Source: Cytophagales bacterium | Lineage (GTDB): Bacteria; Bacteroidota; Bacteroidia; Cytophagales; VRUD01 | DNA: 43,920 nt | NCBI GenBank assembly: GCA_019456305.1 | Contig: VRUD01000033.1 | Location: 1-43,920 of the forward strand | Reading direction: 5' to 3' | Made by a program: the position numbers and the translations under genes | Notes under the pieces: generated by a model | What the model saw: the letters and a program-made list of their open reading frames with translations, nothing else | What the model was told of the DNA's origin: nothing | Databases searched by the model: none | Part shown: positions 1 to 43,920 of the stretch, piece by piece | How positions within the stretch are numbered: the first letter of the stretch is position 1 | Layout: every line of letters starts with the position of its first letter

Positions 1-2279
1 CCTGCCCCTGTAAGAAGGCTATCATAATAAGTTCCTGCTGCACTCCTTGATATCCCGTAAATCATAATACTGGAACCATCACAAACAGAAACTGGTGCAT
101 CAACAATATTGTATGTCGGATCAAGGGTCAATACGGTGGAATGAACACTGTCACAGCCGTTAATAGTAGTTAAGCTGTCAAAATACGTTCCCGCAACACT
201 TCTGAATATCCCGTAGATCATAATACTGGAACCATCACAAATAGAAACTGGTGCATCAACAATATCATACGTTGGGTTGACCGTAATTGCAATACTTGAG
301 CATGAACCAGGAGTAACACATCCTCCTTCTCCCCTGGCGTAATAGGTTGTAGTAACAGTTGGTGAAATTAGAATAGATGTGCCCGTTCCTTCGGGTGTTC
401 CTCCGCAACTACCCGAGTACCATTGCCAGGACGCGGCATCGTTAAGAAGGCCCGCAGAAACAGATAGGGTGGTACTGGCGCCATCACAAATCGTTGAGCT
501 GGCAACTGTAAGTGTCGGCAGGTCTGGATTGGTGCATCCGCCACATGAAGTGCAGCTACTGTAAATTACAGCAGTATAGCCAGCTACCCTCATACCAAGT
601 CCGTTATGCTGCACACCAAGTGTATTGGTATCACAGATGAATGCATTATTTAATGCAACAGTGTCAGTGACACTAACTATAAAGGGGTAAGTAGGTGGAA
701 TACAAAGGTTAAAATCGTTATTGTCAGTAAAAGCACCGATTGAATCGCTATTAAGATAAAAGGTTAAGTCAGCGGGTGTTGGAACATCATTTATGCTATA
801 TAAATTAAAAATTATTGAATCTATTTTTACGGTATTGAGGATAAACTGGTCAGATGTTTTTAAGGTCGTATCTCCTGTTACTGAACCGTCTCCGCATATA
901 TTAAAAGTAAAATTACTACAAGTAGTATCTCCGCTTCCGCCATTAACGTCATAGATACAAATTGTATCTACTTGTTGTAAATTAGCAATGACCTGATAAT
1001 TTTTTAAGCTATCGTTGGCATTGTTAGCATCCCCTGATAAAGCGGTCCATGCATCAAAAATGTATGAGCCGGGGATTGATAGATCAGCTAAAGTATCGAA
1101 GGTGAAAGTAACGGTATCGCCAGGATTAAGTAAACCCAAAATTGTATCAAAAATGATAGGGCCTCCGTTAAAAGTGTAACCTACCCGGATAGTATCCTGC
1201 GTATTAATACCAAAGTTTTTGACCCTGATCGTAACATTTTCAGTTGCATTTAAGCCACACTGATAACCGCTTGGCGGTGCATCAATGGCGATAACTCCAA
1301 CATCATCAGGAAATGGAGGAGTTTTGAGAATTGTTCCATTGAAACCCACTGCATAGCCTGTATCGGGATAAGTAAAATAAACTGATTTGAGGTTTTCGGT
1401 AGTTCCTGAAGATTCAGGAATCCAAGTGGTTCCTCCATTGATAGTTTTCAGAATGGTGCCATTATCACCTACCGCATAGCCTGTATTTGCATTGACAAAA
1501 TATACAGAGTACAAATTCTCAGTAGTTCCGGAAATTTGCGCATTCCAATTGGTTCCTCCGTCTGTAGTTTTTAAAATGGTTCCAGTCCATCCAACTACAT
1601 ATCCTGTATCGACACTGGGAAAATGAACGCCCTCTAAATAATCAAAAGTTCCGGAAGTTTGTGCAGTCCAACTGACCCCGCCATTGGTCGTTTTGAAAAT
1701 GACGCCAAGTGTACCCACCGCATATCCGGTATTGACATCTGTGAAATATACCCCGGTAAGCACATCGTCAAAGCCACCTAATGAAGTTGAACTCCAAGTG
1801 GCTCCTCCGTCTGTAGTTTTTGCGACTGTATGTTCTAAGAAAAAGTCAAAATCTGTATCCTCACCACCTACTGCAAAGCCGGTATCTGTCGCAGGGAAAT
1901 AAATTGAATAAATCGCCCATAGTGTAGTAGATTGTGCAGACCAACTGTTTCCTCCATCAATAGTTTTATAAATACTGAATCCAAAAGCGCTGGTCACATA
2001 CCCGATGCTAGCGTCTGTGAAATACAGTGAGCTGGGGGATGAAAAAGCTGGAAGAGGAGCCTTAGGAACCCAGCTACCGCCTTGATCATCGGTTTTTAAA
2101 ACAGTATCGTTTTGACAAGCAACATAACCCGTATCGGGATGAGGAAAATGAACGGATTCCAGGTTACAATTGCTCCCTGAAGTTAGTTGCGACCATTGGC
2201 CTTTAACATGCTGAGCAAATAAAACCAACGAACAAAATAGAACAGGAGCAACGGATTTTTTAAAAACAGGTGTTTTCAT
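1..2279 (-). CDS. Secreted Ycf48/BNR-type beta-propeller protein, C-terminus cut by window edge
   Basis: The reading frame is open from the ATG at 2279 to the window edge, about 759 residues with no stop, so the C-terminus is missing. Residues 1-27 look like a signal peptide. Residues about 28-318 hold some seven repeats of the pattern 'xxVYFTDxxTGYAVGxxGTILKTTDGGxxW', typical of Ycf48/BNR-like propeller blades. Next comes a CARDB-like beta-sandwich (about 322-425), then Cys-rich Ig/PKD-like modules. At the extreme C-terminal side two copies of a module containing 'CDGSSIMIYG' are 52 residues (156 bp) apart. Bacteroidota proteins of this build are usually exported, often by the type IX system with a C-terminal sorting domain, which would lie outside the window. 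The function is probably surface or adhesive; no catalytic motif was seen. A promoter-like site lies at 2423-2455. Confidence 0.85.
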   Translation of the reverse strand, partial: MKTPVFKKSVAPVLFCSLVLFAQHVKGQWSQLTSGSNCNLESVHFPHPDTGYVACQNDTVLKTDDQGGSWVPKAPLPAFSSPSSLYFTDASIGYVTSAFGFSIYKTIDGGNSWSAQSTTLWAIYSIYFPATDTGFAVGGEDTDFDFFLEHTVAKTTDGGATWSSTSLGGFDDVLTGVYFTDVNTGYAVGTLGVIFKTTNGGVSWTAQTSGTFDYLEGVHFPSVDTGYVVGWTGTILKTTDGGTNWNAQISGTTENLYSVYFVNANTGYAVGDNGTILKTINGGTTWIPESSGTTENLKSVYFTYPDTGYAVGFNGTILKTPPFPDDVGVIAIDAPPSGYQCGLNATENVTIRVKNFGINTQDTIRVGYTFNGGPIIFDTILGLLNPGDTVTFTFDTLADLSIPGSYIFDAWTALSGDANNANDSLKNYQVIANLQQVDTICIYDVNGGSGDTTCSNFTFNICGDGSVTGDTTLKTSDQFILNTVKIDSIIFNLYSINDVPTPADLTFYLNSDSIGAFTDNNDFNLCIPPTYPFIVSVTDTVALNNAFICDTNTLGVQHNGLGMRVAGYTAVIYSSCTSCGGCTNPDLPTLTVASSTICDGASTTLSVSAGLLNDAASWQWYSGSCGGTPEGTGTSILISPTVTTTYYARGEGGCVTPGSCSSIAITVNPTYDIVDAPVSICDGSSIMIYGIFRSVAGTYFDSLTTINGCDSVHSTVLTLDPTYNIVDAPVSVCDGSSIMIYGISRSAAGTYYDSLLTGA

Positions 2280-2422
2280 TTCAATTAATTTTTTAATGGT
2301 TTAATCATTTGTTGCCGACAGGTTGGAAAATTTACTGAAAAGCAAAAAAAAGAAACTACGTCCTGGTCATTTGTTCCTATAAAAACTTCTACTTCTGAAA
2401 GGATATCAATATCTCAACAATG

Positions 2423-2455
2423 CAAAGGTAAAACTAAAGCACGCAATAGGTGCAA
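2423..2455 (-). promoter_or_regulatory. Bacteroidota-type promoter for the propeller gene
   Basis: On the minus strand TACCTTTG (2430-2423) matches the TAnnTTTG -7 box, and TTG (2455-2453) lies 22 bases upstream as a -33 box. Transcription would start near 2417, leaving a leader of about 140 bases before the ATG at 2279. Assignment is by consensus only. Confidence 0.45.
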
Positions 2456-2502
2456 GAACAAAAAAAAAAATAATAAAAGAAGAATTGAAAAGCATGAAAA
2501 TG

Positions 2503-3327
2503 TTAATTACTTTCGCTAAAAGTAGATAGTAATTTCTCGTACTTTTCCATTTCTTTCTGATTGTTGAGTTTAGTATATGCTTCTACAAGGATTTCATAGT
2601 TGGCTTTTTTTATACGCCCCCAACCTTTTTCTTTAGCAATGGCTAAACTTTTCGTAAAATATTCTATAGATTCTCCATGTTTGCTTAGAAGGCAATAAGC
2701 TTCACCAATATTATACATAGTCATTGCAATACCATATTTATCTCCCAATTTTTTTCTTATTTTTAAGGTTTTCATTTCATATTCTAAGACTTTTTCATAG
2801 TTGTCTTGTTCATAATAACAGCCCGCTATATTATTCAAACTCCAGGCAACTGCTCCTAACATTTCAGATTTTTCACTTACTTTTAAACCCTGTTGTAAGT
2901 ATTCAATTGCTTTTTCATAGTCTTTTTGGATTCTATAAACTACTCCACTTTTTGTAAGGCTATATGCAATACCCTTTTGAAAATCTAATTGCTTTGATAA
3001 ATTCAAAGATTGATCGCAATATTTAAGAGCAATCTCCTGATCTATTGTTCTATAATGCCAGCATAGTTCATATAATGTTATTGCTTTGTTCGTATCTTCT
3101 TTGACAGTTTCGAGAACTGCAAGAAGGCTGTCAATTATTTTTGATTGTTCTTGTGCAAAAGCCTGTCCTGAGCGTAGCAAAGGAACAAAAGTAAAAAGTG
3201 TAAAGAGGAAAGGTAAAACAACGTATTTACCATACCACCCGCCCGATTTTAAACGGCTTGTTTGTCTTTTTAATTTGTACATGATTGATAATGGTTTGAT
3301 CAAAATTAGTTTAAAAACATGACGCAA
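2503..3327 (-). CDS. Exported tetratricopeptide-repeat protein
   Basis: A 274-residue protein with about five TPR-type helix pairs between residues 60 and 260, for example 'KDYEKAIEYLQQGLKVSE' and 'GESIEYFTKSLAIAKEKG'. TPR arrays bind protein partners; in Bacteroidota they often precede a histidine kinase or LuxR output domain, but here the protein ends after the repeats, so it is either a stand-alone scaffold or a shortened sensor. The N-terminus contains a hydrophobic stretch ending 'GQAFAQ', read as a signal peptide. The Met at residue 16 (ATG at 3282) is an equally good start and gives a more normal signal sequence. The DNA for the end of the signal peptide (about 3160-3186) is a short inverted repeat resembling a dispersed element. 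The partner is unknown. Confidence 0.75.
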   Translation of the reverse strand: MRHVFKLILIKPLSIMYKLKRQTSRLKSGGWYGKYVVLPFLFTLFTFVPLLRSGQAFAQEQSKIIDSLLAVLETVKEDTNKAITLYELCWHYRTIDQEIALKYCDQSLNLSKQLDFQKGIAYSLTKSGVVYRIQKDYEKAIEYLQQGLKVSEKSEMLGAVAWSLNNIAGCYYEQDNYEKVLEYEMKTLKIRKKLGDKYGIAMTMYNIGEAYCLLSKHGESIEYFTKSLAIAKEKGWGRIKKANYEILVEAYTKLNNQKEMEKYEKLLSTFSESN

Positions 3328-3668
3328 TATAATACATAAATTTTAGAAAGTCAAGTAAAATCAAACTTTTTAAAAAATTTTAGTTTTAAAAAAAATTTAG
3401 AATACTTATTTAGGATTAGGCGTTTAAATATCTCATTAGCGTAGGGTTTTATACCCTACGCTAATCAATAATGTTTATTCCAGTGAACATTTTTTTATAT
3501 ATCTGTTGAGTTTTATGCTCAAATTTATGATATATTTGGAGATTATTATGCGCCTAATTCTATACTTATTTATTAATATTTGTATATTTGACCAATATAA
3601 TTATCATTAGATGTAATCAATTTTTATAAATAACAATGAATGGGAATTATTATTTATGCTTAAAGCTA
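3328..3668. other. Non-coding stretch with nested palindromes
   Basis: No convincing gene on either strand. It holds a strong hairpin at 3435-3465 with 13-bp arms (ATTAGCGTAGGGT and its complement). Around it is a weaker outer pair, ATTAGGCG near 3413-3420 and CGCCTAAT near 3551-3558. No T-tract follows the stem, so it looks more like a palindromic repeat than a standard terminator. Confidence 0.55.
3435..3465. repeat. 13-bp stem palindrome
   Basis: Arms ATTAGCGTAGGGT and ACCCTACGCTAAT are perfect complements around the 5-base loop TTTAT. It lies in the gap between the TPR gene and the small membrane genes. Confidence 0.8.
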
Positions 3669-3788
3669 CTATCGATTATCAATTGATTTTTGAGATTCCT
3701 TCCTTTTATTATCGCCAATATGTATCAATATTACTAAGATTGTAGCAAGGATTACTATCACGACCAATGTAATTCCTAATATCTTCAT
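3669..3788 (-). CDS. 39-residue single-pass membrane protein
   Basis: ATG at 3788 opens a 39-codon frame ending with TAG at 3669. Residues 2-24 are almost all Ile/Leu/Val/Ala/Thr and form one membrane helix; the rest is a short polar tail rich in Lys, Asp, Asn and Ser. It starts two bases after the stop of the next small membrane gene (3791-3985), so the two are probably co-transcribed. No family is recognised. The frame could be fortuitous, but the tight spacing and clean hydrophobic/polar division favour a real small protein. Confidence 0.5.
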   Translation of the reverse strand: MKILGITLVVIVILATILVILIHIGDNKRKESQKSIDNR

Positions 3789-3790
3789 AA

Positions 3791-3985
3791 TTAATTAATT
3801 TTTTTTAGAATAACTACAGCGTAAATCAAAAGTATAAATGTAGCGATAATACTTGTAACGAAAAGCCAATTGGGCATTTTTACTTCTGAGACAAATTTAC
3901 CGATAACAAAACTAATAAAAATTAATTTACCTAAATCGGCCATTATGCCTGAAACAGCTTTTTTTTGATTATCGTTAAGTACCAT
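3791..3985 (-). CDS. 64-residue two-helix membrane protein
   Basis: The protein has a polar N-terminus ('MVLNDNQKKAVSGIMADLGK') and two hydrophobic helices, about residues 19-31 and 40-60, ending in Lys-Lys-Ile-Asn. Such two-helix proteins of about 60 residues are common in Bacteroidota; it may belong to one of the DUF families of that kind, which I cannot confirm from sequence alone. Directly downstream, two bases away, is a 39-residue single-helix protein, so this looks like a two-gene unit. No catalytic or ligand motif is visible. Confidence 0.6.
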   Translation of the reverse strand: MVLNDNQKKAVSGIMADLGKLIFISFVIGKFVSEVKMPNWLFVTSIIATFILLIYAVVILKKIN

Positions 3986-4537
3986 CAGTTAAGAATGTAA
4001 GTATGTTTGAGATGTAATTCTGTACATTCCATTGTTTTGAATGAGACGCCATAAATGGCATCTGTATATTCCGGATTGTTATTTGATAAATATGTTTTAG
4101 ATGTAATCATAGGGCTTGCCCCGCACATAAAATTTATGTGCGGGGCGAATATACATAATGTTTTTTATTATCATGCAAATTTAAAAGTTTTTTTTAAAGT
4201 TGTACCTAAAAATCTAAATTAAAAAGAAAGAAAAGTTGACCCCCGTTAGATATAATCAATAAAAGCAACAAACAAGTAACATATAATGCAATATTTATAA
4301 ACATTTACCTGATAGTATAAAAATATCTAACGGGGTGAATGTAAATGTTATGATACTTCCTTAATTTTATGCCGTAAAAGTAAAAAATTAAAACTTTACC
4401 CCGCACATAAATTATGTGCGGGGCAAACCACCACTTTTCTTATGAAATACGATAATACAACTGGTAAAGATAATAATAAAAAATATTAGTGAAATTCGTG
4501 TAATTAGTGGTTTCAATATCTAAATTTGCAATTAATT
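3986..4537. other. Long non-coding region upstream of kdsA with nested palindromes
   Basis: No gene was found. The stretch contains two copies of a CCCCGCACATAAA palindrome (4118-4146 and 4399-4424) that flank a third inverted repeat (CCCCGTTAGATAT at 4241-4253 against 4325-4337). Variants of 'TTAGATGTAATCA' recur at about 4097 and 4246, with another copy at 3609 outside the stretch. A segment related to 4486-4515 also occurs near 5870-5930. A possible -7 box, TAAATTTG, lies at 4521-4528 just before kdsA. Confidence 0.6.
4118..4424. repeat. Composite element bounded by two near-identical palindromes
   Basis: The ends are 4118-4146 (14-bp arms GCCCCGCACATAAA) and 4399-4424 (arms CCCCGCACATAA). 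Inside, a 13-bp stem CCCCGTTAGATAT (4241-4253) pairs with 4325-4337, and an inner stem AACATTTAC pairs with GTAAATGTT. The same CCCCGCA ends recur at 25651-25703. The layout resembles a small non-autonomous element or two insertions of one palindrome. Confidence 0.5.
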
Positions 4538-5353
4538 ATGATGTTAGACATTCCAAAACTAAAATATACTGATTCAGGTAATTTTTTTCTTATAGCCGGG
4601 CCCTGTGCCATTGAAGGGAAGGAAATAGTATTTGAGATAGCTGAAAAGCTAAAGGTCATTACTGATAAGTTTCAACTCCCATTCATTTTTAAGGCATCCT
4701 ATCGTAAGGCAAACAGAACAAAATTAGATTCATTTACAGGCATTGGCGATAAACCCGCACTTGAAATATTGAAGAGAGCAGGGGATGAGCTTGATATACC
4801 TACGCTAACAGATATTCATAATAAAGATGAAGCAAAAATTGCTGCGGATTATGCTGATGTGCTGCAAATACCGGCTTTTTTATGCAGGCAAACAGACCTG
4901 TTGTTGGCAGCAGGCAAGACCGGGAAACCTGTGAATATAAAGAAGGGACAATTTCTTTCAGGAGCAGCCATGCGATTTGCGGTAGAAAAAGTAAGAAGCA
5001 CGGGTAATGATAAGATCATCTTGACAGACAGGGGAAATTTTTATGGTTATTCTGACCTGGTGGTTGATTTCAGAAATATTCCTGAAATGCAGTCTAACAA
5101 GGTGCCTGTGGTATTTGACGTTACACATTCATTGCAACAGCCAAATCAATCCTCCGGAGTTACCGGTGGCAGGCCGGCATTGATCGAAACCCTGGCAAAG
5201 GCTGCTATTGCTGTTGGCGCTGACGGATTGTTTATTGAAACGCATCCCAGACCCGCTGAGGCGAAATCTGATGGAGAGAATATGCTGGCGTTGGATAATA
5301 TGGAAGGATTGTTGGAAAAATTGATTAAAATTTGTAAGGCCTTAAGCGCATAG
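4538..5353 (+). CDS. kdsA: 3-deoxy-8-phosphooctulonate synthase (KDO-8-P synthase)
   Basis: This enzyme condenses phosphoenolpyruvate with arabinose 5-phosphate to make KDO 8-phosphate, the first committed step to the KDO of lipopolysaccharide core, in the cytoplasm. Visible signatures are 'IAGPCAIEGKE', 'FKASYRKANRTKLDSF', 'RQTDLLLAAGKTGKPVNIKK', 'DVTHSLQQPN' and 'IETHPRPAEAKSDGENML'. The Cys in GPCAIE is the ligand that marks the metal-dependent class (E. coli-type enzymes have Asn there). Length (271) is normal. ATG at 4538 or 4541 is preferred over an in-frame TTG at 4526, which falls inside the possible TAAATTTG promoter box. The last codons run into the arm of the word-repeat hairpin at 5341-5409. 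Confidence 0.97.
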   Translation: MMLDIPKLKYTDSGNFFLIAGPCAIEGKEIVFEIAEKLKVITDKFQLPFIFKASYRKANRTKLDSFTGIGDKPALEILKRAGDELDIPTLTDIHNKDEAKIAADYADVLQIPAFLCRQTDLLLAAGKTGKPVNIKKGQFLSGAAMRFAVEKVRSTGNDKIILTDRGNFYGYSDLVVDFRNIPEMQSNKVPVVFDVTHSLQQPNQSSGVTGGRPALIETLAKAAIAVGADGLFIETHPRPAEAKSDGENMLALDNMEGLLEKLIKICKALSA

Positions 5354-5409
5354 CGCATGGCGCATAGCGATGAACGCCATGCACTTACGCGCTATGCGCT
5401 ATGCGCTTT
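5341..5409. terminator. Bidirectional hairpin between kdsA and apaG, built of GCGCATAGC words
   Basis: Left arm 5344-5369 and right arm about 5388-5409 are tandem copies of the word GCGCATAGC and its complement, so they fold into a long stem. It lies between convergent kdsA and apaG, overlaps the kdsA stop and abuts the apaG stop, and probably ends transcription from both sides. It is also one of the locus-specific word hairpins seen across the window. Confidence 0.7.
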
Positions 5410-5794
5410 AATTTAGCCGAGATGGCACTTCCATTACAAATTCAGGTATTATTACTTTAAACGCAGCCCCATCCATGAGACGTTCCATTGTATAATATCC
5501 TCTCATTTTTCCAATGGCTGTATTGAGGTTACATCCTGAAATATACTGATGCGTTTCACCTGGCTCTAATACAGGTTGTTCGCCTACCACACCTACACCT
5601 TCAACTTCCCTCAATCTACCATGAGCGTCATGGATATACCAGTGCCTTCTTAACAGTTGAACCGTATGATCGCTAAAATTTTCAATAGTGATCTCATATT
5701 CAAACACAAAATGAGCCTGACCAGGATTGGAATATTCAGGAAGATAGGTGGTTTTAACTTTTATTTTGATATCTTTAACTATTTGTTCTGGCAT
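5408..5794 (-). CDS. apaG: ApaG-family protein (DUF525)
   Basis: A 128-residue protein of the ApaG/DUF525 fold, an immunoglobulin-like beta-sandwich. Signature stretches are 'YEITIENFSDHTVQLLRRHW' (residues 29-48), 'GVVGEQPVLEPGETHQYISG' and 'GKMRGYYTMERLMDGAAFKV'. In enterobacteria ApaG is linked to Co2+/Mg2+ efflux phenotypes; the molecular activity in Bacteroidota is not established. Length matches the family (about 125-130). It is convergent with kdsA, separated by the hairpin at 5341-5409, and appears to be a single-gene unit. Confidence 0.93.
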   Translation of the reverse strand: MPEQIVKDIKIKVKTTYLPEYSNPGQAHFVFEYEITIENFSDHTVQLLRRHWYIHDAHGRLREVEGVGVVGEQPVLEPGETHQYISGCNLNTAIGKMRGYYTMERLMDGAAFKVIIPEFVMEVPSRLN

Positions 5795-6204
5795 AATTTT
5801 TTTTTAAAAAGAAAAATAGTATGGATTCATATAAGACAAAATCCGAAATTCAAAATCCGAAATCCGAAACCACTAATTACACGAATTACACTAAATTAGT
5901 GAAATTCTTAATTAGTGGTTTCAAAAAATTATGCTGCAAATTTAACAATAGTTTTAAATATTTAAGAGGTTTGTAAAAAAAAATAGGCTCTATTCTAATT
6001 ATTGGTTGATAGATTATCGGTTTTCGGTTCAGTAAATTCAATAAGTTGGCAAAATGCAGTTGGCAGTTGGCAAATCTTTCCTCGCCTTTGGCGAGGGAAT
6101 TTTTTGCCAACTGCCTATTGCCAACTGCCGACTTGAAAAGGCCAACTGCCAACTGTTTTTATAATTACTACCAACCAATAATTAGAATAGAGCCAAAAAT
6201 TATT
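5795..6204. other. Non-coding region of stacked inverted repeats upstream of ung
   Basis: There is no credible gene. It holds repeated CCGAAATCCGAAA words near 5836-5870, a 14-bp stem GAAACCACTAATTA (about 5867-5880) pairing with 5911-5924, and then the large element 5986-6194. Open frames here are translations of the repeats. Confidence 0.65.
5986..6194. repeat. Large word-repeat hairpin with perfect 23-bp outer stem
   Basis: The outer arms 5986-6008 and 6172-6194 are perfect 23-bp inverted complements (GGCTCTATTCTAATTATTGG is the first 20 bases). Inside, the left part has tandem GCAGTTGGCA words (about 6055-6072) and the right part has their complements TGCCAACTGCC (about 6103-6154). The right end is 10 bases from the ung start, so the long leader would fold strongly or the element could carry the ung promoter. 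Confidence 0.85.
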
Positions 6205-6867
6205 ATGAACGTACAAATCGCTCCTTCCTGGAAAAATGTTTTGAACGATGAGTTTGAACGGGATTATTTCACGAATTTGGTAGAATTTATTAAAGGGGAG
6301 ATAAGCCGGCAAAGAATTTATCCACCCGGCAAATTGATCTTTAATGCCTTTGATCAATGTCCGTTTGATGAGGTAAAGGTCGTCATTATCGGGCAGGACC
6401 CTTACCATGGTGCCGGGCAGGCAAATGGATTATGTTTTTCAGTCAATGACGGGTTACGATTTCCACCTTCATTGATAAATATTTTCCAGGAAATTAAATC
6501 AGACCTGGGGAAAGAGATCCCCGGTTCGGGAAATCTTGAAAGATGGGCAAAACAGGGGGTGCTGCTTTTAAATGCCACCTTAACAGTAAAAGCGCATACT
6601 GCCGGATCGCATCAGAATAAAGGCTGGGAACAGTTTACTGATACGGTTATCAAAGTGATCTCGAAAAATAAAGAAGGTGTTGTTTTTTTGCTGTGGGGCG
6701 CCTATGCGCAGAATAAGGGAAACATTATTGATACCTCTAAACATTTTGTCTTAAAATCTGCGCATCCGTCTCCTTTTTCAGCAGACAGAGGGTTTTTTGG
6801 ATGCAGGCATTTTAGTAAAGCGAATGAGTATTTGAGGCAGAGAGGATTAAAGGAGATTGAATGGTGA
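6205..6867 (+). CDS. ung: Uracil-DNA glycosylase (family 1)
   Basis: Removes uracil from DNA, starting base-excision repair. The 220-residue protein has the family-1 water-activating motif 'GQDPYHGAGQANGLCFSV' with catalytic Asp, the 'LLLNATLTV' strand, 'FLLWGAYAQNKG' and the leucine-loop motif 'HPSPFSADRGFFGCRHF' with catalytic His. The ATG at 6205 gives the normal length and N-terminus ('MNVQIAPSWKNVLNDEF'). The frame stays open upstream to 6046, but those codons are arms of the repeat at 5986-6194, so the longer version should be rejected. The gene is convergent with lepB, four bases away. Confidence 0.97.
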   Translation: MNVQIAPSWKNVLNDEFERDYFTNLVEFIKGEISRQRIYPPGKLIFNAFDQCPFDEVKVVIIGQDPYHGAGQANGLCFSVNDGLRFPPSLINIFQEIKSDLGKEIPGSGNLERWAKQGVLLLNATLTVKAHTAGSHQNKGWEQFTDTVIKVISKNKEGVVFLLWGAYAQNKGNIIDTSKHFVLKSAHPSPFSADRGFFGCRHFSKANEYLRQRGLKEIEW

Positions 6868-6871
6868 ATGG

Positions 6872-8329
6872 TTAACGAATTATCTTAAAAAGCCTGTTCC
6901 ACCGGATCTTGCTATTTTTAAAGCTAAATAGTTTTCCATCAGGGTCTAACGAGAGCCAGATAAACAAAGCTTTGCCAACAACATGATCTGCAGGTACAAA
7001 TCCCCAGAACCTTGAATCTAATGAGTTGTCCCTGTTGTCGCCCATCATGAAGTAATAATCCTGCTGAAAGGTATATTCATTCACTACTTTTCCATCAATA
7101 TAAAGTGTATCATATTTTACTTCAGCGTCTTCCCACCCTTCGTAATGTGTGATCAACAATTCATAAAAGGGCAGTGTATGAGGGGTGATCTTTACAGTTG
7201 TGCCTTTTTGGGGAATAGTAACAGGCCCAAAATGATGTTCATTCCATCTGCAATCCCAGCTTTTCCACATAAAACTTGCTGAACAAGGGAAAATACGATT
7301 TTCTTTTTCTTCTTTAGTTCTCTTTAATGGTATTATATTTTTAATAAACGGCACCGATTTTAGTTTCTTTACAGTTTTATTTTTTGTCCAAATAACATAA
7401 CCACCCTGGACTAATTGAAACTCTGTGATGTCATATTTTTTAAAGACCCTGTCCTTGATTATAGCATCTGTTACAGCCAGATACCGATGCTGCATTTCAG
7501 GTAAATTTTCTGTAGGCACTTCATTAATAAGTACCTGCCCATCCCTTACTTCTAATTTATCACCTGCAATGCCTATACACCGTTTAATATAATTTGTTTT
7601 AAGGTCAACCGGGCACTCAGGACAAGGATCCTGAATTAATGAAGAAAGAAAGACGGGTGGAAAATTAAAAACCACCACATCGTTATTTTTGATTTTTGAA
7701 AGGCCTGGCAGCCGATACTGCGGTAACTGGATCCATGTAAGATAGGATGGAATGTCAGTACCCCAAATCTTTTGATGGGTTAAGGGCATTTGTAGCGGAG
7801 TTTTGGGTGTTCTTGCACCATAATGCATTTTGCTTACAAACAAAAAATCACCTACCAGCAGAGATTTTTCCATGGAGGGTGTAGGAATTGTAAAAGCTTC
7901 TAAAAATGCCCATCGAATGAGCGTTGCAGCAACTACAGCAAAAACAATTGCCTCAGGCCATCCCCCGTATCTTGATCTATTTCGGGTCACTCCCTGAACA
8001 TCTGTCATTTTAATTACATTTATTTTCCTGTCTAATGTTTCAATTTTAACTTCATCCCGGGTACCCGGGACCAAGGCTGCCGGTCTGTCTTCAATGATCT
8101 TCCCATGAATTATGCTGCCATTTTTTAAAAAGACTACATCTGTTTTTTTACTGGATGTAATAATTAAGGTAAGAATAATTATCTCGGAAATTATATAAAG
8201 TACAAAAGCAGGGTATAATTCTACATTGGTTGTTAAAAATACAAAGAAGAATAAAAGAAAAACAATTGCAGAGATTGTAACAAAGGTAGATTTTTTGTCT
8301 TTAAAAAGTTTACTTTTTATTTGTTTCAT
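6872..8329 (-). CDS. lepB: Signal peptidase I, long Bacteroidota form
   Basis: Cleaves signal peptides of exported proteins on the outer face of the inner membrane. The protein is 485 residues. Two N-terminal membrane helices (about 17-33 and 38-58) are followed by a small beta-rich domain (62-115), another hydrophobic segment (about 126-140), then the catalytic region: Ser152 in 'TIPTPSMEKSLLVGDFLFVS', Lys249 in 'NYIKRCIGIAGDKLEV' and box E 'GDNRDNSLDSRFWGFVP' near residue 440. E. coli LepB is 324 residues; large inserts between boxes are usual in this phylum. Residues 83-93 ('RPAALVPGTRD') are encoded by a perfect 16-bp palindrome at 8055-8070 related to copies in argS and the M23 gene. brnA lies 15 bases upstream. 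Confidence 0.95.
   Translation of the reverse strand: MKQIKSKLFKDKKSTFVTISAIVFLLFFFVFLTTNVELYPAFVLYIISEIIILTLIITSSKKTDVVFLKNGSIIHGKIIEDRPAALVPGTRDEVKIETLDRKINVIKMTDVQGVTRNRSRYGGWPEAIVFAVVAATLIRWAFLEAFTIPTPSMEKSLLVGDFLFVSKMHYGARTPKTPLQMPLTHQKIWGTDIPSYLTWIQLPQYRLPGLSKIKNNDVVVFNFPPVFLSSLIQDPCPECPVDLKTNYIKRCIGIAGDKLEVRDGQVLINEVPTENLPEMQHRYLAVTDAIIKDRVFKKYDITEFQLVQGGYVIWTKNKTVKKLKSVPFIKNIIPLKRTKEEKENRIFPCSASFMWKSWDCRWNEHHFGPVTIPQKGTTVKITPHTLPFYELLITHYEGWEDAEVKYDTLYIDGKVVNEYTFQQDYYFMMGDNRDNSLDSRFWGFVPADHVVGKALFIWLSLDPDGKLFSFKNSKIRWNRLFKIIR
8055..8070. repeat. 16-bp palindrome inside lepB (TCCCGRGTACYCGGGA family)
   Basis: TCCCGGGTACCCGGGA is a perfect palindrome, much more GC-rich than its surroundings. 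It is in frame and read as 'VPGTR' in LepB. Relatives lie at 16165, 17229, 32182 and 32736; the flank 'ACCAAGGCTGC' also resembles the argS copy ('ACAAAGGCCGC'). Confidence 0.85.
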
Positions 8330-8344
8330 TTTTGTTAATTTGTT

Positions 8345-8599
8345 TTAAACCTTTTGTTTAATATGATAAATTTTTTCTATTTTTTCAGAAAGCCACATTT
8401 TAATAATAATTTCTTTTGATACATTTAATTTCATAGCTTCTTTATCAAGAATATCAATTATCCATTGAGGCATATCAAGGTTAATTTTTTTAACCACAAT
8501 AGCTTTATCAAAGTCCATATAATCACTAATATCTTCACAATTATCAAATTTCTTATCAAGATCTTTAGCAGAAATATTTTTTTTATTTGACTTTTTCAT
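8345..8599 (-). CDS. brnA: BrnA-like antitoxin
   Basis: An 84-residue protein encoded directly downstream of, and overlapping by 17 bases, a BrnT-like toxin gene. Its C-terminal half ('VVKKINLDMPQWIIDILDKE ... VSKEIIIKMWLSEKIEK') has the look of a ribbon-helix-helix DNA-binding domain as in BrnA/CopG antitoxins, which neutralise the toxin and repress their own promoter. The N-terminal half is charged and probably forms the toxin-binding part. The gene order toxin then antitoxin is the normal brnTA order. Assignment rests mainly on the neighbour and RHH-like pattern. Confidence 0.75.
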   Translation of the reverse strand: MKKSNKKNISAKDLDKKFDNCEDISDYMDFDKAIVVKKINLDMPQWIIDILDKEAMKLNVSKEIIIKMWLSEKIEKIYHIKQKV

Positions 8600-8852
8600 A
8601 GTAATACTTTTGTAATTTTTTATCTGCCCGGTGGCAGCTTATTAATCTAATAATAGATTCTCTATATAAGAAAACACACGTATAAATTTTGTTATTATAT
8701 TTTGAAATGATAAAATATCGTTGTTCTTCTTTAATTTTTTTGGCAGGTACTATTACATATTCATGATCCCATAATTTTTCAGCCTCTTCCAGACTAATTC
8801 CATGTTTTTTGAGATTGCTAATATTTTTATCATTGTCATATTCAAATTGCAT
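8583..8852 (-). CDS. brnT: BrnT-family ribonuclease toxin
   Basis: An 89-residue protein with the BrnT signature: 'FEYDNDKNISNLKKHGISLE' at residues 3-22, then 'AEKLWDH', a central beta-sheet ('RYFIISKYNNKIYTCVFLYR') and 'IIRLISCHRADKKLQKYYYE' at the C-terminus. BrnT has a RelE-like fold and cleaves RNA, halting translation under stress; the conserved C-terminal 'RLIScRxAdkkE' segment carries active-site residues, here with Leu-Gln in place of the usual Glu-Arg pair. It is the first gene of a toxin-antitoxin operon with brnA, behind a good promoter match at 8888-8920. Confidence 0.88.
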   Translation of the reverse strand: MQFEYDNDKNISNLKKHGISLEEAEKLWDHEYVIVPAKKIKEEQRYFIISKYNNKIYTCVFLYRESIIRLISCHRADKKLQKYYYEKVK

Positions 8853-8887
8853 ATTGGTAAAATACGAGAAATAATTTCATTTTGGTA

Positions 8888-8920
8888 CAAAGTTAGTAAA
8901 AAATTAATTACTATTTACAA
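8888..8920 (-). promoter_or_regulatory. Promoter of the brnT-brnA operon
   Basis: Minus-strand TAACTTTG (8895-8888) fits the Bacteroidota -7 box TAnnTTTG; TTG (8920-8918) lies 22 bases upstream. The predicted start near 8881 leaves a leader of about 30 bases before brnT. Confidence 0.5.
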
Positions 8921-8991
8921 GTATCCGGGAGTCAATATCATTACCCAACATCTAATATCCAGCAACCAGCAACAATAACCATGACAGATAA

Positions 8992-9068
8992 CTATAACGT
9001 GCGGGCTAAAATTAGTGCTTTGGCTTGTGTTTGGCTCTGTGCGGCATTAATTTTAGCTAAGTGTTAGC
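8992..9068 (-). mobile_element. attC-like recombination site downstream of the lipoprotein gene
   Basis: Read on the minus strand this begins GCTAACACTTAGC (9068-9056) and ends CCGCACGTTATAG (9004-8992). The segments GCTAAAATTA (9057-9048) and TAATTTTAGC (9014-9005) pair as the stem, with TAAC/GTTA at the outer ends and about 30 unpaired or weakly paired bases between. This is the R''-L''-loop-L'-R' plan of an integron attC site, about 77 bp. It starts 9 bases after the stop codon of the upstream gene, where a cassette attC should lie. The outer boxes match the consensus only loosely (the AAC and GTT triplets are conserved). Confidence 0.55.
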
Positions 9069-9746
9069 AATAGTTTTTTATTTCATTGTCAATTCATTCG
9101 AACTAGTAGAAATTGCTTTATTATCACTGAACTCTATAGACAAATAAAAAACTGTATTAGCTGTGTCTTGCAATTGGCTTCTATCTATAAAGAAGATTAG
9201 TGATTCGTTTTCGTGCTTAGGTCCTAGAAAAACGTTGCCATATTCCACTTCCTGTTGCGAATTAAAAGTTGTGATGAAATCTTGGATGTTCTCAAAACTT
9301 AGTCCCGCAGCGCAATCACAGTTCTCTGCGAGACGTTGACACCCCACTCTGTTTAAAGTTTTAGGTAAATATCCATTCTTTGAGGTGTCTCCAACGACAT
9401 AAAGGCTTTTTCCTTCGGGCTGTTCCGAAATACTAAATTTTGTAATTGTTTCATTACAGCCTTTCCAGCCTTCTGGGTCATACATAATTCCACCGGTTGG
9501 ACTGTTTTCATCAGAATAATATTCTCTTTCCATGTGTATTATTATTCCAATAGTTTCCGTGCTATCTGTTATGGTAGTCTCAGAAAAATCAGTACATGCA
9601 GAATTAGGTCCTTCTCGATAACTTCCGATTTGAATTTCTGCTCGGACTATTCGATAATGATCTTTTACCTTCTCTCCGATACAAGAAGAGAGCACGATTC
9701 CTAATATGAAATAGATGAGTATAGAGTTCCTCATAATTATTGCTAA
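8998..9746 (-). mobile_element. Candidate lone integron-type gene cassette (lipoprotein cargo)
   Basis: On the minus strand a GTTAGCA core (9747-9741) lies six bases before the ATG of the lipoprotein gene, and the attC-like site 9068-8992 follows the stop. Cutting at G^TT on both sides gives a 749-bp unit. Without it, the flanks would join as TATAACATCCAGCAACC, which fits the CAGCAACCAGC word repeat on both sides (8958-8975 and 9749-9760). No integrase gene is present in the window. Function as a cassette is inferred, not shown. Confidence 0.5.
9078..9734 (-). CDS. Lipoprotein of unknown function, cassette cargo
   Basis: I do not recognise the family. ATG at 9734 gives 218 residues beginning 'MRNSILIYFILGIVLSSCIG', a lipoprotein signal with lipobox LSSC, so the mature protein should be lipid-anchored. 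The mature part is beta-rich, has several Cys ('NSACTDF', 'EGWKGCNET', 'GCQRLAENCDC') that may pair, and ends in a strand-rich segment. The frame is open 23 codons further upstream, but those codons come from the CAGCAACCAGC word repeat and the dapB end, so the lipoprotein start is better. The close fit of start and stop to the attC-like boundaries is why it is treated as cassette cargo. Confidence 0.75.
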   Translation of the reverse strand: MRNSILIYFILGIVLSSCIGEKVKDHYRIVRAEIQIGSYREGPNSACTDFSETTITDSTETIGIIIHMEREYYSDENSPTGGIMYDPEGWKGCNETITKFSISEQPEGKSLYVVGDTSKNGYLPKTLNRVGCQRLAENCDCAAGLSFENIQDFITTFNSQQEVEYGNVFLGPKHENESLIFFIDRSQLQDTANTVFYLSIEFSDNKAISTSSNELTMK

Positions 9747-9762
9747 CATCCAGCAACCAGCA

Positions 9763-10503
9763 TCAAGTATCAAGCCCCAACATATCCTCCATTCCAAAAA
9801 CACCTTTTTTACCTATCATCCATTCAGCGGCTAATACAGCCCCCTCAGCAAACCCTTTCCTGCTATGTGCACTGTGACTTATTTCAATGCTATCAACGTC
9901 CGAATCATACTTTATTATATGTGTTCCGGGGACATTATTTTCTCTTTTTGAAACAATGACCACTTCCTCTGATTTACTACTGCCACTGCCACTACTACTT
10001 TTTACATTAACCCACTTTTTCTTTCTATCAATTGATCCAATAATATCATTGGCAAGGCTGATTGCTGTCCCACTAGGGGCATCCAATTTTTCAGTATGGT
10101 GTGTTTCTTCCAATGAGACATTATATTGCAGATAATTATTCATCATGCGGGCAATTAATTTATTAAAATGAAACAACAAATTTACACCAATGCTAAAATT
10201 TGAGGCATAAAAAAATGATCCATCGTTTTCTTTACATAATTTATCAATTTCTTTCTTTTTGTCCAGCCATCCTGTAGTGCCTGAAACCACAGGAATATTT
10301 TTTTCTATACAAAACTTAATATTGCCGTAAGCAGCGCCTGGTTTGGTGAATTCTATGGCAACATCAATATTTTCTAATGATATATCCTGCAATTCAGCGC
10401 TATTATTTGCGTTGATCTTACAGGTTATCCGGTGATCTCTTTTCAGCGCTGTTTGCTCAATGGCTTTTCCCATTTTACCGTAGCCAAGCAATAATATATT
10501 CAT
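9763..10503 (-). CDS. dapB: 4-hydroxy-tetrahydrodipicolinate reductase
   Basis: NAD(P)H-dependent reductase of the diaminopimelate/lysine pathway, which feeds peptidoglycan. The 246-residue protein starts with the Rossmann motif 'MNILLLGYGKMGKAIEQ' (compressed GxGxMG form), then 'VAIEFTKPGAAYGNI', 'IPVVSGTTGWLD', 'FYASNFSIGVNLLFHF' and the catalytic His-Lys segment 'EETHHTEKLDAPSGTAISLA' with His and Lys of the HHxxKxDAPSGTA signature. 'SHSAHSRKGFAEGAVLAAEW' is the C-terminal signature. The last residues ('GLDT') are encoded by the word repeat at 9749-9783. The gene stands alone; a weak -7 box TATATTTG lies at 10581-10574. Confidence 0.97.
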   Translation of the reverse strand: MNILLLGYGKMGKAIEQTALKRDHRITCKINANNSAELQDISLENIDVAIEFTKPGAAYGNIKFCIEKNIPVVSGTTGWLDKKKEIDKLCKENDGSFFYASNFSIGVNLLFHFNKLIARMMNNYLQYNVSLEETHHTEKLDAPSGTAISLANDIIGSIDRKKKWVNVKSSSGSGSSKSEEVVIVSKRENNVPGTHIIKYDSDVDSIEISHSAHSRKGFAEGAVLAAEWMIGKKGVFGMEDMLGLDT

Positions 10504-10573
10504 AAATAAGTTTTCTAAAAAGTTTGTAAAAGTATATAATTATATTAACTTACCCCAAATTTCTATTCCGATG

Positions 10574-10581
10574 CAAATATA
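10574..10581 (-). promoter_or_regulatory. Possible -7 box upstream of dapB
   Basis: TATATTTG on the minus strand matches TAnnTTTG and lies about 70 bases before the dapB ATG. No clear -33 TTTG is present, so this is weak. Confidence 0.3.
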
Positions 10582-10679
10582 CCTAATCTGTAAAAGGGTT
10601 TATTAAAAGTAAAGATTGAGTTTCTTAGTTTACTTTGCTTTTTAAAAAGTGGGATGGCAATATTTTATACAATTCGGAT

Positions 10680-11153
10680 TTACTGAGGAATTGCATTTTC
10701 CAGTTCCTGTAAAGTGAGCTTACCTTCATGAAAAAAGGTATAATTTTTAGCGTTATTGATTATCAAAGTGGCAGGAATAGAACCTGTCCATTTTTCGTTG
10801 ATCTGAGGGATCCAGGTATTTTCGTCTGGTTCGTCTAATAAAACCACTTTTGACCTGATCTTGTTTTTTGTTAGGAATTTTTTTAACTTACCTACCTGTT
10901 TAGGAAAATCAAGGCTAACTAATAGTACTTTTACTTTCTCATCAGAATGATTTTTCTTGATCTGCTCAAACAAAGGTAATTCTTCAAGGCAAGGCCGGCA
11001 CCACGTAGCCCAGAAATTGACAACATAAGTGGTATCATTGCGTACTTCGTAGTATGATTTTAATTCGGATAATGAAACTATTTTTACAGTTTGTGCTTTA
11101 AGTATAAATGAGAAAGCAATTAAGAATAAGGCTAATATTGTTTTATTCATCAT
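10680..11153 (-). CDS. Exported TlpA-like thioredoxin-fold protein
   Basis: The 157-residue protein has a signal peptide (residues 1-20, 'LIAFSFILKAQ') and one thioredoxin fold with the redox motif WCRPC in 'VVNFWATWCRPCLEELPLFE' (about residues 44-63). The cis-Pro is in 'GSIPATLIIN' near residue 127. TlpA/ResA-type proteins reduce or isomerise disulfides in the periplasm, often for cytochrome c maturation or oxidative defence; no partner gene here fixes which. It is about the usual size for a single-domain TlpA. It stands alone, with a word-repeat hairpin upstream. Confidence 0.88.
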   Translation of the reverse strand: MMNKTILALFLIAFSFILKAQTVKIVSLSELKSYYEVRNDTTYVVNFWATWCRPCLEELPLFEQIKKNHSDEKVKVLLVSLDFPKQVGKLKKFLTKNKIRSKVVLLDEPDENTWIPQINEKWTGSIPATLIINNAKNYTFFHEGKLTLQELENAIPQ

Positions 11154-11209
11154 TTTTGTAATTTCATGTAAATGTCATAATTTTGCTACCCAATAACAAA
11201 AAAATATTG

Positions 11210-11415
11210 CCACTAAAGCACAAAAGCACTAAATCCCACGAAAGCAGTTTGCAGTTGGCAGTAGGCAATAAGCAGTAGGCAATAGGCAAATAGGTAGGCA
11301 ATATTGCCTACTGCCTACTGCCAACTGCCAATTTCTTTAGTGGGATTTTGTGATTTAGTCCCCCCAAAGGCGGGATTGTGGCAAAACAAACTAAATTCCC
11401 CCGATTGCATCGGGG
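11210..11415. repeat. Word-repeat hairpin plus GC-rich palindrome before a TlpA gene
   Basis: CACTAAAGCACAAAAGCACT words (11213-11232) and their rough complement TTTAGTGGGATTTTGTG (11336-11352) form the outer pair. Inside, tandem GCAGTAGGCAATA words (11250-11290) face TTGCCTACTGCCTACTGCC (11304-11322). At 11399-11415 is a GC palindrome CCCCGATTGCATCGGGG with trailing CAGGC, a form also found inside argS. No gene is seen in the 11154-11443 gap. Confidence 0.8.
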
Positions 11416-11443
11416 CAGGCGATACAATAAATTATATAGCAGG

Positions 11444-12958
11444 ATGAAGAATTATATTCTTAAAATAATAGTTTTTGTTTGCGCTTTTATAATCAGTGTA
11501 AAATCTTTTGCAGGAGATGGTTATATCATCAGGATCAAGGTCAGTGGAATTAAAGACACTGTTTGCTTTCTCGCAAATCATTACGGAGGCAAACAATACT
11601 ATAAGGATACTGCCAGGGTAGATGCAAACGGAGTATTTATTTTCAAAGGAGATAAAGCATTGCCGGGAGGTATCTACTTAGTCATAATTCCGGGTACAAA
11701 ATATTTTGAATTTTTGGTCACCGAGCAAAATATTTCAATAGAAACAGACACGCTGAATCTCGTTGGAAACTTGAAGGTCAAACGCTCTGAGGAGAATAAA
11801 TTATTTTACGGATACATCAGGTATATCAATAATAAAAGAAAGGAAATTGGCCCGCTGAGAAAAGCGCTGAGAGCTATAAAGGATAATGAAGATTCAACCG
11901 CATTGTTAAAAGAACGAATTGCTAAAATTGACGAAGAAGTTAATAATTACCAGCTAACATTCATTAAAGAGCACTCAACTACTCTATCCGCTAAAATATT
12001 TAAAGCATCAATGGAAATAAAAATTCCGGAGACACCGATCCTTAAAAACGGTAGAAAAGATTCGTTGTTTGCTTATAGATACTATAGAGCGCATTTTTTT
12101 GATAATGTTGACCTTTCTGATGACAGGTTGTTGAGAACTCCGATCATACACAATAAGATTATAAAATTCATTCAAAAAATGACTCCGCAGATACCTGATT
12201 CTATCAATAAAGCGGCTGATTTTGTTGTGGAAAAAACAAGAGCAAACAAAGAAGTATTCAAATATGTAGTCCACTGGATCACGAATACTTATGAAAAATC
12301 AAAGATAATGGGTATGGATGCAGTGTTTGTGCATATGGCTGAGAATTATTATATGACTGACGATGTTTACTGGATAGATTCAACCCAGCGATTCAGGATA
12401 AGCGAGAGGGTGAAAACGTTAAAACCGCTGTTGATCGGGAAAAAAGCCAAAAATTTAATAATGAAAGATGTTCATGAAAAGCAGGTCTATTCTCTGCATG
12501 ATTTTTCCGGCCAATATACTATCCGCTTATTATCCGGAGCGGACTGCAAAGAAAACCGGAGCTATACGGTTCTGCCTTTAAAAGCCAGGTTTACGATTCT
12601 TTGTTTCTGGGACCCGGATTGCGGGCATTGTAAAAAAACCATACCGAAGCTTGAAGCTGTCTATCAAAAATATAAAAGAGATGATGTTGAAATTTACGGT
12701 GTTTGTACTGAAGCTGTTCTTACTAAATGCATTGCTTTTATTGAAAAGTATAATTTGACATGGCTGAATGTAGCTGATCCCTGTTATCAAAATAACTTCC
12801 GAGCTGACTATGATATCAGCAGCACGCCTAAAATATTCCTTTTAGATGAAAATAAAAAAATAATAGCTAAACAGCTTGATGTGAAGCAATTGGATGATTT
12901 TTTGGCGAGATTGCTGAATAAAAAGATAGAACCCGAACAGGAAGAGGGTAGTGAGTAG
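11444..12958 (+). CDS. Periplasmic TlpA-family thiol-disulfide protein with DUF4369-like N-terminus
   Basis: ATG at 11444 gives 504 residues with a signal peptide ('MKNYILKIIVFVCAFIISVK'). The first 90 mature residues are a beta domain of the DUF4369 kind ('GTKYFEFLVTEQNISIETD'), followed by a long helical middle (about 115-330) like the DUF5106 region of Bacteroidota TlpA proteins. The C-terminal thioredoxin fold (about 355-490) has the motif CGHC in 'FTILCFWDPDCGHCKKTIPK' and the cis-Pro in 'ISSTPKIFLLDE'. It probably exchanges disulfides on periplasmic proteins. The frame extends upstream to 11378 but that part is the repeat region. Confidence 0.88.
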   Translation: MKNYILKIIVFVCAFIISVKSFAGDGYIIRIKVSGIKDTVCFLANHYGGKQYYKDTARVDANGVFIFKGDKALPGGIYLVIIPGTKYFEFLVTEQNISIETDTLNLVGNLKVKRSEENKLFYGYIRYINNKRKEIGPLRKALRAIKDNEDSTALLKERIAKIDEEVNNYQLTFIKEHSTTLSAKIFKASMEIKIPETPILKNGRKDSLFAYRYYRAHFFDNVDLSDDRLLRTPIIHNKIIKFIQKMTPQIPDSINKAADFVVEKTRANKEVFKYVVHWITNTYEKSKIMGMDAVFVHMAENYYMTDDVYWIDSTQRFRISERVKTLKPLLIGKKAKNLIMKDVHEKQVYSLHDFSGQYTIRLLSGADCKENRSYTVLPLKARFTILCFWDPDCGHCKKTIPKLEAVYQKYKRDDVEIYGVCTEAVLTKCIAFIEKYNLTWLNVADPCYQNNFRADYDISSTPKIFLLDENKKIIAKQLDVKQLDDFLARLLNKKIEPEQEEGSE

Positions 12959-13020
12959 TGATGTCTAAGACTATGACAAATGACTAAAAACCTTTCGCTG
13001 TTCGCCAATTACAACTTACA

Positions 13021-13090
13021 GTACAAATAACCCGCGATATAAATATCGCGCTACAGGCAGCACGAAATTTATTTTGTGCTGAAAAGAAAT
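13021..13090. repeat. REP-like palindrome pair, left of the transposase relic
   Basis: CGCGATATAAATATCGCG (13033-13050) is a near-perfect palindrome, followed by a second stem CAGCAC...GTGCTG (13057-13079). The same unit recurs at 13391 and 13471 on the other side of the relic gene. Confidence 0.75.
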
Positions 13091-13106
13091 ATTTATACAA
13101 ATTATA

Positions 13107-13298
13107 CTAAAGATAATCAGGATTATAATAAGTTCCTTTCCAATCATCCCAATTTTCTACCAATCCGGCATTAACTGGATTTTCAATAATATAATATATT
13201 ATCCTTTCTTTCTCATTATCGTCTCTCACAGTGATAAAATAATCGGTTTCTGATAAAAGAAATAAATGTGGTAAGTTTCTATTATATTTGGTTTTCAT
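13107..13298 (-). pseudogene. Relic of a REP-associated tyrosine transposase (RAYT, Y1_Tnp)
   Basis: The 63-residue frame joins an N-terminal RAYT-like start ('MKTKYNRNLPHLFLLSETDY', then FITVR) directly to a C-terminal RAYT end ('YYIIENPVNAGLVENWDDWK', then GTYYNPDYL). The 100 or so residues between, with the HUH metal motif, are gone, so it cannot be active. RAYTs are IS200/IS605-like single-strand transposases that mobilise REP palindromes. The three REP-like units at 13033, 13391 and 13471 fit that role. The junction is in frame, which may mean a clean internal deletion. Confidence 0.7.
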
Positions 13299-13369
13299 AA
13301 TACGATGATTTACTTATCCTTGAATAATGTAATTCTAATGACATGAATTATTAAATTAAAAAATGCAAA

Positions 13370-13512
13370 ATTAATACCACATAACGATCAGCGATATAAA
13401 TATCGCGCTACAAGTAAAACGATTTTTTTTTGTAGCACGATATTTATTTCGTGGAACAATATAACGACCAGCGATATAAATATCGCGCTAAAGTCAGCAC
13501 GGAATTTATTTT
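13370..13512. repeat. Two further REP-like palindrome units, right of the relic
   Basis: GCGATATAAATATCGC occurs at 13391-13406 and 13471-13486, each preceded by CGATCA or CGACCA and followed by a CGCTA(C/A)A tail. The stem GTAGCACGATATTTATTTCG (13432-13451) and 'CAGCACGGAATTTATT' (13495-13510) are the second halves of the units. The last copy overlaps the stop codon of the cation-efflux gene at 13506. Confidence 0.75.
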
Positions 13513-14366
13513 AGTTCACATTTCTCATTTTCATATTCCACTTCCAAAGTAACATGTTGAATATTGAGATGAGAGACCAGGGATTTCACTTTTTCTTTTA
13601 TCATGATTATATCCTTTTGGGAAATATTTTCCTTAATCACTACATGGGTGGTGAGCACGTGTTGTTCACCATCAAGCGACCAGGTTTGTGTATGGTGAAC
13701 TGATTGCACATCATCAATTGTAATAATTTTATTTTCGATTTCACTAATATTAATTTGTTCCGGAGTTCCTTGAAGGAAAACAAATAAAGTTTTTTTCAAA
13801 TATTTTAAGCCATTGTAGAGTACATATAAGGTAATAAGGATTGACAGAATGGGGTCAAGGATATAAATTTCTTTAAACATCAGCACGATACTCACAATCA
13901 ATATGGCTGCCCAGCCCAATACATCTTCCAGTAAATGCCATGTTATAACCCGTTCGTTGAGCGTTTTTCCACCTTTTAAGCGCAGTACCGCCAACCCATT
14001 CACTATGATCCCTCCAAGGGCAAAGAAAAACATCCCTTCCGCATAAGATGGTTCAGGATTAATAATTCTCGGTATTGCTTTAGAAAGTATATATAAAGAG
14101 CCTCCTACCAGGATCAGGCCATTTATTAAAGCTCCAAGTAAAGAAAAACGCCTGTAGCCGAAGGTAAAGTTTTTGCTTGCTTTTTTAGCAGAAAATCTTT
14201 CCAGGTACCAGGCAAGACCAAGCGAAAAGCTATCCCCCAGGTCGTGCAAGGCGTCTGACAGGATTGCTATACTATTTGTCCATATCCCTCCGAATATTTC
14301 TATAATGGTAAAACAGAGGTTGAGGAAGAAAGCAACTTTAATATTGCCGGTACTGTTTTTGGTCAT
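13506..14366 (-). CDS. Cation diffusion facilitator (Zn/Co/Cd efflux)
   Basis: An inner-membrane proton antiporter that exports divalent metals, probably zinc. From the ATG at 14366 ('MTKNSTGNIKVAFFLNLCFT') it has 286 residues, six membrane helices over about residues 10-190 and a cytoplasmic C-terminal domain with dimer-interface pattern ('SVHHTQTWSLDGEQHVLTTH'). The Zn-site motifs HxxxD appear as 'SDALHDLGDSF' in helix 2 and 'WHLLEDVLGW' in helix 5. This is the CzcD/ZitB subgroup. A GTG 15 codons upstream (14411) lies in a CACTAAAGC word repeat and is less likely as start. The stop codon is inside a REP-like repeat. Confidence 0.92.
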   Translation of the reverse strand: MTKNSTGNIKVAFFLNLCFTIIEIFGGIWTNSIAILSDALHDLGDSFSLGLAWYLERFSAKKASKNFTFGYRRFSLLGALINGLILVGGSLYILSKAIPRIINPEPSYAEGMFFFALGGIIVNGLAVLRLKGGKTLNERVITWHLLEDVLGWAAILIVSIVLMFKEIYILDPILSILITLYVLYNGLKYLKKTLFVFLQGTPEQINISEIENKIITIDDVQSVHHTQTWSLDGEQHVLTTHVVIKENISQKDIIMIKEKVKSLVSHLNIQHVTLEVEYENEKCELK

Positions 14367-14495
14367 TGGTTTAATTAATTGTATCGGGATTTTAATGTTT
14401 TCTTTTGCCACTAAAGCTCAAAAGCACTAAATCCCACTAAATTATTTAACAAATCGTTTGATTCCCTGCCCTATATTTACAATCATTTTATGAAG

Positions 14496-15452
14496 TTATG
14501 TTCTATATATCGCAATTAACTCTCCTATACCAAAAGTGACGACAAATATCAGCGTAGCCATGGCCATTTGTTTCAAATAAGGATCCAGTTCTACGGGCTG
14601 TTTCTTCCAGACAGCAATGCCGTTCATTAATACGAGTGGTATGCTGATAAGAAACAGAAGCTGTGAAGCGCTCTTATAATTGACCATGATGTAGATCAAA
14701 GTGCATCCAATACCGCATATCAATAAAAACCAATGATAAATTTTTGCTTTAAAAGCTCCAATTCTCACAGGAATAGATTTTTTACCTGCAATCTTATCTG
14801 ATTCAATGTCTCTGATGTTATTCACATTTAATACTGCTACGCAAAAAAAACCACAACTGGAGGCTGGTAACATAACTGTAAAGCTGATCTCAGCAATAAA
14901 AGCAGCATCAGTAGTAAAACTCTGTAGTTGATGAAGGCAATAGGTACCAAACACACCTACCCAGCCGAAGAAAAACATCACAAAAATATCTCCTAATCCG
15001 GCATAGCCGTAAGGGTTTTTTCCTGCTGTGTATTTAATAGCTGCTGCAATGGCTAATATTCCCAATAGAAAAAAGAAAAAAAGGCTGTTTACAGATGGAA
15101 GGCGATGAGGAATAAATGCTGTAAAAAGTAGATATGAGCCTGAAATTAAAGTTAATACTGCGAAGACCACAATAGCAATCTTCATAGTATCGGGAGTAAT
15201 ATAGCCCGACTGAACTGCTCTTTGAGGCCCTTTCCTGCTAACGTTATCGGCACCATGCTGCCAGTCACCGTAGTCATTAGCAAGGTTTGATAATATTTGC
15301 AACAACGTAGCAGTTAAGGCGCAAAGAATGAAAATCGTTAGATCAAAAGCACGATGAGAGGCAGCTAAAAAGCTGCCCATCCCAATACTTGCTAAGGCAA
15401 GGGTTAAGGTTCGTAATCTTATAGCAGAGATCCAGGACTTTAAAGTGTTCAT
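14496..15452 (-). CDS. menA: 1,4-dihydroxy-2-naphthoate polyprenyltransferase
   Basis: Attaches the prenyl chain to 1,4-dihydroxy-2-naphthoate to make demethylmenaquinone, the last membrane-bound precursor of menaquinone. The 318-residue protein has about eight or nine membrane helices. The first prenyl-diphosphate/Mg motif is 'NLANDYGDWQHGADNVSRKG' (residues 58-77, Asn-Asp-x-x-Asp type) and the second is 'NVNNIRDIESDKIAGKKSIP' (about 208-227). Length matches MenA (about 300). It lies just downstream of a glutathione peroxidase gene on the same strand, 25 bases away, so the two may be co-transcribed; the link would be respiration and oxidative stress. Confidence 0.94.
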   Translation of the reverse strand: MNTLKSWISAIRLRTLTLALASIGMGSFLAASHRAFDLTIFILCALTATLLQILSNLANDYGDWQHGADNVSRKGPQRAVQSGYITPDTMKIAIVVFAVLTLISGSYLLFTAFIPHRLPSVNSLFFFFLLGILAIAAAIKYTAGKNPYGYAGLGDIFVMFFFGWVGVFGTYCLHQLQSFTTDAAFIAEISFTVMLPASSCGFFCVAVLNVNNIRDIESDKIAGKKSIPVRIGAFKAKIYHWFLLICGIGCTLIYIMVNYKSASQLLFLISIPLVLMNGIAVWKKQPVELDPYLKQMAMATLIFVVTFGIGELIAIYRT

Positions 15453-15477
15453 GTGTTCTATATTAACACAATTTTCT

Positions 15478-16047
15478 TCACTTATTGATCGCGCTCAATA
15501 TTTCCTCACTCATCGGCTTAACGCCTGACCCGAAAGATTTGACAAGCTCCCCATCTTCATTAATGAGATATTTGGTAAAATTCCACCTGGGTCGCTGGTC
15601 ATTCCAGCCATTCTGTTCAGGGTCTGAGATCCATTGATAAAGCGGATGCTGATCATCACCTATTACAGAGATCTTTTCAAACATCTGGAAAGTTACTCCG
15701 TAATTCTTTTTGCAAAATTGCACAATTTCTTCATTCGTCCCCGGCTCCTGTTTGCCAAAATTATTTGCAGGGAATCCAAGCACGGTTACTTTATCACCAT
15801 ATTTCTGGTGTAATTCCTGCAGCTCAGTATATTGAGGCGTATAGCCGCATTTTGAGGCAACATTTACAAGCAAAACTTTTTTGCCTTTATACATGGAAAA
15901 GTCAATTTCTTTTCCATCAATTGCCTTCATCTTAATATCATAGAATGATGTTGTTGATTGCTGCATATTTTTTTCAGGTTTTGATCTTACCTCTTTCATG
16001 CCGAAACAGGAAGATAACAGAATGATGATTGAATAAAGGGTTTTCAT
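15478..16047 (-). CDS. Glutathione peroxidase-family thiol peroxidase, lipoprotein form
   Basis: Reduces hydroperoxides; bacterial Cys-type members generally use thioredoxin rather than glutathione. Of 189 residues, the first 14 form a short signal with lipobox 'LSSC', so it may be lipid-anchored in the periplasm. The catalytic tetrad is visible: Cys in 'VNVASKCGYTPQY' (Cys in place of selenocysteine), Gln in 'FPANNFGKQEPGTNEE', and Trp-Asn in 'PRWNFTKYLIN'. A resolving Cys is likely in 'QFCKKNYGVTF'. Length is slightly above the usual 160 because of the signal. It precedes menA. Confidence 0.93.
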   Translation of the reverse strand: MKTLYSIIILLSSCFGMKEVRSKPEKNMQQSTTSFYDIKMKAIDGKEIDFSMYKGKKVLLVNVASKCGYTPQYTELQELHQKYGDKVTVLGFPANNFGKQEPGTNEEIVQFCKKNYGVTFQMFEKISVIGDDQHPLYQWISDPEQNGWNDQRPRWNFTKYLINEDGELVKSFGSGVKPMSEEILSAINK

Positions 16048-16138
16048 GATAAATAGTTGGTTATAATTAGTGTCTGTCTATAAAGTCGAATGTTTAATAT
16101 ATTATAGTAAAAACATAGCTTCGTAAGTTGATTAAAAA

Positions 16139-16237
16139 GTCGGCAGTCCACAATCGGCAGTCCATCCCGAGTACTCGGGAGCAGTCGGCAATTGTTTTTT
16201 GCCGACTGGGGACTGTGGACTGCCGACTGCCGACTTA
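16139..16237. repeat. Word-repeat hairpin with GCAGTCC words and a TCCCGAGTAC palindrome
   Basis: The left arm has tandem CGGCAGTCCA words (16140-16164) and the right arm their complements GGACTGCCGACTGCCGAC (16216-16235). Between them is the perfect 16-bp palindrome TCCCGAGTACTCGGGA (16165-16180) also found at 32182 and, in variant form, inside three genes. The 16048-16325 gap has no gene. Confidence 0.85.
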
Positions 16238-16325
16238 ATGTTGAAACTTTGGATTTTCATTATTGTATTCATGTTTTCAAGTGCCCATTGCCCACGTACT
16301 CACGTGAACATATTATCTTCTCAGA

Positions 16326-16892
16326 CTAAAAAATTTCCTTTAAATTGATCGTCTTTTCTTTTCCGATTTTTAAAGGAATAGAATCGGTGATATTGTAAAT
16401 TTTCTTTTTTCTATAAGAACCTTCTAAAGGCTGTGAATAAACTTCTACACGTTTTAATTTAATATCAAAAAGCCAATACTCCGGGATGTTTGCTTTAGCA
16501 TATATGGAAGCTTTTTTCCGGTCAATATCTAAACTGGATACGGCAATTTCGATTACCAAAAGTGCCTTATCAGGATGTGAAAACCTGTATTTTTTTATTT
16601 TACCCTCAACAATTGAAATATCAGGTTCAGGTTCTGATCTATCAAAAGTTAATGGATCTTCCTTACGGATCAGCAAATCCTCAGGGATTAATGCTCGTAA
16701 CAATTCGTATAATTCAGCTACGATATAAGTGTGTTCTGGTGACTTTGGCATTATTTCTATAATTATTCCATTTAACAATTCGGTTTTTTCTCCAATACTC
16801 CCAGCTTCTTCTAACCAGTGATGGTATTGCTCTACCGTTATTGGAAGTACCATTTTTCGGATACTTTCGTTTTCTAAAATTGCAGTTTGCAT
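16326..16892 (-). CDS. Uma2-family (DUF820) PD-(D/E)XK nuclease-fold protein
   Basis: The 188-residue protein has the Uma2 layout: 'PITVEQYHHWLEE' at the N-terminus, a central beta strand with 'EPDISIVEG' (about residues 92-100) giving the acidic metal ligand, and 'ALLVIEIAVSSLDIDRKKAS' with the E-x-x/Lys half of the PD-(D/E)XK site (here Glu then Asp-Arg-Lys), then 'YAKANIPEYWLFD'. Uma2 proteins are common in cyanobacteria and Bacteroidota and resemble restriction-type nucleases, but their substrates are largely unknown. It stands alone between repeats and argS. Substrate cannot be told from sequence. Confidence 0.85.
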   Translation of the reverse strand: MQTAILENESIRKMVLPITVEQYHHWLEEAGSIGEKTELLNGIIIEIMPKSPEHTYIVAELYELLRALIPEDLLIRKEDPLTFDRSEPEPDISIVEGKIKKYRFSHPDKALLVIEIAVSSLDIDRKKASIYAKANIPEYWLFDIKLKRVEVYSQPLEGSYRKKKIYNITDSIPLKIGKEKTINLKEIF

Positions 16893-16947
16893 AATTAATG
16901 TAAGCGAGTTGTGAGTTATAAGTTATAAAATCATTTATACGCTGATT

Positions 16948-18885
16948 TTACATTCTCTCCGGTACCTCAATACCTAACAGCGCCATTGCCCTTTTTATAG
17001 TTTGTGCCACAATATACGAAAAAATAATTCTAAAAAAAAGTGTATCGTGATTTTTTTCACTTAAAACAGGAACTTCAACATAAAAACGGTTATACGTTTT
17101 TGCCAGGTCATACACATATTGAGCAATAATGGCAGGAGAATACGCTTCTCCGGCTTCTTTAATCCTATCAGGAAATCTGCTTAACAAAATTATAACTTCA
17201 CGCTCTGTTTGATGCAAAGAATGTTTCTTCCCGAGTACCCGGGACAAAGGCCGCAAAGAAAAAAAATCAAACAACTTTGCGTCTTTGCGAGAAAATTTTT
17301 CTTTAGCTTTTCTTAATATCGAAGAAATTCGTGCATAAGTATATTGCACAAAAGGGCCTGTAAATCCCTGGAAATCAATGGATTCTTTTGTATTGAAAAG
17401 CATTCTCTTTTTGGGATCAACTTTTAGCAGAAAAAATTTCAACGCCCCCAGAGCAAGCACACGATATAGCTGTTTGGCGTCTGCTTTTGTAAAACCTTCT
17501 ATTTTGCCCAATTCTTTTGTGTGTTTTTCTGCAATTGCGATCATTTCCGCTACAAGGTCATCGGCATCTACTACGGTTCCTTCCCTGGATTTCATTTTGC
17601 CCGCAGGCAGGTCAACCATTCCATAAGAGAGGTGGTAAATACCTTCAGCATACGGCTTGTTTAGCTTTTTCAAAATTTTCTTTAATACATCAAAATGATG
17701 ATCCTGCTCATTGCCTACCACATAAACAGATCTTTGCATTTTATGATCTTTATACTTCAGGTCGGCTGTTCCAAGGTCTTGCGTGATATAAACAGATGTT
17801 CCGTCAGCCCTGAGCAATAATTTATCATCCAGGCCATCACCCGTTAGGTCAACCCATACAGAGCCATCATCTTGCACTAAAAACAGGCCATCTTTCAATC
17901 CCTGCTCCACAATTTCTTTACCCAGTAAATACGTATCAGATTCGTAATAAAGTTTGTCAAAATCAACCCCGATTGACTTATAGGTAGCGTCAAATCCCTT
18001 ATAAACCCAATCATTCATTGTTTTCCATAATTTTCTCACTGTTTTATCTCCCTTTTCCCATTTATGTAACATCTCCCGTGCTTCTACCATTAATGGAGCT
18101 TCTTTTTGGGTAGCTTCGTCTCCAACTCCTTTGCTTTTCAACTGCAGAATTTGTTCCTGGTAAGCTTTCTCAAATTTTACGTAATAATCACCCACCAGGC
18201 GGTCTCCTTTAATGCCGGTTGATTCCGGCGTTTCGCTGTTTCCGAATTTCTGGTAAGCAAGCATTGACTTACAGATGTGGATGCCTTTATCGTTTATGAG
18301 GTTTGTTTTGATCACTTCATAACCATTTGCCTTTAAAATTTCACAGACCGAAAAACCTAAAAAGTTATTTCTCAAATGACCCAGGTGCAATGGTTTGTTG
18401 GTATTCGGAGACGAATATTCTACCATTATTTTAGCCCCCCTAACAGCCCCCCTGCCTCCCGCTATGCTGGCCCGATGTCCACTGGACATCGTCCTCCCCA
18501 AAGGGGGGACTTCCCCATCCCTTTTCCCACCCTTGTGTGGTTTCAGGTGCCTGCCCCGAATTCCTCGGGGTTTCCACCTGACAGAAATCTTGTTGAATAC
18601 ATTAACCCAAGCTTCATCACTAATGATAATATTTAAAAACCCTTTTACAACGTTGAAATCAGCAACTTCATTAGTATGCTGCTTTATATACTCCCCGATC
18701 TTTTTAGCAGTATCTTGTGGTGAACATTTTGTAATTTTAGAAAACGGAAATGTGACAAAGGTGAAGTCGCCTTCAAATTCTTTAGTGGTAGGCTGAAGGC
18801 TTATAGCTGCCTCTTTTAAATTAAGATCAAATAACTTTTTAAATGATGTGGCGATTTGTTTTATTAGAATTTTGTTTAAATCCAT
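16948..18885 (-). CDS. argS: Arginyl-tRNA synthetase with two translated repeat insertions
   Basis: Charges tRNA-Arg. ATG at 18885 ('MDLNKILIKQIATSF') gives 645 residues. The N-terminal ArgS additional domain is followed by the class I HIGH motif in 'SSPNTNKPLHLGHLRNN', a KMSKS-like 'GKMKSREGTVVDADDL', and the C-terminal anticodon domain ending 'LLGIEVPERM', the usual Bacteroidota end. Relatives from Bacteroides, as I recall them, are near 600 residues. The surplus is explained by two GC-rich or repeat-derived stretches: about residues 100-151 (DNA 18433-18586) just before the HIGH region, and about 537-560 (DNA 17222-17302) between catalytic and anticodon domains. Both keep the frame. As the only argS seen it is probably functional. 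Confidence 0.95.
   Translation of the reverse strand: MDLNKILIKQIATSFKKLFDLNLKEAAISLQPTTKEFEGDFTFVTFPFSKITKCSPQDTAKKIGEYIKQHTNEVADFNVVKGFLNIIISDEAWVNVFNKISVRWKPRGIRGRHLKPHKGGKRDGEVPPLGRTMSSGHRASIAGGRGAVRGAKIMVEYSSPNTNKPLHLGHLRNNFLGFSVCEILKANGYEVIKTNLINDKGIHICKSMLAYQKFGNSETPESTGIKGDRLVGDYYVKFEKAYQEQILQLKSKGVGDEATQKEAPLMVEAREMLHKWEKGDKTVRKLWKTMNDWVYKGFDATYKSIGVDFDKLYYESDTYLLGKEIVEQGLKDGLFLVQDDGSVWVDLTGDGLDDKLLLRADGTSVYITQDLGTADLKYKDHKMQRSVYVVGNEQDHHFDVLKKILKKLNKPYAEGIYHLSYGMVDLPAGKMKSREGTVVDADDLVAEMIAIAEKHTKELGKIEGFTKADAKQLYRVLALGALKFFLLKVDPKKRMLFNTKESIDFQGFTGPFVQYTYARISSILRKAKEKFSRKDAKLFDFFSLRPLSRVLGKKHSLHQTEREVIILLSRFPDRIKEAGEAYSPAIIAQYVYDLAKTYNRFYVEVPVLSEKNHDTLFFRIIFSYIVAQTIKRAMALLGIEVPERM
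17222..17302. repeat. Repeat-derived insertion in argS, distal site
   Basis: It contains TCCCGAGTACCCGGGA (17229-17244) of the 16-bp palindrome family, then CAAAGGCCGCAAAG (17245-17258) facing CTTTGCGTCTTTGCGAG (17275-17291), the common 'CGCAAAGACGCAAAG' inverted repeat. It is read as Ser-Arg-Lys-Asp-Ala-Lys ... Arg-Val-Leu-Gly-Lys-Lys in ArgS, in a linker where family members have little sequence. Confidence 0.75.
18433..18586. repeat. Composite palindromic insertion in argS, proximal site
   Basis: It begins AGCCCCCCTAACAGCCCC, the same start as the element inside the PP2C gene (26346). Inside are a 9-bp stem CGATGTCCA/TGGACATCG (18473-18491), the run CCCCAAAGGGGGG and, at 18545-18580, nested stems CAGGTG/CACCTG around CCCCGA/TCGGGG. 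It is far more GC-rich than the surrounding gene and is read in frame as Gly/Arg/Lys/Pro-rich sequence. Confidence 0.8.
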
Positions 18886-18913
18886 TGTGTGGAGTATAAA
18901 TTTAATATCTTTG
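18885..18913 (+). promoter_or_regulatory. Promoter for the COG2403-rocD cluster
   Basis: TATCTTTG (18906-18913) matches TAnnTTTG and TTG (18885-18887) lies 18 bases upstream. It overlaps the divergent argS start codon and would start transcription about 85 bases before the ATG at 19002. Confidence 0.45.
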
Positions 18914-19001
18914 CACAATATTCGTCAAGACACAAAGAAACACAAAGATAATTAGAAAAATGGAAGATGGATATCAATCCTTGATTTTGAAAAATAAAAC
19001 T

Positions 19002-20351
19002 ATGGCAAAAAAGAACGTAATCATCATCGGTGCAGCAGGTAGAGATTTTCATAATTTCAATACTTATTTCAGGAATAACCCTGACTACAATGTAGTAGCT
19101 TTTACCGCAGCGCAAATTCCTGATATTGAAGATAGGAAATACCCTGCAGCATTAGCAGGTGACCAGTATCCTTCAGGTATACCGATCTATCTGGAAGAAG
19201 AATTACCCAAACTGATCAAAAAACATAATGTAGACGACTGTGTCTTCTCTTACAGTGACGTATCTTATAATTATGTAATGGGGATGGGCGCTATTGTAAA
19301 TGCAGCAGGCGCTAATTTTGTATTATTAGGAACCAGGGATACTATGATCAAAAGTACAAAACCATTGGTTGCTGTGGGAGCGATCAGAACCGGGTGCGGC
19401 AAAAGTCAGACTTCACGGAGGCTTGTAGAATTATTGATGGCAAAAGGGCTTAAAGTCGTTGCTATCCGGCACCCTATGCCTTATGGTGATCTGACGAAAC
19501 AAGGGGTTCAAAGATTTGCAACGGTAGATGACCTGAAAAAACACAATTGCACCATTGAAGAGATGGAAGAATATGAACCACACGTCATTCGGGGTAATGT
19601 CATTTATGCAGGCATAGATTATGAAGCGATTATAAGAGAAGCTGAAAAAGAAGCAGATGTTATTTTATGGGATGGTGGCAACAATGATTTTCCATTTTAC
19701 AAACCCGACCTGACCGTAATTGTTACTGACCCGCACAGGGCCGGACATGAATTAAGCTATTATGCAGGTGAAATCAATTTGAGAAATGCTGATGTGGTGG
19801 TTATCAATAAGATGGACAGCGCCTCCATGGAAGATACTCAAATTGTGAGAGATAGCATTGCAAAGGTCAATCCTGATGCCATCGTAGTTGACGCAGCATC
19901 ACCGATCAGTGTAGATAAACCTGAAATTATTAAAGGCAAGAGAGTGCTGGCAATAGAAGACGGGCCTACTTTAACCCATGGAGAAATGAAGTATGGGGCA
20001 GCTATTGTAGCGGCAAGAAAGTTCGGGGCAAAAGAACTCGTTGATCCAAGGCCTTTTGCTGTCGGGAAAATGGCAAAAACTTACGAAATATACCCTAATA
20101 TCGGCACGCTCTTACCCGCTATGGGTTACGGAGATGAACAGTTGAAAGATCTCCAGGAAACCATCAACAGATCAGATGCTGAGGCAGTAATTATCGGTAC
20201 GCCTATTGACCTGAGCAGGATCATTAAGATTGATAAGCCGAATACAAGGGTATATTATGATCTGCAGGAGATCGGCAGACCCAATCTTGAGGAAGTTATT
20301 GATGAGTTTGTGGAGAAGTATGAACTGAAATTAGAGGAGGTGGCTGGATAA
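19002..20351 (+). CDS. COG2403 GTPase, cyclic 2,3-diphosphoglycerate synthase-like
   Basis: A 449-residue P-loop protein from the ATG at 19002 ('MAKKNVIIIGAAGRDFHNFN'). Residues 1-125 form a Rossmann-like domain; a P-loop follows in 'VGAIRTGCGKSQTSRR' (about 130-145), then 'VVAIRHPMPYGDLTKQGVQR', 'ILWDGGNNDFPFYKPDLTVI', and the guanine-type motif 'VVINKMDSA' (NKxD). The archaeal homologue makes cyclic 2,3-diphosphoglycerate, a thermoprotectant; bacterial members have no proven function. Here it heads a gene set for arginine/ornithine use, 32 bases ahead of a retropepsin-like gene, which suggests a role there rather than in thermoprotection. The frame is open to 18960 but that segment holds a CACAAAGA repeat tail. 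Confidence 0.88.
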   Translation: MAKKNVIIIGAAGRDFHNFNTYFRNNPDYNVVAFTAAQIPDIEDRKYPAALAGDQYPSGIPIYLEEELPKLIKKHNVDDCVFSYSDVSYNYVMGMGAIVNAAGANFVLLGTRDTMIKSTKPLVAVGAIRTGCGKSQTSRRLVELLMAKGLKVVAIRHPMPYGDLTKQGVQRFATVDDLKKHNCTIEEMEEYEPHVIRGNVIYAGIDYEAIIREAEKEADVILWDGGNNDFPFYKPDLTVIVTDPHRAGHELSYYAGEINLRNADVVVINKMDSASMEDTQIVRDSIAKVNPDAIVVDAASPISVDKPEIIKGKRVLAIEDGPTLTHGEMKYGAAIVAARKFGAKELVDPRPFAVGKMAKTYEIYPNIGTLLPAMGYGDEQLKDLQETINRSDAEAVIIGTPIDLSRIIKIDKPNTRVYYDLQEIGRPNLEEVIDEFVEKYELKLEEVAG

Positions 20352-20383
20352 ATTTGTAATAAATATTTAAAAACATTTTTCTT

Positions 20384-20803
20384 ATGGGAAAAGTTACAGA
20401 AAAAATCAAGCTCACTAGCCTTAAAGATATCCATGCCGTTGAGTTTGGTATCAAAAATAAAAAAGATATACGATCAGTTGTAGTAGAAGGGTTAGCAGAC
20501 ACAGGAGCCACGTTGCTGGTATTACCTGAAGACATTGCTAAAAAAATTGGTTTGAAAAAATACCGTGAAGCTAAGGTAACCTATGCCGATAATCGTCAAG
20601 CAAAAAAAGGGGTCGCCCGCGGAATAATGATTGAGATATTAAACAGAACCACAGAAGTTGAATGTGTAATTGAAAAAGAAGGTACAAAAACTTTGATAGG
20701 ACAAATACCCCTTGAAGCCCTTGATCTTTATGTGGATTGTAAAAAAGGCAGGTTGGTTCCCCGTCCTGAATCACCTGATATGCCTATGATAGATTTGTTT
20801 TGA
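20384..20803 (+). CDS. Clan AA (retropepsin-like) aspartic protease
   Basis: The 139-residue protein has one copy of the aspartic protease core: 'VEGLADTGATLLVLPEDIAK' with the D-T-G-A active-site motif at about residues 38-41, then 'KYREAKVTYADNRQAKKGVA' forming the flap region and 'IGQIPLEALDLYVDCKKGRL' as the C-terminal psi-loop. Half-size proteins of this type act as homodimers. Targets in bacteria are unknown. It sits between the COG2403 GTPase (32-base gap) and rocD (55-base gap), all on the plus strand, so it is probably co-expressed with ornithine catabolism. Confidence 0.85.
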   Translation: MGKVTEKIKLTSLKDIHAVEFGIKNKKDIRSVVVEGLADTGATLLVLPEDIAKKIGLKKYREAKVTYADNRQAKKGVARGIMIEILNRTTEVECVIEKEGTKTLIGQIPLEALDLYVDCKKGRLVPRPESPDMPMIDLF

Positions 20804-20858
20804 AACTTAAATTTACGTGATTTTGCTATAAATTATTAATTGAGTAAAAAATAAAACT

Positions 20859-22091
20859 ATGGAAAATATCCTAACAGAAACAATGGTTTCAACAGAAGCA
20901 ATCGCCTTAGAAGAACATTACGGTGCCCACAACTACCGCTCGCTTCCTGTAGTATTGTGCAAAGGTGAAGGAGTATTTGTATGGGACACAGAAGGAAAGC
21001 GGTATTACGATTTCCTGTCGGCTTATTCTGCCCTGAACCAGGGACATTGTCATCCAAAAATAATAAGGGCAATGACCGAACAAGCCCAAAAGCTTACTTT
21101 AACCTCGCGGGCATTCTACAACGACTGCCTTGGGGAGTATGAAAAGTATGTGACCGAATATTTCGGTTACGATAAAGTATTGCCTATGAATACCGGTGCC
21201 GAAGGGGTAGAAACGGCCCTGAAGCTTGCCCGGAAGTGGGGGTATCAGAAAAAAGGCATTGCTGAAAATAAGGCAAAGATCATCGTTTGTGAGAATAACT
21301 TTCACGGAAGAACGATAACCATCATCTCTGCTTCCAACGACCCTGACGCCAGGAATGATTTCGGGCCCTTCACACCGGGCATTGTGTCCATTCCTTACAA
21401 TAACGTTGACGCTTTGGCCAAAGAGCTTGAAGATGCCAACGTTACTGCATTTTTGGTAGAGCCGATCCAGGGTGAAGCAGGCGTACTTGTGCCGGATGAA
21501 GGTTACATTTCCAAAACTCATGCTTTATGCAAAGAGAAAAATGTGTTGTTCATTGCCGATGAGGTGCAAACAGGAATAGCAAGAACAGGTAAACGCCTGG
21601 CATGTGACCATGAAAATATAAAACCTGATGTGCTGATCCTTGGTAAAGCTATTTCAGGCGGCCTGTACCCGGTATCTGCTGTCCTTGCTGATGATGATAT
21701 TATGTTGTGTATCAAGCCCAATGAGCATGGTTCTACTTTCGGAGGAAACCCGGTTGCCTGCAAAGTCGCTATTGCAGCGCTTGAGGTTGTGGAAGAAGAG
21801 CGCCTGGCTGAAAATGCTGATCATTTGGGGAAGATCATGAGAAATGAGTTGAGTAAAATTGATTCACCAATGATTACCACAGTTAGAGGAAAGGGATTGC
21901 TCAATGCAATAGTTATAAAGCCCACTAATGGAAAGGTGGCATGGGATGTTTGCCTTGCCCTGAAAGATAATGGATTGCTTGCCAAGCCAACCCACGATGA
22001 TATCATTCGTTTTGCCCCACCATTGATAATGACAGAGGAGCAGTTGATGGAATGTGTGGAGATAATCAAAAAGACGATACTTTCTTTTTAG
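20859..22091 (+). CDS. rocD: Ornithine-oxo-acid transaminase
   Basis: PLP enzyme that moves the delta-amino group of ornithine to 2-oxoglutarate, giving glutamate 5-semialdehyde and glutamate. The 410 residues show the class III aminotransferase features: '[20 protein letters not shown]', '[14 protein letters not shown]', '[18 protein letters not shown]', '[15 protein letters not shown]' with the PLP-nitrogen Asp, and '[15 protein letters not shown]' with the Schiff-base Lys. '[15 protein letters not shown]' closes the site. The early '[20 protein letters not shown]' is characteristic of ornithine rather than acetylornithine enzymes. It is the last gene of the plus-strand unit and is convergent with argF. 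Confidence 0.95.
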
Positions 22092-22159
22092 TTTTCTTTT
22101 TCATTGATTTTATTAAGAGTAGTCTCATTTTTCTGGAAATCCACGGCATAAATGTTGTG

Positions 22160-23164
22160 CTACAGCGTACCCAAAGTCACCACCATCACCGCCTTAGCCG
22201 TATGCACCCTGTTCTCTGCCTCATCAAAAACTATTGAAGCATCTGATTCAAAAACATCATCAGTTACTTCCATGGCTTCCAGGCCAAATTTCTGATAAAT
22301 CTCTTCTCCGATTTTTGTTTCGTGATTATGAAATGCGGGTAAGCAATGGAGGAACTTCACACCGGGATTGCCTGTCATCTCCAAAACCTGTTTATTTACC
22401 TGGTAGGGTTTCAGTAGTTTTATCCGTTCAGCCCAGGCCTCTGCCGGTTCACCCAATGACAACCAAACGTCTGTATATAGGAAATCACAATCTTTGACCG
22501 CTGTCTTTACATCGTCAGTGAGCAAGATCTTAGCGCCTGTTTGTTTAGAAATTTCCCGGGCTTGAACCACCAATTTTTCATCAGGCTGCAGGTTTTGCGG
22601 GGCAGCAGCTCTGAAATCCATGCCCATTTTTGCAGCGCCTATCATTAAGGAATTTCCCATATTGTTTCTCGCATCACCCAAAAAACAAAATTTTATCTGG
22701 TCAAGTGATTTTTGTGAATGTTCTTTCATAGTCAGCAGATCTGCAAGCACCTGGGTAGGATGGAACTCATCTGTCAGGCCATTCCAAACAGGTACGCCTG
22801 CGTATTCTGCCAATACTTCCACTATTTCCTGGCCAAAGCCGCGGTATTCAATACCATCATACATTCTGCCTAATACCCTGGCAGTATCTTTCATGGATTC
22901 TTTGTGACCAATCTGGGAGCCGGTAGGCCCGAGATAAGTAACGTGTGCTCCCTGATCGTAAGCAGCTACTTCAAAGGCACACCTGGTACGTGTTGAGCTT
23001 TTTTCAAAGATAAGGGCGATGTTTTTTCCTTTTAATCTCTGCTGCTCGTTTCCAGAATGCTTTTCCTTTTTTAATTCAGCAGAAAGGTCTAATAGAAACT
23101 TTATCTCTTGAGGGATATAATCCAATAGCTTAACAAAATTTCTCTTCTTTAAATTATTAATCAT
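22160..23164 (-). CDS. argF: Ornithine carbamoyltransferase, probably catabolic
   Basis: Interconverts ornithine plus carbamoyl phosphate with citrulline plus phosphate. At 334 residues it has the carbamoyl-phosphate loop '[20 protein letters not shown]' (residues 53-72), '[20 protein letters not shown]' (the HPxQ motif) and '[20 protein letters not shown]' with the ornithine-site HCLP. The length and proximity to arcC and rocD point to the catabolic direction (ArcB role), making carbamoyl phosphate for ATP; biosynthetic use cannot be excluded. On the minus strand it directly follows a nucleotidyltransferase gene (3-base gap), with arcC further upstream. Confidence 0.95.
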
Positions 23165-23167
23165 ATT

Positions 23168-23659
23168 TTATTTTTTCATATTCTGTATATGTTTTCTTAT
23201 TTTTTCAAGATAAAAAATATGTATCTGGTCTTTTTTTCTATTAGCTAGCTGTTTTACTTTTATTAAGTCATCATAACTAAGAACTTTTACTTCTATATGC
23301 ATATACTTATAATTTTTAGCTCTTTTAACAACTTCATCAAAAGATAGATTACCCATTATAGTAGCAGCGGACATAAAATCAACTTTACCAAAACCATCTC
23401 TATTCCAAACAGGTATTGAATTGACATTGATTTCTAACAAATCTTTTATCTTTAATTTTGATGTATTATAACCAAGTTCTTTAATAATATCAAATATTTT
23501 TTCTGCATTTTCTTTTGTTGGGTTGTACCATATATCCATATCTTTGGTACTATATTCATATCCATGATATATAACTGCATACCCTCCAATAATGATATAT
23601 TCTACTTTTTTTATATTAAGAATTTCAAGTATGTTAAGATAAAATTGATTTTCAGTCAT
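23168..23659 (-). CDS. Nucleotidyltransferase (AbiEii/DUF6036-like)
   Basis: ATG at 23659 gives 163 residues. The nucleotidyltransferase signature is 'YIIIGGYAVIYHGYEYSTKD' followed by Met-Asp-Ile-Trp, that is, a GG(x)A pattern then Asp-x-Asp-type metal ligands (about residues 18-40). 'DLIKVKQLANRKKDQIHIFY' near the C-terminus matches the 'DLixxKxaagRpkDlxdi' helix of DUF6036/AbiEii-like proteins. Some relatives are type IV toxins that add nucleotides to tRNA. A 67-residue partner overlaps its start by 8 bases. The frame is open to 23728 but that extension overlaps the partner gene. Confidence 0.82.
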   Translation of the reverse strand: MTENQFYLNILEILNIKKVEYIIIGGYAVIYHGYEYSTKDMDIWYNPTKENAEKIFDIIKELGYNTSKLKIKDLLEINVNSIPVWNRDGFGKVDFMSAATIMGNLSFDEVVKRAKNYKYMHIEVKVLSYDDLIKVKQLANRKKDQIHIFYLEKIRKHIQNMKK

Positions 23660-23855
23660 TTTCGATCTCAAAACTTCTTTTAATTTTTTGGAAATAAGCA
23701 ATACGTTCCTTGAAAAATTCATTAACAAATTCTTTCATTTCAATAACTTCTCTAATTCTTTCTTCAGGGCTTTTTGCTGCCATTTCTTTCAATTCTTCTT
23801 CTTCAGTTTTTTTTGAACTAATTTTTCTAACTATATTTTTATTTATGGTATTCAT
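23652..23855 (-). CDS. Small partner protein of the nucleotidyltransferase (putative antitoxin)
   Basis: I do not recognise a family. ATG at 23855 gives 67 residues ('MNTINKNIVRKISSKKTEEE'), mostly helical, highly charged, with 'SPEERIREVIEMKEFVNEFF' in the middle. The ATG at 23882 is ruled out if the strong promoter at 23880-23910 is real, since transcription would begin near 23873. The stop overlaps the nucleotidyltransferase start by 8 bases, the coupling usual for antitoxin-toxin pairs. Function is inferred from that arrangement. Confidence 0.65.
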   Translation of the reverse strand: MNTINKNIVRKISSKKTEEEELKEMAAKSPEERIREVIEMKEFVNEFFKERIAYFQKIKRSFEIEND

Positions 23856-23879
23856 AGTTAATTCTTTTTTAATATTTTT

Positions 23880-23910
23880 CAAAGATATTAATTAATAACT
23901 TTGTACCAAA
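23880..23910 (-). promoter_or_regulatory. Consensus Bacteroidota promoter for the nucleotidyltransferase pair and argF
   Basis: Minus-strand TTTG (23910-23907) and TATCTTTG (23887-23880) are 19 bases apart, an exact match to TTTG-N19-TAnnTTTG. The three downstream genes (small partner, nucleotidyltransferase, argF) are tightly packed and likely share it. Confidence 0.65.
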
Positions 23911-23927
23911 ACATGTCTTGTCTTGTC

Positions 23928-24896
23928 CTAATTCTCATAATTCAAAGTTATTTTTGTCCCATACGATCTATCTTCCAGCTTTGTTGCCTCTGTAATCACG
24001 CTTTTTTTACCTCCATGCCTGATAAAATACAATGCTGCAATGATCTTTGGTTTCATATTTCCTTCTCCAAACATACCTTCTTCCAAATATTTTTCGGTAT
24101 CAGCTTTATCAAGAAATTCGACTTTTCTTTCATCAGGCTGGTTGTAATTAATATAAACATAAGGGACATCGGTCAAAATGTAGAATTCATCTGCATTGAT
24201 CCTGCTTGCCAAAAGAGCGGACGTAAAGTCTTTATCAACCACTGCCTCAACAGGATGAAGATATTTATCTTTTCCAATAGATACGGGAATACCCCCTCCG
24301 CCAACAGCAATTACAATAGCCCCCTGTCGTGCAATAGTTTCGATTGAATTCCTGTTAAATATTGAAATGGGTTTAGGAGAAGGTACGACCCTTCTCCAGC
24401 CTTCTTTTTTTTTCGGAGTTTCTTTAAAGCTCCAGCCTTTTTCTTTTTTAAGTTTTCCTGCTTCCTGTGCTGAATATGTAACACCAATCCTTTTTGTTGG
24501 ATCATCAAAAGCTTCGTCATTTTTATCAACGATTACCTGGGTTACTATTGTTACAACATCTTTTTCAATATTATTCTTATAGAGGATGTTTCTTAACACT
24601 CTTTCGATCATATATCCAATGCCCCCCTGTGAATCAGCAACGCATATATCCAAAGGCATCTGGGGAATATTGTAAATTTGCTCCCCGGCATCATTCCTCA
24701 TGAGTATATTGCCAACCTGTGGCCCATTACCATGGGTTATTACTATATCATAACCCTCTTTTATTAAATAGATCAAGTTAGATAAAGTATCCGTTGCATT
24801 TTTTTCCTGCTCATCTATGGTCCCTGTTTGATCATCTCTTAATAACGCATTTCCTCCGAGGGCAATTACAGCTAGCTTGTTATATCGAAATTTCAA
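23928..24896 (-). CDS. arcC: Carbamate kinase
   Basis: Transfers phosphate from carbamoyl phosphate to ADP, the ATP-yielding step of arginine/citrulline fermentation. The 322-residue amino-acid-kinase fold shows 'VIALGGNALLRDDQTGTIDE' at the start, 'ITHGNGPQVGNILMRND', 'VIAVGGGGIPVSIGKDK', 'VDKDFTSALLASRINADEFY' with the ADP-site Lys, 'ILTDVPYVYINYNQPDE' and a C-terminal 'EATKLEDRSYGTKITL'. Residues near 270 read 'GEGNMKPKI', where well-studied carbamate kinases have GSMGPK; the nucleotide-site Lys is kept. It lies upstream of the nucleotidyltransferase pair and argF on the same strand. Confidence 0.93.
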   Translation of the reverse strand: MKFRYNKLAVIALGGNALLRDDQTGTIDEQEKNATDTLSNLIYLIKEGYDIVITHGNGPQVGNILMRNDAGEQIYNIPQMPLDICVADSQGGIGYMIERVLRNILYKNNIEKDVVTIVTQVIVDKNDEAFDDPTKRIGVTYSAQEAGKLKKEKGWSFKETPKKKEGWRRVVPSPKPISIFNRNSIETIARQGAIVIAVGGGGIPVSIGKDKYLHPVEAVVDKDFTSALLASRINADEFYILTDVPYVYINYNQPDERKVEFLDKADTEKYLEEGMFGEGNMKPKIIAALYFIRHGGKKSVITEATKLEDRSYGTKITLNYEN

Positions 24897-25358
24897 TGTT
24901 TTAAAATAAAGTTTATTTTAAATTTATCTTTTCTGCATTTAATAATCAGGTTCTTGGTTCTGGGTACTTGGTTCTTGGTTGTAGATACTCATTGTCACTC
25001 CGCTTTTCAAGTACCCAGTGCCCAGTAACTAACTTATTATTTTTACTTCATTCAATTTTTAGTAATTTCATTTTTTAATTCAATTTACAACGTTATGTTC
25101 TTCATACAAAAATAGTGTTTATATTTGGGATGTAAAGAAAACGATTTTTTTCTAAAAACAAAACGATGAATCAATATAAAGAATATTCAATTAATTGTAA
25201 TTTTAATACAACAAATTTAAAAAAAAATCGTATTAGTTTTTTATTAAGTATATAATTATTACTTTTGTGCCGACCATTTTAAAAAAGATGTTCCATTTTC
25301 ACTGTAATACAGTCTTAGTGAGAAATTTTTAAACTTTGTAAATTAAGAACCCGAAGAT
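24897..25358. other. Non-coding divergent region between arcC and a small lipoprotein gene
   Basis: No gene was found. Tandem GGTTCTTGGTTCTGGGTACTT words (about 24950-24980) face CAAGTACCCAGTGCCCAGTA (25008-25027) to form a word-repeat hairpin. A very A/T-rich stretch follows. TACTTTTG at 25260-25267, with TTTT 19 bases upstream, is a possible promoter for the lipoprotein at 25359. Confidence 0.6.
25237..25267 (+). promoter_or_regulatory. Possible promoter for the small lipoprotein
   Basis: TACTTTTG (25260-25267) fits TAnnTTTG; the -33 box would be TTTT (25237-25240), 19 bases upstream, one base off TTTG. The leader would be about 85 bases. Confidence 0.4.
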
Positions 25359-25505
25359 ATGAAAAAAATATTTTTTGCAGCGGTACTGCTTGCTTTCGCT
25401 ATGGCTTCCTGCAGACCACATACTTGTCCGACTTATATGAAGAATGATCCTGGGAACCAGGATATCAGGGTTAAAACGCAAACTACGATTGAGAACAGAG
25501 CTTAA
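25359..25505 (+). CDS. 48-residue lipoprotein
   Basis: A 48-codon frame from ATG 25359 to TAA 25505. Residues 1-18 ('MKKIFFAAVLLAFAMASC') are a textbook lipoprotein signal: two Lys, a hydrophobic core and the lipobox MASC. The mature peptide is about 31 residues ('CRPHTCPTYMKNDP...') with a second Cys. Short Cys-Pro-Thr-Tyr lipoproteins of this kind occur in Bacteroidota, but I cannot name a family. A promoter candidate lies 92 bases upstream. An opposing longer frame over the same DNA is less convincing because it runs through the hairpin at 25651-25703. Confidence 0.65.
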   Translation: MKKIFFAAVLLAFAMASCRPHTCPTYMKNDPGNQDIRVKTQTTIENRA

Positions 25506-25650
25506 TTTTGTTAATTCGATTTGCATCCCGGAGCTATTATCAGAGGATGATGAAATCTTATTACCTTGAGAGTACTTAAGTTTTATCTGATAACAGTTGC
25601 ACTTCATGAGATATGGTAAGTAAAAGTTGAGTTGTCCGGAAATCCCATAA

Positions 25651-25703
25651 CCCCGCATAAAAGAAATGCCTCTTAAAATTTTAGGCATTTCTTTTGTGCG
25701 GGG
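25651..25703. terminator. Strong hairpin downstream of the sensor gene
   Basis: Nested stems CCCCGCA/TGCGGGG, AAAAGAAATGCCT/AGGCATTTCTTTT and TAAAATTTTA make an almost continuous 53-base palindrome. It is 45 bases past the stop of the sensor gene (25749) and 145 bases past the small lipoprotein, so it may end transcription from both sides. Its CCCCGCA ends match the palindromes at 4118 and 4399. Confidence 0.65.
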
Positions 25704-25748
25704 TTAATTATTTAATTAAATTCTAATTCCTGACAATCCCTAACCTGC

Positions 25749-28700
25749 TCAAATTCTGATTCCAATCACTAAGACATCATCTAGCTGTTCTTCTTTATTT
25801 TTCCATTTTTCAAAAGTTTCATCCAATATTTCATGTTGTTTTTCCATTGAATGATGCTGTATTTCAATGAGCAAATCCTGGAACCTTTTATAGGTAAATT
25901 TCTTTCCTTCAGGGCCTCCAAATTGGTCTGCATAGCCGTCTGAAAATATATAGTAAGTATCACCATTTTTTATCTTTATATGGTGGTTTGTAAATTCTTT
26001 ATCCTTGCCCACTTTATACATGCCGATAGAAAATCTGTTTCCTTTGAATTTTTGTAACTGTTTATCCCTGATCAGGTAAAGCGGATTATACGCACCGGAA
26101 AATTGTAATTCTTTTTTGTGTAGATCAATTAAACAGAGCGCTATATCCATACCGTCTCTTGCTTCCCCTTCCTTTCCTTTTTGTTTTAAGGCATTAACTA
26201 TACCATCGTTCAATGCGCCCAATATTTTTGCTGCATCTGTAATTCCTTTATTATTTATTACTTCATTTAACAGATCATGCCCAATCACGCTCATAAATGC
26301 TCCAGGTACACCATGGCCTGTGCAATCTACTGCGGCTATGATAATAGCCCCCCTACCAGCCCCCTCTAAATTCCCCTCGCCACTACTCCTTGCCGAATCG
26401 GTGAATATGTGAATCGGTGAATCGGTGAATTGTTTCTTTTTTCTTCTCTCCGTTTCTCCGATTCCTCGTTTCTCCGATTCAGGGGGGCTTGGAATTAGAG
26501 GGGGGCTGAACCAATAAAAATCTCCACTCACAATTGCTTTGGGCTTAAAGAGAATAAAAGAGTGTGGTAAAACAGTTTGAATTTCTTCAGGATCCGGAAA
26601 GATTGCTTCCTGAATTTGTTTTGCATAATTGATGCTGTCTGTAATGTCTGTATTCTTCTGCTTTATTATTTCTTCAGCATTTTTTCTCTCTGTGATATCA
26701 GTATCTATAGCCACCAATTTCTTCAATGTCCCATTTTCGATAATGGGCGTAAGTGTAGTCTGTACCCATATCTCGTTGCCATCTTTGGTGCTATTCTTTA
26801 CTTCATACACTACCGAACTCTTTTTATTAATACAATTATCAATCACTTGTTTTATTTCAGGATTATTGCTCATTTCCATCATTGTTTCCCCTTTTTCTTT
26901 TTTAAATTCCTCCAGAGTGTAACCCATCATTTTTGCGAAACCTTCATTAGCCCATTCCAATTTTCCTGCCGCATTAGCGATTAATACTGCGTTATCAGTT
27001 TTGCTCGCCACAATAGAGAGTTTTTCTAATTCCTTCTTTTGCCTTGAAATCTCTTGAGTTCTGATCTTAACTTTTTGTTCAAGTAATCTTTTTTCCCGTT
27101 TCAGGTTTCTTTCACGTATCTTAATGTAGCTAATAATACCTCCTAAGCCTGTAAATCCAAATCCTAAATAAAACCATAATGTCTGCCACCAGGGGGGGGA
27201 AATATTAAAGCTAAATATTGTTGGCTTTTTATTCCATATTCCATCATTATTGCAGCTTTTTACTATAAAGGTATACTCTCCATGAGGCAAATTTGAATAG
27301 GTGGCTTCTTTTCTTTGTGTAATGGGCGACCAATTTTTGTCAAATCCTTCTAATTTCCATTGATATTTTACTTTTTCCGGTATTGTTAAGCTGATACCAA
27401 TAAATTGAAATGTCAAATGATTTTGATCATGGGGAAGATCTAAGCCTAGAGGCAAACCGGTTTGATAGCTTATTGTATCAGAATAACCAGACCAGTTAAA
27501 ATCCTCAAAGAAGAGCTGCAATTTGGTGATATGGGTAAGCGGCTCTGTTTTGTTGGATATATCCAATTTAGGATCATATTTAATGGCTCCTTCAACAGTG
27601 CCAAACCAGATATTTCCATTGCTATCCTTATATACAGCATTATGACTTGTCTCAATTCCTCTGAAACCTTCTAACTTTCCAAAGTGCTTCACCTTTTTAA
27701 TAGGACTTGCTTTGATATAAAATTTATCAATTCCTTTATTAGTACCTACATATAAATAGCCATTATCATCAAATATCATTAAATAAGGAGTATCTGAACT
27801 TAAGCCATCCCTGGTAGAATAATTTCTAAAGGTACCTTTCGGACCGATATATGAAGGATATGTATATTTAGATATTCCATGGACTGTTCCAAACCACAAA
27901 CTACCCTCATTATCTTCAACTATTGACAGGATGTAATTATTTGGTAAACCGTCATCAGTAGTAAAATTTTCAAAAATAATACTATCATTCTCAAAAGATG
28001 AAACTTTACACCTTGAAAGACCATTTGATGTGCCGATCCAAAGATTACCTTTGTTATCCTCGCATATTGCTTTAATAGAATTAGCCGTTAGGCCATCATC
28101 AGTAGTATAGCTTTTAAATTTGCTCATACTACCGTTCAAGTTGAGTTTGGAAAGACCACCAAAGGTGCCTGCCCACAAATTTTGCTGACTATCCTCAAAA
28201 AGTACCATGACTGATGTTACAGGTGCACCTGGTGGGGCTAATAATCCATCTTTTTGGCTGTAAATTTTAATTACAGGTTTCCCACCTTTCGTTTTGGGTA
28301 GTGTATATTTTACCAGGCCGTCACGTGTTCCGATCCAAACGCTGCCTTTGGAATCTGAGAGCATTGACCAAATAGAGTTACTGGCTCCAAAGTACCCTGG
28401 CATAAAAATTTCAAAACCTTGATATTTGGCTGGATTATGCATGGTAAGATATGCTGGATTAGTATGAATTGGATGAAATTTTGCAATTCCGGCTACTGTA
28501 CCAAACCAAATATTGCCCTTTATATCTTCTGTAATTGCCCTAACATTGTCGCTACGCATTCCATGCAATGTAGTATATGTTAAAAACATTTTACCTTTAT
28601 ACTGTGTTATTCCTTTTCCGTAGTTTCCCATCCATATATTACCTTCCCTATCTTCACACATCGAGAGAGCTACACCTCTTGCAAACCCGTTTAAGTGACT

Positions 28701-29657
28701 AAATCGTTCATGATTCTTTCCATCAAATTTGATGGCAAGTGCAGATCCTCCACTTGACCAGATATTACCTTTCCGGTCTTGCAATAATGCCCAAATATTA
28801 CCCAACATTTCTGGTGTGGATAGTGTTAAGCTTTCAAGCTCCTGCAATAAATTTGAAGAATAATTTACTATCACTTTTGATATCCTGTCATAGAGAGCAA
28901 TCCACAAAAAACCATCTTTATCTTCCAATATTTTGCTCACGCTTTGAGGAGCATTCGCATTTTCAAGAGTGTAATTTTCAAACATATACAAAGGCTTCTT
29001 GCGATTACCAGCTATTTCGCTGCTGATCTGTATGAGTTTCGAAATACCATTTCTTGTAGCAAACCATATATTTCCTGCCCGGTCCTCAATAATATCATTA
29101 ATGGTATTGTTGGCAAGTCCATCTTTGGAAGTAAAATTATCAAGGTAGCTATTAAACTCTGAGCCATCACGGGTTTTTAGAAATGGAGCATTTGATGAAA
29201 GTTTTGAAATACCCTCTGTTGTCCCAAACCAAATATTGCCTTTGGAATCTTCAAAAATGGCGCTGATGCTGTTACCGATCAGCCCGTCATCAGTGGTTAT
29301 GCTAACAATGTTGATAGAGTCAGCTTTGTATGAAGATTTAGGATGAAAAGTAGAAATTCCCATGTTGGTTCCAATCCAGATATTTCCTCGTTTATCCTCC
29401 ATTATTTTTGAGGTACGGTTTGTGATAAGCCCTTCATAGGTAGTGTAATTTTTAAAACTCCTGCCATCATATTTTGATACGCCTCCATCAGTTGCCATCC
29501 AGATATTACCATCTCTATCCTGGATGATGTCGTAGACGGTAGCTTGTGCCAAACCATCTTCTACTGAGTAGATGCGGGTATTGTGGAGTTGGGCCTTTAA
29601 TTTCACCCCGTTAGATAATATTAATAAAACTAATAATATTGATAGTAATTGTTTCAT
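25749..29657 (-). CDS. Reg_prop/Y_Y_Y/PAS sensor with SpoIIE-type PP2C phosphatase output
   Basis: A 1302-residue inner-membrane sensor. After a signal peptide (1-22) come 14 Reg_prop blades, each with a version of 'EDxxGNIWFGTxxGISK', enough for two seven-bladed propellers in the periplasm. Next is a Y_Y_Y domain (about 739-805), one membrane helix ('WWQTLWFYLGFGFTGLGGII'), a coiled coil (850-885), a PAS domain (890-1000, 'ANEGFAKMMGYTLEEFKKEK') and a SpoIIE serine phosphatase (about 1035-1300) with 'SGDFYWFS', 'VDCTGHGVPGAFMSVIG' and 'FSDGYADQFGG' metal-binding motifs. Such proteins usually act on an anti-anti-sigma partner, absent here. Residues about 1050-1104 are a repeat-encoded insertion. 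It starts one base after the stop of the transporter/synthase gene. Confidence 0.93.
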   Translation of the reverse strand: MKQLLSILLVLLILSNGVKLKAQLHNTRIYSVEDGLAQATVYDIIQDRDGNIWMATDGGVSKYDGRSFKNYTTYEGLITNRTSKIMEDKRGNIWIGTNMGISTFHPKSSYKADSINIVSITTDDGLIGNSISAIFEDSKGNIWFGTTEGISKLSSNAPFLKTRDGSEFNSYLDNFTSKDGLANNTINDIIEDRAGNIWFATRNGISKLIQISSEIAGNRKKPLYMFENYTLENANAPQSVSKILEDKDGFLWIALYDRISKVIVNYSSNLLQELESLTLSTPEMLGNIWALLQDRKGNIWSSGGSALAIKFDGKNHERFSHLNGFARGVALSMCEDREGNIWMGNYGKGITQYKGKMFLTYTTLHGMRSDNVRAITEDIKGNIWFGTVAGIAKFHPIHTNPAYLTMHNPAKYQGFEIFMPGYFGASNSIWSMLSDSKGSVWIGTRDGLVKYTLPKTKGGKPVIKIYSQKDGLLAPPGAPVTSVMVLFEDSQQNLWAGTFGGLSKLNLNGSMSKFKSYTTDDGLTANSIKAICEDNKGNLWIGTSNGLSRCKVSSFENDSIIFENFTTDDGLPNNYILSIVEDNEGSLWFGTVHGISKYTYPSYIGPKGTFRNYSTRDGLSSDTPYLMIFDDNGYLYVGTNKGIDKFYIKASPIKKVKHFGKLEGFRGIETSHNAVYKDSNGNIWFGTVEGAIKYDPKLDISNKTEPLTHITKLQLFFEDFNWSGYSDTISYQTGLPLGLDLPHDQNHLTFQFIGISLTIPEKVKYQWKLEGFDKNWSPITQRKEATYSNLPHGEYTFIVKSCNNDGIWNKKPTIFSFNISPPWWQTLWFYLGFGFTGLGGIISYIKIRERNLKREKRLLEQKVKIRTQEISRQKKELEKLSIVASKTDNAVLIANAAGKLEWANEGFAKMMGYTLEEFKKEKGETMMEMSNNPEIKQVIDNCINKKSSVVYEVKNSTKDGNEIWVQTTLTPIIENGTLKKLVAIDTDITERKNAEEIIKQKNTDITDSINYAKQIQEAIFPDPEEIQTVLPHSFILFKPKAIVSGDFYWFSPPLIPSPPESEKRGIGETERRKKKQFTDSPIHIFTDSARSSGEGNLEGAGRGAIIIAAVDCTGHGVPGAFMSVIGHDLLNEVINNKGITDAAKILGALNDGIVNALKQKGKEGEARDGMDIALCLIDLHKKELQFSGAYNPLYLIRDKQLQKFKGNRFSIGMYKVGKDKEFTNHHIKIKNGDTYYIFSDGYADQFGGPEGKKFTYKRFQDLLIEIQHHSMEKQHEILDETFEKWKNKEEQLDDVLVIGIRI
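26346..26507. repeat. 162-bp element with inverted ends inserted in the PP2C domain
   Basis: The left end AGCCCCCCTACCAGCCCC and the right end (complement AGCCCCCCTCTAATTCC) are inverted repeats. The middle has GAATCGGTGAATCGGTGAAT words (26412-26431) facing TCTCCGATTC copies (26453-26480). Its length, 162 bp, is exactly 54 codons, and the frame stays open. In relatives 'SGDFYWFS' leads within a few residues to 'IIAAVDCTGHG'; here 54 extra residues intervene. Confidence 0.85.
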
Positions 29658-29658
29658 C

Positions 29659-31242
29659 TTAAAATATTTCTATTTTTTCTTTTAACAAAATAGGAATTGT
29701 GGTATTGATACTCCCTCCACGAGTCATTTGCAGTGCATTTGCATGCAAAACATCCATGATCGGGTTATCATCAGTGAGTATGATCCCTTCACTAAAATCA
29801 TAATCATCAATAAATATATTTTGACCTGTGAGGAAACTAAATGGGTCAGCAAACCTATCCCGTCTTTCAAATGAATACGAAGTTAAATCAATACCACCTT
29901 TACCGGCAGGCTTCATGCTAGCAAAAAACATTAATTCAGAAATTAGTTTCCAGTCATTTTGGGTGTTAATAAGCTTGTGATAAAACCCTGATTTTTGCAA
30001 TGTTTTACCAATTGACTTTGCGGCTAAATCATGTTCGCCTTCAAGTACATTTTGATAATGAAGAAAAACGATACCGTCATCATTTAAAATAGATTGTAGC
30101 TCTTTAAAACACTCTACAGTATAAACATTAGAGGGCTGATTTTCTCCGGCACTCATATCAAGGACGATAATATCATATTTCTTTTTACAGGTTCTAATAT
30201 AATGCCGGGCATCATCGGTATAAACCTTTACATTGTGGGTCATATAAAAATGTTTCCAGGCAAGGTATTTCATCCTCCTGTCTATTTCCACTGCGTCAAT
30301 ATTAAATCCAAGGAAGTTGAGCTCATTTACAAGATTACCGCCACCCAATCCGCAGATCAACACCTTTGAACCTGCTGGTTTGAATGAGGAATAAAAGGCA
30401 ATCCTGTGTATGTATTTCCACTGAGACCGGCCTGTTGGTATATGCATAAAGGTTTGGGATATATTATTGATGTGTAGGGAGCGTTTTTGTGTCTTTTTAT
30501 CGTCTGCAATCATTACCTGCCCTAATAAACCATCGCTTCTGTGTACTATTTTTATGTGGGAATGTCGTTTTTGTTTTTTGGGATTTAAATAGGCAGCTGC
30601 TGTTATAAAAATAAAAAATATAATACCCAGTGTAACTAAGAATTTTCTGTTCATTATAAAATAGGATAAGGAAATAATTGCCAATACAACGACATTAGTT
30701 ACGATACTTACTTTCAATCCATAAATTGGAAGAATATAAAATCCTGTTAAAAAAGTTGTTATTATACCGCCTGCTGTTGAAACAGCATAAACATTACCAG
30801 CAATATTACCTGCATTACTTATCTTTTCAGTAATTAATTTGATTATAACCGGTGATGTCATCCCAAAACAGACCAAGGGTGGAAACAGAAATGAAGTGCA
30901 AGAAATAATCCCGCCTGCCATATATCCCCAATCCAGCGTGCGTATCATTACAAGATTTCCCCAGAAAGGCATTATTACAACCAGCATCGTTGCAAGCAGC
31001 AATAAATAAAACAAAGTATTTGTTTGAGGGAATTTTTTAGAAACAAGACCACCTAAAAAGTACCCTGAGGTCAATCCGGCTAAGGTAATGCCAATAACAG
31101 ATGTCCATACGTATAAAGAATTGCCATAAAAGGGCGCTTCCATTGCAGCTCCAAGCAATTCCACGTTCATTACAGAGGCTCCTTCTATAAAAGCGATCAG
31201 GTACAATATATTACCTGATAATGACTTTTTGTTATTTTCCAT
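29659..31242 (-). CDS. Fused membrane transporter / spermidine synthase-like methyltransferase-fold protein
   Basis: The 527-residue protein has some eight membrane helices in residues 10-210 ('NILYLIAFIEGASVMNVELL' first), resembling the MFS-like part of fused spermidine synthases, and a Rossmann domain (about 235-440) with 'VLICGLGGGNLVNELNFLGF', 'AVEIDRRMKYLAWKHFYM', 'VYTDDARHYIRTCKKKYDII' and 'LDMSAGENQPSNVYTVECF'. The acidic 'D.DA' residues of the decarboxylated-SAM and polyamine sites are partly kept, but the substrate is uncertain; many such fusions have no proven polyamine activity. Its stop is one base before the sensor gene start, so the two form an operon in the order transporter, sensor. 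Confidence 0.85.
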   Translation of the reverse strand: MENNKKSLSGNILYLIAFIEGASVMNVELLGAAMEAPFYGNSLYVWTSVIGITLAGLTSGYFLGGLVSKKFPQTNTLFYLLLLATMLVVIMPFWGNLVMIRTLDWGYMAGGIISCTSFLFPPLVCFGMTSPVIIKLITEKISNAGNIAGNVYAVSTAGGIITTFLTGFYILPIYGLKVSIVTNVVVLAIISLSYFIMNRKFLVTLGIIFFIFITAAAYLNPKKQKRHSHIKIVHRSDGLLGQVMIADDKKTQKRSLHINNISQTFMHIPTGRSQWKYIHRIAFYSSFKPAGSKVLICGLGGGNLVNELNFLGFNIDAVEIDRRMKYLAWKHFYMTHNVKVYTDDARHYIRTCKKKYDIIVLDMSAGENQPSNVYTVECFKELQSILNDDGIVFLHYQNVLEGEHDLAAKSIGKTLQKSGFYHKLINTQNDWKLISELMFFASMKPAGKGGIDLTSYSFERRDRFADPFSFLTGQNIFIDDYDFSEGIILTDDNPIMDVLHANALQMTRGGSINTTIPILLKEKIEIF

Positions 31243-31319
31243 AATTAATACACAGATTACACAGATTTAAGACATATATTTGTAAAACTAATAGAAATCT
31301 TTGAAAAATTCAAATAGTG

Positions 31320-31450
31320 GCAAAAAAAAATTGCCACGAAGACACTAAGGCACAAAGAAACACAAAGATAATTTTAACCACAGATTACACAGATTTATTA
31401 TAAAAAACTTTGTGAACCTTTGTGCCTTCGTGTCTTTGTGGCAAGATTTG
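31320..31450. repeat. Word-repeat hairpin with CACAAAGA and CACAGATTA words
   Basis: GTGGCAAAAA...CACGAAGACACTAAGGCACA (31318-31355) faces TTTGTGCCTTCGTGTCTTTG (31419-31438) and GTGGCAAGATTTGTGG. The inner part has CACAGATTACACAGATT (31380-31396), a word also at 31249-31266 and at the end of the M23 gene. The gap 31243-31458 has no gene; FAH starts directly after the right arm. Confidence 0.85.
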
Positions 31451-31458
31451 TGGAAAAA

Positions 31459-32070
31459 ATGAAAATCCTTGCTATCGGAAGAAATTATTTAAAACACATT
31501 GATGAGCTCGGCAACAAAAAAGCGGAAGAACCTGTTGTTTTTATCAAACCGGATACAGCGCTTTTAAAAGATAACGCATCATTCTTTTATCCGGATTTTT
31601 CTACTGAAATACACTATGAAGTAGAATTAATAATAAGAATTAATAAAGATGGCAAAAACATTGATAAAAGATTTGCCCGTAATTATTACAACGAAATTGG
31701 CGTTGGTATAGATTTTACCGCAAGGGACCTGCAGCAAAAAGCCAAGGAGAAAAGATTGCCTTGGACTTTGTCAAAAGGATTCAACGGTTCTGCTCCGGTC
31801 TCAAATTTTCTCCCGTTGGAAGAATTTGATGATATAAACAACATAGACTTTAGTCTTAAAGTTAACCATATACTCAAACAAAAAGGCAACAGCCAAAATA
31901 TGATCTTCAGTTTTGACTATATTATCTCCTATATTTCAACATTTATTACCTTTAAAAAAGGAGATATTGTATTTACAGGTACACCCGAAGGCGTTGGTCC
32001 AATCCATATCGGTGACAAAATTGAGGCCTACATTGAGGATAAAAAGATGCTGGCGTTTGATGTTCGGTAG
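31459..32070 (+). CDS. Fumarylacetoacetate hydrolase (FAH)-family enzyme
   Basis: The 203-residue protein from ATG 31459 ('MKILAIGRNYLKHIDELGNK') has the single-domain FAH fold. Metal ligands are in 'TEIHYEVELIIRI' (E-x-E, about residues 57-61) and 'GVGIDFTARDLQQKAKEKRL' (Asp). 'WTLSKGFNGSAPVS' and 'DIVFTGTPEGVGPIHIGDKI' are the conserved core and C-terminal motifs. Small FAH proteins of this size include acylpyruvases, oxaloacetate decarboxylases and hydroxy-dienedioate isomerases; the sequence does not decide among them. The frame runs upstream to 31420, but those codons are the repeat arm. Confidence 0.92.
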   Translation: MKILAIGRNYLKHIDELGNKKAEEPVVFIKPDTALLKDNASFFYPDFSTEIHYEVELIIRINKDGKNIDKRFARNYYNEIGVGIDFTARDLQQKAKEKRLPWTLSKGFNGSAPVSNFLPLEEFDDINNIDFSLKVNHILKQKGNSQNMIFSFDYIISYISTFITFKKGDIVFTGTPEGVGPIHIGDKIEAYIEDKKMLAFDVR

Positions 32071-32397
32071 CGTAATAAGGAAATAAAGAAATTGGTTATT
32101 GGTTGGGTGGTCGGTTGGTTATAGTTGAATAGTTTTTAGTTCTGGTTTTATAGTTGTTTAGTTTGTTGCTCATCGTGCTCCTCCCGAGTACTCGGGACTG
32201 GTTTTAAAGGGTTGGAGTGGGGGTACGAATAATCTGGCAGCCTGCTATTCAGTCTCTATTCGTACCCCGACTACAACGCATAATCCCAGCAGAGTGGGAG
32301 CACGAGTAGCTACCGTTAAATGAAGCAAACCAAAAAACTAAAAAACTAAAACCAATAACTAAATAACCATAACTAAAAACTAACAAACTAATAACTA
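32071..32397. repeat. 300-bp nested word-repeat hairpin between FAH and M23 genes
   Basis: There is no gene. The left half has GGTTATTGGTTGGGTGGTCGG and TATAGTTGTTTAG words (32095-32165); the right half has ACTAAAAACTAAC and CCAATAACTAAATAACC complements (32325-32395). Inner pairs are TCGTGCTCCTCCC/GGGAGCACGA (32173-32185, 32297-32306) and GGGGTACGAATA/TATTCGTACCCC (32220-32231, 32257-32268). The palindrome TCCCGAGTACTCGGGA lies at 32182-32197. Confidence 0.85.
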
Positions 32398-34497
32398 ATG
32401 ATAATGAAGCAATTATTTTCAACTCTATTTATTATAGTTATAATAACAAATATCTATGCTCAAACAACTATAACCGAGATAAAGCAAACATCTATCAATC
32501 TACGTGCCGGCTACCCGCAAGATTTCTTCCAGTTTCCCATTATGCCAAATCAACAAAATTTTTTATCCGGGAACATGGGAGAAATAAGGGGAGATCATTT
32601 TCATGCCGGCATTGATATCAGAACTGGCGGAAAAACAGGATTACCGGTATATGCGGTAGCGGATGGATATGTTTACAGGATCAAAATTTCTTCAGGAGGC
32701 TATGGAAATGTATTATACATTGCTCATCCTGCTCATCCCGAATCCCCGGGATCACCAAAAGGTTACATTAGTGTTTATGCCCATCTTGAAAAATTTGATG
32801 GGCCCATTGCAACTTATGTAAGGAAGAAGCAATATCAAAATGAAAGTTTTCAAATCGAATTATTTCCTGACGCCAGACAATTTCCAGTAAAAAAAGGTCA
32901 GCAAATCGGACTTTCAGGCAATAGCGGCTCATCAAGAGGCCCGCACCTGCATTTTGAAATAAGAGATGATACAGAAAAGGCATTAAATCCTTTGTATTTT
33001 GGTTTTGATGAAATAAAAGATAATATTCCACCACGTTTTTATAAAATAGCGCTTCGTACGTTAGATATCAGATCAAGAATTAATGGTGAATTTGGAAGGT
33101 TGCAATTTATACCAATAATCTCAGACAAAAGCTCCCTAAAAGAAGGAAATAAAGGAAATAGGGGAGAAAAAGAAGGAAAGCAGTCAGCGTATATTATAGA
33201 AGAAACGATTAATGTTACCGGCTTAATTGGTATTGAAATAGAATCTTACGATCAGGTAAATCGTTCAAGACGTAAAATGGGAGTAAACTTTATAGAGTTA
33301 ATGATAGATGGTACACTATTATACCGTTATCATCTGGAAAAATTAAATTTCAACAAAACAAAAAATGTTAAAGTCCATATAGATTACGAAACAGCACTCA
33401 GAGAAAAGAGAAAATTTCAAAAATGTTACCTGGCAGATGGAAATGACTTAAAATGTTATCGTACGTTTGGTTTATTACCGGAACAGGCAGGACAAAAGGG
33501 GAAAATATTTATCAATGATACCCTGTTGCACGATGTAACGATCCGTATTTATGACGCTTATTATAATAGCGCTCAGATAAATTTAACTTTAAAAGGAGCG
33601 CCTTTAAAATTTGATATACACGGGCCTTTTCCACCACCATCTACTACCATCCGTTATAATGTGTTTGAAAATATTCTAAAAGTATCAGCAAAAGGTTTTT
33701 CTAATTATAATTCACCTGCACAAATATTTACCGGCAAATTTAAATACGAACTTGATGTAACCTATCATAAAAATAATGAAGTTGTCTGGTTGTGGGACTT
33801 ACGTAAAGGCCTTCCCGATTCAATGGATCTTTGTGGTATTACAAAAAAAATGACTTTTACTGAAATCATACCTTCAAACACTGAATTTTATTTTGACAAT
33901 GAAAAAATGAGCATCTATTTCCCCAAAAAAGCTCTTTTCGACACTTTATATTTACAAATCATCTCACCCCCCAAGTCTCCCTCTGCTAAAGGAGAGGGGG
34001 ACTTCTCCGCCTTGCAAAGCAATATGGCGCATGAACAAATCTATGAGATCAATGACCCGGCTGTTCCATTATATAAAAATATTTACATTACTTTAAAGCC
34101 AAAGCGTGAGGTGTTTGATAAAGCCAAGACCCGTGTTTATTATATTGAGGGAAAGGACAAATACGCTTATACCGGGGGAGTTTGGCAAGACAATAAAATA
34201 AAATTCAAAACCCGGCATTTAGGTAAATTTGTTTTATTAGCAGACACTATAGCCCCCATAATCAAGGTAATTATTAAAAATAGTCAGGAAGTCAAAGTAA
34301 AGATTGACGATGATCTTTCTGGTATAAAAAGTTTTATTGCAAGGGTCAATGACAAATGGTTGTTAATGAATTATGACCACAAAAGTAAGCTGCTTTGGTC
34401 AGAAAGATCAGATAAAAAAGTACCGCTTAAAGGAGAATTTAAAATTACTGTAACAGATAATGCGGGAAATGTTAGAACACAGATTACACAGATTTGA
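32398..34497 (+). CDS. Exported M23 (LytM-type) metallopeptidase
   Basis: A cell-wall peptidase candidate that would cut peptide cross-links in peptidoglycan or regulate amidases. The 699-residue protein has a signal peptide (1-21, ATG at 32398 or 32404), then the M23 domain (about 60-195) with Zn ligands in 'GDHFHAGIDIRTGG' (HxxxD) and 'GPHLHFEIRDD' (HxH), plus 'VYAHLEKFDG'. The remaining 500 residues are beta-sandwich domains ending in a putative Ig-like fold. Two segments look repeat-derived: 'AHPESPGSPK' (32730-32759) between 'LYIAHP' and 'YISVYAHL', and 'PPKSPSAKGEGDFS' (33966-34010). The last residues (RTQITQI) are encoded by the CACAGATTACACAGATT word. Confidence 0.92.
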   Translation: MIMKQLFSTLFIIVIITNIYAQTTITEIKQTSINLRAGYPQDFFQFPIMPNQQNFLSGNMGEIRGDHFHAGIDIRTGGKTGLPVYAVADGYVYRIKISSGGYGNVLYIAHPAHPESPGSPKGYISVYAHLEKFDGPIATYVRKKQYQNESFQIELFPDARQFPVKKGQQIGLSGNSGSSRGPHLHFEIRDDTEKALNPLYFGFDEIKDNIPPRFYKIALRTLDIRSRINGEFGRLQFIPIISDKSSLKEGNKGNRGEKEGKQSAYIIEETINVTGLIGIEIESYDQVNRSRRKMGVNFIELMIDGTLLYRYHLEKLNFNKTKNVKVHIDYETALREKRKFQKCYLADGNDLKCYRTFGLLPEQAGQKGKIFINDTLLHDVTIRIYDAYYNSAQINLTLKGAPLKFDIHGPFPPPSTTIRYNVFENILKVSAKGFSNYNSPAQIFTGKFKYELDVTYHKNNEVVWLWDLRKGLPDSMDLCGITKKMTFTEIIPSNTEFYFDNEKMSIYFPKKALFDTLYLQIISPPKSPSAKGEGDFSALQSNMAHEQIYEINDPAVPLYKNIYITLKPKREVFDKAKTRVYYIEGKDKYAYTGGVWQDNKIKFKTRHLGKFVLLADTIAPIIKVIIKNSQEVKVKIDDDLSGIKSFIARVNDKWLLMNYDHKSKLLWSERSDKKVPLKGEFKITVTDNAGNVRTQITQI
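32736..32751. repeat. 16-bp palindrome-family copy inside the M23 gene
   Basis: TCCCGAATCCCCGGGA has the same length and ends (TCCCG...CGGGA) as the 16-mers at 8055, 16165, 17229 and 32182, with a degenerate centre. It encodes 'PESPG', an extra loop between two conserved strands of the M23 fold. Confidence 0.6.
33973..34004. repeat. Inverted repeat inside the M23 gene C-terminal region
   Basis: AAGTCTCCCTCT (33973-33984) and AGAGGGGGACTT (33993-34004) are inverted with one mismatch, preceded by a CCCCCC run. The form resembles the CCCC-start elements in argS and the PP2C gene. It stays in frame. Confidence 0.65.
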
Positions 34498-34836
34498 GAG
34501 ATAGATTAGGGTTAGCTGTTAGCTGTTAGCTGTTAGCTGTTAGCAATAGATTTGATAACACAAAATCAAAATGAAGAACTTTAGAAGATTGAAAATTTGG
34601 GAACGAGGAATGGAATCTGTTAGCTTTTAGCTATTAGCTTTTGGCTTTTAGCTAACAGCTAACAGCTTTTTGAACGGTTGCATGAAGAGCAACGCATGAT
34701 CAACAGTTTCATTATTACACTGAAATTAACGGGCTAACCCTAACAGCTAACAGCTAACGGTTATTATCCAATATCTCACCCTGCGGGTGACCAGCCGAAG
34801 GCTGGCAATATCATACATCAAACATCCGGATTCCCA
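34498..34836. repeat. GTTAGCT word-repeat region around a gene relic
   Basis: Four tandem GTTAGCT words (34514-34541) face AACAGCTAACAGC copies (34655-34677 and 34741-34758). GTTAGCTTTTAGCTATTAGC words fill 34619-34640. The ends of a four-helix-bundle gene lie on both sides of that filling. There is no intact gene. Confidence 0.8.
34571..34737 (+). pseudogene. Relic of a four-helix-bundle (23S IVS-like) protein gene, middle replaced by repeat
   Basis: ATG 34571 reads 'MKNFRRLKIWERGMES', the typical N-terminus of this family, then meets a stop inside the GTTAGCT repeat. After the repeat (from about 34670) another frame reads 'LFERLHEEQRMINSFIITLK', the typical family C-terminus ('LxELHEEQKMINSFI'), and stops at 34735-34737. 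About 80 residues of the core are missing and replaced by some 50 bp of repeat. It is non-functional. Confidence 0.65.
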
Positions 34837-36333
34837 TCATCCCAACAATATCCCTGCGATCGTAGCGGTAATCAGAGAGACAATGGCTCCTCCGAACATG
34901 GCTTTAAGCCCTATTTTAGCAAGGTCGGTTTTTCTCTTTGGAGATATGGCGCTGATACCACCGATCTGAATACCTATAGAAGCAAAATTGGCAAATCCAC
35001 ACAGGGCATAGGTTGATATAATAACGGCTCGCTGGCTTAAGACACCCTCCTGCATATAAGAGGTTAAGGTACCATAGGCAACAAATTCGTTCAGGGATAA
35101 TTTAATTCCGATCAAATTGCCAACATAGGCGGCATCTTGCCAGGATACGCCCATCAAAAAGGCGATGGGCCTTAAAACAGTGCCAAAAAGCGTTCTTAAT
35201 GATCCGGGAAAATAACCTGAATATTCTCCTTCTGCAGGAGACATACCACGTCCTACATAATCGTAATGTTCTCCGCTAAAAATTTTAAAATCTATCCAGT
35301 AATCAACTTTATTAAGGATTAGATCAGCAACAGCAATCAATGCAATAAAGCCAATTAACATACCACCAACGTTCACAGCTAACTTCAACCCGTCTGTGAT
35401 ACCATTGGTGGCCGCCTCAATAGGATTTTCTCCCACTTTAATATCGGGTAATTTTAGATCACCTGCTGTTTGTGAATGCTGCAGCTCAGGGTAGATTATT
35501 TTTCCAACAACCAAAGCCCCGGGTGCGGCCATAACACTTGCAGCAATAAGGTGTCCTGCAGGGATGCCCATTGCGATGTATCCTGCCAAAACGCCACCGG
35601 CTATGGTAGCAAAGCCGCCTACCATTATGGTTAAGAGCTCTGAGCGTGTCATGTTGTCAAGAAAAGGTTTGATCAAAAGAGGCGCTTCGGTTTGGCCTAC
35701 AAAAATGTTAGCACTGCAGGAAAGCGTTTCTGCCCCACTGGTACCAATAGTCCATCGCATAAATTTACTTAATGCTTCAATAACTACTTGCATCAATCCA
35801 AAATAATAAAGTACGCTCATCAAACCACCAAAAAAGATGATTGTAGGCAGTACCTTAAAAGCGAACTGGAATCCAAATCCGGGCCAGAAAGAATTCGTGT
35901 CAGGGAAGAAGTAATTTGGGTCAGCTAAATTGCCAAATAAAAACTTTGCTCCATAATCTGAGAGGCTCAAAAAATAGGCAACCTTAGTACTGAGGGAATC
36001 AAAAATTCTCTGACCATGCAGATCATTTACAATCAGGTAAGCTACACCTCCGATAAGTAACAGTACCCCTGCATATTTTTTGATAACTGTGCTTAATTTG
36101 AAGGAGGTATTTTTCTTGAACTGATCTTTTAAGATAAAGATAATGATCAATGAAGTTAGTATACCCATCCCAACAAAGCTCCACCAATCATCTTTCAATA
36201 CGATAACAGCAAACAGAAATTGCAGCCCTATTCCCCAGAAAATCTGTCTAAAATTTATTTTTCTTTTATGGTATGATAATAGCCATGCAATAAATAGAAT
36301 GGAGATAAGGCCAACTACGTTGATGAAATTCAT
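34837..36333 (-). CDS. NupC-family concentrative nucleoside transporter
   Basis: Inner-membrane symporter taking up nucleosides with Na+ or H+. The 498 residues contain many hydrophobic helices and the family core: 'GFGFQFAFKVLPTIIFFGGL', 'GTSGAETLSCSANIFVGQTE' followed by APLLIKPF, 'GFATIAGGVLAGYIAMGIPA' and 'YALCGFANFASIGIQIGGIS'. These match the CNT nucleoside- and ion-binding hairpins (E-x-x-S-C-S-A-N and Q-T-E). E. coli NupC is 400 residues; the extra 80 are mainly at residues 95-160 and 370-410, common in Bacteroidota. It follows a DUF151 nuclease gene on the same strand, 7 bases away, so the two are likely co-transcribed. Confidence 0.93.
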   Translation of the reverse strand: MNFINVVGLISILFIAWLLSYHKRKINFRQIFWGIGLQFLFAVIVLKDDWWSFVGMGILTSLIIIFILKDQFKKNTSFKLSTVIKKYAGVLLLIGGVAYLIVNDLHGQRIFDSLSTKVAYFLSLSDYGAKFLFGNLADPNYFFPDTNSFWPGFGFQFAFKVLPTIIFFGGLMSVLYYFGLMQVVIEALSKFMRWTIGTSGAETLSCSANIFVGQTEAPLLIKPFLDNMTRSELLTIMVGGFATIAGGVLAGYIAMGIPAGHLIAASVMAAPGALVVGKIIYPELQHSQTAGDLKLPDIKVGENPIEAATNGITDGLKLAVNVGGMLIGFIALIAVADLILNKVDYWIDFKIFSGEHYDYVGRGMSPAEGEYSGYFPGSLRTLFGTVLRPIAFLMGVSWQDAAYVGNLIGIKLSLNEFVAYGTLTSYMQEGVLSQRAVIISTYALCGFANFASIGIQIGGISAISPKRKTDLAKIGLKAMFGGAIVSLITATIAGILLG

Positions 36334-36340
36334 TAATAAT

Positions 36341-36937
36341 TTAGTTTCTTTTACTCAACTCGTCCCTCACCCGTGCTGCGTTTTCATAATCTTCTTTTTT
36401 CACCGCATCATTCAGGAGCGCTTTTAATTGTTCGGCAGTCATATCTTTCAAATCCTTTACGCGAGGTGGTTGCGCTTTACGTATTTTTCTCTCGCTGAAT
36501 TCCCCCTGTTCACTTTCAGGTTCTTCACTCAAAATGATACCGGCTTCTGACAAGATTTCCTCAAAAGTGTAAATGGGTACGTTGAAACGCAAGCCTATGG
36601 CGATGGCATCAGAAGGCCTGGCATCTATATCAAAAGTCTTCTTTCCGTTAGCACATACGATCTTAGCGAAAAAAATACCTTCTTTAAGGTTGGCAATGAC
36701 TATCTCTTCAATAGAAAACTTGAATTTAAGAGCAAAAGATTTAAACAGGTCATGGGTCATAGGCCTGCTTGGAGTGATCTTTTCCATTTCAATAGCGATA
36801 GCTTGCGCTTCAAACATGCCAATGATAATGGGCAGCCTGCGGTTTCCTCCTTCCTCTCCCAAAACCAGCGCAAACGATCCTGTTTGAGACTGGCTTGACG
36901 AAAGCCCTAAAATTTCCAACTTTATTTTTTTATCCAA
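36341..36937 (-). CDS. Bifunctional nuclease-domain (DUF151) protein with UvrB/UvrC motif
   Basis: The 198-residue protein has the DUF151 domain in residues 1-135: 'GSFALVLGEEGGNRRLPIII' then GMFEAQAIA, 'RPMTHDLFKSFALKF' and 'DARPSDAIAIGLRFNVPIY', followed by a charged linker and a C-terminal helix pair 'LNDAVKKEDYENAARVRDEL', a UVR motif as in UvrB/UvrC and McsA. Plant and mycobacterial DUF151 members show DNase/RNase activity; the UVR helix pair probably binds a partner. This combination is the standard Bacteroidota form. It sits directly upstream of the nucleoside transporter, so a nucleic-acid salvage role is possible. Confidence 0.92.
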   Translation of the reverse strand: MDKKIKLEILGLSSSQSQTGSFALVLGEEGGNRRLPIIIGMFEAQAIAIEMEKITPSRPMTHDLFKSFALKFKFSIEEIVIANLKEGIFFAKIVCANGKKTFDIDARPSDAIAIGLRFNVPIYTFEEILSEAGIILSEEPESEQGEFSERKIRKAQPPRVKDLKDMTAEQLKALLNDAVKKEDYENAARVRDELSKRN

Positions 36938-36954
36938 TTTGTGAATTTGTTTTT

Positions 36955-37095
36955 GATTACGATACGAATAGGGTATAATGCTAATATACTAATTTATACT
37001 AATGATACGAATATTTTTACTCTGCTTCTTAATATAGATTTCTTTATTAGTATCATTAGTATTCATTCGTATATTAGCATTTTATTATTAGTATT
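36955..37095. repeat. Word-repeat hairpin with TACTAAT and GATACGAATA words
   Basis: GATACGAATAGGGTATAATG, ATATACTAATTTATACTAAT and GATACGAATA (36959-37013) face TATTAGTATCATTAGTATTC, ATTCGTATATTAGCA and TTATTAGTATTATG (37046-37096). It lies between etfA and the DUF151 gene and has no gene. Confidence 0.8.
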
Positions 37096-37099
37096 ATGA

Positions 37100-38080
37100 T
37101 TATTTCTTCAATTTCTTAGCCGCTTCAATCAGCTTAGGTACTACCTGGAAAGCGTCTCCCACAATGCCATAATCGGCTGCTTTAAAAAACGGAGCTTCCG
37201 GGTCTTTATTGACCACTGCCATCACTTTGGAAGAATTTACTCCCGCTAAATGTTGTATTGCCCCGGATATTCCTATAGCCAAATATAAATTGGGGCCAAC
37301 CGTTTTCCCGGTTTGGCCAACATGCTCATCTTCCGGCCGCCAGCCTGCATCAGACACAGGTTTGGAGCAGGCTGTAGCTGCTCCCAATAATTCAGCCAAT
37401 TCTTCGATCATGCCCCAATTTTCAGCGCCTTTTAATCCCCTGCCGCCTGACACTACAATATCTGCCTCAGTGACTGACAATTTAGCTTTTGACTTTTTAA
37501 CTTCTTTTACGGTTTCTTTGAAATATTTATCTTCTAACTTGGGTTCGTAGGTTTCTATTGAAGCCGAACCGCCTGATTCGGTGATCTTATATGAATTAGG
37601 TTTGACAGATAATATCTTAAATTCATTTAATAGCGCTACATATACGAAACCTTTACCTGAATATACGCTTCTTTTAACTACTAAACCTTTCTTTACTTCA
37701 GGAAGTTCCACTACACCTGCGCCATAGCTTGCGTTGAGCTTTGTCGCCAGGCGGGAGGCAATTGCCTGCCCGTTAAAAGTATGGGACAAGATCAAAGCTT
37801 TTGCCTGCTCTTTCTCTGCTATTTGAGCAATGGCAGATGCGTATCCCTGGAGCGAAAATTGTTTCAGCTTTTCGCTTTTTACGCTGATCACTTTTTGGGC
37901 TCCATATTTTCCGAGATCTTTCAGATCCGGATCGGATGCCAACCCGATTGAAATGGCAGTAACGTCTGCTTTTAGCAGACCAGCTACATCCGTGGCGTAA
38001 GTAATAGCCTCAAATGTAGCTTTTTTAAATACGCCATCCCAATTTTCTGCGAATACTAGTACGGACATTTTTTTGTTCAA
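37100..38080 (-). CDS. etfA: Electron transfer flavoprotein alpha subunit
   Basis: FAD-binding subunit of the EtfAB heterodimer that takes electrons from acyl-CoA dehydrogenases and related enzymes to the quinone pool. The 326-residue protein has an N-terminal Rossmann-like domain ('SVLVFAENWDGVFKKATFEA') and the C-terminal FAD signature 'VSGGRGLKGAENWGMIEELA', 'SDAGWRPEDEHVGQTGKTVG', 'YLAIGISGAIQHLAGVNSSK', 'VVNKDPEAPFFKAADYGIVG'. Length is normal. Its partner etfB normally lies next to it; here 2.7 kb of defence-like genes separates them on the same strand. mazF-like toxin is 6 bases upstream. Confidence 0.97.
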   Translation of the reverse strand: MNKKMSVLVFAENWDGVFKKATFEAITYATDVAGLLKADVTAISIGLASDPDLKDLGKYGAQKVISVKSEKLKQFSLQGYASAIAQIAEKEQAKALILSHTFNGQAIASRLATKLNASYGAGVVELPEVKKGLVVKRSVYSGKGFVYVALLNEFKILSVKPNSYKITESGGSASIETYEPKLEDKYFKETVKEVKKSKAKLSVTEADIVVSGGRGLKGAENWGMIEELAELLGAATACSKPVSDAGWRPEDEHVGQTGKTVGPNLYLAIGISGAIQHLAGVNSSKVMAVVNKDPEAPFFKAADYGIVGDAFQVVPKLIEAAKKLKK

Positions 38081-38086
38081 ATTTAA

Positions 38087-38473
38087 TTAATTATGGATTT
38101 TTTTCTTACTCTTTTTTCTTTCTATCAAACGTTTTATTTTCTCTTGTACTTTTGTAAATAATTCATCTTTTACAAGGCTAAACTTTTTTACAATTCTTGC
38201 TTGGTGAATAGTAAAAAGTTTATGAGTTTTTATGATTGACCTTTCTGGAAGTGTACCTGTTTCTAAATCCCGGTTGGTTAAAGCAACTGAATAACTATCT
38301 TTATATTGACTGCTTGTAATTACACATACTATTACGTCTTCAAAATTCTTGTTATAATCATTATTAGAAATTATTAACACAGGTCGTTTTTTTGTTGCAC
38401 TTAAATCGGAATATGGAAATGGCACAAGTACGATTTCCTTTTGTTTATAGTTTATCCCAGGCACTTTTTTCAT
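38087..38473 (-). CDS. MazF/PemK-family mRNA interferase toxin
   Basis: A 128-residue protein of the CcdB/MazF fold. 'QKEIVLVPFPYSDLSATKKR' then PVLIISN is the typical start (the PFPYSD... KRP.lvl pattern), and 'VIVCVITSSQYKDSYSVAL' forms the next strands; 'GTLPERSIIKTHKLFTIHQA' has the conserved Ser-x-I-x-T-H region. These toxins cleave mRNA at short sites. The predicted antitoxin is encoded upstream and overlaps its start by 29 bases. It lies directly before etfA, as part of an island between etfB and etfA. Confidence 0.88.
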   Translation of the reverse strand: MKKVPGINYKQKEIVLVPFPYSDLSATKKRPVLIISNNDYNKNFEDVIVCVITSSQYKDSYSVALTNRDLETGTLPERSIIKTHKLFTIHQARIVKKFSLVKDELFTKVQEKIKRLIERKKSKKKIHN

Positions 38474-38663
38474 TCTTCCAATTATCGTTGATTGAATATT
38501 CAGTTAAATCTTCAGTGTATTCTTTCATAAAAAGACCATATCTATCTTCATACAATAAGTCAATTAACCTATTGAACTTATCTAATAATTTTGTATCTTT
38601 TAAAAGCTCAACTCTTTTTTTAAGGTCCTGGTATTCACTTAATGGTATTTGTATCGTTTTCAT
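38445..38663 (-). CDS. Putative antitoxin to the MazF-like toxin
   Basis: A 72-residue protein with no clear DNA-binding domain. The N-terminus 'MKTIQIPLSEYQDLKKRVEL' recalls the short N-terminal strand of several MazE/Phd-like antitoxins, and the rest is helical and charged, ending Trp-Asp-Lys-Leu. The 29-base overlap with the toxin gene and the antitoxin-first order support the assignment. A -7 box TATCTTTG lies at 38699-38692, 29 bases before the ATG. Confidence 0.7.
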   Translation of the reverse strand: MKTIQIPLSEYQDLKKRVELLKDTKLLDKFNRLIDLLYEDRYGLFMKEYTEDLTEYSINDNWKNEKSAWDKL

Positions 38664-38691
38664 AAAATATTTTTTTATAATTTAGTTTGTA

Positions 38692-38699
38692 CAAAGATA
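38692..38699 (-). promoter_or_regulatory. Possible -7 box for the MazF-like toxin-antitoxin pair
   Basis: Minus-strand TATCTTTG matches TAnnTTTG and lies about 29 bases before the antitoxin ATG. No clear TTTG is found at the -33 distance. Confidence 0.35.
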
Positions 38700-38757
38700 C
38701 GAAACTTTTTTCTTTATTAAGAATTGATGTTAAACTCATGGTCGTCTTTTTAAATGT

Positions 38758-38892
38758 GTGGCAACGTGCAGCGGTATGGCAAGTGCCTGACCTTCCGACC
38801 GTTACTTATTTATTTTGCTTGTAATAACTTTCAATTATATAAATTATTTACCAAATTGCAATAAGGGCATTTGCTATACTGCATGTTGGCGG
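38758..38892 (-). mobile_element. attC-like recombination site downstream of the HSDR_N nuclease gene
   Basis: On the minus strand it starts CCGCCAACATGCAGTATAGC (38892-38873) and ends ACCGCTGCACGTTGCCAC (38775-38758). The arms pair as ATGCAG..TAT.GCAA.TGCC against GGCA.TTGC.ATA..CTGCA with three extra bases on one side, as in attC extrahelical bases. GCCAAC and GTTGCC are the outer boxes. The loop is about 75 bases. It begins 18 bases after the nuclease stop codon. At about 130 bp it is within the normal size range. Confidence 0.55.
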
Positions 38893-39919
38893 TTCGTGCT
38901 TTTGTCATGTCATTCGTTAATACTAATTTTCTTATTGTCTCCGTGTCCATTAATTTTGATTTCCCCAACACGTTCTAAGGTTTTTAAATTCGCCCCAATA
39001 CTACCAGATAGTTCATTTGTACAACCAAAATGCGAGACACATTTCTTTTTTAATTCTCCCCAGGTAACTATCTTCTCTTCTTGAATATAGTTAAGCATCT
39101 TATTTATCAAATTATTGGGATTTTCTAATTGCTTTTTGTAAGCAGCAAAATACTTAGGATGATTTTCCTTGGGAATTGTTTTGCGAGATTGATATCCTGT
39201 TTTCTCAGAATTATTGTCGGTACTTGATTTTTCTGGTGTAGTGAATAATCGTGAACTTTCTTGTAGCTTACCTGTGACAAATTTTTCTATTTCAGCAAAT
39301 TCATAAGTATGTTCCGAATTTTCTAAGTCAGAGTTAAGAAACTCAATAAAGGTTTCTTTTAATCTGTTGGGATTACTAACAATATTGTCCCATGCTGTAA
39401 TTAATTTGTCACGTTTATCTGAAAGAGTTTTTAATTTAGGAAAGTTGCTAAATGAAATTGTATTTAACCTTGCTTCAATTTCTGCTGTGCTGTCTTTTTC
39501 AAAATCAATTTCCCAAATTATTCTGTCGTGTAATTTTGTATCCTCCTCAAATGCTTTGAACAATATCCATTTCATTCCATCTGTCAGTATTCCATATTGC
39601 TTGCCTTGATTGGTGCAATATCTTGCAAGTTGTCCGATATGGTCTTTAAGTTTAGGAGAAATCTTTTTTGCTTCAATGTATGCAATATCTTTGTCATTAG
39701 TTCTTAATGTATAATCAGGTATATCCTTTTCGTCTGTCGGAGAATTAGGAATAACAAAGTCAGTTGTCCAACCGAGTTGATTTAAAACTGGATCAATAAG
39801 ATGCATTCTTACTGCGGCTTCATTTTTTTCATAAATGTTTCTGTTTTTAGAAACCTTTGTTTTGTTTTGTTCAATGATGTCATTCATAATATTATCGTTT
39901 TTTCAGCATTACCGCCAAC
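38765..39919 (-). mobile_element. Candidate lone integron-type gene cassette (HSDR_N nuclease cargo)
   Basis: A GTTGGCGG core (39920-39913, minus strand) lies 25 bases before the nuclease ATG, and the attC-like site follows the stop. The core matches the inner attC box GTTGGCGG (38885-38892, plus strand) in inverted form, as cassettes require. Cutting at G^TT gives 1155 bp. No integrase is in the window. It sits within the etfB-etfA island. Confidence 0.5.
38910..39887 (-). CDS. Stand-alone HSDR_N-type restriction nuclease-fold protein
   Basis: The 325-residue protein has the PD-(D/E)XK region of type I restriction enzyme R subunits: 'EAAVRMHLIDPVLNQLGWTT' (residues 24-43), 'DEKDIPDYTLRTNDKDIAYI' then EAKK, giving Asp and Glu-x-Lys of the active site (about 52-75), and 'GQLARYCTNQGKQYGILTDG' then MKWILF. 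It lacks the helicase part of HsdR. The C-terminal 80 residues ('KTIPKENHPKYFAAYKKQLE') may be DNA-binding. Likely a defence or nucleic-acid-processing enzyme. It is carried between an attC-like site and a core, so it seems to be cassette cargo. Confidence 0.85.
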   Translation of the reverse strand: MNDIIEQNKTKVSKNRNIYEKNEAAVRMHLIDPVLNQLGWTTDFVIPNSPTDEKDIPDYTLRTNDKDIAYIEAKKISPKLKDHIGQLARYCTNQGKQYGILTDGMKWILFKAFEEDTKLHDRIIWEIDFEKDSTAEIEARLNTISFSNFPKLKTLSDKRDKLITAWDNIVSNPNRLKETFIEFLNSDLENSEHTYEFAEIEKFVTGKLQESSRLFTTPEKSSTDNNSEKTGYQSRKTIPKENHPKYFAAYKKQLENPNNLINKMLNYIQEEKIVTWGELKKKCVSHFGCTNELSGSIGANLKTLERVGEIKINGHGDNKKISINE

Positions 39920-40030
39920 TTGTATATATATCCCCTCTTATATAACTTAAATTTACACACCCCATAGAGTCGTGTATATTCATATTTTGTTAATAACTGC
40001 GACTTAAAAGTCGCGTCACAAATGCGATTG

Positions 40031-40423
40031 TTATATTTTAGTTTTTATTTTTTTCAATACAAATTCTTTGATCTTAGTTGCATCCTTTATTGCTAATTCC
40101 ATATCAGGCATCGTTATATCCAAGTGCGTAGGATATCTTATATCTGCTCCATATTTAGTTAGTCTAATACATTCTTTTTGTATTTTTTTAAAATCAATAT
40201 TAATGTTGTTGCATTTTTGATTTATTCTTATTAGGTCATGTGTTTTTTTTATTTTTATTTCGTTGTGAACAAGATAACCTTTTAAATACTTTTCTGCACA
40301 TTGTTGACAATGAAAACAAATAATTTCCAATGGTGCCGGATGCATATTTTTCAGAAAAATGGCGGATTCCAAATCTGAATTTGCTATAAAAAACCACTCA
40401 TCTACTAATTGTTTTTTATCCAT
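40031..40423 (-). CDS. HEPN-domain protein (toxin of HEPN/MNT pair)
   Basis: The 130-residue helical protein shows the HEPN signature: 'EWFFIANSDLESAIFLKNM' at residues 9-27, 'EIICFHCQQCAEKYLKGYLV' (33-52), 'IKKTHDLIRINQKCN' and 'IRLTKYGADIRYPTHLDITM'. HEPN proteins of this kind are RNases or tRNA targets of their partner. Here the partner is an MNT nucleotidyltransferase encoded just upstream with an 8-base overlap. In HEPN/MNT modules the MNT protein usually adds AMP to the HEPN toxin and silences it. The catalytic Rx4-6H motif is not evident, so activity may be altered. Confidence 0.9.
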   Translation of the reverse strand: MDKKQLVDEWFFIANSDLESAIFLKNMHPAPLEIICFHCQQCAEKYLKGYLVHNEIKIKKTHDLIRINQKCNNINIDFKKIQKECIRLTKYGADIRYPTHLDITMPDMELAIKDATKIKEFVLKKIKTKI

Positions 40424-40730
40424 ATAAAATTATTCCTTTATTTAAAATCTCATGTTCCATAGTGAAGTGAAACTCAGCTCTCTCTTTAAATTCTTCTTCA
40501 GTATAGACCAAAATATCTAAGGAATGAGTATATATAGGAATTAATGCCGTTCTTATCATTGTCAATATATCCAGCTTCCTTTTATTAACATTTGTAATAA
40601 CACATAGATCTACATCACTATCTTCATTAGTTTTGCCATAAGCATAAGAACCAAATAAAATGATTTTTTCTACTTTTAATGTTTGTGAGATTTTTTTCAC
40701 AAGTTTGTTTATATCTTCACTGTTATTCAT
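40416..40730 (-). CDS. Minimal nucleotidyltransferase (MNT antitoxin)
   Basis: The 104-residue protein has the nucleotidyltransferase core 'KIILFGSYAYGKTNEDSDVD' (G-S-x10-D-x-D, about residues 20-39) followed by Leu-Cys-Val-Ile and a third acidic residue in 'SLDILVYTEEEF'. It is the usual partner of HEPN toxins. The gene is directly upstream of, and overlaps by 8 bases, the HEPN gene. Likely AMPylates the HEPN protein. It lies 30 bases downstream of etfB, so it may be read from the etfB promoter. Confidence 0.93.
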   Translation of the reverse strand: MNNSEDINKLVKKISQTLKVEKIILFGSYAYGKTNEDSDVDLCVITNVNKRKLDILTMIRTALIPIYTHSLDILVYTEEEFKERAEFHFTMEHEILNKGIILYG

Positions 40731-40760
40731 AACTTTAAACTTTAAACTCTTAATTTTGAA

Positions 40761-41504
40761 CTAAATCACTTTCGCCTCGCTATGCAGCAACTCTATCAAT
40801 TCTTCAGCCTTATCAGCATCAATGAACTTACATCCTTTTTTTGCAGGCGGCAGTTCATAATTAACAACTTCAGTAGCCCCGCCAGTTGGCGGGGCTATGG
40901 GTTCAACAACTTTGAGCGGTTTGGTTCTTGCCGACATGATCCCTCTCATAGTTGGAATTCTTGGTTCAGCCATTCCTTCTATAGAGGCTGCTACAAAGGG
41001 CAGGGGCGCAGTCAAAACTTCTGTTCCCCCGTCAATTAATCGTTCTACCGAAGCTGTTTTTCCATCAATATCCAGCTTGGTTACAGCAAAAATTGTGGGT
41101 ATATCAAGTATTTCTCCAAGCATACCCCCGACCTGGGCGCCATTATAGTCAATTGTTTCCATTCCTGTTAATATGATATCATAATTTGCTTCTTTGATAT
41201 GCTCAGCTATTTGTTTTGAAACAAAAAATGCATCAGCCGGATGAGCATTAATTCTTATTGCATCATCAGCGCCAATGGCAAGGGCTTTGCGGATATTTTG
41301 CTCTGCATCAACTTCTCCTACATTGATCACGGTTACGCTTCCTTTAAGGGCGTCTCTTAATTCAATAGCCCTGCTAAGTGTAATTTCGTCATAAGGGTTG
41401 ATAATAAACTGAACACCTTGCTTATTGAATTCAGTATTATTATTCGTAAATGCTATTTTAGCAGTTGTATCCGGAGTTATGCTTATACATACTAATATTT
41501 TCAT
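40761..41504 (-). CDS. etfB: Electron transfer flavoprotein beta subunit, with palindrome-encoded insert
   Basis: The AMP-binding partner of EtfA. The 247-residue protein shows 'KILVCISITPDTTAKIAFTN' at the start, 'INPYDEITLSRAIELRDALK', 'NYDIILTGMETIDYNGAQVG' and the family signature 'VERLIDGGTEVLTAPLPFVA' followed by Ala-Ser. Near the C-terminus 'VEPIAPPTGGATEVVNY' contains residues encoded by a 22-bp palindrome (40875-40896); relatives have a few ordinary residues there. 'LPPAKKGCKFIDADKAEELI' is the normal end. etfA lies 2.7 kb downstream after five inserted genes. Confidence 0.96.
   Translation of the reverse strand: MKILVCISITPDTTAKIAFTNNNTEFNKQGVQFIINPYDEITLSRAIELRDALKGSVTVINVGEVDAEQNIRKALAIGADDAIRINAHPADAFFVSKQIAEHIKEANYDIILTGMETIDYNGAQVGGMLGEILDIPTIFAVTKLDIDGKTASVERLIDGGTEVLTAPLPFVAASIEGMAEPRIPTMRGIMSARTKPLKVVEPIAPPTGGATEVVNYELPPAKKGCKFIDADKAEELIELLHSEAKVI
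40875..40896. repeat. 22-bp palindrome inside etfB
   Basis: Perfect 10-bp arms AGCCCCGCCA and TGGCGGGGCT around a GT centre. It is 80 percent G+C in the arms, unlike its surroundings. It is in frame and read as Ala-Pro-Pro-Thr-Gly-Gly-Ala. It starts AGCCCC like the elements in argS and the PP2C gene. Confidence 0.8.
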
Positions 41505-41583
41505 AACAATTTAATTAAAAAAATGAAGGATTATTTTTTGGGGGGTAAGTTAGAAAAAAAAATATATTAATAAACAAAGTGTC

Positions 41584-42165
41584 TCATTTTCCTTTTAATT
41601 CTTCATACCTAAAACAATCTACCACGTGGTCGTTGACCATTCCAGCTGCCTGCATGTATGCATAGCATATTGTCGGACCAACAAACGTGAAACCACGTTT
41701 CTTTAAATCTTTGCTCATGTTATCTGACTCCTCTGTTCGGGCAGGAAGTTCTTTTAGCTCTTTGAACTTGCTGTGTATCGTTTTGTTCTTCGTGAACTGC
41801 CAGATGTATTTGTCAAAACTTCCGAATTCTTTCTGAAGCTTGAGAAAAGCCATGGCGTTTTTCACAGCACCTTTTATTTTCAAACGGTTTCTTATTATTC
41901 CCTCATCCTCCATAAGTCTTTCGACATCCTTCTCCGTGAACTTCGCAATTTTTTCAGGATTGAAACCATGAAAAGCTTTCTTGAAATTTTCTCTTTTGTT
42001 CAATATAGTTCTCCACGAAAGCCCTGCCTGAAATCCATCAAGAATGAGATACTCAAAATGCAGTTTATCGTCATGAACAGGAACTCCCCATTCTTCATCG
42101 TGATATTTTATCATTAAGGGTTCTTTCTCTTTTTTTCCTGGCCAAGAGCATCTTTTCTTTTCCAT
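41584..42165 (-). CDS. tag: DNA-3-methyladenine glycosylase I
   Basis: Removes 3-methyladenine from alkylated DNA. The 193-residue protein shows the TAG signatures: 'RCSWPGKK' with the first Zn-ligand Cys, 'MIKYHDEEWGVPVHDDKLHF' with the second Zn-ligand His and the base-binding Glu, 'GLSWRTILNKRENFKKAFHG', 'TFVGPTICYAYMQAAGMVND' and the last Zn ligands His and Cys in 'HVVDCFRYEEL'. Length is normal. It lies 14 bases downstream of dnaB on the same strand, so repair and replication genes may be co-transcribed. Confidence 0.97.
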   Translation of the reverse strand: MEKKRCSWPGKKEKEPLMIKYHDEEWGVPVHDDKLHFEYLILDGFQAGLSWRTILNKRENFKKAFHGFNPEKIAKFTEKDVERLMEDEGIIRNRLKIKGAVKNAMAFLKLQKEFGSFDKYIWQFTKNKTIHSKFKELKELPARTEESDNMSKDLKKRGFTFVGPTICYAYMQAAGMVNDHVVDCFRYEELKGK

Positions 42166-42179
42166 TTATATTTTAAAAT

Positions 42180-43748
42180 CTAAAACGGAGTACTTTCAGA
42201 ATTCTCTGCATTTTCTCCATCACCATTGATTTTACTTTTTTTAATTATCGTTTTCTGGGTTTCAGTAGCATCATCACTATGTATATCATCGTCCCCCCAG
42301 GGGTTGTAACCAGAGTCATTAAATTTTGTAAATTTCTTAATAAATTGTAACTTAATTTCTCCTGTTTGTCCATTTCTATGTTTGGCTACAAGCACTTCAG
42401 CCAAACCACTGGTTGAATTACCTTCATTATCTTCAGTAAGCCCATAAAGTTCCGGTCTGTACAGGAAAATTACAAGATCGGCATCTTGCTCAAGACTTCC
42501 GGATTCCCGCAGGTCAGCGAGTAGTGGTTTTTTATCCCCTCCTCTATGCTCTACTGCCCTGCTTAGCTGGGATAAGGCAATTACAGGTACGTTAAGCTCT
42601 TTAGCCAAATTCTTTAGGGCCCTTGATATGGAAGCTATTTCCTGCTCTCTGTTCCCGGAACCATACTTTTTATTAGTATCGCCAACCATAAATTGCAGGT
42701 AATCTACTATTATCAATTTAATATCATGTTTAATTTTCAATCTCCTGCATTTCCCTCTTAATTCCATAATTGATAAAGCGGGCGTGTCATCAACATAAAT
42801 AGGGGCTTGAGTTAAAGGTTTGATCTTTTCATGTAATTGCAGCCATTCAAAATCTTTTAATCTCCCCTGCCTTATTTTTTCACCTTCTAATTCAGCTTCA
42901 GCAGACATTAACCTGTTGACTAATTGGATAGAAGACATTTCAAGGGAGAAAAAAGCTACCGGGAAATGAGAATCTATAGAGGCATTACGCATTGCAGTAA
43001 GGGCAAACGCTGTTTTACCCATTCCCGGCCGGGCAGCAATAATTATCAGGTCAGACTTTTGCCAACCGGAAGTTATTCTGTCAAGCTCAGTAAAACCGCT
43101 TGGTACGCCTGTAAGTCCATCTTTAAGATCTTTCTTTGCTTCTAACTCTTCAAGCGCTTCTATAATTTTAATATTCAGGGAAGCATAATTCTTTCTGATA
43201 TTATTTTCAGAAACTTCAAAAAGATTCTGTTCAGTTTTATCCAATAAATCAAAAACATCTATTGTATCCTCATAAGCATCCCTTAATACTTCAGAAGCAA
43301 TAGTGATCAATTCTCTTTTAATTGCATTCTGAATTACGATGCGGGAATGTTTTTCAATATTGGCTGCAGCATTGACGCGGGTTGTAAGCCCGGTTAAGTA
43401 AAATGGGCCGCCAACAGATTCTAATTCTCCATCCTCTCTAAGCTGGTTTGTAATTGTGATCAGATCAACTGGTTCGGATTTTTCAAAAAGGGCGAGGATT
43501 GCCTGATAAATTTTTTGATGTGCTTCTTTATAAAAACTTTCTGGCTTGAGAATATCCACTATCTCAGTGAGTGCGTGTTTTTCAAGTAATATTGCACCGA
43601 GCACAGCCTCTTCAGCTTCAAGGGCTTGGGGAGGGATCTTGCCCATTCCCAATGAAATATCATTTTTCAACGTTTCACTTTTTTTAGAATGTGAAGACGT
43701 CTTGGAAGATTTTTTACCTGCTTGCTCTTTTTTACTACTTAATTGCAT
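42180..43748 (-). CDS. dnaB: Replicative DNA helicase
   Basis: The hexameric 5'-3' fork helicase. The 522-residue protein has a Lys/Ser-rich tail (1-35), the N-terminal collar domain (about 38-140, 'PPQALEAEEAVLGAILLEKH'), a linker and the RecA-like motor: Walker A 'IIAARPGMGKTAFALTAMRN' near 235-250, Walker B 'LIIVDYLQFM' near 343, 'RALKNLAKELNVPVIALSQL' and the Arg-rich 'LFLYRPELYG'-like end, plus the DnaB motif 'GSLEQDADLVIFLYRPE'. Length is slightly above E. coli (471). No intein. A -7 box TACTTTTG lies at 43779-43772, 24 bases before the ATG. Confidence 0.97.
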   Translation of the reverse strand: MQLSSKKEQAGKKSSKTSSHSKKSETLKNDISLGMGKIPPQALEAEEAVLGAILLEKHALTEIVDILKPESFYKEAHQKIYQAILALFEKSEPVDLITITNQLREDGELESVGGPFYLTGLTTRVNAAANIEKHSRIVIQNAIKRELITIASEVLRDAYEDTIDVFDLLDKTEQNLFEVSENNIRKNYASLNIKIIEALEELEAKKDLKDGLTGVPSGFTELDRITSGWQKSDLIIIAARPGMGKTAFALTAMRNASIDSHFPVAFFSLEMSSIQLVNRLMSAEAELEGEKIRQGRLKDFEWLQLHEKIKPLTQAPIYVDDTPALSIMELRGKCRRLKIKHDIKLIIVDYLQFMVGDTNKKYGSGNREQEIASISRALKNLAKELNVPVIALSQLSRAVEHRGGDKKPLLADLRESGSLEQDADLVIFLYRPELYGLTEDNEGNSTSGLAEVLVAKHRNGQTGEIKLQFIKKFTKFNDSGYNPWGDDDIHSDDATETQKTIIKKSKINGDGENAENSESTPF

Positions 43749-43771
43749 TTATTTGTTCTTTAAATTCGTAC

Positions 43772-43779
43772 CAAAAGTA
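43772..43779 (-). promoter_or_regulatory. Possible -7 box upstream of dnaB
   Basis: Minus-strand TACTTTTG matches TAnnTTTG, 24 bases before the dnaB ATG. The nearest upstream TTG is 25 bases away, a little too far, so the call is weak. Confidence 0.35.
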
Positions 43780-43854
43780 AAAAAGTGGATTATGGGGTTA
43801 ATAACAATTTAGTAACAACTTATTGACAAGGTTATCCACTATGAAATTTTAGTT

Positions 43855-43920
43855 CATGGTTTTTGGTTATTAGTTTTAGTTATTTGGTTATTAGTTTTAG
43901 TTCATTGGTTCAATAGTTTG
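43855..43920. repeat. GGTTATTAGTTTTAG word repeat at the window edge
   Basis: Tandem copies of the word GGTTATTAGTTTTAGTT (43864-43905) run to the edge; only one arm is visible, so the matching arm may lie beyond it. The same word family occurs at 32095-32165. Confidence 0.65.

Follow-up and report, generated by a model that had tools for sequence, protein, structure and literature searches.

In the window, i.e., the whole stretch of 43,920 nt that was analysed (contig VRUD01000033.1 of a Cytophagales bacterium, assembly GCA_019456305.1), palindromic repeats lie inside the gene for arginyl-tRNA synthetase (argS) and inside a sensor gene. The features are as follows.

16948..18885, minus strand: argS, arginyl-tRNA synthetase, the host gene, with Pfam N-terminal, catalytic and anticodon-binding domains
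18433..18535, minus strand: element A, truncated, made of the outer A1 end AGCCCCCCTAA and the A core, read in ArgS as ...EVPPLGRTMSSGHRASIAGGRGAVRGA
18473..18491, no strand assigned: core palindrome of element A, CGATGTCCA-C-TGGACATCG, a perfect 9-bp stem with arms 100% complementary
18536..18583, minus strand: element B, a nested hairpin of 48 nt, read in ArgS as VRWKPRGIRGRHLKPH
about 17229..17289, minus strand: second argS insert, element C (CGCAAAGACGCAAAG...CTTTGCGG) and then palindrome D (TCCCGGGTACTCGGGA), assigned by loop length and motif matches
26346..26507, minus strand: element E between A1-type ends, 162 nt (54 codons), in frame in the gene at 25752-29669, which encodes a propeller/SpoIIE (PP2C-type) sensor of 1306 aa

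The argS gene is single-copy, with one PF00750 match in the whole genome by profile search, and its HIGH (HLGH) and KMSK (KMKS) motifs are intact in the alignment. A pseudogene backed by a second intact argS, which the earlier note on this DNA had named as a way for its reading to fail, was thus not found in the genome. The main insert, at 18433-18583, comprises 151 bp (151-153 nt) in frame with the host gene. The palindromic stretch that had been proposed here was borne out by the sequence, the 9-bp stem, the nested CAGGTG..CCCCGA hairpin of element B (18543-18581) and the open reading frame. It is indeed composite; however, it is not the one element that had been described but two abutting dispersed palindromic repeats, a truncated element A and a complete element B, from several mosaic families. 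As RNA, the insert folds at -58 kcal/mol, compared with -43.2 +/- 3.65 for shuffled sequences (z -4.06), and it beats all 200 shuffles. No Rfam family was found for it, the best match (whalefall-1, 18.3 bits) being far under the cut-off of 37.

The A and B elements together code for about 51 residues of ArgS (101-151). Alignment with relatives showed that the loop connecting the N-terminal to the catalytic domain has 60 residues, whereas it has 19-26 in 28 of 28 relatives, in which the insert is absent from the same loop; the segment is therefore not an ordinary ArgS loop conserved across the phylum. The net gain over these relatives is about 35 residues, below the number encoded, so some of the native loop has been replaced. 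The earlier figure of 35-40 added residues holds for this net gain and not for the encoded length. Structure modelling, which the earlier note had recommended, was done with AlphaFold; the enzyme was modelled with confidence (pTM 0.87), residues 108-147 nearly all have pLDDT <50, and the A+B insert is thus predicted to be disordered within an otherwise confident fold. The loop that holds element C has 34 residues, compared with 16-29 in relatives, and the element C motif is also in frame in AroA (L064).

The 154-bp query was searched against its own genome (4.2 Mb, 159 contigs) at E <= 0.001, as the earlier note had proposed for the palindromes, and gave 50 matches, with both halves of the query dispersed. 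Two families were distinguished, A (query positions 1-100) and B (104-151). Element A matches more than 30 other places at 82-96% identity; its core pattern has 34 genome copies against 0 for the reversed control, and the core palindrome is identical in 23 of 33 copies. Element B is present in about nine genome copies, some of them degenerate, and those on contigs C16, C141, C71, C3 and C46 are 93-98% identical. The outer A1 palindrome (GCCCCCCTAA..., GGGGGATTTAGGGGG) occurs in 70 exact copies, and the A1 element of about 111 bp has terminal inverted repeats (AGCCCCCCTAA...TTAGGGGGGCT in ten copies). The commonest spans between the A1 ends are 111, 99 and 147 nt, all multiples of three, although two of ten spans are not. 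For element E, about 45 further places were counted among the rows listed by a protein search. The sizes of the elements range from 48 to about 160 bp, and the mosaic families (A1, A core, B, E, C, D) occupy roughly a hundred or more places in the genome. Open frames number three of six in A1, one of six in E and six of six in the A core. The idea that the elements are unusually free of stop codons in six frames was rejected, as A1 and E are no better than shuffles and the A core was equalled by 186 of 2000. More short inverted or palindromic repeats are present in the window at 6020-6150, 11190-11380, 16115-16250, 31320-31450 and 36940-37100; these are mostly intergenic and recur in other fetched DNA, and palindromes of other families abound in the genome.

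The placement of the elements relative to genes was assessed in a census of 437 kb of fetched DNA, a sample chosen around element copies, which contained 103 sites, 101 of them uncut by a contig end. A site was counted as in-gene when its ORF was no shorter than 150 aa and extended for 25 aa or more on either side of the site. By this measure, 91 of the 101 sites are in frame inside ORFs with coding sequence on both sides. When the sites known only from the protein search (E) were left aside, 64 of 74 were in genes, compared with 423 of 600 segments drawn at random from this DNA (Fisher p 0.0036). The elements are thus not depleted from genes but mildly enriched in them, and this enrichment is present although insertions that broke the frame must have been lost by purging. 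ORFs of 190 aa or more contain 31 of the 33 distinct A cores, and when 21 A1 clusters were sampled irrespective of gene positions, 19 of them were also inside ORFs. One reading frame dominates, its signature peptides being the only ones matched at 67 of the 91 in-gene sites, and element E is read at in-gene sites in its single open frame. Element B was also located in frame in the genes for AroA, MurF, an alpha/beta hydrolase and a ribonucleotide reductase, where it invariably reads as [CR]QVETPRNSGQAPDTT or a closely similar peptide; the frame used in ArgS differs from that of these other in-gene copies.

Nearly all of the 29 hosts that were scanned are recognised by Pfam, many with domains on either side of the insert, and they include XseA, LigA, MutL, HemF, AlaS, MiaB, GH3, SecDF, AsnB, ApbE and a phosphoglucomutase/phosphomannomutase-type enzyme. 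Alignment to solved structures revealed extra stretches in LigA (212-270), HemF (244-306) and AlaS (about 137-164 and 301-339), and two in AroA. The in-gene copies are predicted to add disordered peptides to their host proteins.

The families are nested within each other and exchanged at the same sites. Either arm of A1 can hold the A core, and A1-type ends enclose E. Three TPR paralogs with closely matching flanks carry elements at the same site, the A core in two and an A1 of 109 bp in the third. In the PP2C proteins, the loop that carries E at 26346-26507 has 13-17 residues in most element-free paralogs and 33-66 in others, where it holds A, A1, E or a further element type. The further type, SLPVIPGAGKGRSV(G/N)..EESPESLP, was observed at L221, L225 and L230, and its sequence is unrelated to A, B and E. 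Such exchange suggests that sites able to accommodate one insert go on to gather more. On the other hand, no base-level empty site was found among the TPR and PP2C paralogs compared, nor any target-site duplication. Between copies, 55 synonymous and 115 non-synonymous codon changes were counted, summed over six motifs and spread over the codon positions, and covariation in the A core stem amounted to 0 compensated and 10 broken pairs. Because the substitutions are spread and the stem changes uncompensated, neither the peptide nor the hairpin seems to be strongly selected after insertion.

Two other loci show related arrangements. A two-component propeller ORF (L072, C30:25214-28236) has several near-identical in-frame inserts (EGSPKNS.AGEKGDSSLRSEQA) between its propeller repeats. 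A 75-nt B copy (L071, C12:53650-53724) has a second palindrome nested in its loop; it lies right where an ORF begins that resembles acyl-CoA dehydrogenases, a family assignment made by eye, and is possibly part of a leader that is not translated.

Beyond this genome, the A core was found in none of the others among 396 Bacteroidota genomes searched, a set without any genome of the same family, and in no plasmid searched; viral contigs gave no exact match to the 31-base core pattern. Both the relatives of ArgS and the genome search at phylum level agree on a source in Bacteroidota. The GGGGGATTTAGGGGG palindrome is present in 17 of 390 relatives of the order, where the palindromes share the A1 core (AAGTCCCCC..GGGGGATTTAGGGGG). 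In these relatives it has at most 13 copies per genome, almost always intergenic, whereas this genome has 70 copies, the majority of them coding.

The earlier note had compared the argS insert with Rickettsia palindromic elements (RPEs), and the comparison is supported as regards the way of working. RPEs are about 150 bp long and form ten families, with 44 copies in R. conorii and nearly half of the copies in ORFs (PMC10969869; PMC2229807). In common with RPEs and similar repeats in Wolbachia, the elements described here are short, dispersed, palindromic, divided into several families and inserted in frame in unrelated conserved genes (91 of 101 sites); moreover, they code for an added peptide of some 15-60 residues and have no known mobiliser. 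The dispersed palindrome of about 100-150 bp with a stable stem-loop is also shared, although B alone has only 48 nt. Unlike RPEs, they reside in a 4.2-Mb Bacteroidota genome and not in Rickettsia, consist of GC-rich modules, are nested and exchanged as mosaics and have most of their copies in genes. They would therefore be regarded as RPE-like by mode of working, irrespective of descent, and are not filed as RPEs.

Other coding palindromes differ in several respects. Miniature inverted-repeat elements (MITEs) such as ERIC/RU-1, Correia and QMITE give in-frame ORF fusions and are mainly intergenic (PMC2229807; PMC5896051). The elements share with MITEs the non-autonomous nature, terminal inverted repeats (AGCCCCCCTAA/TTAGGGGGGCT in A1) and in-frame gene fusion, whereas neither a parent transposase nor a target duplication was found here. 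In Nematomorpha mitochondria, coding palindromes encode conserved residues of the host proteins, and the byp elements of yeast mitochondria are inverted repeats in coding genes that are not translated (PMC6649704). In contrast to both, an extra non-conserved peptide is predicted to be added in frame here. The kind of element is thus already known from RPEs and intragenic REPs, and what is new is the phylum, the larger scale and the mosaic nesting. The earlier remark that no such described family was known in Bacteroidota agrees with our literature search, in which no report of in-frame coding palindromes in this phylum was found among open-access papers, most subscription papers being outside the search.

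We consider it highly probable that these are small non-autonomous RPE-like palindromic elements which entered tolerant loops by insertion or nesting and are, by prediction, translated. This reading follows from copies that are 82-98% identical in unrelated genes, with open frames, and from the absence of the insert in relatives and paralogs. The elements would move as DNA hairpins, with the enzyme supplied in trans. An insertion would survive where it meets a surface loop, has an open frame and adds a net length divisible by three, and it would then be translated into a flexible peptide rich in Pro, Gly, Arg, Lys and Ser that the host tolerates. In ArgS, the peptide would join the N-terminal to the catalytic domain, and its effect is probably neutral or slightly costly. 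The difference between the 151-153 nt inserted and the net gain of about 35 residues speaks against a simple insertion in this gene. The excess of sites in coding sequence over random segments likewise counts against the explanation.

As for the mover, the elements could be REPs that are mobilised by REP-associated tyrosine transposases (RAYTs) and have entered genes by chance. This alternative bears on the mover alone and does not conflict with the main explanation; we regard it as rather unlikely. The hairpin form would fit it, and the genome contains five strong Y1_Tnp (IS200-like) genes (L127-L131), at least four of which have the motif YIxNQxxHH. Intragenic REPs of the GTAG and CGTC families have been described in other bacteria, most of them in O. 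terrae and R. conorii; their hosts are frequently DNA repair genes, DNA ligase and tRNA synthetases, and they sometimes occur as dimers or groups (PMC3733652). As in Opitutus terrae, the palindromes here lie inside ORFs and are predicted to be translated. However, the YIxNQxxHH motif resembles a Y1_Tnp subclass that is listed without REPs (PMC6006769). The Y1_Tnp genes are flanked by their own palindromes, e.g., CCCTGTAGGGGC and CTAACGGAGCGA, A and B are not in their immediate flanks, and the sole A1 copy nearby is about 1 kb off, so a tie of A and B to these genes was not supported. Furthermore, REPs are 20-40 bp long, carry a GTAG/CGTC tag and are mostly intergenic, whereas the elements here are longer, lack the tag as judged by eye and are mostly intragenic. 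No parent transposon with matching ends was found among the loci read.

It was also considered that the inserts may be cut out of the transcript or bypassed by the ribosome, as in the case of the byp elements of Magnusiomyces mitochondria, and hence be absent from the protein. Strong hairpins on the coding strand are in line with such a mechanism, and bypassing elements are likewise palindromic and repeated (PMC6649704). An untranslated element needs no open frame, yet the frames are open at 91 of 101 sites; E is read in the only frame of six that is open, and the commonest A1-end spans keep to multiples of three, though not all of them. Removal of the inserts before or during translation is therefore very unlikely. 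We give similarly little credence to domestication, by which the inserts would be useful loops or regulatory linkers held by positive selection. Several inserts do occupy housekeeping genes that are single-copy, one loop of the PP2C paralogs has received inserts repeatedly, and the dominance of one reading frame could point in the same direction; on the other hand, this dominance is explicable by the purging of frames with stops or hydrophobic peptides. Moreover, the hosts are unrelated and have no common function, the peptides drift with changes spread over codon positions, and different elements have been exchanged for each other at a single site. That the segment is a normal, lineage-specific loop of ArgS or an artefact of the assembly has a negligible probability in spite of the slight variation of the native loop (19-26 residues) and an assembly in 159 contigs, since the same DNA is not confined to argS but recurs with frames kept in dozens of unrelated genes on many contigs, none of the 28 ArgS relatives has a loop of such length and no other genome searched contains the A core.

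Within the explanation by non-autonomous RPE-like elements, a bolder proposal can be put forward tentatively, and we would not expect it to hold in full. The palindromes may be self-nesting modular mobile elements that have coding sequence as their main habitat, use earlier insertions as landing pads and are moved by an unrecognised mover, so that dozens of essential proteins may have gained disordered loops in a genome of ordinary bacterial size.

Protein-coding palindromes are best known from the obligate intracellular Rickettsia and Wolbachia, and weak selection is their usual explanation. Here, more than 90 ORF sites were found in the fetched sample alone from a 4.2-Mb Bacteroidota genome. 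There is also a practical warning, namely that peptides derived from repeats are present in the protein models of such genomes. LigA, HemF, AlaS, AroA, MurF and other hosts provide a natural panel of permissive insertion sites. Since one genome offers many single-copy enzymes, several families of elements, and paralogs that do or do not carry inserts, the question of how proteins gain insertions becomes directly testable.
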